A stretch of 39,661 bases of DNA, from positions 1-39,661 of IMG/VR virus record IMGVR_UViG_3300025669_000089. One strand, written 5' to 3'. The notes beneath the pieces are model-generated. The model made no database searches. It was given only the letters and a program-made list of their open reading frames with translations, and was not told where the DNA came from. A program made the translations under genes and the position numbers. Origin of the DNA: a virus. This document shows, in pieces, positions 1 through 39,661 of the stretch. How positions within the stretch are numbered: position 1 is the stretch's first letter; every line of letters begins with the position of its first letter.

Positions 1-112
1 CTTCCAAGATCACGACATCCTCTTCCTCGGATACAATATTCCCGAAGAACACACCCTTTCTGTCTTTGTCTGTCGTCACTACTACCCATTGTTCGTTTCG
101 CTGCTTTTCCAT
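1..112 (-). CDS. N-terminal part of a DUF6948-like small phage protein, cut by the window edge
   Basis: The first 37 codons are visible, then the frame runs off the left edge without a stop. The start is the ATG at 112, preceded by a strong Shine-Dalgarno (GAGGTGAACC). The protein begins MEKQRNEQWVVVTTDKDRKG and continues with a VFFG motif and an acidic EEED stretch. The WVVVTT...GVFFG pattern resembles the start of the small phage family DUF6948, which has no known function. That family match is from memory of its consensus. It is the last visible gene of the leftward series. Confidence 0.6.
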   Translation of the reverse strand, partial: MEKQRNEQWVVVTTDKDRKGVFFGNIVSEEEDVVILE

Positions 113-168
113 TGGTTCACCTCGTTTGTTATAGGATTTCAATTTCCGCATAACTACATGTTATCTTG

Positions 169-492
169 CTAAATACCCAGCCTGCGACATCCATCTGCGA
201 AGATGAAAAGCTGGCTTGGATCGTCATAAACAATGTATGCTTGGCCTTTGTAGGCATACACGTAAGGTGTCCATTTTGCCGCTATATCGGCTAGGGGCTC
301 AGTAACAAAAAATGCTAAATTACCCTTTTCTAATCCATTGCGTAATAGTGATAGATTCTGCTCAAATCTTGATGGTTTAGGTTTGATGTAATCTTGTGTC
401 TTAGATGTGGTAGTCGAACTTAGCAGGAAGGTTGTAGACGCAACCACCGCAGCAATTAGAGGCAACATAACAGCAATAATGTTTAATCTAGA
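169..492 (-). CDS. Small membrane-anchored hypothetical protein
   Basis: 107 residues from the ATG at 492. An upstream TTG (516) keeps the frame open, but AGAGG lies 6 nt before the ATG, so the ATG is preferred. Residues about 4-24 form one hydrophobic segment rich in Ile, Leu, Ala and Val. This is a membrane anchor or uncleaved signal, followed by a polar domain of about 80 residues with no Cys pair or motif I recognise. No family is recognised. It lies in a run of small genes after the late-operon terminator and is probably non-structural. Confidence 0.6.
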   Translation of the reverse strand, partial: SRLNIIAVMLPLIAAVVASTTFLLSSTTTSKTQDYIKPKPSRFEQNLSLLRNGLEKGNLAFFVTEPLADIAAKWTPYVYAYKGQAYIVYDDPSQLFIFADGCRRLGI

Positions 493-560
493 CATTTCAA
501 TCCTCTCTGATAACAATCCGATGCATCGAGTCCTCCTGCGTCGGCTCGTGAGCTAGGGCG

Positions 561-980
561 TTAATCAACAACATCAATAACAATATTGGGGTCATGATAC
601 AATGCTTCGTGTACCCAAAACGCAAGCGTCAAACGGGATAGCCCGCCACGATGCGGAGCGATAGGCCTGGACGCGTAGGTAGCGTAGTACTTGCCGGTAG
701 CTAGAGGGGTGAATGTGAACGCCAAAACGTTGGGCTCGGTCGTGTCCCAGGTAAACCCGGCAGGCGCGGTCAGTGGATCATACTGAACAACAATACCCGC
801 TTGCCTCTCAGTGTCCCTGCCGTCGATTGCCTGTCCGAGTACCAACTCAATGGCGTAGACTTCACCTTCGACCTGACTCGCATCAACCCAGCCAGGAGGG
901 CCAGGCAGTAAAACGAAAAAAGTTCCGACAGCAGCAGAACACGCAACAAACACAATTAGTATGAACATCAATTTTCTCAT
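561..980 (-). CDS. Hypothetical secreted or membrane-anchored protein
   Basis: 139 residues. The N-terminus (MRKLMFILIVFVACSAAVG) is a typical Sec signal or single membrane anchor. The FVACSA stretch could serve as a lipobox, though it is not canonical. The rest is rich in beta-prone residues (IELVLGQAIDG, VLAFTFTPLATGKYYATYASRP) and suggests a beta-sandwich, but no family is recognised. Its ATG overlaps the stop of the upstream gene as ATGA, so the two are translationally coupled. It is one of several exported-looking proteins in this phage. Confidence 0.65.
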   Translation of the reverse strand: MRKLMFILIVFVACSAAVGTFFVLLPGPPGWVDASQVEGEVYAIELVLGQAIDGRDTERQAGIVVQYDPLTAPAGFTWDTTEPNVLAFTFTPLATGKYYATYASRPIAPHRGGLSRLTLAFWVHEALYHDPNIVIDVVD

Positions 981-1165
981 CTGTCTAGCTCCAGCCTTTC
1001 TTGTAGTTCTGATTCCCGGTCAATAAGTGCAGCGGCAGTGGGGGTCAGACCCTCGGCAATCATGTTGGTCAGACACAAACATAGATCGTCTTTTCCTGTA
1101 AATTGAGTGCCGCAGTAAATGCACAGCATGGGTTGCCTGACTGTTATCTCGGCTCTTGTTAGCAT
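977..1165 (-). CDS. Small zinc-ribbon-like protein
   Basis: 62 residues. The start ATG at 1165 is preceded by GGGAG. Residues about 14-31 hold a CIYCGTQF motif followed by a CLC motif. This is a compact CxxC...CxC arrangement that could bind one zinc ion. The C-terminal half is predicted helical (ALIDRESELQERLELDR). The stop overlaps the downstream start (ATGA), so it belongs to the same cluster. The role is unknown. Short zinc ribbons like this are common among phage accessory proteins. Confidence 0.6.
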   Translation of the reverse strand: MLTRAEITVRQPMLCIYCGTQFTGKDDLCLCLTNMIAEGLTPTAAALIDRESELQERLELDR

Positions 1166-1177
1166 GGTGACTCCCTG

Positions 1178-1372
1178 TTATGTTCTGTGCGTATACAGTC
1201 CCCCAAGAATGCAATTAATGAGGCTTGTTTCATTCCTACCGCCCATGTTGGCTTCATTTCCCAGAGACCCTTTCATTAACTGCACCCTGTTACAAACAAC
1301 GTCTTTGTCACCCGGACCACTGGCAGTTAGTATTTTCTGCGCGATCAGTTTCGCTAATTTTGCGTTGTGCAT
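1178..1372 (-). CDS. Small hypothetical protein, first gene after the late terminator
   Basis: 64 residues from the ATG at 1372 (MHNAKLAKLIAQKILTASG). This start is chosen over the longer reading to 1414 because GAAAGGG lies 6 nt upstream, and because the extra codons overlap a predicted terminator hairpin. The N-terminus is a basic amphipathic helix. No family is recognised. It is the first reading frame downstream of the hairpin at 1399-1432, so its expression needs read-through or a separate promoter, which I cannot identify. Confidence 0.5.
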   Translation of the reverse strand: MHNAKLAKLIAQKILTASGPGDKDVVCNRVQLMKGSLGNEANMGGRNETSLINCILGGLYTHRT

Positions 1373-1398
1373 ATGTACCCTTTCTGATAAGAAAAACA

Positions 1399-1432
1399 GC
1401 AGCCCGCTATGCAATACACATCAACGGGCTGC
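1399..1432 (-). terminator. Intrinsic terminator after the late operon and structured RNA
   Basis: On the minus strand an 8-bp GC-rich stem (GCAGCCCG pairing with CGGGCTGC, positions 1432-1425 with 1406-1399) encloses an 18-nt loop and is followed by TGTTTTTCTTA. Stem plus U-tract is the classic rho-independent layout. It sits after the 1,923-residue virion gene and immediately after the predicted structured RNA. Confidence 0.65.
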
Positions 1433-1433
1433 C

Positions 1434-1560
1434 TGAGGTGAACCACCGTCGTGCAACGGAGGAACTTCTAATAGTGGCCTGATTATAGCTCAGGCGGGCT
1501 TTGCCGGCTTACTATCGGTCCACCGGCATCTTCCAGGCTGAATCGTTTACGTTCACCTCA
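1434..1560 (-). ncRNA. Predicted structured RNA closed by a 10-bp helix, with a possible pseudoknot
   Basis: A perfect 10-bp inverted repeat (TGAGGTGAAC, 1560-1551, with 1443-1434) closes a 127-nt domain. Inside, reading the minus strand, are hairpins TGCCGG/CCGGCA (1528-1523 with 1507-1502), GCCTGA/TCAGGC (1495-1490 with 1482-1477) and CCGT/ACGG (1459-1456 with 1449-1446). GATAGT in the first loop (1516-1511) can pair with ACTATT (1475-1470), giving a pseudoknot with one G-U pair. The intrinsic terminator follows two nucleotides later, which favours the minus strand as the RNA strand. No supported reading frame covers it. It matches no RNA class I can name. The pairing is found by eye, not by folding software. 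Confidence 0.45.
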
Positions 1561-1822
1561 TATTAAAATGTCAAAGATGGGCCTCCGTGCCCTGCCATCC
1601 GTGGCTGGCCATCCGTGAAAGGTCAAAACGCGGCGTAGACGTATAGAGTGATAGGGAGAGAGGGAGAGAACGACGCACGCCGCTTAGCAGGTTTAATTGT
1701 GATTTTGACTGTCCCATATTTAAGTCCACCTCATGAACAAATACTGCACTCAAACTACCACGGATTTTTCATACGTCAACGCTTATTTTTGAGAATGCCC
1801 AAAATGGAAGACGTACCGCCGT
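1561..1822. other. Gene-free stretch with short direct repeats and a purine-rich tract
   Basis: No convincing gene lies here. GCCATCCGTG occurs twice, at 1594-1603 and 1608-1617, and a shortened copy (GCCTCCGTG) lies at 1581-1589. A purine-rich tract (gggagagagggagagaa) lies around 1651-1670. A minus-strand frame of about 48 codons has a fair Shine-Dalgarno but low-complexity content and is not called. Confidence 0.4.
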
Positions 1823-4800
1823 TTATGGCAGCCGCCTGCGTATACGCTGATAGATGCGTTTTCGCTGGGGATCGTTTGTGGTTTTCTCCAGTGCTTCATA
1901 ATCAGTTTGAAGTTGCGTCGCCACCTTATTGAATCGGGTCCGCATAGCTCTTTCCTTGGGCGTGATCTTCTTGGAGGCGAACTTTCTATTGAGCGTGTCC
2001 CTGGCCTTGTAGAACTTGGTGAGCTGGTCTCTGGGTGAATTGGGTTCTCGCATGAACAGTGTACCGAACACAGGTATATCGCTGTAATTCCGTGACCCCT
2101 GCTGTGAGCCGGAAATCATCCCCCAACCCCTGGCGAACCTACGGAACAAACCGCCCGAGTAACTATCAATCAGATACTCAGTGCGGGATGGTGACATATT
2201 CAGGGCCCTGCCGATTGCTTTCATAGTATCCGTGGTGTACCTGCCGTACTGATCCTCGTCAAGCAAGTGCATTGTGCCAGGCGGAACGATAGGCCGGCCT
2301 GCCCAGTCCTTATTCCGCATAACGTCTACCACAGGCCCAGCCAGTGCCATGCCCGTAATGATATTGCGAGAGCCGAACGGATTGGACTGGTCGAGCATTT
2401 CAACCAGATCATCCGGCAAGGATGTCGGATCTTTCCGGTATGCCGCATCGACTGCGGCAACAGGCAGAGAGGCAAAGACGTGGCCCACCTGGAACGGCAC
2501 CGGCAGGCGCACAACCGTATCAGTTCCGGGCGCTCTAAAGTGCATGTAGTTTACCCGCTCGAAGTCTGCCATGTTCTTCCACCAGTCCTCATCACGATAG
2601 GCATACCACAGGCCGAGTGCTGGGATGGTCAAAGTCCCTATGGCCATAGCCGCCGCACGTCCCCGCGTCTTGGGATCTGCAAAGGTACGGAATATTTTCT
2701 GTGGGCCCTGGATATTGGCATTGTAGAACGGGAATACCTGATTCAACACCTTGGCAATTTTGCCGTGCCGCGTAAAGTTCGTTGTGACATCCTGGGCAGC
2801 ATTGAGCGCAAACAAAGAAGCATTAAGTGTCCCCTTACCGAACTTCTCCTCACCGACCTTTAGGGCTGCCTCGAACTCTGCGATCCTCACGCCAGACTCG
2901 GTCACACTGAATAGTTCCCGAGCCGCCTGTATTGGGTGTGCTACGGTCTTGATGACGTACTTACCCATTTTTGTACGGTCCAGCAACATCTCGGCACGCA
3001 GGTTCTTGGCTGCTACACGGTCGTGCATGAGCTGGCCGGACATTTCGCCACCAAGAGCTTTGAAGTGTCGCGCCGCTTCAGTCCCCCGGATATCTGAAAC
3101 AACACCCCTGGCTGCTGAGATCGCGCCACCTTTTGCGTGTTCTGCCGTCACCCCAAAGGTCGAAGCATCTCGCACAAAGTTACGAATCAGGCCAAAGCCG
3201 GGATTCAATCCTGTTGCTCCCAGTCGTCGTAATCGTGTAGCGCCACCAACTGTAGCGTTTAGCCATGGAGGCAATGAGTATTGATCTAAAGCCATAACGG
3301 TCTGGAATACGTCCTTATCGAGCTGAATGAATTCGCGTTTGCCCTCGGCATTGATAATGGGAATGATATTGTCCTTACCCCAGTACTGGGCAGCGTTGGA
3401 GTAAACCGTCAACATTTCATCCCATCTTTCTTTGAGTGCTTCAGGATCTACGTCAGGTAGGTCGCCCAGGTCGATCCCAAGCTTATCTTCGATGATTTTA
3501 AGAACGTCGCCTTTGATCTGTTCTACGGAGAAATTGGTCGCCGTCCGGGGCGTGGGTACTTTTTCGCCAAACTGATGCCCGCCAGGCTGATTGACTACCT
3601 TGGCTATCGCCTGGGCAACCATTGTCTTATGCGCGATCGAGATAAGCCTTTCGGCCTGCGTTAACATGGCCTCTATTGGTTCCATGAACTCTCGGCCACT
3701 GCCAGACAAGACATTGATCGGCTTGGAGTGCGTGCGGAATCCCTTTCCGGATCCGCTTGCGATTTTGACTTCACCCCAATCAAAGATCCGTAAGAACGGA
3801 ATATAAACCGGGTTTAGCGTCCTAATGGTCTTGATTGTATCCTCGCTTATGGCGCCTGCTTCACCCATGTAATCCAACACGCGGCCATTCCATGAAGTTA
3901 CCTCGTCAAGCACGTCATCGTAAATCTTGGCGGTTTCATCGCTGGTATCTTTGATCACAAACTCGGCATCAGCCTTGGATATGCCAGGGTTCTTGCCCCG
4001 CCTTATCAGATCGAGAGCTCGCGTGGCCACAGCGTACTGCACCCATTCTGTGATGTGGTCAATGGGCTTGAATATCTCGGTCAGGCCGGGCCCGGTAGTG
4101 TAGCCAGATAGGTTCGTCGTGCTGTGTAGAATGAACTTCCGTGCCACTGCAGGCGCCTTATCAGCATATGCAACGGCCAAGGTGTACGGGTTACGCTCCG
4201 GGGGCAGATCAAACAGGCCAGCCGTAATGAGTCGCCGTTTTAGGGGCGCCAGTTCGTCGATAAAGTTTACCTCAGTCCACAGGCTTGCCCGCTCCATGCG
4301 TTCGCCTAGCGTTCCCCTGAATGGCTTGCGGTTGATCATGGAAGATATCCGGCCCCTCGCGCCCTGGTGCCTCCATGTGCTGATCATCTGTCGCAACTTG
4401 TTCAGATTGCGGTTTGTGTCTGGGTGTTTGGGCAGGAACACATCCTTGAACCATTTGTCCATGTTGGGTGCAATGCTCGCAGTGTCGCCACCTGTTAGGT
4501 ATTCCCGCATGTACTCGGCCCAACCCTCAGACTTGTAGCCGCCCACGGGCTTGCGGTTGCCGTACAGGGCAACGCCCATATCGAACAGTTCCTTGCCGAT
4601 CTCGGTGCTGGCTGGGTGCTTGCTGATCCTATCCCCATCGATGTGGTCTATGTGGTGCCCTACCTCATGCGTGGCTGTGGTGATGGAACGGACATCCTGC
4701 AACCGGATACTTTTGCCAAACGGATGATACCAGCCAAGTGCATGGGCCATCCTGAACGTTGCCTTGCCGCGGATAGGTATCTGGAATGCACGCTGGGCAA

Positions 4801-7594
4801 ATGCGATGATATCACGCGATGGGACGGGCTTGACGGGGCCGCCGGCGTCCATGGCCACCTTGATCCGGCCACGGTCGATTTCGTTCTGTGATACCACTGT
4901 CGAGGGTGAGGACTCATCGCCCAGGTAGGCCGGGCTTTTCTCTCGGGGCCATCTGGCATCGGCCTCTATATCGCTCTGGAAGTCTGCTTGGGGCTCAGTA
5001 CCAGCCCATGCGTAAACAGGCGTCTTGTCCTGCATGAAGTTTTTGTCAACGATCTTGGCGTTTACCATGCGGCCCAGAACCTCGGCGTTCTCCTTGCTTG
5101 CTTCCTTGCTGCCTGTCCACTGCTCGGCCGTCATCCACGTTCGGGCCGGGAGTTTGTTGCCCAGGATGAATAATGGGCTTCTTGACGCAACGTCGTCTGT
5201 CCTCAACAGGTCTGCATTGACCAGCATCTGTGCCAACTGTTGGGGAAAGGGCTTACTGCCTGCCGATACACGCACGGGCGTTTTCTGTGCAACGTTGGGT
5301 GTCAGTACGGTACTGACTGCATTCACGGGCATGGTTACGGTTTGCGTCTGGCCCTTGGGGCTCCGGGTCAATATGGGCCGTAGTTCATCGCCTTCTGGCA
5401 GGAACATCTTGATCTTTGTTTCGCCCCTCGATGCGTGCAGCTCCAGGGCATCTTTGAGGAAATTCGAGTTGACGGCAACTACCTGCTCTGCCCCGTCCTT
5501 CACGCCGATCTGCGCTGCGATCCCCGCCTCATGGCCTGCACTGGCAAAGCCTATGGTTCCGTCAGGGTTCTTCATGATGGCGATTGTGGGTATTTCGCCC
5601 TTACCGCTCGGCGCGGCTACTGCTGCCTGTCTGACCTGCTGCCAGGTCTTGCGAGTGTTCAACTCGATTCCATCGGCTGCCTTGACCTCGGGAATGATTG
5701 CCTTGTAGTCTGGGAAGTTGCCCCGCGTTTCGTCCTTTGCGAGTGTCCGTTGCTTCAGCTCACCCTTCTTGAACGCCGCCGGTTCGTCGTAGAGTCCGTC
5801 CGGGCCCCAATCGCCTTTGAGGATGTACGCACGCTGTCCGTCCGTGACGACAAGGTCCTTACCCTTGACCAGGGCCCCGTCAACTGCATACCTGGAGGCC
5901 TTTTTAGCCTTGCCCTTACCGAGCCTACTGAACAGGTTCTTGGCTGGTGCAGGATATGACGGGGTAGCGATTGCGGGGGGCTTTCCGGGCTTGGTCTTGG
6001 CCAATGGCTTTAGCTTGGCCATTTCGGATGCGACCTTAGCCATCGCCTTCTCATTGCCTGGCAGTGCAAACAGTTGAGCGTCTGGTATGCCGGTGGGGAA
6101 CTCAACTGCCACAGTATGGTAGGCTTCGTCCACCTTGTCCGCATCTTTGAATGGCTTTGTTGTTAGTTTCGTACTTGGGTCATTCGCCCACGCCTGGTAA
6201 TCCGTTATGATTTCGTTGGCTTGTTCTCGGGAAAGAGCTGTAACTGTTTCCCCCGGTTGTTGCGTATCAATTGGCTGAGGCGTAATCGGGGCCGGGGCCG
6301 TCGGACTGACGGGCGGCGGGGTGATTTGCGTGGCATCTGGTGTCCCCTTTAGTTGTAGTTGCTGCTCTTGCGGTTGCAATTGCTGGATGATTGCCGCACT
6401 CTTCTGGTTAGCTGGAACTCCGGCAGCCTTGGCCCTGGCCTGGATCTGCTTTCGGGAGAGCTTTGTCAGGTCAGTCGTCGGCTGTTTCGGTGGTTGCTGC
6501 GCCAGCGGGATCGGCGCGGGAGGCGTACCCGGTTGCCTGGTGGCCAGGGGGTGCTTTCCGAAGTCCTTTAATGGCGGTTGCTTCACCTTTTTGGGAGTAA
6601 CCCGCTTTGGATCCAAACCTTGATATTTCACCCGGACGGCATCCCATCTGGTACGATCCCCTGTCTTTTTCCAGTGTTTTATTGCTGCATCGATCTCGGC
6701 CCGGGCACTCTGCCGCGTTACCTGCGCGTGGGTCTTGGCCGTTTTAGCGGCGCGCAGGCCCCGAACGAACCGGCCCAGTTTCTCCACTCCGAGCTCGCCG
6801 GCGCCGAACATGACACCAATCCCGAACTCGAAGCTGATACCCCCGTAATCCACGGGCTCGTTGTTTATGACCTTGTCCGAGAATTCCTCACCAGCCTTGC
6901 GTGTGGCAAAGGTCAGGCCACTGCCCGCCATCACCTTGAGTGCCCGCTTGCCCGCGATCCGCTTGATCACTGGGGCCGCTATCTTGCCCGCTGTACTGAT
7001 CCCGGTCATGAAATTAGCGATATCTCCGGCTGCAATATCCTGCTTTTTGGGCTTGAACCCCGTCATATGGTCAACAATGCCCGCCAAACTGTCGATCTTG
7101 CCGCCACTGACCCGCTTGGCTGCAGCATCGGCCACACCCAGAGTAAGCCCGGAGACGGCCTCTGTGCCCGTATGAAGGATACCCTTGCCGATGGTCCTAA
7201 ATGGAGTCTCTTCCGCCCCCAGCGGTCGCGTAGGAGCCGGAACAGGACGTGGGCGGCCTGGTGCACCGAAGAGTGCCGTACCAATATCTGCCGGCGGTGG
7301 AGGGGCCTGCTGGATCGTCTCCTGGCCTCGGGGGGCTAGGGGGTCAACAGTGACCGCTGATCCGGTGTCAGTAACGGGGATGTCCTGGCCAGCTACGCGG
7401 ATGGTAGGTGTGCCAGGTCTGGGCATGAGGGCTGCCGTGGCGTTCTTGAGTACATCGGGGTCAATACCGGCGCCTGCTAACTCTACCGGGGCATCCAGGG
7501 AATACCTGCTGGCCTGGGGAGTTGAAGGGCCGGCGTCAATGGAATATTTACTGGCAGGCTGCTCGGCGTCCAGTGAGTACTTGCTGATAGCCAT
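1823..7594 (-). CDS. Giant polyvalent virion protein with SAP-like, clamp-like, zincin-like and LPD38-like segments
   Basis: 1,923 residues; GAGGT precedes the ATG at 7594. Residues 1-40 carry three (S)KYSLDA-type repeats, with a fourth relative (SRYAVDG) near 570. Residues about 140-250 are Gly/Ala-rich and amphipathic. A SAP-like helix pair (about 371-400) is followed by a Pro/Gln linker. Residues about 575-758 resemble bacterial DnaN: VTDGQR, FPDY at 627-630, and a final MPVN. HEVGH at 976-980 with GWAE at 1024-1027 is a zincin-type metal site. Residues about 1600-1760 resemble LPD38, with a hydrophobic stretch and WW pair. Such polyvalent proteins are typically packaged and injected. Its place at the end of the late operon fits an ejection protein. 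Domain names are by eye; the overall class is confident and the clamp call is moderate. Confidence 0.8.
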   Translation of the reverse strand: MAISKYSLDAEQPASKYSIDAGPSTPQASRYSLDAPVELAGAGIDPDVLKNATAALMPRPGTPTIRVAGQDIPVTDTGSAVTVDPLAPRGQETIQQAPPPPADIGTALFGAPGRPRPVPAPTRPLGAEETPFRTIGKGILHTGTEAVSGLTLGVADAAAKRVSGGKIDSLAGIVDHMTGFKPKKQDIAAGDIANFMTGISTAGKIAAPVIKRIAGKRALKVMAGSGLTFATRKAGEEFSDKVINNEPVDYGGISFEFGIGVMFGAGELGVEKLGRFVRGLRAAKTAKTHAQVTRQSARAEIDAAIKHWKKTGDRTRWDAVRVKYQGLDPKRVTPKKVKQPPLKDFGKHPLATRQPGTPPAPIPLAQQPPKQPTTDLTKLSRKQIQARAKAAGVPANQKSAAIIQQLQPQEQQLQLKGTPDATQITPPPVSPTAPAPITPQPIDTQQPGETVTALSREQANEIITDYQAWANDPSTKLTTKPFKDADKVDEAYHTVAVEFPTGIPDAQLFALPGNEKAMAKVASEMAKLKPLAKTKPGKPPAIATPSYPAPAKNLFSRLGKGKAKKASRYAVDGALVKGKDLVVTDGQRAYILKGDWGPDGLYDEPAAFKKGELKQRTLAKDETRGNFPDYKAIIPEVKAADGIELNTRKTWQQVRQAAVAAPSGKGEIPTIAIMKNPDGTIGFASAGHEAGIAAQIGVKDGAEQVVAVNSNFLKDALELHASRGETKIKMFLPEGDELRPILTRSPKGQTQTVTMPVNAVSTVLTPNVAQKTPVRVSAGSKPFPQQLAQMLVNADLLRTDDVASRSPLFILGNKLPARTWMTAEQWTGSKEASKENAEVLGRMVNAKIVDKNFMQDKTPVYAWAGTEPQADFQSDIEADARWPREKSPAYLGDESSPSTVVSQNEIDRGRIKVAMDAGGPVKPVPSRDIIAFAQRAFQIPIRGKATFRMAHALGWYHPFGKSIRLQDVRSITTATHEVGHHIDHIDGDRISKHPASTEIGKELFDMGVALYGNRKPVGGYKSEGWAEYMREYLTGGDTASIAPNMDKWFKDVFLPKHPDTNRNLNKLRQMISTWRHQGARGRISSMINRKPFRGTLGERMERASLWTEVNFIDELAPLKRRLITAGLFDLPPERNPYTLAVAYADKAPAVARKFILHSTTNLSGYTTGPGLTEIFKPIDHITEWVQYAVATRALDLIRRGKNPGISKADAEFVIKDTSDETAKIYDDVLDEVTSWNGRVLDYMGEAGAISEDTIKTIRTLNPVYIPFLRIFDWGEVKIASGSGKGFRTHSKPINVLSGSGREFMEPIEAMLTQAERLISIAHKTMVAQAIAKVVNQPGGHQFGEKVPTPRTATNFSVEQIKGDVLKIIEDKLGIDLGDLPDVDPEALKERWDEMLTVYSNAAQYWGKDNIIPIINAEGKREFIQLDKDVFQTVMALDQYSLPPWLNATVGGATRLRRLGATGLNPGFGLIRNFVRDASTFGVTAEHAKGGAISAARGVVSDIRGTEAARHFKALGGEMSGQLMHDRVAAKNLRAEMLLDRTKMGKYVIKTVAHPIQAARELFSVTESGVRIAEFEAALKVGEEKFGKGTLNASLFALNAAQDVTTNFTRHGKIAKVLNQVFPFYNANIQGPQKIFRTFADPKTRGRAAAMAIGTLTIPALGLWYAYRDEDWWKNMADFERVNYMHFRAPGTDTVVRLPVPFQVGHVFASLPVAAVDAAYRKDPTSLPDDLVEMLDQSNPFGSRNIITGMALAGPVVDVMRNKDWAGRPIVPPGTMHLLDEDQYGRYTTDTMKAIGRALNMSPSRTEYLIDSYSGGLFRRFARGWGMISGSQQGSRNYSDIPVFGTLFMREPNSPRDQLTKFYKARDTLNRKFASKKITPKERAMRTRFNKVATQLQTDYEALEKTTNDPQRKRIYQRIRRRLP

Positions 7595-7596
7595 GA

Positions 7597-8634
7597 CTAC
7601 CTCTTTCGCTTTTTCGCCGCTGTGGTAGGTTCCTCAAGCTCCAAGCCCTCAAAGAACGCCTCTATCTGCGTCCTATAGTTCTCAAAACGCGGATCTGTGG
7701 AATACAGAATGTTCTTGAGTCTGCCAGTGGAGAAGCCGGGCAGGTCCCGCTCCTTGAAAAACTCCTGCCGAAGCTCTTGCATCTCTTGGAGCAATGGCAT
7801 GGGCATTTGCCTCACCGACGCATTGCCAGGCTCAAGGCCGAGATTGATCAGGATCGCCGTTTTCTTCTGCTCTACTGGAAGAGTTGAGATTAGCCGCTCA
7901 AACTCCGTGCGATCAGGCACGCTGAATCCGTCGGCCTGGGCCTGGATCAGGGCTGCCTTGCCCTTTTCCGTCTTGATCAGGGCCTTCCTGTACTTCTTGT
8001 CAATGATCTGGTCCTGCTTGGCCAGCCGGAATTGCTTGCGCTGGAGTGGAGTCATCTGCCCCATGAGCTTGGTACGCTTTTCGGACTCAAGAGCCAGGGC
8101 TGTCTGGTATTGGTTCATTGGTGATGGCTTGCCCACTTGCCCGGTCAGTGCATCCGTGTGCCTGGTTCCTGCCCTGGTTGCTTCAGTGCGGGCCTGCTGC
8201 CCCTCGATCTGGCCAGGGGTTACTTGTTCAGAAATCTTAGTACCAGATAGCGTAGACTGTATCTGTGCCTCAGTAAGGCCAGTCCTTGCAGACAGCGCCT
8301 TGAGCTGTTCGGGTGCTAATTGCTTGGAGATGCCGGTCTGCGTCTGTGTTGCTTCCGTTCTGGCCCCGAGGTTCTCTACCTGCGCCTTCTGCACTGGGTT
8401 GAGGATCCGCTGCAACTGGATCTGCAATCCCATCTGCGTGCCCTGGGGCGTGAGCAGTTCGCCAAGCCCTTCCTCGATTGTGCCGTTACTGAGCCGTTCG
8501 GATATGGTTTGCAGGTCTTTGCGAACTCGCTCTTGTTCGATCTTTTGGGTGAAGGCAGAAAAGAAACCCTCTGCGCCAGTCCTAAGACCAGTTGCCAATG
8601 GGTGTGGTGTCTCTGGTATCACTGTCAGAGCCAT
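7597..8634 (-). CDS. Probable virion or ejection protein, helical and Gln/Thr-rich
   Basis: 345 residues. AAGGAG lies upstream of the ATG at 8634. It is almost entirely polar and predicted helical, with repeated QxRTEATQ/ARTGLTEAQ-type segments between residues about 80 and 160 (an imperfect repeat built on A-R-T-x-x-T/Q). The C-terminus is basic (KKRKR). It ends two bases before the polyvalent gene and follows the S74-tailed protein, the usual place for podovirus internal or ejection proteins. No family is recognised. The role is inferred from position and from the long helical, soluble character. Confidence 0.7.
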   Translation of the reverse strand: MALTVIPETPHPLATGLRTGAEGFFSAFTQKIEQERVRKDLQTISERLSNGTIEEGLGELLTPQGTQMGLQIQLQRILNPVQKAQVENLGARTEATQTQTGISKQLAPEQLKALSARTGLTEAQIQSTLSGTKISEQVTPGQIEGQQARTEATRAGTRHTDALTGQVGKPSPMNQYQTALALESEKRTKLMGQMTPLQRKQFRLAKQDQIIDKKYRKALIKTEKGKAALIQAQADGFSVPDRTEFERLISTLPVEQKKTAILINLGLEPGNASVRQMPMPLLQEMQELRQEFFKERDLPGFSTGRLKNILYSTDPRFENYRTQIEAFFEGLELEEPTTAAKKRKR

Positions 8635-8646
8635 AGCTTGTACTCC

Positions 8647-9672
8647 TTATGCCGCTTCTAATTGTGGAATCAGCCTACCATAGTCAATGGCCAGGTGATC
8701 GTTTACTTTGACAACGCAGTCGGGGTGCCGTTCCTCTACGTCCTGGGCGATCAGGCCAAAGCCTTGACCGTATAGGCCGTACTTCTCGCCGGCCTCTGCA
8801 TTCCATGTCCAGGTAGTAACCCGCATACCATCCATCTCGCCCTGGACCTCGATATTGTCCTTTAAGCGTTCATCGCTCAAGGCCGCCGCTATCGCTGACG
8901 CACCGGCCTGGCCAGCAAACGCGCCAGCCCCCTGCCCTGCCCCGCCGACGAGCGAGCCGAGCAACTGCGTGGCCAGGGGTGTCTTTGTCGTGGTAAACGG
9001 TTCAGCAAACTGGCCACCTAACAGCCCAAGGGCGAGCTGGATCTGTGACGACTTCAAAGGATCTTGAAGCTCAAACTTCTGCCGCTCGCCAAGGAGTTGT
9101 TCCGATTTAATACCGCGTTCTTCCCTGCCGACTCCGCTTAGAAAGTTCTGCAAGTCGAGCAGTGCCATGTTAGCGCCAATTTGCTGCTGATTCTGCTGTA
9201 GACCAAATGGCAGGGCTTGGGCCTGGGATGCCAGCGTAAATTCCTGCAGTGCGTCGGTTATGGCATCCCGAGATGCGCTTGAACTCGTTGCGTCCAGTGC
9301 CCCGAACCTATTGGCCACGCCCTCCAGCTTGTTATCCAGGAATCCTTGACCGCCCGCCAGGATCTGGGAAATGATATCATTGCCGGATTGCGGATTGGCA
9401 ATGCCTTGCAGATTTGCCCCGACCTGCTGGCCCAACTGAGGGGCTTGATTGAACACTGACTGCTGTAGTGATGTGGGGCCTTCAGTGAATGCTCCGGGGA
9501 ACGTTCGGCCGGGCTGACCAATTGCGCTACCGCCTGTCTGGCCAAGCACTAGGCTTGAAAGTGCTTGCTCGATACCGCTTTGGTTTGGCGTGAGGGATGA
9601 CACCTGCCCGCTTACTTGCTTAGGTGGATCGAATCCCAGTATGTCGTCGAATATTTTGTCAAAGAGTCCCAC
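8647..9672 (-). CDS. Tail/virion protein with C-terminal S74-type intramolecular chaperone domain
   Basis: 341 residues with a GTG start at 9672, supported by AGGAG 6 nt upstream. The N-terminus (MGLFDKIFDDILGFDPPKQ) is followed by a long Gln/Gly/Ser-rich helical region. Around residue 255 is an Ala/Gly-rich patch (GAFAGQAGASAIAAALS). The last 75 residues begin SDERLKDNIE and contain GLIAQDVEERHPD, the signature of peptidase S74 intramolecular chaperones. In phages these trimerise fibres or spikes and may self-cleave before the SDxRLK Ser. The domain sits at the very C-terminus, as is normal. The N-terminal part is not assigned; podoviruses often place such a protein near ejection proteins. 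Confidence 0.8.
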   Translation of the reverse strand: MGLFDKIFDDILGFDPPKQVSGQVSSLTPNQSGIEQALSSLVLGQTGGSAIGQPGRTFPGAFTEGPTSLQQSVFNQAPQLGQQVGANLQGIANPQSGNDIISQILAGGQGFLDNKLEGVANRFGALDATSSSASRDAITDALQEFTLASQAQALPFGLQQNQQQIGANMALLDLQNFLSGVGREERGIKSEQLLGERQKFELQDPLKSSQIQLALGLLGGQFAEPFTTTKTPLATQLLGSLVGGAGQGAGAFAGQAGASAIAAALSDERLKDNIEVQGEMDGMRVTTWTWNAEAGEKYGLYGQGFGLIAQDVEERHPDCVVKVNDHLAIDYGRLIPQLEAA

Positions 9673-9751
9673 GTTATTCTCCTATCTGCTCTGTATGTTC
9701 CTTCTCGTTTTGCTTGGGGGCGTCAGGCCCGTTGGGGCGTTATGTGTGATC

Positions 9752-9913
9752 TCATTGCTCACTGTCTTTGTCTTCCTCGTCAACTACCGTGCTTGTTTGC
9801 TGAATAATCGCCAACTTAACAAGATCGTCCTTGCCATAGGCACCACGCCGCATTCCAGTTTCGATAAGACTCTCAATCGCTTATTTGCCTTCTTTGTCTG
9901 TTTGAATCTTCAT
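9752..9913 (-). pseudogene. 53-codon small ORF interrupted by an in-frame TAA at codon 11
   Basis: From the ATG at 9913 (preceded by CGAAAGGGAAAGT) the frame reads MKIQTDKEGK, then TAA at 9883-9881. It then continues open for 42 further codons (AIESLIETGMRRGAYGKDDL and so on, ending DEEDKDSEQ) to a TGA at 9754-9752. The downstream part is protein-like: amphipathic helix then acidic tail. One C-to-T change (CAA to TAA) would explain the break. An internal ATG (codon 21) could give a 33-residue product. TAA ends many other genes here, so a general code change is unlikely. The alternatives are a nonsense mutation or a sequencing error. Confidence 0.5.
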
Positions 9914-9934
9914 ACTTTCCCTTTCGTTATCTTT

Positions 9935-12820
9935 CTATGTCCCACCTTTTTGGGATAAAACCATGCTTACTTTATGAAATGTTATTGTTCTACTCACCGC
10001 CCCACCACTTAATCTTTCAACCCATAATTCCACAGTGTCATTCGCTGCAACATCAATTATTCCAACACCACCAGTATTCCCGATTGTCTGATTCCCAGCA
10101 GTATCTCTATGAGCGGATGTGCATGGGAAATCAACCGTTCCGTTATTGGTATGAACGTGGAAATCGTATTCAATAGACACTGCTGATGTCTGTGAGAAGT
10201 CAATGCTGATAATGACTTCGTACCTACCTGCCTTAACTATAGTAATATGATCGTTCGTGTGATCCGGCGTAGCGTTGTTGCTTTCACCATCTATACTAAA
10301 TGCCGTTACTTGATAAAATGTGTCTTGGGCAGCAAGGGCCAAAGTACTGACTCCATCCTCATCGTAGATTTGAGCGAAAGGCAAACCTGATGCCCCGACA
10401 AATACTATATTCCCAGTACTATCCAACAAGCAATAATTTGTATTATCGTCACCAATCTTTGCGGAACCAACAACTTGCAAAGTTTCATCTGGCGTTGTCG
10501 TCCCAACCCCGACCTTGCCGTCAGCGGTTACTCTCATATGCTCTGTTGTACTTCCATCAGGGCTGAAATAAGTCTCAAAGCCCATTCCTACTCTCGCCCC
10601 ATTTGTCAATTCCGTAACGCTGGTAATCCTTCCGCCAATCCCGTCTGCTGCCGAACCGTCATTAGATCCAAATAATAATTGCGAGTTAACTTCCCCTATA
10701 CTTGTTACTGTATTTTTGCCACCCTCAACCTTTATCGTCCCTGTTACACTATCTGCGGCCTTTACGTGCAATAGTTCCTCTGCACTCCCAGTACCAATCA
10801 AGACATTGCCATCTGCATCCACACTAACAGCAGGATTCGGCGTGCCATCAGATGCAGACAATTCAGAATGCCGGTGCAGGGCGTCTACCATGGAATCGTT
10901 AACCAGGGTTGTGTATGGCGACAGCATTGCGAGTATGATCGAGCCCGCTGCATTGGTTACGCCTATCTCGCTCGCCGTCCCTGTAATTGTCGCCAGGACA
11001 GGATCGACGCCTGTAGAACCTATGGGTAGCTGCCCGTTCGTCGCCTGGGCTAAGACTGTAACATCTCCAGTACCAGAACCAACCATCAACCCGCCATCTG
11101 TCAACGTTGCAAGGCCAGTACCACCAGAGGTTACGTCAAGCGGATCTCCAAGGACAAGAGTGTCGTCTATCCAGGCTTTATTGCCCACTTCAAGGTCATT
11201 TTCCACAGCCAAGTCAGCCAAAGAGTCCAGGCCGTGGGGGGAGGTGTAGCTGGCGGAGGTGGCCACTACTTGGTGGTTAGAGCCTACGGCGTTGGACTCT
11301 GTTCCTGTTCCAGAATTATAAATCGAGTCTATTTCGGCTTGAGACAATGCTTTGTTGTAAATACGAACATCATCTATACTACCGTCAAAATAGTTGCCCG
11401 GCGAGGCGTCCTCTTGTCTTCCGATGGATAAATTATCAATAGTATCTAAAGCGTTATTTATGACATTTGTTCCAACTGATATACTATCAACAAACAACTC
11501 TCTATCTGTGAGAGAGCTAAACACTCCTACAATGTGGTGCCAGCTTCCATCGTTATAAGTGCCACTAGATGCTATTGAACTAGTATTAGTGGTGTTAAGT
11601 TGCCATCGTAAATAAGCAAAGCCTCCTGATATAATTTCAATACCGTATTTTGAATTAGCGGAGTTGTTTCCTTGCGACAATACAGCGCTAGTTCCTCCAT
11701 CTGTCGTTTGTATCCAAGCAGCAAAACTGAATGGCAACAAACTTTGTTTTGCACCATTTATATTAACAGAATCACTACTTCCATTAAACGTCAGAGCCTC
11801 ATTGATCTTTCCGGCTGTCGTCAATGCAGATGTGTTCTGTTGAGCAGTTCCGTCGTTCGCACCTTGCGTGTCAATAACATTGGTAGTGGCAAGATTGTCG
11901 TTCATCTTCCACTGTGACACCAGGCCAGAGATAGGCCCAGACGTCGACGTCACCCCGCCCAGGAAGGCCTGCTGGGAAACATAAAGGTCGCCGCTAACTG
12001 TTGCATCATTCGTGACAGTCAGATCGTTTCCAACGGAGGCGTCAGTCGTGATCGTTAGGTTATCGAAGGTCGGGCTTGCTCCCGTGTGAATATCCTGGGG
12101 CAATGCCAGGGTAATACTGCCCGCTGCATTTGTTACTGTGACCTGGTTTATTGCCCCGATGAGGACAGCCAATACCGGATCAGCCCCCGTCGAGCCTATG
12201 GGCAACTGCCCGTTCGTCGCCTGGCCAAGGACCGTTACAGGGGCCGCACCGGACCCCAGGACAATGCCGCCATCCGTCAATGAAGCGGCACCCGTCCCGC
12301 CCTTGCTGACAGCGAGCGGATCCACTATGCCAATCTTGACAGTCCCATCACCAACGTCAGTAACGCTAATTTCCAAATCGGTCCCGGCAATCCACTGCGT
12401 CAAATCATCGACCGAAGTGAGTTGCTTGTTTGCGTCAGTGGATGTAAGCCGGGATGCGGTCAGGCCGGATAATACCAGTCCGACAAGTGTTGCAATACCG
12501 GCGCTCGATAATGTGCTTTTTGTTGTCCAAGTGCCGGATTCTTTCAGTTGGATGAGGTACTCAGATGAGGATTCGCCGTTGAGCCTCCATGTGCCGTTGG
12601 GGTAATCGCCTGTCGCGTCCTTCTCGCCCAGATAGACAATGCCGCCTGGGATTATATCCAATAACAGGTTGATTCTTTCATGGATGTCATGTATGCGGAA
12701 CTCTTGCAGTTCACTTATCAACTCCGTGAGGTAATTGGCAAGCTCTTTCGGATCTCCACTTGTGATAGCTGGCACATCCAAAGGCAGCCTAACTTGCTCA
12801 TCTAGTTTTTCGATTGACAT
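9935..12820 (-). CDS. Long tail fibre with LamG-like and C1q-like domains
   Basis: 961 residues from the ATG at 12820. The frame is open further upstream, but that overlaps the sigma-like gene and GAGGAA precedes this ATG. The N-terminal 80 residues would attach to the tail (LPLDVPAITSGDPKELANYL). Two related modules (about 170-240 and 560-625) share the text ATNGQLPIGSTG and GGTG/TDGG motifs, typical of phage fibre spacer repeats. Residues about 300-503 form a LamG/concanavalin-like jelly roll (SQWKMNDN, LTFNGSSDSV, GSIDDVRIYNKALS). Residues about 805-960 resemble a C1q/TNF-like beta-sandwich, a common fibre tip. It probably recognises host surface glycans. Overlap with the upstream stop suggests coupled translation. 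Confidence 0.8.
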   Translation of the reverse strand: MSIEKLDEQVRLPLDVPAITSGDPKELANYLTELISELQEFRIHDIHERINLLLDIIPGGIVYLGEKDATGDYPNGTWRLNGESSSEYLIQLKESGTWTTKSTLSSAGIATLVGLVLSGLTASRLTSTDANKQLTSVDDLTQWIAGTDLEISVTDVGDGTVKIGIVDPLAVSKGGTGAASLTDGGIVLGSGAAPVTVLGQATNGQLPIGSTGADPVLAVLIGAINQVTVTNAAGSITLALPQDIHTGASPTFDNLTITTDASVGNDLTVTNDATVSGDLYVSQQAFLGGVTSTSGPISGLVSQWKMNDNLATTNVIDTQGANDGTAQQNTSALTTAGKINEALTFNGSSDSVNINGAKQSLLPFSFAAWIQTTDGGTSAVLSQGNNSANSKYGIEIISGGFAYLRWQLNTTNTSSIASSGTYNDGSWHHIVGVFSSLTDRELFVDSISVGTNVINNALDTIDNLSIGRQEDASPGNYFDGSIDDVRIYNKALSQAEIDSIYNSGTGTESNAVGSNHQVVATSASYTSPHGLDSLADLAVENDLEVGNKAWIDDTLVLGDPLDVTSGGTGLATLTDGGLMVGSGTGDVTVLAQATNGQLPIGSTGVDPVLATITGTASEIGVTNAAGSIILAMLSPYTTLVNDSMVDALHRHSELSASDGTPNPAVSVDADGNVLIGTGSAEELLHVKAADSVTGTIKVEGGKNTVTSIGEVNSQLLFGSNDGSAADGIGGRITSVTELTNGARVGMGFETYFSPDGSTTEHMRVTADGKVGVGTTTPDETLQVVGSAKIGDDNTNYCLLDSTGNIVFVGASGLPFAQIYDEDGVSTLALAAQDTFYQVTAFSIDGESNNATPDHTNDHITIVKAGRYEVIISIDFSQTSAVSIEYDFHVHTNNGTVDFPCTSAHRDTAGNQTIGNTGGVGIIDVAANDTVELWVERLSGGAVSRTITFHKVSMVLSQKGGT
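10930..11140 (-). repeat. Second copy of an internal fibre module
   Basis: This segment encodes TDGGLMVGSGTGDVTVLAQ followed by ATNGQLPIGSTG. It parallels the segment at 12090-12310, and the DNA is still recognisably similar (both carry TGCCCGTTCGTCGCCTGG). The duplication is inside one gene and flanks the LamG-like domain. Confidence 0.6.
12090..12310 (-). repeat. First copy of an internal fibre module
   Basis: It encodes TDGGIVLGSGAAPVTVLGQ and ATNGQLPIGSTG. It is the N-terminal member of a duplicated pair with 10930-11140. The two copies bracket the LamG-like insertion, suggesting that the domain was inserted between, or duplicated along with, spacer modules. Confidence 0.6.
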
Positions 12821-13304
12821 ACTGCTTACGTTCCTCTTCCACTGTTTTCCAAACACAGCAAAACGTTTTTCCTAGCATGGCACCAATGGCTTCATAACTA
12901 CAGCCAGCAATGCGGAGTAGAACGATACGCCTTGCCCTCTGCGTGCATGTGTTGAGAAAGTTGTTAATGTCGTCTACGTCATCGTATGTGTAGCGGGGTT
13001 TACGTGCTTGTAAGTGTATGGTTTGGTCAGTTTCATCAAACGCATCCAAGTAGACATACTTCACGTTATGAGTACGTGTTGCCGACCTGGGCTTGCCCAC
13101 AATGTATTGCCGCATTGACCTAATGGCAATCGTTCCTACCATTTTATCTGAGCTATCCTTGGGTAGTCGTTTGACAGAGTTAAGCCAGGCCTCATTCACG
13201 AGTTCATCCACTTGGATTAACCCTACGCTATGACTGTTATTCAGGGTGTACTGTGCACATCGTCGCATTATCGAAAGCCAGTTGTCGTTCCATGTTTTTG
13301 TCAT
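12798..13304 (-). CDS. Sigma-70-like (ECF-type) transcription regulator within the tail operon
   Basis: 168 residues from the ATG at 13304, whose ATGA overlaps the stop of the nozzle gene; an open extension to 13340 lies inside that gene. Residues about 33-75 (QVDELVNEAWLNSVKR and IRSMRQYIV) resemble sigma region 2. Residues about 128-160 (RRIVLLRIAGCSYEAIGAMLG) match the region-4 helix-turn-helix pattern. It would redirect host RNA polymerase or act as a late regulator. A DNA-binding regulator between the nozzle and fibre genes is unusual. The two recognisable regions support the family, but no -10 or -35 target is known. A sigma-derived terminase-like regulator is a possible alternative. 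Confidence 0.65.
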   Translation of the reverse strand: MTKTWNDNWLSIMRRCAQYTLNNSHSVGLIQVDELVNEAWLNSVKRLPKDSSDKMVGTIAIRSMRQYIVGKPRSATRTHNVKYVYLDAFDETDQTIHLQARKPRYTYDDVDDINNFLNTCTQRARRIVLLRIAGCSYEAIGAMLGKTFCCVWKTVEEERKQYVNRKTR

Positions 13305-14908
13305 GGGTTTATGTGTCCTGCCGGCTCCATCTCCAGCCATGTTGCATGGATGACCGGAAGATTTGCCTTGGCATCATTTGAGAACTCGATCTGATGGGTG
13401 TCACCTGTCTCGCCTCCAGCGTGTAACGTCTCCCAGTGCTTATCGCTGTTTCCTGTGCAGGTAATGGTCTGCGTCTTATATGCTGTACTGCTGGTATTCT
13501 TGTACAGCTTGACATCGAAGCTGGCCGTCGCTGATGTGTCCACGAGGACCGCAACTCGGCCCAATGAGCATCGTTTGCCGATCTTATTGAACGGGTTCAG
13601 CCTGGCCGATGCCGCCTTAAAATCGTACTTAACGTCATTATCAGATGTGCCTGTGAACATTCGCCACAACCATCCGTCACGCCCGCCATAGACGGGAAAC
13701 CAGGCCTTTTCACTGATAACATCGAGGCCGCCGGCAATAGGCATCTCGGCCAGCGTGGCACCATCTGTGGCGTATGCTGCGTCGGCGTCGTCCCATTGCG
13801 GCATTGCAGCCCCGTTGTACATCGCAAGTGCGTGCACCGGGAACTTATGGATTGCCCAGACTTTGTCCGTGATGCCGTACTCTAGTATCCTGTCGGGATA
13901 GGTAGAGCCTGTCGCTGCAAAGGTGATATAGACCCGCCTATTTGTGCTGTCAAACACCCCCCAACTGTATTTTAAGGCACTCCATTCAAACTGTGCGAGG
14001 ATGTTGTTCAGGTTCGGCAGGTTCATTCTCTTGACTTCATAGCCGTCAAAATACAATAGGTCCTTGTGGCCTACCGTCATCATGCCCTTGTCGAAGGGGA
14101 TGCACACGCCAGGCGTTTGGCTGCCCAGATCCCCCCGGATGTAATCAAACCTAAACGGAATTGCAGTAGAGCCGCTCGGGCGCAGCATGTGTAGGGAGTT
14201 CTCGAACCAGATATAGATATACCGACCCAACCGCATACCTGCGACGGGCTTGTCGTCGGACTGGACATCGAGGTAGTTGCCATCCTGGAAGCTCGGCGTT
14301 TCGCCCCATGCAAGCGTCTGGCTGTAGCGTAGGCGGTAGGGTCTGTACGTGCCATCATCCACAATATCAAATGCCAGGAAGCGGTCACTAAGGAAGAATA
14401 GCATGTGAGCCGTGTTCATCTTCGCGCCCGATGTGGCATGTGTCGTCAGGTCCATGGCCGATACCGCCGTGGGTACGGACGGTTCAAAGGCATCACCATC
14501 GAACATGTACATTGTGTCCTGAAAGTTGGTCATGTAGGTTTTGCCGTGGAGTGTCATGAAATTGAACAGATCCGCAGCCCCGCCCGAAAAGATATCACTA
14601 CCGCCGCTGACATCCAACATAGCTGTTGTTTCGGGCGAGTAGACATTTGGCCTGGCCGTATCACAAGCGAGCAGGAAATGCTGATTCTTAGACGAATGGG
14701 TCCACAGGCCGGTAATCGTCGTCGTCTGAACCGCCCCGCCGTGGTTCATCTGTGCGAGGTGAGCAGATCCGGCCCGCTTGGATAGGATGCCATCAATGCA
14801 ACGGGCATTCTCCAGAGTCACGAAAGCATCCTCGGGAGAGATCCACGGTTCCTTTGTGGTTTGGAAACCCGTACTGTAATTCGATATTAAAAATCCTTTG
14901 TAAGCCAT
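13301..14908 (-). CDS. Probable tail nozzle/hub protein (podovirus)
   Basis: 535 residues. The N-terminus (MAYKGFLISNYSTGFQTTKE) followed by PWISPEDAFVTLENARC and LSKRAGS matches the opening of short-tail nozzle and hub proteins. These start by listing 'constituents' before a beta-propeller-like body (T7 gp12 and P22 gp10 type). The body is rich in beta strands and aromatic Asp/Gly turns (TYMTNFQDTMYMFDGD, YIYIWFENSLHMLRPSG). The C-terminal 100 residues look like a beta-sandwich. It sits between the tailspike and the fibre, as expected for the distal tail. The function is inferred from pattern and position; the exact family is not certain. Confidence 0.65.
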   Translation of the reverse strand: MAYKGFLISNYSTGFQTTKEPWISPEDAFVTLENARCIDGILSKRAGSAHLAQMNHGGAVQTTTITGLWTHSSKNQHFLLACDTARPNVYSPETTAMLDVSGGSDIFSGGAADLFNFMTLHGKTYMTNFQDTMYMFDGDAFEPSVPTAVSAMDLTTHATSGAKMNTAHMLFFLSDRFLAFDIVDDGTYRPYRLRYSQTLAWGETPSFQDGNYLDVQSDDKPVAGMRLGRYIYIWFENSLHMLRPSGSTAIPFRFDYIRGDLGSQTPGVCIPFDKGMMTVGHKDLLYFDGYEVKRMNLPNLNNILAQFEWSALKYSWGVFDSTNRRVYITFAATGSTYPDRILEYGITDKVWAIHKFPVHALAMYNGAAMPQWDDADAAYATDGATLAEMPIAGGLDVISEKAWFPVYGGRDGWLWRMFTGTSDNDVKYDFKAASARLNPFNKIGKRCSLGRVAVLVDTSATASFDVKLYKNTSSTAYKTQTITCTGNSDKHWETLHAGGETGDTHQIEFSNDAKANLPVIHATWLEMEPAGHINP

Positions 14909-14923
14909 TCGCTTGTACTTTCA

Positions 14924-17212
14924 CTATGGCGCCCATGTTGCATTCGTTCCGACGACAATCCACTTTGATTGAATGTCAGACCACTGTAACGTGCAAGATT
15001 CGCCATCGTCTGTAAAGGTGACTGATGTTCCGATCAAGTTTGCTCCAGTTAAAACCCCAGAGCCGCCATCAACAACGTGCATGACGGTTTTAAATTGCCC
15101 TTGAGTAATGCCATCAGAAATCGTCAGGGCCTGTGCCCCACCGTCTGATGTGTACTCTGTTATCGACGTGGTAGCGTTGATAGCCCCAGCACCTGTCAAA
15201 GCCTGGGGTGCCCCACTCATAGCTATGGTGTCGCTAAAGATCGTTCCAGGAGCCGACACTGGTTCCACGAGCGTAGTGCCTGTCCAGGTGTAAGCTTTCA
15301 ATGAGCCGGTATTGATCTGCAACCCCCAAAGCCAATGAGCCCCAGTTCCAGTTGAACCCGCTGGACGGAGACGAACTTGGAACTTGGTCGAATTATACGC
15401 CCCAGTTGTGGCACTGTACACGTATCGATTCCATTCGGTTGTTGATGTAGTTGGAGAAAATTGGCCGATGTTGACATAGGCTGCTGGTCCGGCTGCTGCA
15501 TCCCAAGCCCATAATTGAATGTCCAGGGCGACACTTGCATCGTCTTTAAGTGCATACAAAGATACGAAGACTGATGTTCCTGTAGGGACCGAGGTAATCG
15601 TACCTGTGTTTTGGGTAATATATCCGCCTGCTGATGTAGCGTCAATGTGGTCTGCTGTAGTAGAGCCATCAGGAGCTACCGCATCATTAGCTGTAGACGT
15701 AATGGTTGTCTCTACCCACCCGGTCAGATCCTCAGAGTTGGGCATGAGGTTGCCAAGCTGCCCGGCAGCAAATGCCCCTGTGCTAATGCCTGCCATTGTA
15801 CTTAGCGGGAAGAAATCCATCTCACCATTACGATGCCGGATAGAAGATTTAGTTACGGTTAATGTGCCTGGTCGACAGTTTACCAAATCAACATTGTAGC
15901 TATTGCTAATAGTCAATGTCCCACCATCAAATCCAGAGATATTGACGTTTGTACAGTTGGTAATAGACGTTGCCAAGGTTCCAGTTGACAAGTAAGGGCT
16001 TCTAAGTGATACGTCCGAACAACCGTTGAGAGTGATGGAATTTGTCACGCTCTCAGAATACACGAGATCAAAGAGAACTCCTGCCGAATTGAACACATTA
16101 CCTATTCGGATACCGTTTGTCTGGCCTTCGATATTAGGGGAGATGAAATTCAGGCCAGTACCGCTAATATCAACACCCCATCCAGAGGCGTTGTTTTGCT
16201 CGAATTCACAACTGGTCCAAGTCACATTATTGATATAGCCGCCGCTGCCTCCGTATTGCAATACGCCGTTATAGTTGTTCGTAAATCCACAATAAGCAGC
16301 ATTCATCCTTGCGATTTTAGTCAGAGTTAAGCCGGCTTTTCCTGCGGTTGAAAATGCCCTGGCAACGACATGTTTTAGTTCAACTCTAACCATGGTATCA
16401 AGATCGATGCCGCTACCGTCTGAGTTTGTGCCATCAAAATAGACGCTATCTAGTGTTAGACCTGTAAAGCCGCTGGCTTCAAAAGCATTTGAGCCATCCG
16501 TGATATATGGGATAAAATGAGCATAGTCGCTTGGGCCAGTAATGTTATTGTATCCAGCCCCCAAAATATGTGTGGCTGCTGTCGAGGTCAATGCTCCAGT
16601 ATATTCTACTTCCAGAGGCGCTTTGAGTTTGCGCCGTGCCGTTCCCGCCGCTGCAATCGCTCTGTTATAGGCCGCTGCATTCTCTGTCCTCACACCCGCT
16701 GATTGACTTTGGCCAGGCACCACACCGAACCATTCGGGACGTATCCATGTATTCTTCCCGAACGTATCAGGTGTCATGGTGCTTTGGAATATTTGGTGCT
16801 TTGTGTCTTCGTAGGCCCCGTTGTTCGTGAATGTTGACGATCCATCTCCCATTAAGGAAGCGCCTGGCGCAAACCTGACAGTGACGTTTTCACTGATTTC
16901 AATGGCTGTCAGAAACTTATAGGCGTTTCCAGTCGTCGGAAAAAACAAAATGCCGCCGTTATCATCGGCCGCCGCTTCCGCCGCTTCAATCGCCGCTTCG
17001 TCATCCGAGCCATCGCCCACAGCGCCATAGTTCGAATCGGTAACATTAAACACTGCCCCATATCCAGACGCAGCAGTAAGCGCAGCGAAATTGGCTCTGA
17101 TATCGTCATCCGCCTTATCCCACCGTCGGACATCCGTTGGTTTTGTGGGGTCGAACTGCCCTAAAGCAGCGGTCGTAATTGCTATTGTCAGAAGTGCGGT
17201 CAGTAGCTTCAT
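14924..17212 (-). CDS. Tailspike-like parallel beta-helix protein with an N-terminal signal sequence
   Basis: 762 residues from the ATG at 17212. A TTG at 17218 overlaps the upstream stop, but AGGGAG is spaced correctly for the ATG. Residues 1-18 are a Sec-type signal (MKLLTALLTIAITTAALG), unusual for a tailspike. Residues about 50-80 (SNYGAVGDGSDDEAAIEAAE) are the standard opening of pectate-lyase-like spikes, and about 100-470 read as beta-helix coils. Residues about 485-640 form a carbohydrate-binding-like jelly roll (NLMPNSEDLTGW, WNRYVYSATT). The C-terminus (about 650-762) resembles a domain often found on phage spikes. It probably binds or cleaves host polysaccharide; no catalytic residues are assigned. 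Confidence 0.75.
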   Translation of the reverse strand: MKLLTALLTIAITTAALGQFDPTKPTDVRRWDKADDDIRANFAALTAASGYGAVFNVTDSNYGAVGDGSDDEAAIEAAEAAADDNGGILFFPTTGNAYKFLTAIEISENVTVRFAPGASLMGDGSSTFTNNGAYEDTKHQIFQSTMTPDTFGKNTWIRPEWFGVVPGQSQSAGVRTENAAAYNRAIAAAGTARRKLKAPLEVEYTGALTSTAATHILGAGYNNITGPSDYAHFIPYITDGSNAFEASGFTGLTLDSVYFDGTNSDGSGIDLDTMVRVELKHVVARAFSTAGKAGLTLTKIARMNAAYCGFTNNYNGVLQYGGSGGYINNVTWTSCEFEQNNASGWGVDISGTGLNFISPNIEGQTNGIRIGNVFNSAGVLFDLVYSESVTNSITLNGCSDVSLRSPYLSTGTLATSITNCTNVNISGFDGGTLTISNSYNVDLVNCRPGTLTVTKSSIRHRNGEMDFFPLSTMAGISTGAFAAGQLGNLMPNSEDLTGWVETTITSTANDAVAPDGSTTADHIDATSAGGYITQNTGTITSVPTGTSVFVSLYALKDDASVALDIQLWAWDAAAGPAAYVNIGQFSPTTSTTEWNRYVYSATTGAYNSTKFQVRLRPAGSTGTGAHWLWGLQINTGSLKAYTWTGTTLVEPVSAPGTIFSDTIAMSGAPQALTGAGAINATTSITEYTSDGGAQALTISDGITQGQFKTVMHVVDGGSGVLTGANLIGTSVTFTDDGESCTLQWSDIQSKWIVVGTNATWAP

Positions 17213-17214
17213 CG

Positions 17215-18255
17215 TCAAAACTCCCTATAAACGACGTTGGCTTGTTCCTGTTTCGATTTGGTGCCCTTGATTTTGCTCATGTAGTACAGGTAGGTCCCTG
17301 GCTTATTGGACCGACCCATTAGCCGCTCCGCCTTCTCATCTGCCCCCAGGCGGTTCAGATAGGCTATTGCGTCGCCCATCGCAATCGTATGGCCCCAAAG
17401 CTCATTGTAGACAGCATCTGTGCCAGCAGACAAATCTGTGGGCTTGTAGAATACCATGGGCAGCTTGAGCCGGTAAATGTCGTCTGGCTTCGGCCTGGCA
17501 ATAATATCCCGGCCCTCGATCAATACAGCCCGTGGCATCGCTCTGAAGGCCGGATCGCCGTCGGTATAGGTATCCGTTACCTCGGCAGCGTCCAGACCAG
17601 TGGTGCCCGGTACAAACGTCGCCCCGGACGTGTAAACGACCACATACCCCATAACGATCTCATTGGACCCTGGAGCCGGTAGATCGTTGAGTGCACGGCC
17701 AATGGTATCCCACCCGGTTGCGTTATTGTTGCCATCGTACACTGTGACCGTTTTATCGGCATCAACTGTCAGGAGATAAGCGCCGTATTTGCCGTCGGGG
17801 ATCGTATCGCCGCTCAGAGCCACCTCGGCAGTTCCGATCTCGTAGACGTAACCGCTCAACTCATAAGCAAATCCAGCGTAAAGCACCTTTGTCGTGTCCG
17901 TGCCTATGCTCAATGTTGGAGGGGTTGTGTACCCTTCTTCATTGTCTGGATATGCCCGGTAAAACTCCGCAAGGTCCCGAAACACTGTGATGGGGTTGCC
18001 GTTAAGCCAGGCCTTTTGGACATCAACCACGTTTGAAGGCAGGTCATAGGACCCGCTATCTGTCGCTGCTGTGGCAATGTTGTAGTCCTGGTGGTAGTCG
18101 TCGGTATTGACCTCGGGAGCGAATAGGTTGACGTAATGATCGTTGACTCTAATAGTAATGGTCGCGTCTGCAATGTCGGCAGCCTCTGATAGGCCCGTGT
18201 AGTCCCGCCAGAGCTGAATGATGCCTTCTAGGGTATTGTAGTCTGTGCCTGCCAT
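17215..18255 (-). CDS. Probable head-tail adaptor (connector) with an inserted beta domain
   Basis: 346 residues; the ATG overlaps the previous stop (TAATG). The N-terminal helices (TLEGIIQLWRDYTGLSE and ITIRVNDHYVNLFAPEV), the PSNVVDVQKAWLNGNPI strand and the C-terminal helices (LWGHTIAMGDAIAYLNRLG and DEKAERLMGRSN) follow the layout of podovirus adaptors that dock under the portal. Residues about 115-230 form a beta-rich insertion (Gly/Thr/Tyr-rich), possibly an exposed decoration. The gene lies between the exported-protein cluster and the tailspike. The assignment is by architecture and position, not by a sure family match. Confidence 0.55.
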   Translation of the reverse strand: MAGTDYNTLEGIIQLWRDYTGLSEAADIADATITIRVNDHYVNLFAPEVNTDDYHQDYNIATAATDSGSYDLPSNVVDVQKAWLNGNPITVFRDLAEFYRAYPDNEEGYTTPPTLSIGTDTTKVLYAGFAYELSGYVYEIGTAEVALSGDTIPDGKYGAYLLTVDADKTVTVYDGNNNATGWDTIGRALNDLPAPGSNEIVMGYVVVYTSGATFVPGTTGLDAAEVTDTYTDGDPAFRAMPRAVLIEGRDIIARPKPDDIYRLKLPMVFYKPTDLSAGTDAVYNELWGHTIAMGDAIAYLNRLGADEKAERLMGRSNKPGTYLYYMSKIKGTKSKQEQANVVYREF

Positions 18256-18473
18256 TATCTCACCGGATTCATTAAAATGGATTTAACCTCTTTTACGTCA
18301 CTGGCCATGTCGTCGATCTTGGCCTGCAAGTGAGTGTAGTCGTTCTCAATCACAGCTATTCGTTTGTCATTGTCGTAAAACTTACTTACCCCAGCCAATG
18401 CCATCACCACCGTAAACGCAATAATGGGCCACACGAGTTTCAGCCAATTTAACACTACTCCGTCTTTAGGCAT
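18255..18473 (-). CDS. Small membrane protein with coiled coil (possible lysis accessory)
   Basis: 72 residues from the ATG at 18473; a GTG directly before it is in frame, but AGGA is better spaced for the ATG. Residues about 9-29 form a single transmembrane helix (LKLVWPIIAFTVVMALAGV), followed by a heptad-like helix (IAVIENDYTHLQAKIDDMAS). One TM plus a coiled coil resembles XhlA-type hemolysin or holin accessory proteins. No endolysin is visible nearby, so a lysis role is only a guess. Its stop overlaps the adaptor start. Confidence 0.55.
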   Translation of the reverse strand: MPKDGVVLNWLKLVWPIIAFTVVMALAGVSKFYDNDKRIAVIENDYTHLQAKIDDMASDVKEVKSILMNPVR

Positions 18474-18482
18474 CACTTTTCC

Positions 18483-18698
18483 TCATTTCTTGTACGTTCG
18501 CAGATGCTTGTGTAATACGTGCTTTGCGTGAACCTTTAGGAACTTCTTGTCCTTATACCAATCGCAAAGCAGATCGCCATCTACGATATCACGATCCGAA
18601 CATGTCTTAAATTGGCATTTCATCTTGGCCGATGGTGCCGACATGACAAGTCCGGCAATCAAGAACAGCATCGCTAGAATAATCAGTTTCTTGGTCAT
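18483..18698 (-). CDS. Small secreted Cys-containing protein
   Basis: 71 residues with a clear signal peptide (MTKKLIILAMLFLIAGLVMS, probable cleavage after APSA). The mature part, about 48 residues, is very basic (Lys/His-rich, ending LRTYKK). It has three Cys (CQFKTC and LLCDW), which could form a disulfide in the periplasm. GAGGT precedes the ATG at 18698. No family is recognised. Exported basic small proteins in phages can be lysis or superinfection-exclusion factors; no evidence selects between these. Confidence 0.6.
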   Translation of the reverse strand: MTKKLIILAMLFLIAGLVMSAPSAKMKCQFKTCSDRDIVDGDLLCDWYKDKKFLKVHAKHVLHKHLRTYKK

Positions 18699-18710
18699 TA
18701 GGACACCTCG

Positions 18711-19313
18711 TTACCATCTTGCATGTGCGTAGAGTGTCGTTGCGGCCTCGAATGTGGTCGCAATCACAATGACCTTTCGCCAACCTTTCATATTGACTCT
18801 GTAGATTGCCATTCTGTCCGTGGCGCTATCAAGAACAGAATCATCGTCGATAAGAACCCCGTTCGATGCTGTCACGACAATAGTATCCACAAAGAAGTTG
18901 CTGACTGTCGCTTGCTGCTTACCGCCCGTAAGGGTAAGGATTGCCCCGAGGGTGAATTGATCCTCAGTTGGGCCATCGGCCAAGTACTGTGCGACGGCAA
19001 CCCATATTTCAATCACATGTGCATCTGCATCAGCCTTGGTCTCAAGCCGGATATCAACGAATGGGGCAAGCTGTGGAACATCCCACTGAATTGTCTTGGC
19101 ATCCGTCAAAGCTACCATTGTGGCCCAATCGCGTGCCCCGACCGCTGGCGTTGCCTGTGATGCTGTCAGATTGCCTATATCCGTCCATCTTGTGGTTGGA
19201 CCGCCATCTAGTACCGGCTGAATTATGTCGCCTGACCGGGTTCTCTGAAAGCCGTAGATTAAGGGCAATACTAAAAGCCCTATGACGGCCATTGTTTGTA
19301 GGGTTTTTTTCAT
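18711..19313 (-). CDS. Exported hypothetical virion-cluster protein
   Basis: 200 residues; AAAGGCAG precedes the ATG at 19313. Residues about 4-20 form a signal or anchor helix (LQTMAVIGLLVLPLIYG). The rest is beta-rich with a long series of alternating hydrophobics (IRLETKADADAHVIEIWVAV, VVTASNGVLIDDDSV), suggesting a beta-sandwich. No family is recognised. It sits between the GroES-like gene and the small secreted gene within the head-tail block. A copy of the 30-bp repeat shared with 36 kb lies just upstream of its ribosome-binding site. Confidence 0.6.
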   Translation of the reverse strand: MKKTLQTMAVIGLLVLPLIYGFQRTRSGDIIQPVLDGGPTTRWTDIGNLTASQATPAVGARDWATMVALTDAKTIQWDVPQLAPFVDIRLETKADADAHVIEIWVAVAQYLADGPTEDQFTLGAILTLTGGKQQATVSNFFVDTIVVTASNGVLIDDDSVLDSATDRMAIYRVNMKGWRKVIVIATTFEAATTLYAHARW

Positions 19314-19333
19314 CGTACTGCCTTTCTAATTTT

Positions 19334-19363
19334 GGCGGGGGGGTGCGTCCAGCCACCGGGCCG
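19334..19363 (-). repeat. 30-bp repeat, copy A (intergenic)
   Basis: On the minus strand this begins CGGCCCGGTGGCTGGACGCA and ends in C7GCC. It is identical over all 30 bases to 36232-36261 on the plus strand; the flanking bases differ on both sides. The copy lies between the GroES-like gene and the 200-residue exported protein, in the direction of transcription. Confidence 0.9.
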
Positions 19364-19384
19364 TAATGAAGGAGGAGAGGATTG

Positions 19385-19669
19385 TTAGTCTGGAATCACA
19401 GCAATGATCGCGTCCGTTGACATACCCACATAGCTGGTCCCGTCGATTTCCACTTCGTCACTCATTTCTTTAACAAAAACAACATGGTCGTAGTACTCAT
19501 ACTCAGGCACGACTTCCTCGCCTGGTTCACATGGTTCAGGATCATTTCCGTTGTTTGACTTCAACAGCAGCGGGCTCATGTGGCATGTATGCTGTGCTAT
19601 TCGACCAATATTGTTCTTGCCTTCGTCCAAAGTGACGAGCAGTCTACTTCCTAGCAGTTTTGGTTCCAT
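19385..19669 (-). CDS. GroES (Cpn10)-like cochaperonin
   Basis: 94 residues, the usual Cpn10 length. The N-terminus (LLGSRLLVTLDE) matches the GroES opening 'plhDRVlVk'. The C-terminal third (YDHVVFVKEMSDEVEIDGTS followed by YVGMSTDAIIAVIPD) aligns in pattern with GroES 'vGDiVif...g.ev.id.eeylimsesDIlAiv'. The middle (GKNNIGRIAQHTCHMSP) would be the mobile loop that docks on GroEL, although the usual Gly-Gly-Ile/Leu is not obvious. A phage cochaperonin such as T4 gp31 retunes host GroEL for capsid folding, and this gene sits among head genes. Family call by pattern only. Confidence 0.55.
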   Translation of the reverse strand: MEPKLLGSRLLVTLDEGKNNIGRIAQHTCHMSPLLLKSNNGNDPEPCEPGEEVVPEYEYYDHVVFVKEMSDEVEIDGTSYVGMSTDAIIAVIPD

Positions 19670-19679
19670 GTCGCACCTG

Positions 19680-20696
19680 TTATTCTGAGGTAGCTATAAA
19701 CGGAACTTGGTCCCATGTGTCTGTCCCGCCAGAAGCGGCCTGCGTGTTGTTTAAGGCTCGCACAAGGTTGAAGTCGTAGCCAGCGGTTGACGTATCGCAA
19801 TCCACTTCGGTGAAGGCCTTATTTCCGAATATCCAGAAGTCGTCGCTTTCGTCGTCAATCCATAACCCAGACGATATGATAGTGTTATACGCAATAATGG
19901 ATTGAGCAATCACCGTTTCGTCAACATTGACTCCAATGGCACCGTAGAGAAGGTTGTTGGTGATTTGGATATTCGTCGGCCCTGTAGTGTCGTTGGGTAT
20001 TTCGATTGCAGATGACGAGAAGTTCGTTCCGTCGGGGGAGCCAAATTCGCAGCCATCTACGACCAGCCAACCACATTCAGAAGCTTCAAGACCAACAGTT
20101 GCCGTGCCATTAGCCTGAATCAGACACCCATGGAACTCAAGACCCGCCTGCCCGTCTACGTCCCACACCTCAGCCGCCTGGTCGCCATAGAACTGCATGT
20201 TGTACCACCGGCAAGAGGGCGTGGCCGTTGTGCTTGGGATTATATGGTTCCCGACAATCGCACATCTATCATAGGGGTTGTTGTTGCCCAGCCCAATAAT
20301 ATCCGTTTTTTGCGCCATCAACACAAGATCCTCAGTGAGCGTGTCGCCAATGCAGTATATTGTGTTTCTCGCCGCCCACTTTCTATAGGAACTCACCGCC
20401 ATATCCGCGTGAGACGCAGCCAGGGCGGCAGACAGGGTTGTAAAAGCGTCGTCCCAAGATGCTCCATTGCCGGCGGTGCTCTTATTGCCGTCAACGTAAT
20501 AGACTCGGCCACTGGGATCTGCCCCGCTATTGAAGGCGGTCGCATCTTCAAGGCCTCCGATATGATCACGCAGATACCTTTCCAGGGAACGGGGATTCGT
20601 CACTGTGTCGTATCTCAATGGGTACGTCCCCAAAGCCGCGAGGGCCGGGGACACGATCATACTTAGGATGAACATGACTACTACGAGTCGTTTCAT
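19680..20696 (-). CDS. Exported parallel beta-helix protein
   Basis: 338 residues; TAAGGAG precedes the ATG at 20696. Residues 1-20 are a canonical signal peptide ending SPALA. RVYYVDGNKSTAGNGASWDD and the following AFTTLSAALAAS are the standard beginning of pectin-lyase-fold repeat proteins. Later coils (NNLLYGAIGVNV, NTIISSGLWIDDE) fit a right-handed beta-helix. It may be a second spike, or a host-like surface protein delivered through Sec. It follows a coiled-coil gene and precedes the cochaperonin. Substrate and catalytic residues are unknown. Confidence 0.7.
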   Translation of the reverse strand: MKRLVVVMFILSMIVSPALAALGTYPLRYDTVTNPRSLERYLRDHIGGLEDATAFNSGADPSGRVYYVDGNKSTAGNGASWDDAFTTLSAALAASHADMAVSSYRKWAARNTIYCIGDTLTEDLVLMAQKTDIIGLGNNNPYDRCAIVGNHIIPSTTATPSCRWYNMQFYGDQAAEVWDVDGQAGLEFHGCLIQANGTATVGLEASECGWLVVDGCEFGSPDGTNFSSSAIEIPNDTTGPTNIQITNNLLYGAIGVNVDETVIAQSIIAYNTIISSGLWIDDESDDFWIFGNKAFTEVDCDTSTAGYDFNLVRALNNTQAASGGTDTWDQVPFIATSE

Positions 20697-20749
20697 TTTA
20701 TGTACTCCTTATGCTGTGTTTCTCATTTATTGTTTGCCCGAACGCCTGC

Positions 20750-20989
20750 TTAGATGGACAGGGGATCGGGGTCTATCACCGGCTCGGGTTCCGGCTTCAG
20801 CTTGAGTTCAATTATCTGTGCATGCAACGCTTCTTGGTTGACTTCAAGTTCGGCAACCTTAGCTTGCAACGCCTTGACGCCTTTCGCAGATTTCTGCCCA
20901 GCTAACGTGGCAAGCCTCGCATAAAGGTTGTTGAAGAGTTTGCAGACTTCGTCAAAACTTTCGCACTGCTGTTTTCTGATTCTAGGCAT
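20750..20989 (-). CDS. Small coiled-coil protein
   Basis: 79 residues; ATAGGAGG precedes the ATG at 20989. Residues about 13-65 form a continuous amphipathic helix with leucine spacing (LFNNLYARLATLAGQK, LQAKVAELEVNQEALHAQII). The C-terminus is a short Pro/Glu/Asp tail. It is probably an oligomerising structural or chaperone-like factor of the head-tail block. No family is recognised. Confidence 0.6.
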   Translation of the reverse strand: MPRIRKQQCESFDEVCKLFNNLYARLATLAGQKSAKGVKALQAKVAELEVNQEALHAQIIELKLKPEPEPVIDPDPLSI

Positions 20990-20998
20990 AATAGCCTC

Positions 20999-21727
20999 CT
21001 ATGTTAATGCTTCTTGAATGAGTTCTTCATCCGACATGTTTTCGGACGGATCAGGCTCGACAACAGACCCAAGTACTTCCCCTTTTGGTGCTGGCCCGAT
21101 TATCGTAAATCGAAACCGTGGGATGTCCTTGCATCGCTGGGATATGACGTGCCCTGTGTGAGGGTCTTTACCCTGCTTGAACACGGGGCTAACACAACGC
21201 CTGGCCAGCGACATCAGAACAAGGTCAGTAACAGTCCTAAGCTTGGCCGCTTCGATACTCAGCCCACAACTAATCCAGAACTTGGTTAATGTGGTCATGA
21301 GATTTTTGTCGTCAAGGGGCCGAGACGTTACTAAGCACTCGGGCATTACGAACCGCAAACCGTCCCACAAATGAAAGGTGTATGTTCCCACCGTGAATGG
21401 AAGATCGGCGCCGTCCTCTTGATTAGTGGCAGGGCTCTCCTGGTTATGAAATTCCACCACAACCCTGCGAGAGTTTCTGATTGCCACATCTTGAGGTGAA
21501 GGCCGTTTCGAGCCCGAGGGGTTTCCGCCTGACTTTGCTGCAGACTCAGCCCTTAACTCGGCTCTGGCCTGATTTTCTGCATTGATCTGCAACTTTACTG
21601 CAGCCCGTGTAATAGCTACAATCAACTGCTGATCGTTCAGCTTGGCATAATCAACCTTGAGATTCTTTGCCGTATCTACCAGCTCATCGTGCTTCAGTGT
21701 CGCAAGTACGTCTGTCGTCGTTGCCAT
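20999..21727 (-). CDS. Structural-block protein with an N-terminal Rho-N/SAP-like helical motif
   Basis: 242 residues from the ATG at 21727 (MATTTDVLATLKHDELVDTA). This is preferred over an ATG six codons upstream because AAGGA is well placed. Residues about 10-42 resemble a Rho-N/SAP-like fold that can bind nucleic acid. A Ser/Gly/Lys-rich linker follows (about 70-90). Residues 95-225 form a mixed alpha/beta domain (RRVVVEFHNQ, FTVGTYTFHLWDGLRFVMP). The C-terminus is acidic. It sits two genes downstream of the capsid. The function is unknown. Confidence 0.6.
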   Translation of the reverse strand: MATTTDVLATLKHDELVDTAKNLKVDYAKLNDQQLIVAITRAAVKLQINAENQARAELRAESAAKSGGNPSGSKRPSPQDVAIRNSRRVVVEFHNQESPATNQEDGADLPFTVGTYTFHLWDGLRFVMPECLVTSRPLDDKNLMTTLTKFWISCGLSIEAAKLRTVTDLVLMSLARRCVSPVFKQGKDPHTGHVISQRCKDIPRFRFTIIGPAPKGEVLGSVVEPDPSENMSDEELIQEALT

Positions 21728-21756
21728 AATCCAATCCTTATTCATTTTGTAATACT

Positions 21757-22419
21757 TCAGGGGTTAATGAACCGATCATGAATGCCGTCGGTCCAGCCAT
21801 CAACGTCGCCCCAGATATCGACCTGATCGGCCATCCAGGCATCGTAGATGTGATAGTCGCCGTCGGTCATCAGTGCCGCTGCTACGCGGAAACCTTGATA
21901 TCCGTTGCGATAGGTGGCCTGGTTGACAATCTCGAACCGTACATCACTGTCCAAGAACTGCTCACCCGTGGCTGATGCCCAGGTCGGTTCCGTGCCGCTA
22001 CTGGTGCCAGCCGTAACGCACTCTGCAATCAGGCTGCGATCAGCCACAAGGCCATCGGCTGTCACTGCACTGGCGGTGGGCTTGATAAAGGTTCCGGGGG
22101 CTGTTGCCGTTCTGGCTGTTGCAGCCGTGGAAACAGCAGAAGCCCACTCGGTGATAGTTGGCTTCTCGGCCGCAGTGTTGTACGACGCAAACCCGCCCCC
22201 GTCGGCCAGTAGTGTTGCAGCGCCGCCGTCAACATCGTACTGCAAGCCCTCGATGCTGCTCAAGGCTGCGTCCACGTCGCTATCCTCAAGTACTCGATGC
22301 CAGACGTGCATGATCCCGTCCGTTGTCATCTCATACATATCAACCTTGTCGGGTATGAATCCAACAGGAACATAGATTGCACCGCCATCGACAAGCAGTA
22401 TACCGTTTCTGTACTTCAT
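21757..22419 (-). CDS. Probable capsid decoration or fibre-like protein
   Basis: 220 residues; ATAGGAG precedes the ATG at 22419. It lies directly after the capsid gene, a usual place for decoration proteins. The C-terminal half has a motif seen in phage-surface modules (ECVTAGTSSGTEPTWASATG, then SDVRFEIV). The rest is Ala/Thr-rich and beta-prone. It may decorate the head or bind glycans. No catalytic motif is seen. The function is inferred from position and the repeat-like module. Confidence 0.55.
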   Translation of the reverse strand: MKYRNGILLVDGGAIYVPVGFIPDKVDMYEMTTDGIMHVWHRVLEDSDVDAALSSIEGLQYDVDGGAATLLADGGGFASYNTAAEKPTITEWASAVSTAATARTATAPGTFIKPTASAVTADGLVADRSLIAECVTAGTSSGTEPTWASATGEQFLDSDVRFEIVNQATYRNGYQGFRVAAALMTDGDYHIYDAWMADQVDIWGDVDGWTDGIHDRFINP

Positions 22420-22474
22420 CGTTTTGTACTCCTATACTATGTTGGGTTGTGTTGATTTACTCGCTTGATGCTGA

Positions 22475-23413
22475 TTAGCGAGATCCGCGTGTCCCGATCA
22501 GGGCGTGAATCCAGTTGTCGTTCAGGATCTTTGCCGCATAGACAGCCTTCCAACCGTAGGTGGAATACTGCTTGAGGGGACTGCCGACCTGATCCGGTCG
22601 TAGGTGGATGAGCATTTCGTCAGCGCTTTCAATTCGCACATTGCCGTATGCTTCCTCGCCGATGATGGTCATGTAGTAGTTGGACCCGGACGTGTGTGCG
22701 TTCTGCGTCAATGCGAGTCTGACATCCGTCACCGAACCAATCTCGCCGTCATACAGGGACGTGGCAGAACCGTATTGGTTAGTGTACTTGAAACCGGAAA
22801 TGTCAATGATATCATTTCTCAGTAGCGTGTGTGCGATCCCTGCGAATGCAGGTAAGATCGGACTTGTTCCTTGCCCCGTTCCGGCTGCCACGTTTGCTGT
22901 GAAATAATTGGCATAGTTGCCAAGCATTACCTCTGTAACAGTCTCGATGTCCTTGAGGTTGTAGTCAGTGGCCACGCCGCTACCGTTTGAGCAGGTGGTA
23001 TTGCTCGCAGTACCGGAGATCACGACACGGCACAAGGTGTCAATCGTGATGCGGAATTGATCGGCCAGCCAGCGAGTGCGTTGTGCTGCATCGCTGTTCT
23101 CGCCGGTCAGGTCCAGCCAGCTTGACACCTTCATCCAGGCACCATAGGGCTGGACAGCTTGAGTCAAGTCTGTCTTAGACTGCATGATCGGTGTGGGATC
23201 TTCGCCCTCGGTCAGGACGGTTGTCTGTGCCGTCGGGCTTGCGTAGCGTCTCCACTTGATGATTTCGCCTGCGTGGGCAGGCATGTTCTCCATGAGTCCC
23301 CACTGCTGATGGATCATGAGGGGCATGGAACGGCGGAGGAATTGCTTGCGATAAAAGATGTTTATCGGGTGATCAATCCTTCCGGTTGTCATCATGTTTC
23401 TGGTTGAAGGCAT
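22475..23413 (-). CDS. Major capsid protein, N4-gp56 family
   Basis: 312 residues. ATAGGAG precedes the ATG at 23413. The opening MPSTRNMMTTGRIDHPINIF and the following KQFLRRSMPLMIHQQWG, together with the PVNAGEIIKWRRY-like segment PAHAGEIIKWRRYAS and TVLTEGEDPTP, match the N4-gp56 major capsid family. The C-terminus (GWKAVYAAKILNDNWIHALIG) fits the HK97-fold core of that family. Context supports it: portal and scaffold genes lie upstream and a decoration candidate downstream. The length is close to related phages. This is one of the firmest assignments in the window. Confidence 0.9.
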   Translation of the reverse strand: MPSTRNMMTTGRIDHPINIFYRKQFLRRSMPLMIHQQWGLMENMPAHAGEIIKWRRYASPTAQTTVLTEGEDPTPIMQSKTDLTQAVQPYGAWMKVSSWLDLTGENSDAAQRTRWLADQFRITIDTLCRVVISGTASNTTCSNGSGVATDYNLKDIETVTEVMLGNYANYFTANVAAGTGQGTSPILPAFAGIAHTLLRNDIIDISGFKYTNQYGSATSLYDGEIGSVTDVRLALTQNAHTSGSNYYMTIIGEEAYGNVRIESADEMLIHLRPDQVGSPLKQYSTYGWKAVYAAKILNDNWIHALIGTRGSR

Positions 23414-23424
23414 TTCGATAACTC

Positions 23425-24267
23425 CTATGTTTTGTCGAACCTCCCAGCCAATACGTCGCGCTCGTGCGCATCAAATTCGTTGTCTGCCATTGCTGCAACG
23501 TTTGCATTTGTATTAACCGCACCATCACCACCAACCGCCGCTGCTGATCCGGGCTGTAGCCGGGCTGTAGCCGAGTTTTCGGCATATGCCTGGGCCGCTG
23601 TTTGGCCTGCTGCATTGGGCGGGGGCGGGGTGTTTGCTGTGGCTAACTGCATTTCTTGCTTGGCTATTTGATACGCAACGTCCTTTGCGCTTATTTCGTT
23701 TGGCTGCTGCTTAATCCACTGGACTAAGGCAGGGTTCTTGGTGATTGCTGATTTCATGTGTTCTGACATTGTTAATTGGCCGGTCGTTGGATCGACCTGG
23801 CCTACTACTTGTGCGTAATCTTGGTGTGTAGCGTCAAACAATCTTTGCTCTACACTCTGGAAACGTTCGTTATACGTTTTCCGCAATTCCGCATCACGGG
23901 CTCTGGCTGCCTCCAGGGGGACATAATCGTAACCATCCCATTCGCTGTAGGGATCTTCCTCTGTCGCCGCCTGGGGTGCGGGCTGTGCTGCGGTAGGCTG
24001 CTGTGGGGTTGCGGCCATCATCTGCACTTGCTGCTGCAGTTGCTGGTAATTGGCTTTAAGTTCCGCATTTTCTTGCTGGGTCTGCTGGAGTTGTTCGTTC
24101 ACATCGACCTGCGGTTCCTGCGGTGCATTTGCGTCAGTGGCGGGCTGAGCGGGGGTATCGCCGTTGGTTTGGTCAGGAGCAACCTGATCTTGCACCGGGT
24201 TGGGTTGGCCAGTGGCGGGCTGTGCTGAGGTATCGCCGTTTGCCAGTTGATCGTTGATTTCTGCCAT
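23425..24267 (-). CDS. Probable scaffolding protein
   Basis: 280 residues, acidic and extremely rich in Gln, Ala and Pro. Residues about 5-40 contain a repeat of the GDTSAQPATGQ/GDTPAQPATDA type. A coiled coil follows (QQTQQENAELKANYQQLQQQ). The C-terminus is helical and charged (AMADNEFDAHERDVLAGRFD). It lies just upstream of the capsid gene with a good Shine-Dalgarno (AAGAAGGGG), the typical place of a scaffold that guides procapsid assembly and is then removed. No protease is seen in this block. Confidence 0.75.
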   Translation of the reverse strand: MAEINDQLANGDTSAQPATGQPNPVQDQVAPDQTNGDTPAQPATDANAPQEPQVDVNEQLQQTQQENAELKANYQQLQQQVQMMAATPQQPTAAQPAPQAATEEDPYSEWDGYDYVPLEAARARDAELRKTYNERFQSVEQRLFDATHQDYAQVVGQVDPTTGQLTMSEHMKSAITKNPALVQWIKQQPNEISAKDVAYQIAKQEMQLATANTPPPPNAAGQTAAQAYAENSATARLQPGSAAAVGGDGAVNTNANVAAMADNEFDAHERDVLAGRFDKT

Positions 24268-24302
24268 GTTTTACCCCTTCTTTGCAGTTATAAAAAAAGC
24301 TC

Positions 24303-24383
24303 TTAGCGCTCTACGTTAAATGATGTTTCAGTTTCAGCCAATAGGTGATGGGCGTACAGTTCTAACCAACCATATTTTTTCAT
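24303..24383 (-). CDS. 26-residue peptide, translationally coupled
   Basis: The ATG at 24383 overlaps the previous stop as ATGA. The frame runs 26 codons to TAA: MKKYGWLELYAHHLLA followed by ETETSFNVER. The peptide is amphipathic with aromatic and acidic residues. A U-rich tract (GAGCTTTTTTTATAAC) follows the stop. Coupling and coding-like content support a real gene, though it is very short and its role is unknown. Confidence 0.5.
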   Translation of the reverse strand: MKKYGWLELYAHHLLAETETSFNVER

Positions 24384-24664
24384 GCTGACACCGCTCCACA
24401 AGATTCAATGTAAAATTCTCCGTTCGGGCTGCCTATTGAGCTTTCCCTGAAACCGCACCGAAGAACAGGATTGCCTTTGTAGGAAACCACAGTGATATCC
24501 GTCTTGATGTCCACGTGGTATTTCAGGTGCTGTTGGGCCAGGTCATCCGTTAGTCCGACGATGTTATCGGCAATGGCTTGCTCTAGAGCAACCATGCCGT
24601 CCTGGATGCCCGTTACTTTCGGCACCCTCACCTCTACGCCTTGGTTTTCGTTTGGTGCAATCAT
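24380..24664 (-). CDS. Small hypothetical protein between portal and scaffold
   Basis: 94 residues; the ATG at 24664 overlaps the previous stop (TAATG). Residues 12-60 are helical (IQDGMVALEQAIADNIVGL). The C-terminal part is beta-prone and contains two Cys (VLRCGFRESSIG and YIESCGAVSA). It is part of a run of four short overlapping genes between portal and scaffold, where some phages encode head-completion or morphogenesis factors. No family is recognised. Confidence 0.6.
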   Translation of the reverse strand: MIAPNENQGVEVRVPKVTGIQDGMVALEQAIADNIVGLTDDLAQQHLKYHVDIKTDITVVSYKGNPVLRCGFRESSIGSPNGEFYIESCGAVSA

Positions 24665-24873
24665 TATCGCATCGCCTTCTTAACAACAGCGGCTTTCTTT
24701 TGCAGTCTCTTTTCTGCCCGCTTCAACAACCTGGGGTTTTCTCGTATTTCCTCAGCTCTCATTAGCGTGTCGGCTGCGTTCTCGGCTTCCCAATCACGAT
24801 CTACTGACAACTGGGGTCCTGTGGTGTTTGGGGAACGTTTTTTTGCTGCCTTCTTTGCTTTCTTCTTAGCCAT
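24664..24873 (-). CDS. Small Lys-rich basic protein
   Basis: 69 residues, very basic (MAKKKAKKAAKKRSPNTTG), with a helical Arg/Lys/Glu-rich C-terminus (KRAEKRLQKKAAVVKKAMR). The start codon directly follows the previous stop, TAA then ATG. The basic tail could contact packaged DNA or the portal. No family is recognised. Coupling on both sides (TAATG to the next gene) supports it. Confidence 0.55.
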   Translation of the reverse strand: MAKKKAKKAAKKRSPNTTGPQLSVDRDWEAENAADTLMRAEEIRENPRLLKRAEKRLQKKAAVVKKAMR

Positions 24874-25125
24874 TTATCCAATCCTTCCAACATTATTGCG
24901 ATAAACATGCACGGCACCCGACCGATCCATTCTCCAAACCAATTCGCTCGGGTGACATTTTTGTATAATGGCCTCTTGCCTGATAACTGCCTTGAGATAT
25001 GCACGACGTTGTTGGGGCAATTTCTTAATGATCGGGTCCTTGTAGCCCCGGCCGCGGCAAAGTGCCATGGCCTTAAGCTTCTCTTGCTGTGTCGCTGGTC
25101 TTCGTAGCATCCCACGCATTGGCAT
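24874..25125 (-). CDS. Small basic hypothetical protein downstream of the portal
   Basis: 83 residues; TCGAAAGGGATAGCA precedes the ATG at 25125. It is basic and helical (QRRAYLKAVIRQEAIIQK), with a C-terminal beta-like WRMDRSGAVHVYRNNVGR motif. It directly follows the portal gene and precedes the Lys-rich gene without a gap. No family is recognised. Its location suggests a role in portal or capsid maturation. Confidence 0.55.
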   Translation of the reverse strand: MPMRGMLRRPATQQEKLKAMALCRGRGYKDPIIKKLPQQRRAYLKAVIRQEAIIQKCHPSELVWRMDRSGAVHVYRNNVGRIG

Positions 25126-25140
25126 TGCTATCCCTTTCGA

Positions 25141-27162
25141 CTATTTCAGTGCTTTCTGTCTGCGTCTACGACCTTTTGTGCTTTGCTTCTTGTCGTTGGC
25201 AGTTGTCTGGCTCGCCTGGCTCAAGGCTGCCTGGGTCTGGGCCCGCATTAGCTCGACCTTGGCCTTTCGCTCTGCCAGGTCCATGAGTTGCTCATTGTTG
25301 AGGTTCAGCAGCTCTCCGGCGGTCTGTGCGTTCTTGAGTGCCACGGAGGACTTATTCACCTGGATGTCTGAGATGTCCTCGCGGGCCCTGGCCACCTTGG
25401 CTGCTGTCTCGGCCTGAACAAGCTTATTGATCTGCTCTTGCTCTTGTTGCTGCTTTTGGGCCGCCTGGTCACGCTGCTGCTCACGCTGCTTGATACGTGC
25501 CATGAACTGCGGTTTCTTCTGAAGGTTTGAGGACTCTATGATGTCGCTAATGGTAATGACTTCTGCTGCGTCAGGATACAAGCTGCGAATCTCTGTCAAT
25601 TCACGCATGTTTGACTGCTGCTGGTTCTCTGTAAGAAGCCCCTCGGTAGGATTGCAGTCGTAATAAATCATATCATCTGCGTAAAACTCTTTGACCGGCA
25701 TCTCGTTAATCATTCGTTGTACGCGGATCGGGTCTTGCCATATCTGATTAAGCCTGGCCTGTTTCCTTCCGACCTGCTGTTTGGCTATCCTGAAGCCCTC
25801 AAATAGTCCCTGGTGTCCGGTCAAGGCCTGGCCGGTCCTGTGGCGGCTTAGGATCGCTGGGATGTCGCCGGTATCAGTACCGAAGATTTCCTCATTCATC
25901 CCGCCAACGTCGGTTTCCTCTTTGTCCATGAGTGTCAGCATCTGGAAGAATCCGGGCGGAATGTCCGGGGTCGGTGCCTGCCAAAACGCATCCGTTAGCT
26001 GGCCCTCGAAGTCATCTCGCACCTCGATAACCTTGCCTTGACCAGACTGGAAAACGTCCTTGGGGTTCTTTAGGGAGCCCTCTTTGTACAGCCGGTAGGT
26101 GGTCAACTGGGATTCAACGATGTCGATTGTCTGATTGATCCTTCTGTTGCGTGCCTTCTGGGGATCCCTAAGAATCCTCACGAAAGACTGAAGCTTGAGT
26201 TCTTCGCGGTCCATCTCACTGACCCACTCACCGGGGAACCACACGACGTTGTAGTCGTCAAGGGCCAGCGGGTTTATATCGTTCCACACGGGTTCGCTGT
26301 CCACGTAGATGGTAAGCTTAACCTTGTTTATCGGCTTCTTGAACCGGCTGAGTGCTGGGGTGCCGTTCGGGAGTTTTGCGTTTGCGATCAGGAATTCGAC
26401 TCTGTTCTTGTCGCCGTGCCGCTTTACCAATTCCTTGAATGGTATCTCCTGGGCGGTCAATCGGCTAATGATGGTATCCTCAAAAGTTGTCTCTCGCCGC
26501 CAATATTCCTCGTACAACCGCATTTTTTGCTGTCTGGCATATCCGTGGTTGTGATTGTAGTCCCACCTTTGCGTGCCCTGGCCGTGCGGGATCTTATTGA
26601 TGTCGTCTGCATTCTCGGGAAGGAGCTGCAATGCCGTCGATTCGTGCATGTACCGGCCTGTTTGGTAGTAGGTGCAGTCGCTTAGATCCGTAAAGGTCAG
26701 GGCCGGATCCAGCAGGAATTGATTGTAGGCCAGGCGGGCGTACCGGAAAAAGCCGAGACGGTCCCGGTGAATCTCCATGAGATTGCTGCCAGAAACTAAT
26801 TGGCCCATCTTGAAGCAGTCTGACATGACGCCATAACCGCCGAATAATGACATTTGCTGCGTGATGAGTGCTGTATGCTGCCGTGCGGATTCGTTGTCCT
26901 CACTGCCAATGGGAGACATCTTCAGGATGTGCCGGTTGCGGATCTCATAGCCCGACAACAGCTTTACCTGCCGTTTCGTCTTGTTGATTACATAGATCGG
27001 CCTGCCGGTGCGCCTCGCAAACTCTTCGTCGTCCTTGCTGTTCTGTGCGCCCAGGTACATCTCGGTATCGACGGCGCCCTCGTCCAGGAAACCGCTCCAT
27101 CCTTGCCGGGCAAAGTCGTATCTGTCCTCTCGCTCCGATTTAAGGTCATTCATCTCTGACAT
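25141..27162 (-). CDS. Portal protein (P22-like)
   Basis: 673 residues, a typical length for large podovirus portals. AAGGTG precedes the ATG at 27162. Residues about 35-75 hold GAQNSKDDEEFARRTGRPIY and the following NKTKRQVKLLSGYEIRNRH, matching the opening of the P22 gp1-like family (a helix leading to 'l.ny..n.'). The middle has a GMNEEIFGTDTGDIPAI-type segment with helices. The C-terminal third is a long Gln/Lys/Arg coiled coil (QREQQRDQAAQKQQQEQEQ), as in the barrel of P22-type portals. It follows TerL, the standard order. It forms the dodecameric DNA channel of the head. Confidence 0.85.
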   Translation of the reverse strand: MSEMNDLKSEREDRYDFARQGWSGFLDEGAVDTEMYLGAQNSKDDEEFARRTGRPIYVINKTKRQVKLLSGYEIRNRHILKMSPIGSEDNESARQHTALITQQMSLFGGYGVMSDCFKMGQLVSGSNLMEIHRDRLGFFRYARLAYNQFLLDPALTFTDLSDCTYYQTGRYMHESTALQLLPENADDINKIPHGQGTQRWDYNHNHGYARQQKMRLYEEYWRRETTFEDTIISRLTAQEIPFKELVKRHGDKNRVEFLIANAKLPNGTPALSRFKKPINKVKLTIYVDSEPVWNDINPLALDDYNVVWFPGEWVSEMDREELKLQSFVRILRDPQKARNRRINQTIDIVESQLTTYRLYKEGSLKNPKDVFQSGQGKVIEVRDDFEGQLTDAFWQAPTPDIPPGFFQMLTLMDKEETDVGGMNEEIFGTDTGDIPAILSRHRTGQALTGHQGLFEGFRIAKQQVGRKQARLNQIWQDPIRVQRMINEMPVKEFYADDMIYYDCNPTEGLLTENQQQSNMRELTEIRSLYPDAAEVITISDIIESSNLQKKPQFMARIKQREQQRDQAAQKQQQEQEQINKLVQAETAAKVARAREDISDIQVNKSSVALKNAQTAGELLNLNNEQLMDLAERKAKVELMRAQTQAALSQASQTTANDKKQSTKGRRRRQKALK

Positions 27163-27165
27163 GTG

Positions 27166-28641
27166 TCACCTTGGCCTCACATATTGCTCGTTGAGTTGCA
27201 TCAATTCTTCCTCATTGAGCCTGTTCGCAGCGGAGGAAGATACCCGGTTGATTGCTTTCGACAGATACCGCAGTGAGTCGGCTGCGTGTTCGTTTCCGTC
27301 CCGCTCGGGCGTGCCGGTGTATACGGTATGATCCTCGCTGCTCATGCTATTGTTTATGCCCTCATGGTAGCCTAAGACCTTCTCGATGCCTATCTCGCAG
27401 TCAACAGAATCAAAGCGGGCGGTATACAGGAAATTCTTTGTTCTGATGATACCATCCTTCACGCTGCGTTCCATCTTCATTTTCGTGAAGTTTATGCCCG
27501 CTCGCCTTGCCTCGGCCAGGAGGCCCCTGCCAGCAACAACCTTGTAGGCGTTTGAATCAACGTCGAATGGGGCGAAGAACTTTCCGTAAACGTATCCGTA
27601 CTTTTTCCGCCAGGTCCTGAACAGCTCAGCATAATCTTTCATGTCCTGGCCGGAGTCTTCATAGAACCTGATGATGTTGCAGAAACCGCTCTCTAGTACC
27701 TGGAAGAACCACCACGCGCTCGTGTACCCTGGATCAACGACTCCGTGTACCAAGTAGCCGGGTATCATGCCAATGTCGCAGATACGGCCTTTTTTCTCCA
27801 GCCAGTCTAAGACCTTGTGGTAGTATGACCCAAGCACGGCCTTTTCTGAAATGCCCCCGAGAACTCGTACCGCGTACTCGTCAGAATGCCTCCCGTGCTT
27901 GCGGGCCATGCGCTCCTCGAAATCTCGGCCATAAACGCCTGGGATTACTGTACGGCCTTCTTTGTAGTTTGGTGTATCCAGGACTGAAACCTGGATGTGG
28001 TTGTAATCCGGATCCTTGAAAGTCCTGGCAAAGTCGCCAACACCAGAAGTTGCATTTCCAATCGCCAGAAACCTCACATTGTCCGGGGTGCCCATTAGGG
28101 ATTCAGCAGCTCTCCAAATCTCAGGAAGAATGCCGGCAGCTTCGTCGAATAGGATAAGAACGTTTTTGTTATGGAAACCCTGAAAACCCGTGGCTTCCTT
28201 TGTGACGGTGTCCGGTTTAGTGGCCACGCCGATAGCGAAGTACTTCATGCCGAGGTTCGGCTGAAGGTCAAGCTTCTGTGTACTCAGGTCGCCAAACAGG
28301 GGTATCTTTGCGTTTTCGTATGATTCCCTAATCTCTCGCCAAAGAAGGTCTTTTACCTGGGTCGCTGTCGGGGCTGTTGTGACGACGGTTGCCGGTGGGT
28401 AGCAGTACAGGAAGGTCAAGACGAGGCGTGCCGCGTAGTAAGTTTTTGATAGCCCGTGGCCGGCCCTCACTGTGGTGCGCTTGTTATCACGCACTGATTC
28501 GGCTATCTCGTTCATCTTGGGCCAAACGTACCTCTCCTGCACATCGAGAGCGTGAGTGGTAAACCAGACGTGATCGTCCCTACCCCTCTTGCACATCTCC
28601 CGGACTTGCTGGACTGTCGTTTTGCCCCTCGTGGCTATCAT
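27166..28641 (-). CDS. terL: Terminase large subunit (TerL)
   Basis: 491 residues. The ATPase Walker A motif lies at 61-67 (GHGLSKT) and Walker B with the catalytic carboxylate at 166-167 (NVLILFDEAAG). The C-terminal nuclease part starts near residue 295 and includes YLVHGVVDPGYT with an aromatic-rich strand. Walker A reads Ser where the usual final Gly of GxxxxGK stands; the Lys and Thr are kept. TerL cuts concatemers and pumps DNA into the head. It overlaps the TerS gene by 62 nt, which is longer than usual; the ATG at 28641 is supported by frame but has only a weak Shine-Dalgarno. Confidence 0.9.
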   Translation of the reverse strand: MIATRGKTTVQQVREMCKRGRDDHVWFTTHALDVQERYVWPKMNEIAESVRDNKRTTVRAGHGLSKTYYAARLVLTFLYCYPPATVVTTAPTATQVKDLLWREIRESYENAKIPLFGDLSTQKLDLQPNLGMKYFAIGVATKPDTVTKEATGFQGFHNKNVLILFDEAAGILPEIWRAAESLMGTPDNVRFLAIGNATSGVGDFARTFKDPDYNHIQVSVLDTPNYKEGRTVIPGVYGRDFEERMARKHGRHSDEYAVRVLGGISEKAVLGSYYHKVLDWLEKKGRICDIGMIPGYLVHGVVDPGYTSAWWFFQVLESGFCNIIRFYEDSGQDMKDYAELFRTWRKKYGYVYGKFFAPFDVDSNAYKVVAGRGLLAEARRAGINFTKMKMERSVKDGIIRTKNFLYTARFDSVDCEIGIEKVLGYHEGINNSMSSEDHTVYTGTPERDGNEHAADSLRYLSKAINRVSSSAANRLNEEELMQLNEQYVRPR

Positions 28642-29089
28642 CGTGTAAGAGTTCTTTCATGGCCTCGGCAAAGGTCTTCATCTTGCCCTTGTCCGAGTCC
28701 TCGTAATACAATACATGCTTGGCCAGTTTTTCGACCGCTGACAGAACCTCGGAGTGTGTTGGCTCAGCTTTCGGCTCATACTCTGCGATCTTCAGCAGTC
28801 TTGCCGTTATCTGCTCGTGCTGAACTTTGGTGTGCAGCTTCTTCTCGTCAATGAGTTCTTCAATACGGTCACTAACATCTGCATAACGCAAAAGCCGCCT
28901 GGCTATCTTGGCGGCGTAGTTGATGTCTCGTTTGTTGAATGGCTCTAAGGGGATTTCCTCTACAACTTCCCCGCCATCCCAGTGCTGCCTTTTGTAGTGC
29001 TGGGTTCTGATGATTGCAGCGCCTGGGTCCAGGTCCCACACATATTCAATACAGAAGCGCTCGTGCGCAGCAAATTCTAGTTCAGGCAT
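28580..29089 (-). CDS. terS: Terminase small subunit (TerS)-like
   Basis: 169 residues; GAGGTGAAG precedes the ATG at 29089. The opening MPELEFAAHERFCIEYVWDL follows the TerS pattern 'fv.eYl.d.n...Aa..', and a helix-turn-helix-like region continues to about residue 55 (AAIIRTQHYKR). Residues about 60-110 form a helical oligomerisation core (YAAKIARRLLRYADVSDRIE). The C-terminus is acidic. It lies directly upstream of TerL and overlaps it. TerS recognises the packaging site; its target here is not identifiable. The family fit is by pattern and position. Confidence 0.75.
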   Translation of the reverse strand: MPELEFAAHERFCIEYVWDLDPGAAIIRTQHYKRQHWDGGEVVEEIPLEPFNKRDINYAAKIARRLLRYADVSDRIEELIDEKKLHTKVQHEQITARLLKIAEYEPKAEPTHSEVLSAVEKLAKHVLYYEDSDKGKMKTFAEAMKELLHDDSHEGQNDSPASPGDVQEG

Positions 29090-29090
29090 T

Positions 29091-29318
29091 TTACTTCACC
29101 TCGATCCGGGGCGTTCCTGGTTTTGGGGGAACTGCCTTCATAGCTTTGTGCCCGTAGCCAAATGCAGTCAGGGCCACACCAACGACAGCAATCACCTTGC
29201 CAGCAGAAACGGGGATGCCTTCCGGCCAGATTATTACACTGGATGGAATCACCACAGCCCAGTAAAAATGCCCGATGTGTGCCTTGCGGCCATTTAATAG
29301 ATCCCAAAGCTTCAACAC
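29091..29318 (-). CDS. Small two-helix membrane protein
   Basis: 75 residues from a GTG at 29318, chosen because AAAAGGGG is spaced 7 nt before it. An upstream GTG at 29372 would start inside a strong hairpin. Two hydrophobic segments (HFYWAVVIPSSVIIW and AGKVIAVVGVALTAFGYG) flank a short turn, which is holin-like topology. It ends just before TerS. A holin role is possible but unproven. No family is recognised. Confidence 0.5.
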   Translation of the reverse strand: MLKLWDLLNGRKAHIGHFYWAVVIPSSVIIWPEGIPVSAGKVIAVVGVALTAFGYGHKAMKAVPPKPGTPRIEVK

Positions 29319-29343
29319 GATAATGCCCCTTTTGTAAAAGCAC

Positions 29344-29379
29344 GGGCCCGGATCACCGGCTAGCAGGCTCACCGGGCCC
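29344..29379 (-). terminator. GC-rich hairpin, possible attenuator or terminator
   Basis: On the minus strand an 8-bp stem (GGGCCCGG with CCGGGCCC) encloses a 20-nt loop and is followed by GTGCTTTTAC. The T-run is short, so termination would be partial. It lies between the barrel-like gene and the membrane-protein/TerS genes and would separate early from packaging expression. Confidence 0.45.
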
Positions 29380-29400
29380 TGTCTGTTGAAAGGTTCGTTA

Positions 29401-29946
29401 TTAATCGTCCCGCCAGCGAATCACCAGGCCGCCCGTCACCAGATTGTTGCTTCCATACAGCTCAGCGTCGCGCACGTACTGATAGCCACCAACGGCCATC
29501 ACTTCCCAACTCACAATCCCAGCTTCGTTGATTTTCCGGTCAAGTAGGACGTGGGCGGATACACCAATTGGCGTATACCATTCCTCCATGCTCGTAACGT
29601 CAACGACTAGGGACGCCTCCACGAATAGCTTACCTTGGACTGGAGCCTCGACGCCGGACCAATTCAACAGCGGATACCGGATGAACGCACCGACCGACCA
29701 GTCCCTGACATGCAAATCGGCGTCGCGTGTTGAGTCGTTGACATAATGCCCGATGCCGACAATGCCATAGTCAATATTTGTGCCGTTTTCCTCCATGATT
29801 GGGCTGCGTCCCACCTGGATCGCGAACAGATCATCGGCCAAGTTCAGGCCAAAATTGGTGTATTTGCCCCATATATCAGCGAGTGAGGTTGAACAGAGAA
29901 TACCCAGGAGGACGACCGCGAATACCACTTTCTTCCCAATACCCAT
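29401..29946 (-). CDS. Predicted outer-membrane beta-barrel-like protein
   Basis: 181 residues; TTTGAAAGGGAAATGGC precedes the ATG at 29946. Residues 1-23 are a signal peptide (MGIGKKVVFAVVLLGILCST then SLADI). The mature part alternates polar and hydrophobic residues over many strands (KLFVEASLVVDVTSMEEW, GLVIRWRDD at the C-terminus). This resembles a small outer-membrane barrel. Known phage-encoded outer-membrane proteins exclude superinfecting phages, and that role is possible. No family is recognised. Confidence 0.55.
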   Translation of the reverse strand: MGIGKKVVFAVVLLGILCSTSLADIWGKYTNFGLNLADDLFAIQVGRSPIMEENGTNIDYGIVGIGHYVNDSTRDADLHVRDWSVGAFIRYPLLNWSGVEAPVQGKLFVEASLVVDVTSMEEWYTPIGVSAHVLLDRKINEAGIVSWEVMAVGGYQYVRDAELYGSNNLVTGGLVIRWRDD

Positions 29947-30033
29947 GCCATTTCCCTTTCAAAGTGCCATAAATCTATCAATACAGCTTACCTAGCCGAC
30001 CCAATAACCGGCTTTACGGCTCAGTGTCAAGCT

Positions 30034-30375
30034 TTATTCCGCTGATTTTACAGATGTTTCCCCTTTGATGTGTCCCTGGATCATCGCCAGGAGCGTTGGA
30101 TCCTGCTTGATTTCCTGTAGTTTTCGCAAAGCATTGTCGCCCTGAGAAACCGCTGCAATCCACGCAGTTCTTTTGCCGACTTCGGCCTGGATCTTGGCGT
30201 GCGCCTTGGCCTTTTGTTCGTCTGTGCCTTGTGCCTCTACTCGGTTCTGCCATGATTTTATCTGGGCTTCCAAGTACTCCATGAGTTCACTTACGGGCGA
30301 ATTGCCATGGATCTCTGCACCACATTCGCCACAGAATCTTGACTTCCACTTCTTGTTACAGTGTTTGATTGCCAT
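30034..30375 (-). CDS. Small zinc-ribbon plus helical protein
   Basis: 113 residues; GGAGCTGTAAGC precedes the ATG at 30375. Residues about 6-18 (CNKKWKSRFCGECGAEI) form a Cys-rich element with one Cys, a spacer and CxxC, suggesting zinc binding. The remaining 90 residues are helical (LMEYLEAQIKSWQNRVEA). The role is unknown; it sits beside the Tad2-like gene in the accessory block. Confidence 0.55.
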   Translation of the reverse strand: MAIKHCNKKWKSRFCGECGAEIHGNSPVSELMEYLEAQIKSWQNRVEAQGTDEQKAKAHAKIQAEVGKRTAWIAAVSQGDNALRKLQEIKQDPTLLAMIQGHIKGETSVKSAE

Positions 30376-30414
30376 GCTTACAGCTCCTTTATTTGAGTGT
30401 CATTTCATTCCTGC

Positions 30415-30933
30415 TCAGTCAACGATGTACCAGCCATCGGTGATCATCTCGACTTGGGACGGCAACCACCCGCATATCCAATCCCCGTTTCCTGCGTGCA
30501 TGGCAAAGTACGGTGGACAATGCAGTGGCACGTCCTCACCGCTAAACTTGGCTGTACGATCATTGACCTTGCGTGCAGTCCCTTGGGTGTTGAACGGTGG
30601 TAGATCCAAAGTAGGCTGCATGACGACAAACTGATCTTTGGCATACCAATCACGGAATGCGATCTTGAGGCCCTTCTTGGCCGCCTCAATGGCGAGCCCG
30701 AACATCATGCGGTCTGTGCGGCGGTAGGCGTTATCGGCAACATTCTTTGGACTCCATGAGATATAGTTCTCATGGTCTGGATGGTTACTGTTCGGGCTGT
30801 CCAGGTATTCAACCAGGTATCCATCATCAACTGGGTCTTCGCCTTCTGGGATTTCCCAACCACGGTACTGATTGTACTGGCCTCTGGTCATTGCTCTCAT
30901 TGCGACTAGTTTCACTCCAATGTACTTTTCCAT
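30415..30933 (-). CDS. Tad2 (DUF2829)-like anti-Thoeris candidate fused to an N-terminal domain
   Basis: 172 residues; GGATTGTAG precedes the ATG at 30933. Residues about 76-172 follow DUF2829: FGLAIEAAKKGLKIAFRDW, a strand pair FVVMQPTLDLPP, then AMHAGNGDWICGWLPSQVEM and a final W-Y-I-V. The DUF2829 protein Tad2 binds and sequesters the Thoeris signal molecule. Residues 1-70 carry a separate conserved-looking domain (YIGVKLVAMRAMTRGQYNQY followed by RGWEIPEGEDP) known to me as a phage module often paired with DUF2829-type proteins. Whether this copy binds a nucleotide cannot be read from sequence. Confidence 0.65.
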   Translation of the reverse strand: MEKYIGVKLVAMRAMTRGQYNQYRGWEIPEGEDPVDDGYLVEYLDSPNSNHPDHENYISWSPKNVADNAYRRTDRMMFGLAIEAAKKGLKIAFRDWYAKDQFVVMQPTLDLPPFNTQGTARKVNDRTAKFSGEDVPLHCPPYFAMHAGNGDWICGWLPSQVEMITDGWYIVD

Positions 30934-30934
30934 A

Positions 30935-31336
30935 CTACAATCCTTTCTTCACTGAGTACGTTTTCGTTTTTCTGCTATACCTTAGCACTTTCATTTTGAG
31001 TAACTGGTCTACGCATTTATTCAAAGTCCCGTGGCACTTGAAATGGTCTGTGTTCCCGCTAAACAAGTCGAGGTTTTTGATATCGTTATCCGTTTTCACC
31101 ATGCTAATGTGATGCACTTGCTCAGTGGGTTTCAGGTATCTTTTGAGCTTCTTTTCCATTACAAGCCGATGTTGCGCAACAAAACCTTTCCTTGCGTATG
31201 GGTGTTCTGTTCGCTTCTCTAGCACTGGCCCCTCACACCCACCTCTTTTGTGTTTGGTCGTTCCATCTGGCTTCAATGTTTTCTTTTCACAACCCCATGT
31301 CAAGCATTCTGGCACAATCCGCCAGTAGCATCGCAT
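30935..31336 (-). CDS. HNH endonuclease (homing type)
   Basis: 133 residues. Residues about 39-60 (VLEKRTEHPYARKGFVAQHR then LVMEKKLKRYL) and about 72-92 (QVHHISMVKTDNDIKNLDLF) match phage HNH endonucleases; the paired His in QVHHIS and the N in DNDIKN are the metal and catalytic positions. The ATG at 31336 lies 50 nt inside the RuvC gene with no clear Shine-Dalgarno; TTG at 31303 is an alternative start. Free-standing HNH genes of this type are homing elements, so this may be a recent insertion after the resolvase. Confidence 0.75.
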   Translation of the reverse strand: MRCYWRIVPECLTWGCEKKTLKPDGTTKHKRGGCEGPVLEKRTEHPYARKGFVAQHRLVMEKKLKRYLKPTEQVHHISMVKTDNDIKNLDLFSGNTDHFKCHGTLNKCVDQLLKMKVLRYSRKTKTYSVKKGL

Positions 31337-31733
31337 CGGCCACGGCGTGCGTTATCTTCTGTTCTGGCCATCGCCTTTGTGCCGCTATCTTGCTTACATT
31401 TTTATCGCCTCCTGTCCGGCAGTTCATTTTAGTCATCCACTTGGTTGGAGTTATTAGCTGGTAGGGTATTTTTAAACCAACTAGACACATCTCTAACTGG
31501 CCATAGCTTTGGCCAAATTTGAATGTTGACGAGACTCCCTGTTTCGGCATTGCTGACACTCGCTCAAGAAATGCTGTCTTAGGATTAAAGTCACGCTTAC
31601 AGATTACCATTTCATGAGCCAGATCGGCCAAGGTTAGTCCCTTGAACTTGAACACCTTGGCGATGCGGCCCTTTTCGTTAACCACGGCACAACCCCCGGA
31701 CGCGCCGGGATCAACTCCGAGATAGAACGACAT
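31287..31733 (-). CDS. RuvC-like Holliday junction resolvase
   Basis: 148 residues with an RNase H-like fold. D8 is in LGVDPGASGG, E57 in AFLERVSAMPKQG, and H129/D133 in ITHAVADAMLLADC. Together these reproduce the acidic active site of phage RuvC-type resolvases. GVSSTFKFGQSYGQ is a conserved loop of that group. It would resolve branched DNA before packaging. GGGGGA precedes the start, which overlaps the previous stop (TAATG). The 3' end overlaps the HNH gene. Confidence 0.85.
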   Translation of the reverse strand: MSFYLGVDPGASGGCAVVNEKGRIAKVFKFKGLTLADLAHEMVICKRDFNPKTAFLERVSAMPKQGVSSTFKFGQSYGQLEMCLVGLKIPYQLITPTKWMTKMNCRTGGDKNVSKIAAQRRWPEQKITHAVADAMLLADCARMLDMGL

Positions 31734-32428
31734 TATTCCCCCTCCCCCAGCCAGAAGCTCAGGTCATCGTCTGCTGCTGGATCGGCAGCGTCAGGGGCCG
31801 GCCCGGGCCCCTCTGGGAGTTCTTCCATGGGATCTGTCAGACCGCCAAGCTTTTCATCTGCGAGGGCGTTCGCTTCAGCAACGGTCAGCTCTTCCGACGG
31901 GCCAGTATTTGTTTCCGCATCCCCAGCAGCAGTAGGTTCCTCCCCCGTCGGAGTGGATGTGTCCGCGTCCGCATCGGGGGCAGGTGTAGGGTCCGGGTCG
32001 AAAGGCAATATCTCCTGCGGATCATCCGTGGGTTCCTCGTCCTCGTCCGGGATAAGTTTCGGTGTCGGGTCCATGCGGCGCTCTTCTGGAAACATTGGCC
32101 GCTGCTGGATAAGCTCTTGCGTCTCTTTGTTGCACAGCTCAGCCGTCAACGTGGAGTAGTTGAGGGTAAGGGTACATTCAACACTTCGCATCTTCTTGCC
32201 GCTCATCAGGCCCTTCTTCAGGTCCTCAAGCACCTCTGTGAGTTTTTTCGCTCTGGCCGTCAGATCGGCTACAACAGCCTTCTTTTCGGCGTCCAGGTCG
32301 TTCTGTTTCTGCAGGCACTGCAATAACTGGTCTTGATCGAACTCTTTTTCTGTGGCATTCATTGGGCACAAAATAATGTGCGGCTCGTGGGTGACTTTCA
32401 CTAAATCTTTGTCTTTGTCGTCCTTCAT
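31733..32428 (-). CDS. Hypothetical protein with coiled coil and long acidic tail
   Basis: 231 residues; AACGAAAGGAAACC precedes the ATG at 32428. Residues about 30-100 are helical with a conserved-looking phage module (KKLTEVLEDLKKGLMSGKKM, then RSVECTLTLNY). From residue 115 onward the protein is dominated by Asp, Glu, Pro and Thr (IPDEDEEPTDDPQEILPFDP). The tail is strongly acidic and disordered-looking, as in DNA mimics or protein-binding tails. No family function is recognised. Confidence 0.6.
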   Translation of the reverse strand: MKDDKDKDLVKVTHEPHIILCPMNATEKEFDQDQLLQCLQKQNDLDAEKKAVVADLTARAKKLTEVLEDLKKGLMSGKKMRSVECTLTLNYSTLTAELCNKETQELIQQRPMFPEERRMDPTPKLIPDEDEEPTDDPQEILPFDPDPTPAPDADADTSTPTGEEPTAAGDAETNTGPSEELTVAEANALADEKLGGLTDPMEELPEGPGPAPDAADPAADDDLSFWLGEGE

Positions 32429-32450
32429 CGGGGTTTCCTTTCGTTAACAA

Positions 32451-32651
32451 TTATCTTCTCATTAGGATTAGAATGTTATCACAGATTTTGTTGTATTCAG
32501 ACATTGACGTTGCGCCTGAACACACGTTTTGCCATGCCGTCGCCTCCATCGCACTATTCACATCAGTACGTCTACACGCCCGTTCGGCCTGGTCTCGATG
32601 CCTGGCCGTTCTCCTGACTGTCACTTGGTGTGCTGTTTTGTCTACTAGCAT
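32451..32651 (-). CDS. Small Cys-containing hypothetical protein
   Basis: 66 residues from the ATG at 32651. AGGTG is placed 7 nt upstream; a GTG three codons earlier is less well spaced. Cys residues occur in ERACRRTDV, WQNVCSG and YNKICDN. The body is helical and basic at the N-terminus. No family is recognised. It is coupled to the preceding gene, which ends nine bases upstream. Confidence 0.45.
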   Translation of the reverse strand: MLVDKTAHQVTVRRTARHRDQAERACRRTDVNSAMEATAWQNVCSGATSMSEYNKICDNILILMRR

Positions 32652-32660
32652 TTTACTCAC

Positions 32661-32900
32661 CTATCCGAACAAGGTTTTCTTATTCGCTTTCTTTCGTTCG
32701 CCGTGTTGAATAACGCGGGAAATATGTTCTCCTAGCTGGCCCCAGTTATCGGGGTGATGCTCGGCAAGGTAGTTGGTACACGCCGCACGGAGGGTTTCAA
32801 TGGCGATGACACGGTCCTCAATGCAGTCGGCCCGCACAGAGTCGCCCATACACCGATGGACCATGTCCTCAAAGTGCTTGTAGTGCCTATCCTCCAGCAT
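32661..32900 (-). CDS. Small hypothetical helical protein
   Basis: 79 residues. GGGTG lies before the ATG at 32900, which overlaps the 3' end of the ASCH-like gene by 14 nt. It is helical with three Cys (HRCMGDS, RADCIED, RAACTNY) and a C-terminal basic segment (GERKKANKKTLFG). No family or function is recognised. Overlap with the upstream gene indicates an operon. Confidence 0.5.
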   Translation of the reverse strand: MLEDRHYKHFEDMVHRCMGDSVRADCIEDRVIAIETLRAACTNYLAEHHPDNWGQLGEHISRVIQHGERKKANKKTLFG

Positions 32901-33519
32901 CAGTCACCCTCCGGTAACCATAAACCCAGACCCAAGGGTCGGTGTCCCAGCCATAGCCACGGGCCGCGTTGATTGAGTCCCAAAGCTCGCGGAAACTATC
33001 AAAGCACGCCCCCATACACGCGCCTAGGCAGGGTAAGCCCTCGGCCCCTATAGCGCGATGCGTTATGTCCTGTAGCTTCTCAGGGTGAACGTCCAAAACC
33101 CTAACAGTGGGCCTTGACGCCCACCTTGGCATGAAGATCGATGGCCGCTTATGGTAGCGTAGGTCTGTACGGTGCCTGGGCTTTTCCTGGGGAACGGTTA
33201 CGGCCTTCTTGCCAACCGCCTTGAACGTCCAGGCCTGCCGTCCGGTCTTTGTTTCCCCGTTCTTGACCCACTTACCCCACTGCCAAAACGTCTCACGCAC
33301 CCACAATATGTCACCTTCGCTGTATCTGGGGACACGGTCAACGCAATTCGGCACTTCGCTGGCGTCCATCTCTGCCATCCAGTTCCACACCCCGTCAACG
33401 CAGGTAGGGTCATACCCTACACCCTCGGGCTGAGGCACGATCACGCGACGCGTCTCCGTCTTCAAGCCATACAAGCTCGCTTCCACTAGATGACTCTTCA
33501 TCAACATCGGTTTATCCAT
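32887..33519 (-). CDS. ASCH-like phage protein
   Basis: 210 residues; GTGAAAGGGAACAAAG precedes the ATG at 33519. KSHLVEASLYGLKTETRR, GDILWVRETFWQWG, SIFMPRWASRPTVRVLDV and the final DPWVWVYGYRR follow the pattern of the widespread phage ASCH-domain proteins ('kp.s..~~~aileGrKTqTRR...GD.lWVRE.f...'). ASCH domains resemble RNA-binding folds, and some act as deaminases or RNases on modified nucleosides. The substrate here is unknown. Family call by pattern. Confidence 0.75.
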   Translation of the reverse strand: MDKPMLMKSHLVEASLYGLKTETRRVIVPQPEGVGYDPTCVDGVWNWMAEMDASEVPNCVDRVPRYSEGDILWVRETFWQWGKWVKNGETKTGRQAWTFKAVGKKAVTVPQEKPRHRTDLRYHKRPSIFMPRWASRPTVRVLDVHPEKLQDITHRAIGAEGLPCLGACMGACFDSFRELWDSINAARGYGWDTDPWVWVYGYRRVTDAGG

Positions 33520-33718
33520 CTTTGTTCCCTTTCACGACAGGACGGCGGAAATGTTCAGCCAGTGGGCATTTACCAAAGTGGCATTCGCCGTCGGCTTGGA
33601 TGGGCATTAACTTGCCACCCTTGGTTTTAATGAACCATATCTTGCAGGAACAGCCCTTGCACGACGCTGGTTCAGTAATCCAGTTCAATAGACGTTCGAT
33701 TCTTTCTTCTGGTGTCAT
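33512..33718 (-). CDS. Small zinc-binding phage protein
   Basis: 68 residues from the ATG at 33718 (MTPEERIERLLNWI), whose ATGA overlaps the previous stop; the longer frame to 33757 lies within the upstream gene. CKGCSCKIWFIKTKGGKLMP and then GECHFGKCPLAEHFR form a conserved phage motif (CxxC...HFxxCP) expected to bind zinc. Its end overlaps the ASCH-like gene. The function is unknown. Confidence 0.65.
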   Translation of the reverse strand: MTPEERIERLLNWITEPASCKGCSCKIWFIKTKGGKLMPIQADGECHFGKCPLAEHFRRPVVKGNKDG

Positions 33719-34026
33719 TTCGATGCCTCCTGGCAAAGCACTGCCACTATGATCCATTGCTTGGGATCCGATAATCGCATGCTGCAGTCTGATTCGTTAC
33801 CAGTCACAGCCGACAGCCACCAATCCCAATCACAGGACTTTTCCCCATTAATGTCAGCGGCCACTAGGGCGTCACGCATCTCGAACGCCACGTCGGCCAG
33901 GGAGCCGGGGATATCTACGTACTGGCCATACATGAGAAAGTGTGTACAGCCACCCATCAGCCCCCAGTACGCTGCGATCACCCGCTCATGCTTCAAGAGA
34001 TCCTTGCACTCAAGTAGCTCTTTCAT
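33715..34026 (-). CDS. Hypothetical protein
   Basis: 103 residues from the ATG at 34026. TTATTGAAAGGGACATT directly precedes this ATG, so the longer frame to 34083 is rejected. It is a mixed helical and beta protein (YWGLMGGCTHFLMYGQYVD, SADINGEKS-like DINGEKSCDWDWWLSAV) with three Cys and several Trp. No family is recognised. It follows the methyltransferase remnant and is coupled to the zinc protein downstream. Confidence 0.55.
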   Translation of the reverse strand: MKELLECKDLLKHERVIAAYWGLMGGCTHFLMYGQYVDIPGSLADVAFEMRDALVAADINGEKSCDWDWWLSAVTGNESDCSMRLSDPKQWIIVAVLCQEASK

Positions 34027-34045
34027 AATGTCCCTTTCAATAAAC

Positions 34046-34525
34046 TCACTTCGGCTGTATCTCCAATAGACCATACTTGTCACTCTCTGCCCGAATACGT
34101 TTCTCGGCCAACTTTATGTACTCTGGATTTAGTTCGCATCCCACATAATCTCGGTTGTTCTGGTAGGCCACCATGGCGGTTACTGCTGTTCCCATGAACG
34201 GTTCAAGGGTTATCCCCGGCCTAAAGCCTGCGTTGCATTTGCAGCGGGTCCAGCCGGTGGTTTCTGCTGGTGCAGCGTCCAGGTGTGGCTGTGTTCCATT
34301 GGGAAGTCTTGTTTGGCCACTGTTGGGCCTACTTGGGACAATGCCCTTCTCTACGGCATGTTCGTTCATCTGCCGCCAAGACTCGTCTTTGACTTTCTCG
34401 TATGTCGATTGCCCTGTTTTCTCGATTATCCTGCTCCTGGGTTCCCCGCACTCCACGCATACCTCTTTGGGGCACCCGGCCAGGATGCAGGGCAGGATCA
34501 GGGCAGGAGGAAAAGTGGCGAAGTG
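34046..34525 (-). pseudogene. C-terminal remnant of a DNA methyltransferase
   Basis: From codon HFATFPPALILPCILAG at 34525 to the stop, the reading frame matches the C-terminal half of phage/bacterial site-specific DNA methyltransferases. It has a Zn-like VCVECG...CKCNAG insert, the AdoMet-binding motif LEPFMGTAVTAMVA and the closing VGCELNPEYIKLAEKRI. The N-terminal half with the catalytic DPPY motif is absent. The frame stays open to 34744, but the added residues are antisense to a different gene fragment and lack methyltransferase features. It is therefore a truncated, probably inactive gene. Loss of the N-terminus coincides with the HNH-fragment insertion. Confidence 0.7.
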
Positions 34526-34527
34526 GC

Positions 34528-34556
34528 TTGACTCCTTGGTGTTTATGTTGTATAAT
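34528..34556 (+). promoter_or_regulatory. Near-consensus sigma-70 promoter
   Basis: TTGACT (34528-34533), a 17-nt spacer and TATAAT (34551-34556) point rightward, against the surrounding genes. A GGAAAGGA ribosome site (34578-34585) and an ATG at 34591 follow. It drives the HNH-like fragment and lies right at the methyltransferase break. Confidence 0.75.
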
Positions 34557-34590
34557 GCACATTTACAATCTTCTTCTGGAAAGGATTTGT

Positions 34591-34722
34591 ATGAAGACTT
34601 GTCAACAATGCGAAAAATCATTTGACCCAAGAAACGAACGTCCATCACATCCGGCCAAGTATTGCTCTCGAACATGCTCGCACATGGCCCAGACAACCCG
34701 TGTGAAATTAACCTGTTCACAA
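34591..34722 (+). pseudogene. N-terminal fragment of an HNH-type endonuclease gene
   Basis: Forty-four codons from the ATG read MKTCQQCEKSFDPRNERPSH followed by PAKYCSRTC. This is the CxxC...YCSxxC zinc-ribbon start seen on phage HNH endonucleases. It has its own promoter and Shine-Dalgarno. Past about 34722 the frame merely continues antisense through the 3' end of the primase gene (whose stop is at 34717) and loses HNH features. The HNH catalytic part is missing, so this is a remnant of an inserted homing-type gene. A functional short zinc peptide cannot be excluded. Confidence 0.6.
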
Positions 34723-36621
34723 TATCGCCCCTACCTCTTTCCAACGAAGCTCACTCTTGATCCAGTTGAACCCGATCCCCAGACGCGCACCAGGGCCGTT
34801 AGAAACCTTCAAAACATGCCACACAGCATTAAGCTCGGCAGTATCAGACATCAAACAACCGCTAAACTGCACCCTAAACTCTTTAACCTTCTTCAACTGC
34901 TCAATCCAGATCACGCACTGCGAAAACTTGCCATACGCACGGCCACCAGCAATATCATCAATGTCAACGGCACCCCGAGCCACCTTACCCCGAGGATGTG
35001 ACACGAACAGAATAGAGCAGTTGTACTTCGAGGCAATACGCTTGACACCCATCACCAAGTCACGGTCCAATTCAAACACCTTGCCCCCCTTTGTGTCCAA
35101 AGCCGTTACAGGATCGACACAGATCACACGGCGACCAGAACGAGCTTGAGCCCCTATCCACGCCAAAAGATCACTATGCGTCATGTCAGACTGCTCGTAC
35201 CCGATCACCATGCGACGCCCGATACCCTCCAAAATTGAAGCATCCTCAACAGCAAACGAACGGGCCAAAGCATTGTTCTCAGCGTCCTCCAACCACCGAG
35301 GATTGAACAAATTAGAGTCCCGACGGATCATGGCTGACAATCGAGACAAATGCCAGTACCGCTCGTGCTCCAGCCATAAACACACATAATCTACACCAAG
35401 TTCCTCCCAGTGCATCATACACTGCAACAACGCAAAAGACTTGCCCTCACCAGGCTTGGCACCAATGATCGTCAACGTACCAGGACACAACGGCAAGCAC
35501 GTTTCATTCAAAGAACTAAACGGAACGTCAATAGCACGCATCGAACCAGAAATAATACGGTCCAAATAGCCCAATCGAACCGCTAAATCGCCCAACCGTA
35601 TGGCCTCAGACTTCACCTTAGCCAACAACATCGGCCAAGACCGGGGGTCACTATCTCCCAAATAATCGCCAACGTCCCACTTCGGACCCGATGCACCCGC
35701 AACAACAGGATCTACACGAAACAAAGTGCAACCCAATCCCTCCAAATGACGACCCACAGCGTCCATGTGCGATGAACCAACGTCATCATTGTCCGGCCAT
35801 AAATATACCACCTTCCCAGACAACAAAGACCAGTCCGTCTTCCGCCCTTGCCAACTGTATTCGCCCGATTCAGATAAAACACCAGCGCCACCAGCAGATG
35901 TAGTACCACATAAACCGGCAGCTATCAGTAAATTCGCACACTTCTCGCCCTCAACTACCCATACCTCGTCACTACCTCGAACGACTGACTCATTGTATAC
36001 AGGAAATGGACCCGAAGGTGCACCCAAACACCAACCTCCAATAACTTCGCCGTTGGTGCCCTTAAGCTCACCAAACTTGCACTGTAAATAACGCTTGCCA
36101 ATCTTGCCTGAAGAATCGTCACAACGAATTATCCCCAAATATGGAGCATTCCCCCTATTATAGATGTAGAAACTTCGGAAATTTTTAATTCTACGCTTTA
36201 GCTGGGCCAAGGGTATGTATGATGGGGTAGTCGGCCCGGTGGCTGGACGCACCCCCCCGCCCCCGCCCCCCCCCTCTCTGGTCCGCGCGATCGTGTCGCC
36301 GCTGTCCGGGCCGGCAGGTGTAGCTGCGACCGAGCCTGGCTGGCCGGCACTACGGTACAGCTCCTGCACGGTGCAGCCCCTGGCCCGAGCAAGTAGGTCC
36401 ACCACATCACCCGACACGCCGCACTTGGCTCGGAAGCAGTAGGACCGCCAATGCCCAGTGCCCGACGCCTGGATCCACGCCGAGCGGTCATGGTCCGGGC
36501 AGTACGGGCAGTCAAACCCGTCACCAGCCCAGCGCAGGTCCTTATCCGTGGCATCATTGAGGACACGCACCAAAGCCGAGCGGTCCGTGGTTGATGGTAA
36601 TGTATCGGATGTCACGGCCAT
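34717..36621 (-). CDS. Bifunctional primase-helicase
   Basis: 634 residues from the ATG at 36621, which overlaps the previous stop and has GAGGGTGT upstream; the frame is open to 36684. Domains in order: zinc finger near 38-75 (CPYCPDHDRS...YCFRAKCG), a Gly-rich linker (EGGGGGGGV, about 116-124), a TOPRIM-like primase (VWVVEGEKCANLL near 219, YLWPDNDDVG near 269), and a RecA/DnaB-like helicase with Walker A GAKPGEGKS near 385 and Walker B VICVDPVTAL near 497. It primes and unwinds DNA at the replication fork, like T7 gp4. Base composition and codon use change sharply at the Gly-rich linker; see the findings. Confidence 0.85.
   Translation of the reverse strand: MAVTSDTLPSTTDRSALVRVLNDATDKDLRWAGDGFDCPYCPDHDRSAWIQASGTGHWRSYCFRAKCGVSGDVVDLLARARGCTVQELYRSAGQPGSVAATPAGPDSGDTIARTREGGGGGGGVRPATGPTTPSYIPLAQLKRRIKNFRSFYIYNRGNAPYLGIIRCDDSSGKIGKRYLQCKFGELKGTNGEVIGGWCLGAPSGPFPVYNESVVRGSDEVWVVEGEKCANLLIAAGLCGTTSAGGAGVLSESGEYSWQGRKTDWSLLSGKVVYLWPDNDDVGSSHMDAVGRHLEGLGCTLFRVDPVVAGASGPKWDVGDYLGDSDPRSWPMLLAKVKSEAIRLGDLAVRLGYLDRIISGSMRAIDVPFSSLNETCLPLCPGTLTIIGAKPGEGKSFALLQCMMHWEELGVDYVCLWLEHERYWHLSRLSAMIRRDSNLFNPRWLEDAENNALARSFAVEDASILEGIGRRMVIGYEQSDMTHSDLLAWIGAQARSGRRVICVDPVTALDTKGGKVFELDRDLVMGVKRIASKYNCSILFVSHPRGKVARGAVDIDDIAGGRAYGKFSQCVIWIEQLKKVKEFRVQFSGCLMSDTAELNAVWHVLKVSNGPGARLGIGFNWIKSELRWKEVGAIL
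36232..36261 (+). repeat. 30-bp repeat, copy B (inside the primase-helicase gene)
   Basis: It begins CGGCCCGGTGGCTGGACGCA and ends C7GCC on the plus strand. All 30 bases match copy A at 19334-19363, which reads on the minus strand. It overlaps the homopolymer-rich linker of the primase gene, on the antisense strand. Flanking sequence differs from copy A. Confidence 0.9.
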
Positions 36622-37559
36622 ACACCCTCGACAGCAGCCTCGGCCAGCAGTGCGAGCACATCGACGGCCGGGTAGGCCTTGCATCGAGCTGCCCAGTCCA
36701 CGTCTTCGTCGTGGTAGTCAGGATCCACGTCCTTGCCGGGCAGCAGGCCCCACAGTTTCAGAGCCGCCAGCATCCGCTTGCACTCTCTGGGCGTGAAGTA
36801 CTGGAGGTGTGTACGCAGGAAGCGGGCGATGATTGGATGAACGTCCTTCACGGTGATCGGGTCATCTGGCGGGAACCGGCGGTAGGCTATCAGGTCGACC
36901 ATTATGTCAGACGCAGTGTACTCTGACGACTCGCTTGGTCGTTCACATCCAGGTAGGTGGCTCGTATCCCCCCAATCGTCTGAATCATGGGTTTTCTGGT
37001 CTCTGTCTCCTTCTTTATTCTCTTTCTCCCTCTCTAATCTCGATTCACCCGGAGAATCCTTGTTTTCCTGGTTCCCCGAGTTCTTCCCCTTTTGTGTATT
37101 CTTCCTATCGTATGATAAGTTAGGTTGCTTTGGGTGTAGAGGCCACTTTGGGGTCGACACTTTGCCGTATGCCTTGCACACGAAGTGTTGGCAGTACCTG
37201 AGCATGACCAAGGGGTTATTATTGATATCAACGGCGTGTTCTGTGGGCACATACCGCTCGATCATGCCAGCCTCTTCGAGTTCATCGTTCAGTCTTTGCA
37301 CGTCCCCAGGCTCTACTTTAGTGTGTGCGGCCGGGTTGATTCTGATGTAGAGCTGTAGGTATATCTCCGTGCAATCAGCCGTGTAGTTGCCCCACTTATC
37401 CAGTAGTGTCAGGAGCCGGAAGTAGTGGGCTTGGGCCAGTGGTGATACTCCCGCCAGTGCGTGCGACAGCAGGATCGGCCGGTGCAGTGGCACGAAGTCC
37501 GCCGTGTATTGGGGCATGTATCTCTGGTCCTGGTTGGGTTGTGGCTCTATCGTTGGCAT
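36612..37559 (-). CDS. Replisome-organiser/DnaD-like protein
   Basis: 315 residues from the ATG at 37559, chosen because AGGAG lies 7 nt upstream and the extra codons to 37733 lie within the preceding gene. DFVPLHRPILLSHALAGVSP and then LAQAHYFRLLTLLDKWGNYT, with a following helix-turn-helix (TEIYLQLYIRIN), resemble the wHTH region of phage replisome organisers. A Lys/Asn-rich linker (about 150-205) leads to a C-terminal helical part (about 225-310; VHPIIARFLRTHLQYFTPRE) like DnaD-type initiators that load the helicase. It lies directly upstream of the primase-helicase gene, whose start overlaps its stop. Confidence 0.65.
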   Translation of the reverse strand: MPTIEPQPNQDQRYMPQYTADFVPLHRPILLSHALAGVSPLAQAHYFRLLTLLDKWGNYTADCTEIYLQLYIRINPAAHTKVEPGDVQRLNDELEEAGMIERYVPTEHAVDINNNPLVMLRYCQHFVCKAYGKVSTPKWPLHPKQPNLSYDRKNTQKGKNSGNQENKDSPGESRLEREKENKEGDRDQKTHDSDDWGDTSHLPGCERPSESSEYTASDIMVDLIAYRRFPPDDPITVKDVHPIIARFLRTHLQYFTPRECKRMLAALKLWGLLPGKDVDPDYHDEDVDWAARCKAYPAVDVLALLAEAAVEGVWP

Positions 37560-37833
37560 TGGTGGGCTCCTGTTTGGTGGGCTGTAATCGTTTGGGTATT
37601 GGTGGCAGGCCGGTGGGTAATTGTGTGATCTTGCGTCGTGATTGGTGCTTGAAGGGTGCTTGGTCCCAGGTCTGCGTGGCCGATGAGTAATAGATCGCTG
37701 GTTGGCCGGGCCTATCGACCATGAACCCGGCAAACCCTACTTGGTTGGTCTCCGTGAATAGCTGGTATGCGCTGGCGTTGGGGTGTGCGATGTGGAACGG
37801 TTTGGAATTGTATCCTGGCTTGTGGTACGCCAT
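37396..37833 (-). CDS. Hypothetical protein with Pro/Thr-rich C-terminus overlapping the replication gene
   Basis: 145 residues from the ATG at 37833, preferred because AAGGGG is 6 nt upstream. The frame is open to a TTG at 37980 and the extra 49 residues contain CGNC and GPCLSGC motifs, so a longer protein is possible. The core (MAYHKPGYNSKPFHIAHPNA then SAYQLFTETNQVGFAGFMVD) is followed by a Pro/Ala/Thr-rich tail that overlaps the next gene by about 160 nt in another frame. Codons end mostly in A or C, unlike the downstream primase. Confidence 0.55.
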   Translation of the reverse strand: MAYHKPGYNSKPFHIAHPNASAYQLFTETNQVGFAGFMVDRPGQPAIYYSSATQTWDQAPFKHQSRRKITQLPTGLPPIPKRLQPTKQEPTNANDRATTQPGPEIHAPIHGGLRATAPADPAVARTGGSITTGPSPLLPAPDTTG

Positions 37834-37980
37834 TGGTCGCCCCTTATATGATATGCCCGGGCCGGCGTGCTTAACAGCGCAACCTGAGAGGCAGGGGCCG
37901 GCCCAGGCGTTGTGAGTTGCATTGTAATAGGCTGCGCTATAATCATGACCGACACAATTACCGCATCTGTGTTGTGACAA

Positions 37981-38145
37981 TCAAGAAGAATCTCAAGTTT
38001 ATTTCAGGGGGATAAGTCCTTGGGGTGCCTGGTGTTTACAATCATGGATGTCGTGTTTAGGAATATAAACCTGGACATTTCGGGGCCATGTGTCGTAGTA
38101 TTTAGAGTATGGGGGCAACCGTTAATCTATTGAAAGGGATTTGTT
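37981..38145. promoter_or_regulatory. Divergent intergenic region
   Basis: Leftward genes (starts at or before 37980) and rightward genes (from 38146) diverge here. On the plus strand TGGACA, an 18-nt spacer and TAGTAT (about 38072-38101) form a fair sigma-70-like promoter. Nothing equally good was seen for the minus strand. TCTATTGAAAGGGA at 38126-38139 is the ribosome site of the first rightward gene. Confidence 0.4.
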
Positions 38146-38379
38146 ATGGCCTTGTATTGTGACTACTGCGAACATAGTGGCGCCGTCCAGTGCGATGCGT
38201 GCGGGATGACGTATTGCCGGAAGTGCGATCCGCAAGCCGAGAAGTTCACTGGGTGCAACTGTCCAAATGAAGAATGTCCACTCCATCCGATCACTGATCC
38301 GGATGTGGTCGAGGTGTTGACCGAGTGGGCCACGGACCAGGTCGTAGATATGCTGCCAGTGAAGGGGGTGAGGCTATGA
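38146..38379 (+). CDS. Small multi-zinc-finger protein
   Basis: 77 residues; TATTGAAAGGGATTTGTT precedes the ATG. Residues 5-45 carry CDYC, CDACGMTYCRKCD and GCNCPNEECPLHP, enough Cys/His for two zinc sites, like a B-box or cross-brace. The C-terminus is helical and acidic. It may bind a host or phage protein or nucleic acid. No exact family is recognised. It is the first gene of the rightward cluster. Confidence 0.6.
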   Translation: MALYCDYCEHSGAVQCDACGMTYCRKCDPQAEKFTGCNCPNEECPLHPITDPDVVEVLTEWATDQVVDMLPVKGVRL

Positions 38380-38594
38380 GCCGCGAGAAAGAGTTGTTGG
38401 CGATCCATGACAAGTTTGTTTGCTCACTGCCTAGCCAAGCCGTTGACCTGATCGGCGACTATGGGACGTATGACTTTTGGGCAGACTACAAAGCGTTCCT
38501 CTGTTTACACTATGACACCGTAGAACCGCGTTGGGAAGCGTTCACCCGCGCGGCAATCCTCTTTTCACGTATCCCTGGAAGGTCGAAATCATAA
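38376..38594 (+). CDS. Small hypothetical protein
   Basis: 72 residues from an ATG at 38376 that overlaps the previous stop (ATGA). The longer frame from 38325 lies inside the upstream gene. It is helical with aromatic residues (IGDYGTYDFWADYKAFLCLH, WEAFTRAAILFSRIPG). No family is recognised. Its stop overlaps the unusual start of the next gene. Confidence 0.55.
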   Translation: MSREKELLAIHDKFVCSLPSQAVDLIGDYGTYDFWADYKAFLCLHYDTVEPRWEAFTRAAILFSRIPGRSKS

Positions 38595-38770
38595 AGGTAG
38601 AAATCAGCAAAACCGAAATCAAGATTACTGTCCCCATCGCTCCCCGTCCGTCCAAGTCGGGCAAAACCACGCTACTGGCATCGATCGCCGGAACGGAGTC
38701 TAAGGTACCTGGGCTGGTGTATGACGGCAAACAGGTCACGGTCGGCCTGAATGTCTACGTCCCCAAATAG
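38591..38770 (+). CDS. Small phage protein with probable non-ATG (ATA) start
   Basis: The protein VEISKTEIKITVPIAPRPSK followed by SGKTTLLASIAGTESKVPG and VGLNVYVPK matches a small phage family whose members start 'm.kieit...lkitvplAPR.SKSGk...iast.gn'. No ATG, GTG or TTG lies before this conserved part except a TTG at 38531 that extends far upstream without a Shine-Dalgarno. An ATA at 38591 overlaps the previous TAA (ATAA) exactly as ATGA pairs do elsewhere, and GGAAGG lies 9 nt upstream. The ATA start is therefore likely, but not proven. Confidence 0.5.
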   Translation: MKVEISKTEIKITVPIAPRPSKSGKTTLLASIAGTESKVPGLVYDGKQVTVGLNVYVPK

Positions 38771-38777
38771 CCGACAC

Positions 38778-38802
38778 CGGGCAGCGCTGGGGGGCCTGCC
38801 CG
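38778..38802 (+). terminator. Hairpin without U-tract
   Basis: CGGGCAG (38778-38784) and CTGCCCG (38796-38802) pair around an 11-nt loop in the gap between two rightward genes. No T-run follows, so it is more likely a processing or regulatory hairpin than an intrinsic terminator. Confidence 0.35.
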
Positions 38803-38842
38803 AGGTCAGTTATTTGGAAACGTCTATTGAAAGGGACTGATT

Positions 38843-39304
38843 ATGATGCTTGAAGTGCCGAAAACCAAAGTGGGTACGGCCGAGTCGGCAGCCGATGTAT
38901 TCCTATCGCTGTTGAGGGCCGCCGACGAAGTTGAGCAGGACAAGGAACATGTTTGGGCCATGGGCCTGGACAATGCGCACCGTATCAAGTACGTCGAGCT
39001 GGGTGATCAGGATGAGATTGTCGCTCTATTTGAGCTGGCGCGTGCTTTGCCTCATATGATCCATTTCGGATATACCGCTCGGCAGGATCTGCGCTACGCC
39101 GGGCGCCCCGCTAATTTGCGGATTAACGGATCCGGGTGGGCGCGCGGCAAGATGAACGAATACTGCGTTGTGCAGAAACCGACGGGCACCAATCCGGTTT
39201 GCCCTGGAAATTGCCGCACATGTGATCTGTGCAAGATCGAGCGCGGCATTGTAATCGAATCTGTTTTGCGTCGGCCAGGCCGGCAGAAAGTGAGGTCGTC
39301 TTGA
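38843..39304 (+). CDS. RadC-like N-terminus joined to a Cys-rich phage domain
   Basis: 153 residues; TATTGAAAGGGACTGATT precedes the ATG. Residues about 14-50 (AADVFLSLLRAADEVEQDKE then HVWAMGLDNAHRIKYVELG) resemble the start of RadC/JAB proteins, but the catalytic HxH and Ser/Asp part is absent. Residues about 70-145 carry FGYTARQDLRY, NLRINGSGWARGKMNEYC and VCPGNCRTCDLCK, a zinc-like phage module. It may be a truncated fusion or simply a phage family with a RadC-like N-half. Function unknown. Confidence 0.5.
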   Translation: MMLEVPKTKVGTAESAADVFLSLLRAADEVEQDKEHVWAMGLDNAHRIKYVELGDQDEIVALFELARALPHMIHFGYTARQDLRYAGRPANLRINGSGWARGKMNEYCVVQKPTGTNPVCPGNCRTCDLCKIERGIVIESVLRRPGRQKVRSS

Positions 39305-39661
39305 ACATCAACGGCGAAGAAATTACATTGGATCAGGTGGATAAGATGAAGGTTAATAAAAGACAATGGCGGATTACGCCATTGGGAAACTGGGTCACGC
39401 TCGGAAACGGGGTCAAGCTCGGAAACGGGGTCACGCTCGGAAACGAGGTCACGCTCGGAGACAGGGTCACGCTCGGAAACGAGGTCAAGCTCGGAAACGG
39501 GGTCAAGCTCGGAAACGGGGTCACGCTCGGAGACTGGGTCAAGCTCGGAGACGGGGTCACGCTCGGAGACGGGGTCACGCTCGGAGACGGGGTCAAGCTC
39601 GGAGACAGGGTCACGCTCGGAAACGAGGTCAAGCTCGGAGACGGGGTCACGCTCGGAGACT
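39301..39661 (+). CDS. Left-handed beta-helix (hexapeptide repeat) protein, cut by the window edge
   Basis: The frame starts at TTG 39301 (GAGG 5 nt upstream; overlaps the previous stop as TTGA) and is open to the right edge. An ATG at 39346 with AGGTGG is an alternative. The N-terminus reads LNINGEEITLDQVDKMKVNK. From 39385 the sequence is [L]-G-(N/D)-x-V-(T/K)-L repeats, for example LGNGVKLGNGVTLGNEV, which form left-handed parallel beta-helices in acyltransferases and viral spikes. At least 15 repeats are present. It may be a surface or receptor-binding rod, or a decoy. No catalytic His is seen in the visible part. Confidence 0.75.
   Translation, partial: MNINGEEITLDQVDKMKVNKRQWRITPLGNWVTLGNGVKLGNGVTLGNEVTLGDRVTLGNEVKLGNGVKLGNGVTLGDWVKLGDGVTLGDGVTLGDGVKLGDRVTLGNEVKLGDGVTLGD
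39385..39661 (+). repeat. 18-nt tandem array (15 full units plus a partial)
   Basis: Each unit is GGA-(A/G)AC-NNG-GTC-A(C/A)G-CTC and encodes one beta-helix coil step. Fifteen full copies end at 39654. Codon 2 is AAC or GAC, codon 3 is TGG, GGG, GAG or AGG, and codon 5 is ACG or AAG. GGA, GTC and CTC never change. The array continues beyond the window. Confidence 0.9.

Follow-up and report, generated by a model that had tools for sequence, protein, structure and literature searches.

We analyzed the IMG/VR virus record IMGVR_UViG_3300025669_000089 over its full length (39,661 bases, positions 1 to 39,661; hereafter the window). Genes for replication, packaging and the virion occupy the minus strand between about 37.6 and 1.8 kb. 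They encode a primase/helicase, terminase, portal, major head protein and tail-type proteins, and the last big gene of the late block (1823-7594) codes for an LPD38-domain protein of 1923 aa. A few rightward ORFs occupy the plus strand from 38.1 kb to the right end, where the segment 39366-39661 (+) is repetitive, encodes LGNGVTLGDG-like repeats and extends off the contig end. To the left of the LPD38 gene lie, in order and all on the minus strand, a putative 48-aa ORF (1571-1717), the RNA element described here, and ORFs of 64, 62, 139 and 108 aa. The putative 48-aa ORF has the Shine-Dalgarno (SD) sequence GAGGTGG and its stop is located 10 nt before the first helix of the element (P1), while the 64-aa ORF (1178-1372) is preceded by the SD-like sequence AGAAAGGG at 1385-1378 and starts 19 nt past the terminator T run of the element.

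None of the four downstream ORFs matched Pfam at the curated cut-off or PHROGs (the 108-aa ORF was queried as 169-516 in Pfam), and PADLOC, the one search applied to the 48-aa ORF, returned no match for the ORFs of 48, 64, 62, 139 and 108 aa. Six ORFs of at least 20 aa overlap 1395-1562 and none of them spans the RNA: three are antisense (plus strand), one is a 78-aa ORF, and two are minus-strand ORFs of 30 and 22 aa. The 78-aa ORF lengthens the 64-aa ORF at its N-terminus and reaches into 1395-1562 only by this added part; the family searches among these six covered only the 64-aa, ATG-started version. These observations agree with the initial annotation, which had found no supported reading frame that explains the segment.

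Two repeats were observed around the element. A 16-nt direct repeat carrying GAGGTGRAC is present at 1546-1561 and 1719-1734 (88% identical): the copy at 1719-1734 forms the SD of the putative 48-aa ORF, and the copy at 1546-1561 is part of P1, with no start codon nearby behind it. In addition, a 14-nt tandem repeat (2.8 copies, 1580-1617) lies immediately upstream of the element.

Helices, terminator and fold strength

The initial annotation had described a perfect 10-bp helix around three hairpins at 1399-1560; these coordinates are correct, and the strand, which was not stated, is the minus strand. Read from 1560 to 1434, helix P1 encloses the hairpins P2, P3 and P4. The 5' strand of P1, TGAGGTGAAC (1551-1560), resembles an extended SD sequence and pairs at 10 of 10 positions with the 3' strand, GTTCACCTCA (1434-1443). 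P2 (1502-1528) has 7 bp (1528-1522/1508-1502) and a 13-nt loop, P3 (1477-1495) has 6 bp (1495-1490/1482-1477) and a 7-nt loop, and P4 (1446-1459), near the 3' strand of P1, has 5 bp (1459-1455/1450-1446) and a 4-nt loop. A TATAAT sequence at 1487-1482 extends across the loop and the 3' arm of P3. With the terminator included, ensemble pair probabilities are 0.81-1.0 for P1, 0.88-1.0 for P2, 0.97-0.99 for P3 and 0.75-0.87 for P4.

The annotation had placed a terminator stem with T5 within two bases of this domain, and the stem indeed begins at the very next base, 1433. The terminator stem-loop (1399-1433, minus strand; about -22.5 kcal/mol, stem pair probabilities of 1.0) is followed by the tail TGTTTTT (1392-1398), with T5 at 1396-1392. 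The hairpin of -22.5 kcal/mol with its tail GTTTTTCT presents the signature of an intrinsic terminator. From P1 to the T run (1560-1392), the element fills 169 of the 198 nt that separate the flanking ORFs.

A candidate pseudoknot had also been proposed. GATAGT in the P2 loop (1511-1516) and ACTATT in J3/4 (1470-1475), both on the minus strand, can form five Watson-Crick pairs and one G-U pair. When these segments were shuffled 5000 times, 621 shuffles reached at least five pairs. This candidate is therefore at chance level and we consider it unsupported.

We compared the predicted fold to shuffled sequences. For the core (P1-P4) with the terminator, the z-score is -4.72 and none of 200 shuffles folds as well, which favors an interpretation of the element as the end of a late transcript. 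The core alone folds only moderately better than shuffles (-46.4 kcal/mol vs. a shuffle mean of -34.4 kcal/mol; equaled by two of 300), and this counts against the same interpretation. The plus strand of 1399-1560 yields a z-score of -3.14 (1/200 shuffles as good) and has no U run. When 609 overlapping 130-nt segments of the minus strand are ranked by their folds, the element comes fourth and the three better ones are located in or across genes; the most extreme of all (23737-23866, minus strand; z = -6.4) lies inside a 280-aa ORF. Elsewhere in the window, a long hairpin was observed between plus-strand ORFs at about 38760-38826 (z = -3.7), whose outer arms pair fully in the minus-strand RNA through G-U pairs. 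Perfect 10-bp inverted repeats within 130 nt occur five times in the window, relative to a mean of 4.07 in 30 shuffles. Since such repeats are at chance level, the perfection of P1 is unremarkable by itself; the notable feature is the combination of helix, hairpins and terminator filling a single gap. Overall, the element is moderately supported as a structured RNA.

The terminator was further evaluated with screens of different stringency. The strict screen required six or more T among 8 positions and a hairpin of -14 kcal/mol or better. On both strands of the window, the terminator of the element was the only site that it returned, which also favors a late transcript end. Because eight shuffled windows yielded 0, 2, 0, 0, 2, 2, 1 and 1 sites, this count is weak evidence and the position of the terminator is the stronger argument. 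The relaxed screen identified 25 sites, inside the range of 18-43 found in shuffles. These 25 include a strong palindromic hairpin, GGGCCCGG...CCGGGCCC (about 29344-29380), which has T-rich tails on both strands and is located between ORFs, just ahead of the terminase genes. A scan with limited loop size did not list the terminator of the element. Finally, the terminator loop could pair with the beginning of the 64-aa ORF at -12.1 kcal/mol (35/1000 shuffles as good); as one of several tests, this idea was set aside.

Search for relatives of the element

The initial annotation could not name a matching RNA class, and this statement is upheld. Rfam 15 yielded no match at gathering score across the whole window, and the region 1200-1823 gave only two weak matches (E-values of 3.3 and 4), both on the plus strand and none on the minus strand. 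A blastn search of 1200-1822 against the phage collection returned short matches in 15 records, with a best E-value of 2. Among the titles and abstract openings listed by literature searches on small RNAs of phages, on late operons and on structured RNAs, none describes the element. We also searched for sequence patterns. The P1-gap-P1 pattern occurred in 12 stretches of IMG/VR viral contigs, all judged unrelated by eye, and the P2-loop/J3-4 pattern in 23 stretches of viral contigs and 10 of genome (GTDB) contigs, none of which had the flanking helices by eye. These pattern matches in IMG/VR and GTDB contigs look like chance occurrences.

A covariance model (R1) was built from the window sequence alone; such a single-sequence model is weak, so that its misses do not show absence. 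R1 matched the window itself (3.7e-40) and gave weak hits in three loci, which we rejected for their scores and locations: L097 (7755-7848; E = 0.44), where the hit falls within the region that matches LPD38, L155 (2609-2744; E = 0.1), which is a contig of Ferruginibacter, and L177 (E = 9.5). With this weak model, no convincing match was found in 99 loci plus the window, in further sets of 14 (five of them repeats), 33 and 33 loci (the last 33 being partly second stretches of records already covered), or in 50 whole records out of 96 viral relatives. The element is thus an orphan within the collections searched.

The relatives available for comparison are distant. Alignment searches (A1, A2, A4, A5) recovered LPD38 proteins with at most 47-49% identity, the closest viral contigs being L020, L100, L101 and L102. 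Single-protein searches with the LPD38 C-terminus and with the terminase recovered no relatives, and alignment A2 found none among genome contigs. With tblastn against phages, the 139-aa protein matched three records at an E-value of 1 and the 64-aa protein matched none. Several contigs end soon past the LPD38 gene (L100, L101 and L103) and others carry other genes downstream of it (L102, L105 and L021); both observations count against the element being a late transcript end. The same holds for the lack of any homologue, and hence of conservation and of covariation evidence in either direction, among these relatives and in the pattern searches of IMG/VR and genome contigs.

In L020 (47% LPD38 identity), a single small ORF and then a strong TTTT-bearing hairpin come after the LPD38 gene. 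This arrangement parallels a stop closing the LPD38 block and counts in favor of a late transcript end. A homologous RNA at this place in L020 was rejected: sequence and arrangement differ and R1 gave no match. The L020 region 5440-5587 contains a promoter-like TTGACA-17-GATAAT and an 11-bp helix, AGTCATGATAA/TTATCATGACT, which would cross a terminator-like hairpin, and small ORFs come next. Separately, L102 has a strongly folded gap at 11000-11165 (z = -6.5), in which a long hairpin leads into a run of T.

Possible roles of the element

We favor, tentatively and at a little short of even probability, the interpretation that a long leftward virion-gene transcript ends in this element, which would form its structured 3' end together with the terminator and have a candidate function. 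The annotation had likewise suggested the 3' end of a late operon, and the arrangement fits: the genes for terminase, portal, major head and LPD38 precede the element on its own strand, the LPD38 gene and the putative 48-aa ORF come last before it, a good terminator signature closes the block, and the next ORF, with its SD-like sequence, comes 19 nt past the T run. Structured 3' ends and intrinsic terminators of phage late operons come after virion genes and combine a GC-rich stem with a U run. The element resembles them in its position past virion genes and in its GC-rich stem with a U run, but differs in that a closed multi-hairpin domain adjoins the terminator and small ORFs of the same strand follow at once. 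From pairing potential, terminator signature, position and strand, we infer the following course of events. RNA polymerase, on ending the late block, would transcribe P1-P4, continue through the neighboring stem and the U run, and mostly terminate at about 1392. The closed domain with its directly adjoining terminator hairpin would shield the 3' end of the mRNA; both together may outlast its decay as a stable species of about 169 nt. Read-through transcripts would carry the small downstream ORFs (64, 62, 139 and 108 aa), so that the terminator would also set a lower dose of these ORFs.

The dependence of the 64-aa ORF on the element makes a cis-regulatory role a serious, though unlikely, rival. 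The 19-nt gap cannot fit an ordinary promoter, so this ORF needs either read-through or a promoter within or before the element. P1-P4 would then act as a sensor or antiterminator that gates entry into the 64-aa ORF and its followers, in the manner of an attenuator, a riboswitch or the put and EAR elements. The order of closed domain, terminator, SD and start codon within 190 nt is consistent with such gating, as are a possible alternative pairing of 7 bp, read from the sequence, between the P3 5' strand GCCTGAG and CTCAGGC at the P1/terminator junction, and a predicted fold of the read-through RNA in which the U run pairs with the SD region. However, the alternative pairing reaches only the lowest bases of the terminator stem, no strong minus-strand promoter was seen upstream, no homologues were found, the pseudoknot is at chance level and Rfam gave no riboswitch match. 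In the SAM-I riboswitch, P1 surrounds three hairpins, the P2 loop pairs with J3/4 and a terminator comes next. The element shares the P1 enclosing three hairpins, the possible P2-loop/J3/4 pairing and the adjoining terminator, but it has no SAM-family Rfam match, the SAM-I covariance model included, and its pseudoknot is at chance level. According to PMC11658703, put (HK022) and EAR (B. subtilis) are RNA elements used for antitermination. Like them, the element is a structured RNA that by hypothesis affects transcription past terminators, its activity being putative; it differs in that neither a sequence relation to them nor a promoter-proximal position is evident. It appears quite improbable that the four-helix domain represents an undescribed class of cis-regulatory RNA, placed in this phage where virion and accessory genes meet, that controls read-through of the late terminator and so times the genes beyond it.

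Because the terminator lies 19 nt before a same-strand ORF, a cis-acting role through read-through is at least as likely as a discrete small RNA, which is what the initial annotation had envisaged. A trans-acting RNA with a length of about 169 nt, produced or processed as one unit, whose loops bind a protein or RNAs of the host or the phage, would account for the closed domain with its own terminator and for the loops and linkers, which leave up to 22 nt unpaired. Nevertheless, we found no sigma-70-like promoter on the minus strand ahead of the element, no homologue and no trans-target signal: four segments of at least 10 nt (among the six listed) did not pair better than their shuffled versions with the starts of 49 phage genes. 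Antisense targets among these gene starts were rejected on this basis; a trans-acting role is thus without support from target pairing and we regard it as decidedly unlikely. ToxIN, a type III toxin-antitoxin system, consists of toxI repeats, a stem-loop terminator and then toxN, which encodes a protein of 19.7 kDa, according to PMC3475682. The succession of RNA, stem-loop terminator and same-strand gene is similar here, but the element has no repeat array (tandem arrays were found at 1580-1617 and 1653-1669, both outside of it) and, in contrast to the 19.7-kDa ToxN, the 64-aa ORF has no family match in Pfam, PHROGs or PADLOC. That the terminator alone is functional, and that P1-P4 reflect incidental pairing within a short gap, seems highly improbable: inverted repeats near chance level (5 vs. 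4.07), a core fold matched by 2/300 shuffles and three more extreme segments in or across genes are consistent with it, but the occupancy of the gap (169 of 198 nt) and the fold with the terminator (0/200) argue against it. Only a slight probability is given to a phage promoter inside the element serving the downstream genes, with TATAAT in P3 as the -10 element and the P3 palindrome as an operator rather than an RNA hairpin. Exact copies of the sequence CTGNGCTATAATCANG are confined to 1493-1478 (-) and 37932-37947 (+), with no other site under three mismatches; both sites are intergenic and the latter precedes rightward ORFs, so that the pair is possibly a phage promoter element. Against this, neither site has a good -35 hexamer at the usual spacing and the promoter scan omits the first site. 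The palindrome is not clearly repeated either (27 sites with up to three mismatches vs. 19.1 expected; zero mismatches at P3 only) and we rejected P3 as a repeated operator.

Taken together, the feature is real, correctly read and well placed as a late transcript end, and it is probably the end piece of that transcript, with a putative function. If the terminator alone matters, it is an ordinary one. If the domain is functional, it would be a singleton RNA, lacking any counterpart in Rfam and among the reachable phage relatives, and would constitute a compact test case for the ending of late transcripts and the dosing of genes past a terminator.

Follow-up and report, generated by a model that had tools for sequence, protein, structure and literature searches.

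Phage hexapeptide-repeat solenoid genes with mixed residues at predicted outward positions on a uniform repeat core: an array at the end of a viral contig and its relatives

Hexapeptide-repeat proteins of the Hexapep family (PF00132), among them LpxA, LpxD and GlmU, share a six-residue period and an aliphatic core. Both features are found in the phage protein described here, whose translation scores 74.3 bits against the family model (gathering cut-off 27). The protein is encoded at one end of the window, by which we mean the whole 39,661-base virus contig that was analysed. Unlike left-handed enzymes of the LpxA/LpxD/GlmU type, it has no visible catalytic residues or loops, and unlike bacterial Hexapep members its units are nearly identical in DNA; bacterial arrays also lack the contrast between outward and third codon positions that marks the phage arrays. 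YdcK-like phage proteins (PF18836, phrog_7964/5070) resemble complete relatives of the window protein in having a lead, an array of 18-nt units and a small C-terminal domain with a GC motif, and they share the same variation within the array and the same early location. This larger cousin group belongs with YdcK of E. coli and Salmonella (PF18836, structures 2f9c/2pig). Its unit is G-[D/N]-A-[W/R/Q]-V-[Y/S] and, unlike this group, the window protein has no match to the YdcK models (NF040481/PF18836). It does match PHROG 5353 through the repeat (9.3e-17), and it and its relatives are covered by PHROG 5353 and 2154 (9e-17 and 2e-6). Both are families without assigned function, relative to which the array evolution only is new.

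Two further systems invite comparison. Bactofilins (PF04519) gave the best superposition of the predicted window model, but the window protein has no sequence match to PF04519, and bactofilins are not known for such shuffled arrays. Diversity-generating retroelements likewise leave a scaffold constant and vary only its surface positions, but no reverse transcriptase or template was seen in the record, which may be a fragment, and change in the phage arrays proceeds by recombination of units. A literature search of incomplete coverage returned no description of this array pattern. The window array exemplifies, on a small scale, a pattern that is general among phage solenoid proteins, and it is the relatives that supply the evidence.

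The array in the window and its predicted fold

Since the end of the record falls within the array, the gene is incomplete, the visible unit count is a lower bound and the unit order is that assembled at the tip of a metagenome contig (Table 1). Translation probably starts at a TTG overlapping the stop codon of the preceding ORF (TTGA), to which the array gene is probably translationally coupled. The upstream ORF had no family match and no relative was found for it; a search through this ORF for close relatives of the window phage also returned none, and no close relative of the window array was found against which turnover could be compared. The W-R motif of the lead matches the GWRxLP in the leads of relatives. 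The array gene comes last in a series of small plus-strand ORFs beside a primase/helicase gene, a proximity that places it on the early, or replication, side of the genome; genes for terminase, portal and head are found at other places, on the minus strand. Also on the minus strand, positions 1823-7594 hold a 1,923-residue ORF that probably encodes a multi-domain internal virion protein.

Table 1. Features at and near the array gene, in window coordinates.
Feature	Position	Strand	Basis
Primase/helicase gene, about 2.6 kb from the array gene	34717..36684	-	phrog_239, 4.1e-29
Upstream ORF, 153 aa, Cys-rich stretch	38843..39304	+	ORF list
Gene for hexapeptide solenoid protein, 3' end cut by contig end (probable start)	39301..39661	+	open frame 39229-39660; translation from 39301
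N-terminal lead MNINGEEITLDQVDKMKVNKRQWRITPL	39301..39384	+	translation; comparison with relatives
15 tandem 18-nt units, G-[N/D]-[G/E/W/R]-V-[T/K]-L	39385..39654	+	Tandem Repeats Finder, unit parsing, Pfam match
Start of 16th unit (GGA GAC T), cut by record end	39655..39661	+	unit parsing

Tandem Repeats Finder placed the array at 39385-39657 (period 18, 15.2 copies, 0% indels), and direct parsing gave 15 full units followed by GGAGACT, in agreement with an earlier note on this DNA that had read 15 units directly at 39385-39661. That note had found variation only at codons 2, 3 and 5, none of it synonymous, and for the window array this holds. Only four nucleotide sites vary among the 15 units: codon 2 base 1 (A8/G7), codon 3 base 1 (G11/T2/A2), codon 3 base 2 (G12/A3) and codon 5 base 2 (C9/A6). 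The nine distinct DNA units encode nine distinct peptides, so that there are no synonymous differences. The recurring combination NGK-NGT, reported at units 2-3 and 7-8, was recovered by parsing, together with DRT-NEK at units 5-6 and 13-14. What the array does not bear is the inference of selection that had been drawn from it. Its four segregating sites call for at least five mutations, about 29% of the possible mutations in a unit are synonymous, and the probability of no synonymous change among five minimal mutations is about 0.17. Since five non-synonymous mutations would arise by chance in about 17% of cases, the lack of synonymous differences in this array alone is not significant and is weak evidence. 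Many pairs of units owe their difference solely to the copying of a few variants.

Structure prediction supports a hexapeptide solenoid. The AlphaFold2 input, the window protein with 15 relatives, was a shallow alignment from which the model may be wrong; pLDDT was 86 overall and 94-97 across most of the array, where the model has one strand per six residues and a predicted 18-residue coil. In VIA-align the model compared best with triangular beta-helices. Left-handed hexapeptide proteins reached Z scores of 10-12.5 but at an rmsd of about 11-12 Å, against Z 11.0 and 1.9 Å over 85 residues for the right-handed bactofilin 6ria. The distance pattern of the model suits both hands and the superposition suits the right-handed one, so that the coil may be of either hand. 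Of the left-handed beta-helix that had been proposed, the solenoid stands on the Hexapep score and the model, and its hand may be left or right. Foldseek against the PDB gave no significant match for the window model or for the full-length model of one relative (L008), which was poor (pLDDT 68). Sites called outward or exposed here were assigned from the repeat pattern.

Mixed sites predicted to face outward, and nearly uniform third positions, among relatives

Scans of IMG/VR recovered dozens of phage relatives of the window protein with 6 to 41 units. Complete relatives have a short lead, often ...EIYAIxPDxDGWRxLPNG, and C-terminal domains with the motif IGVGC..H...YW, GGCH..SFAEA or DQQC..GLHV; no Pfam family covers these C-termini. 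At four loci (L002, L011, L039 and L121), the same repeat is followed by a distinct C-terminal domain, FTKW/FWKWVT...DQQC..GLHV...KIRVRKLKVL, in place of the one with the GC motif that is usual there; it had no Pfam match in L002 and L011. For the cousin group, 371 loci matched and 80 were kept; two of these cousins (L023 and L024) match PF18836 and score below the cut-off of NF040481. YdcK-like genes are present in cultured phages of Streptococcus, Ruminococcus, Curvibacter, Vibrio, Xanthomonas and Edwardsiella. Among one-per-species bacterial genomes, the matches look mostly like ordinary hexapeptide proteins (at most 51% identity), and E. coli prophage populations, searched for a larger test set, gave no matches.

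Two sets of arrays were compared, 44 phage arrays of the window's type and 78 YdcK-like arrays. In the window-type arrays, mean heterozygosity at the four outward sites was 0.465, 0.538, 0.427 and 0.491 (mean 0.48), and third positions ranged from 0.05 to 0.24 (mean 0.136); the outward mean exceeded the third-position mean in every one of the 44. The YdcK-like arrays gave 0.467 at outward sites versus 0.070 at third positions, with the outward value higher in 77 of 78. No such contrast was seen in a control of 63 bacterial hexapeptide arrays (0.668 versus 0.658, outward higher in only 34). The variation that the earlier note had assigned to outward side chains is thus concentrated there in relatives too, exposure being read from the repeat pattern. 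Third positions are free over the long term, since the dominant third base differs between phages. Among segregating alleles at outward codons, synonymous ones numbered 69 versus 103.4 expected in the window's type (p 3.5e-5) and 54 versus 116.1 expected in the YdcK-like set (p 6e-13), tests that take third positions as a fair measure of neutral change and treat aligned units as comparable even after shuffling; core codons showed no deficit of synonymous alleles. Synonymous differences are not absent from the family. They occur in 28 of the 44 window-type arrays (none in the other 16), and in one relative's array they account for up to 31% of codon differences, so that the zero recorded for the window array becomes scarcity in the family. 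Frequent synonymous differences, which would count against the reading of the earlier note, are thus partly present in some relatives.

The outward alphabets are D/N, W/R/Q and Y/S in the YdcK-like set and N/D, G/W/E/R/D and T/K in the window's type, rich in residues typical of binding surfaces. The order of units is approximately random: at lags 1-10, the recurrence of variants and of whole units is similar to that in shuffled arrays, and association between sites is weak (r2 mostly 0.07-0.2 versus about 0.06). The two bases of YdcK codon 4 reach an r2 of 0.30, and the combination TAG there is a stop. Some arrays hold long repeated blocks of up to 16 units. Charge balancing was rejected, as the net charge of arrays is only slightly negative with an ordinary spread. 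Duplication or face patterning with period 3, coil by coil, was also rejected, there being no lag-3 signal except a weak one in one type. Across phages, GxxVxL arrays use mostly A[C/A]G at codon 5 and mostly CTC at codon 6, with more variation at the third bases of codons 1 and 4.

All three tblastn matches of the window protein examined in cultured phages lie out of frame inside YdcK-like genes, because GGTRACGCTYGG encodes G[D/N]A[R/W] in one frame but VTLG when read in the next. In three cousins (L023:5775-6593, L024:5778-6743 and L025:5844-6530) GGTRACGCTYGG gives a second hexapeptide-like repeat, VTLGxx, in the +1 frame. An origin of one repeat from the other by a switch of frame was rejected: third bases vary freely over 82 YdcK-like arrays, which makes the overlap a coincidence of codon use. 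In phage Sfi19, the annotated orf129 overlaps orf229.

Array change between close relatives

Comparison of unit order and copy number among related phages revealed differences in several pairs. L003 and L008, whose flanks are 97.7% identical over 3.85 kb, share their first nine units exactly, after which L008 lacks a block (at least 28 units in L003 versus 13 in L008) that does not look like a multiple of three units. Between L164 and L175 (>99% identical), exactly three units are lost and the rest of the gene is unchanged. At about 98-99.7% identity, the Vibrio phages 1.139.A/B and 1.034.O/X have arrays of unequal length and content, and stops inside the 1.139.B array split its gene. Arrays of 18 units are found in each of the S. 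thermophilus phages Sfi19, SFi18 and CHPC919. Sfi19 and SFi18 differ in four units, every one of which has an exact copy elsewhere in the Sfi19 array; of the six units in which Sfi19 and CHPC919 differ, five have such a copy there. Such replacements are what gene conversion between units would give.

When the close pairs were pooled, codon differences inside the arrays were 78 non-synonymous to 10 synonymous, versus 26 to 33 in the remainder of these genes (Fisher p 8e-9, indicative only, as some independence between pairs is lost and units that have been shuffled are not orthologues in the strict sense). Turnover is not universal. Some close pairs (L024/L157) are stable, the array of Curvibacter phage P26059A is unchanged against a metagenome relative (one non-synonymous and one synonymous difference), and the shorter, degenerate arrays of Xanthomonas phages CP1/MK21 have no non-synonymous excess. 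Change of length and pattern, proposed as rapid in the earlier note, is therefore seen in close relatives, through unit loss, duplication and copying, and does not extend to some pairs.

Competing explanations and their reach

We incline, at somewhat better than even confidence, towards a cytosolic solenoid scaffold with a binding surface that is under selection and shuffled by recombination. The protein would be a non-catalytic, probably cytosolic early phage protein, laid out as a short N-terminal lead and a hexapeptide beta-solenoid (three hexapeptides per 18-residue coil; core G, V and L), to which complete relatives add one of several small C-terminal domains. Relatives show core DNA that stays uniform within an array and is exchanged wholesale in the course of time, three outward positions that draw almost at random on a small mixed alphabet (N/D; G/W/R/D/E; T/K/R), and units that are deleted, duplicated and overwritten by copies of sibling units. 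Selection may favour a mixed and shifting surface if its binding partner is itself variable; the likeliest partner would be a host factor, e.g. a defence component or regulator. A binding scaffold for such a partner is our best inference; PADLOC gave no match for defence-system membership.

Ordinary repeat drift is a rival account, in which an array recently expanded from few units, the G/V/L core was under purifying selection, the outward residues were unconstrained and copying spread a few mutations, so that selection for diversity would be unneeded. The copying of units is demonstrated, the window array needs only its five minimal mutations, and the allele-level excess at outward codons is moderate in the window's type. 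However, copying that evens third positions should even outward sites as well, and codon 2 base 1 is polymorphic in 44/44 window-type arrays and codon 5 base 2 in 42/44. Phages with different core codons share the same small outward alphabet, and the outward residues are not simply free, since codon 2 base 2 and codon 5 base 1, in the same codons, vary far less. We consider drift rather unlikely. A targeted mutator such as a diversity-generating retroelement would explain why variation is confined to fixed sites, but we give it hardly any credence: the record has no RVT_1 match (it may be a fragment), the sites alternate between two or few bases and not from A to N, the first nine units of L003 and L008 are identical despite diverged flanks, and changed units are mostly copies of existing ones.

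The surface rod of the earlier note, read as a surface or tail protein under receptor-driven selection, is, in our opinion, improbable. Solenoids do occur in tail proteins, and YdcK-like relatives weakly match tail fibre and baseplate PHROGs, matches driven by the repeat. Yet the window gene lies outside the structural module, among small ORFs near the primase/helicase gene, and no signal or membrane stretch was seen in its lead. Most annotated relatives likewise belong to regions of regulation or replication: their neighbours are antirepressor, cox, Gam and Rad52 genes in one setting, methyltransferase, SSB and helicase loader genes in a second, and cro-like repressor and helicase genes in a third. 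In Curvibacter phage P26059A, the gene preceding the array gene is annotated as a cell-wall hydrolase. An early role inside the cell is a better fit than a rod of the tail. Some phage records annotate cousins as hexapeptide acyltransferases, and there is similarity to LpxD/LpxA-type profiles, but the best NCBIfam score (49.7) is far below the 207-bit cut-off. Hexapeptide acyltransferases use a catalytic histidine; the visible array is composed of G, N, D, W, E, R, V, T, K and L alone and lacks a loop, and there is no histidine in the 120 visible residues, the C-terminus lying beyond the record end. The low scores and the missing histidine make an enzyme role unlikely, and we rate this annotation as very improbable for the window protein.

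Two large, nearly unstudied phage protein families obey one simple rule: uniform core DNA, mixed surface residues, near-random order, and change by copying of units within the gene. Should selection for a changing surface be confirmed, these early proteins would be good candidate inhibitors or decoys in phage-host conflict. More speculatively, and with considerable doubt, phages of many hosts may carry an early-gene library of combinatorial binders, in which a fixed solenoid core displays a tiny outward alphabet, nearly independent in each unit and re-dealt by unit-scale gene conversion and by gain and loss, to bind fast-changing host defence or competitor proteins. This would be protein diversification without a dedicated mutator. 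Such arrays interrupt metagenome assemblies and carry mistaken labels as CRISPR spacers or acyltransferases, and are therefore probably under-sampled.

Several smaller observations concern the arrays in deposited and assembled sequences. Records of the Vibrio phages 1.139.A/B, 1.034.O/X and 1.209.O (L237-L241) label the array as CRISPR spacers; these features, ncRNA inside a gene, are false calls on a coding repeat. A frameshift or stops split the array into two ORFs in L010 (4857-5468 / 5414-5965) and in L238 (1.139.B), which could be real decay or sequencing error. On three virus contigs, one kind of array is found at both ends or close to them (L032/L037 on 3300022851_000057, L041/L033 on 3300044800_000094 and L040/L143 on 3300048819_000142), a layout that would result if the assembler had opened a circular genome at the repeat; an array likewise closes the window contig, whose 5' end, though, is not array. 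Finally, the 8.9-kb contig 3300049927_000148 (L004) carries three window-type solenoid genes, at 2-472, 426-1067 and 3182-3961, two of them adjacent and each with its own array, a case of gene duplication.
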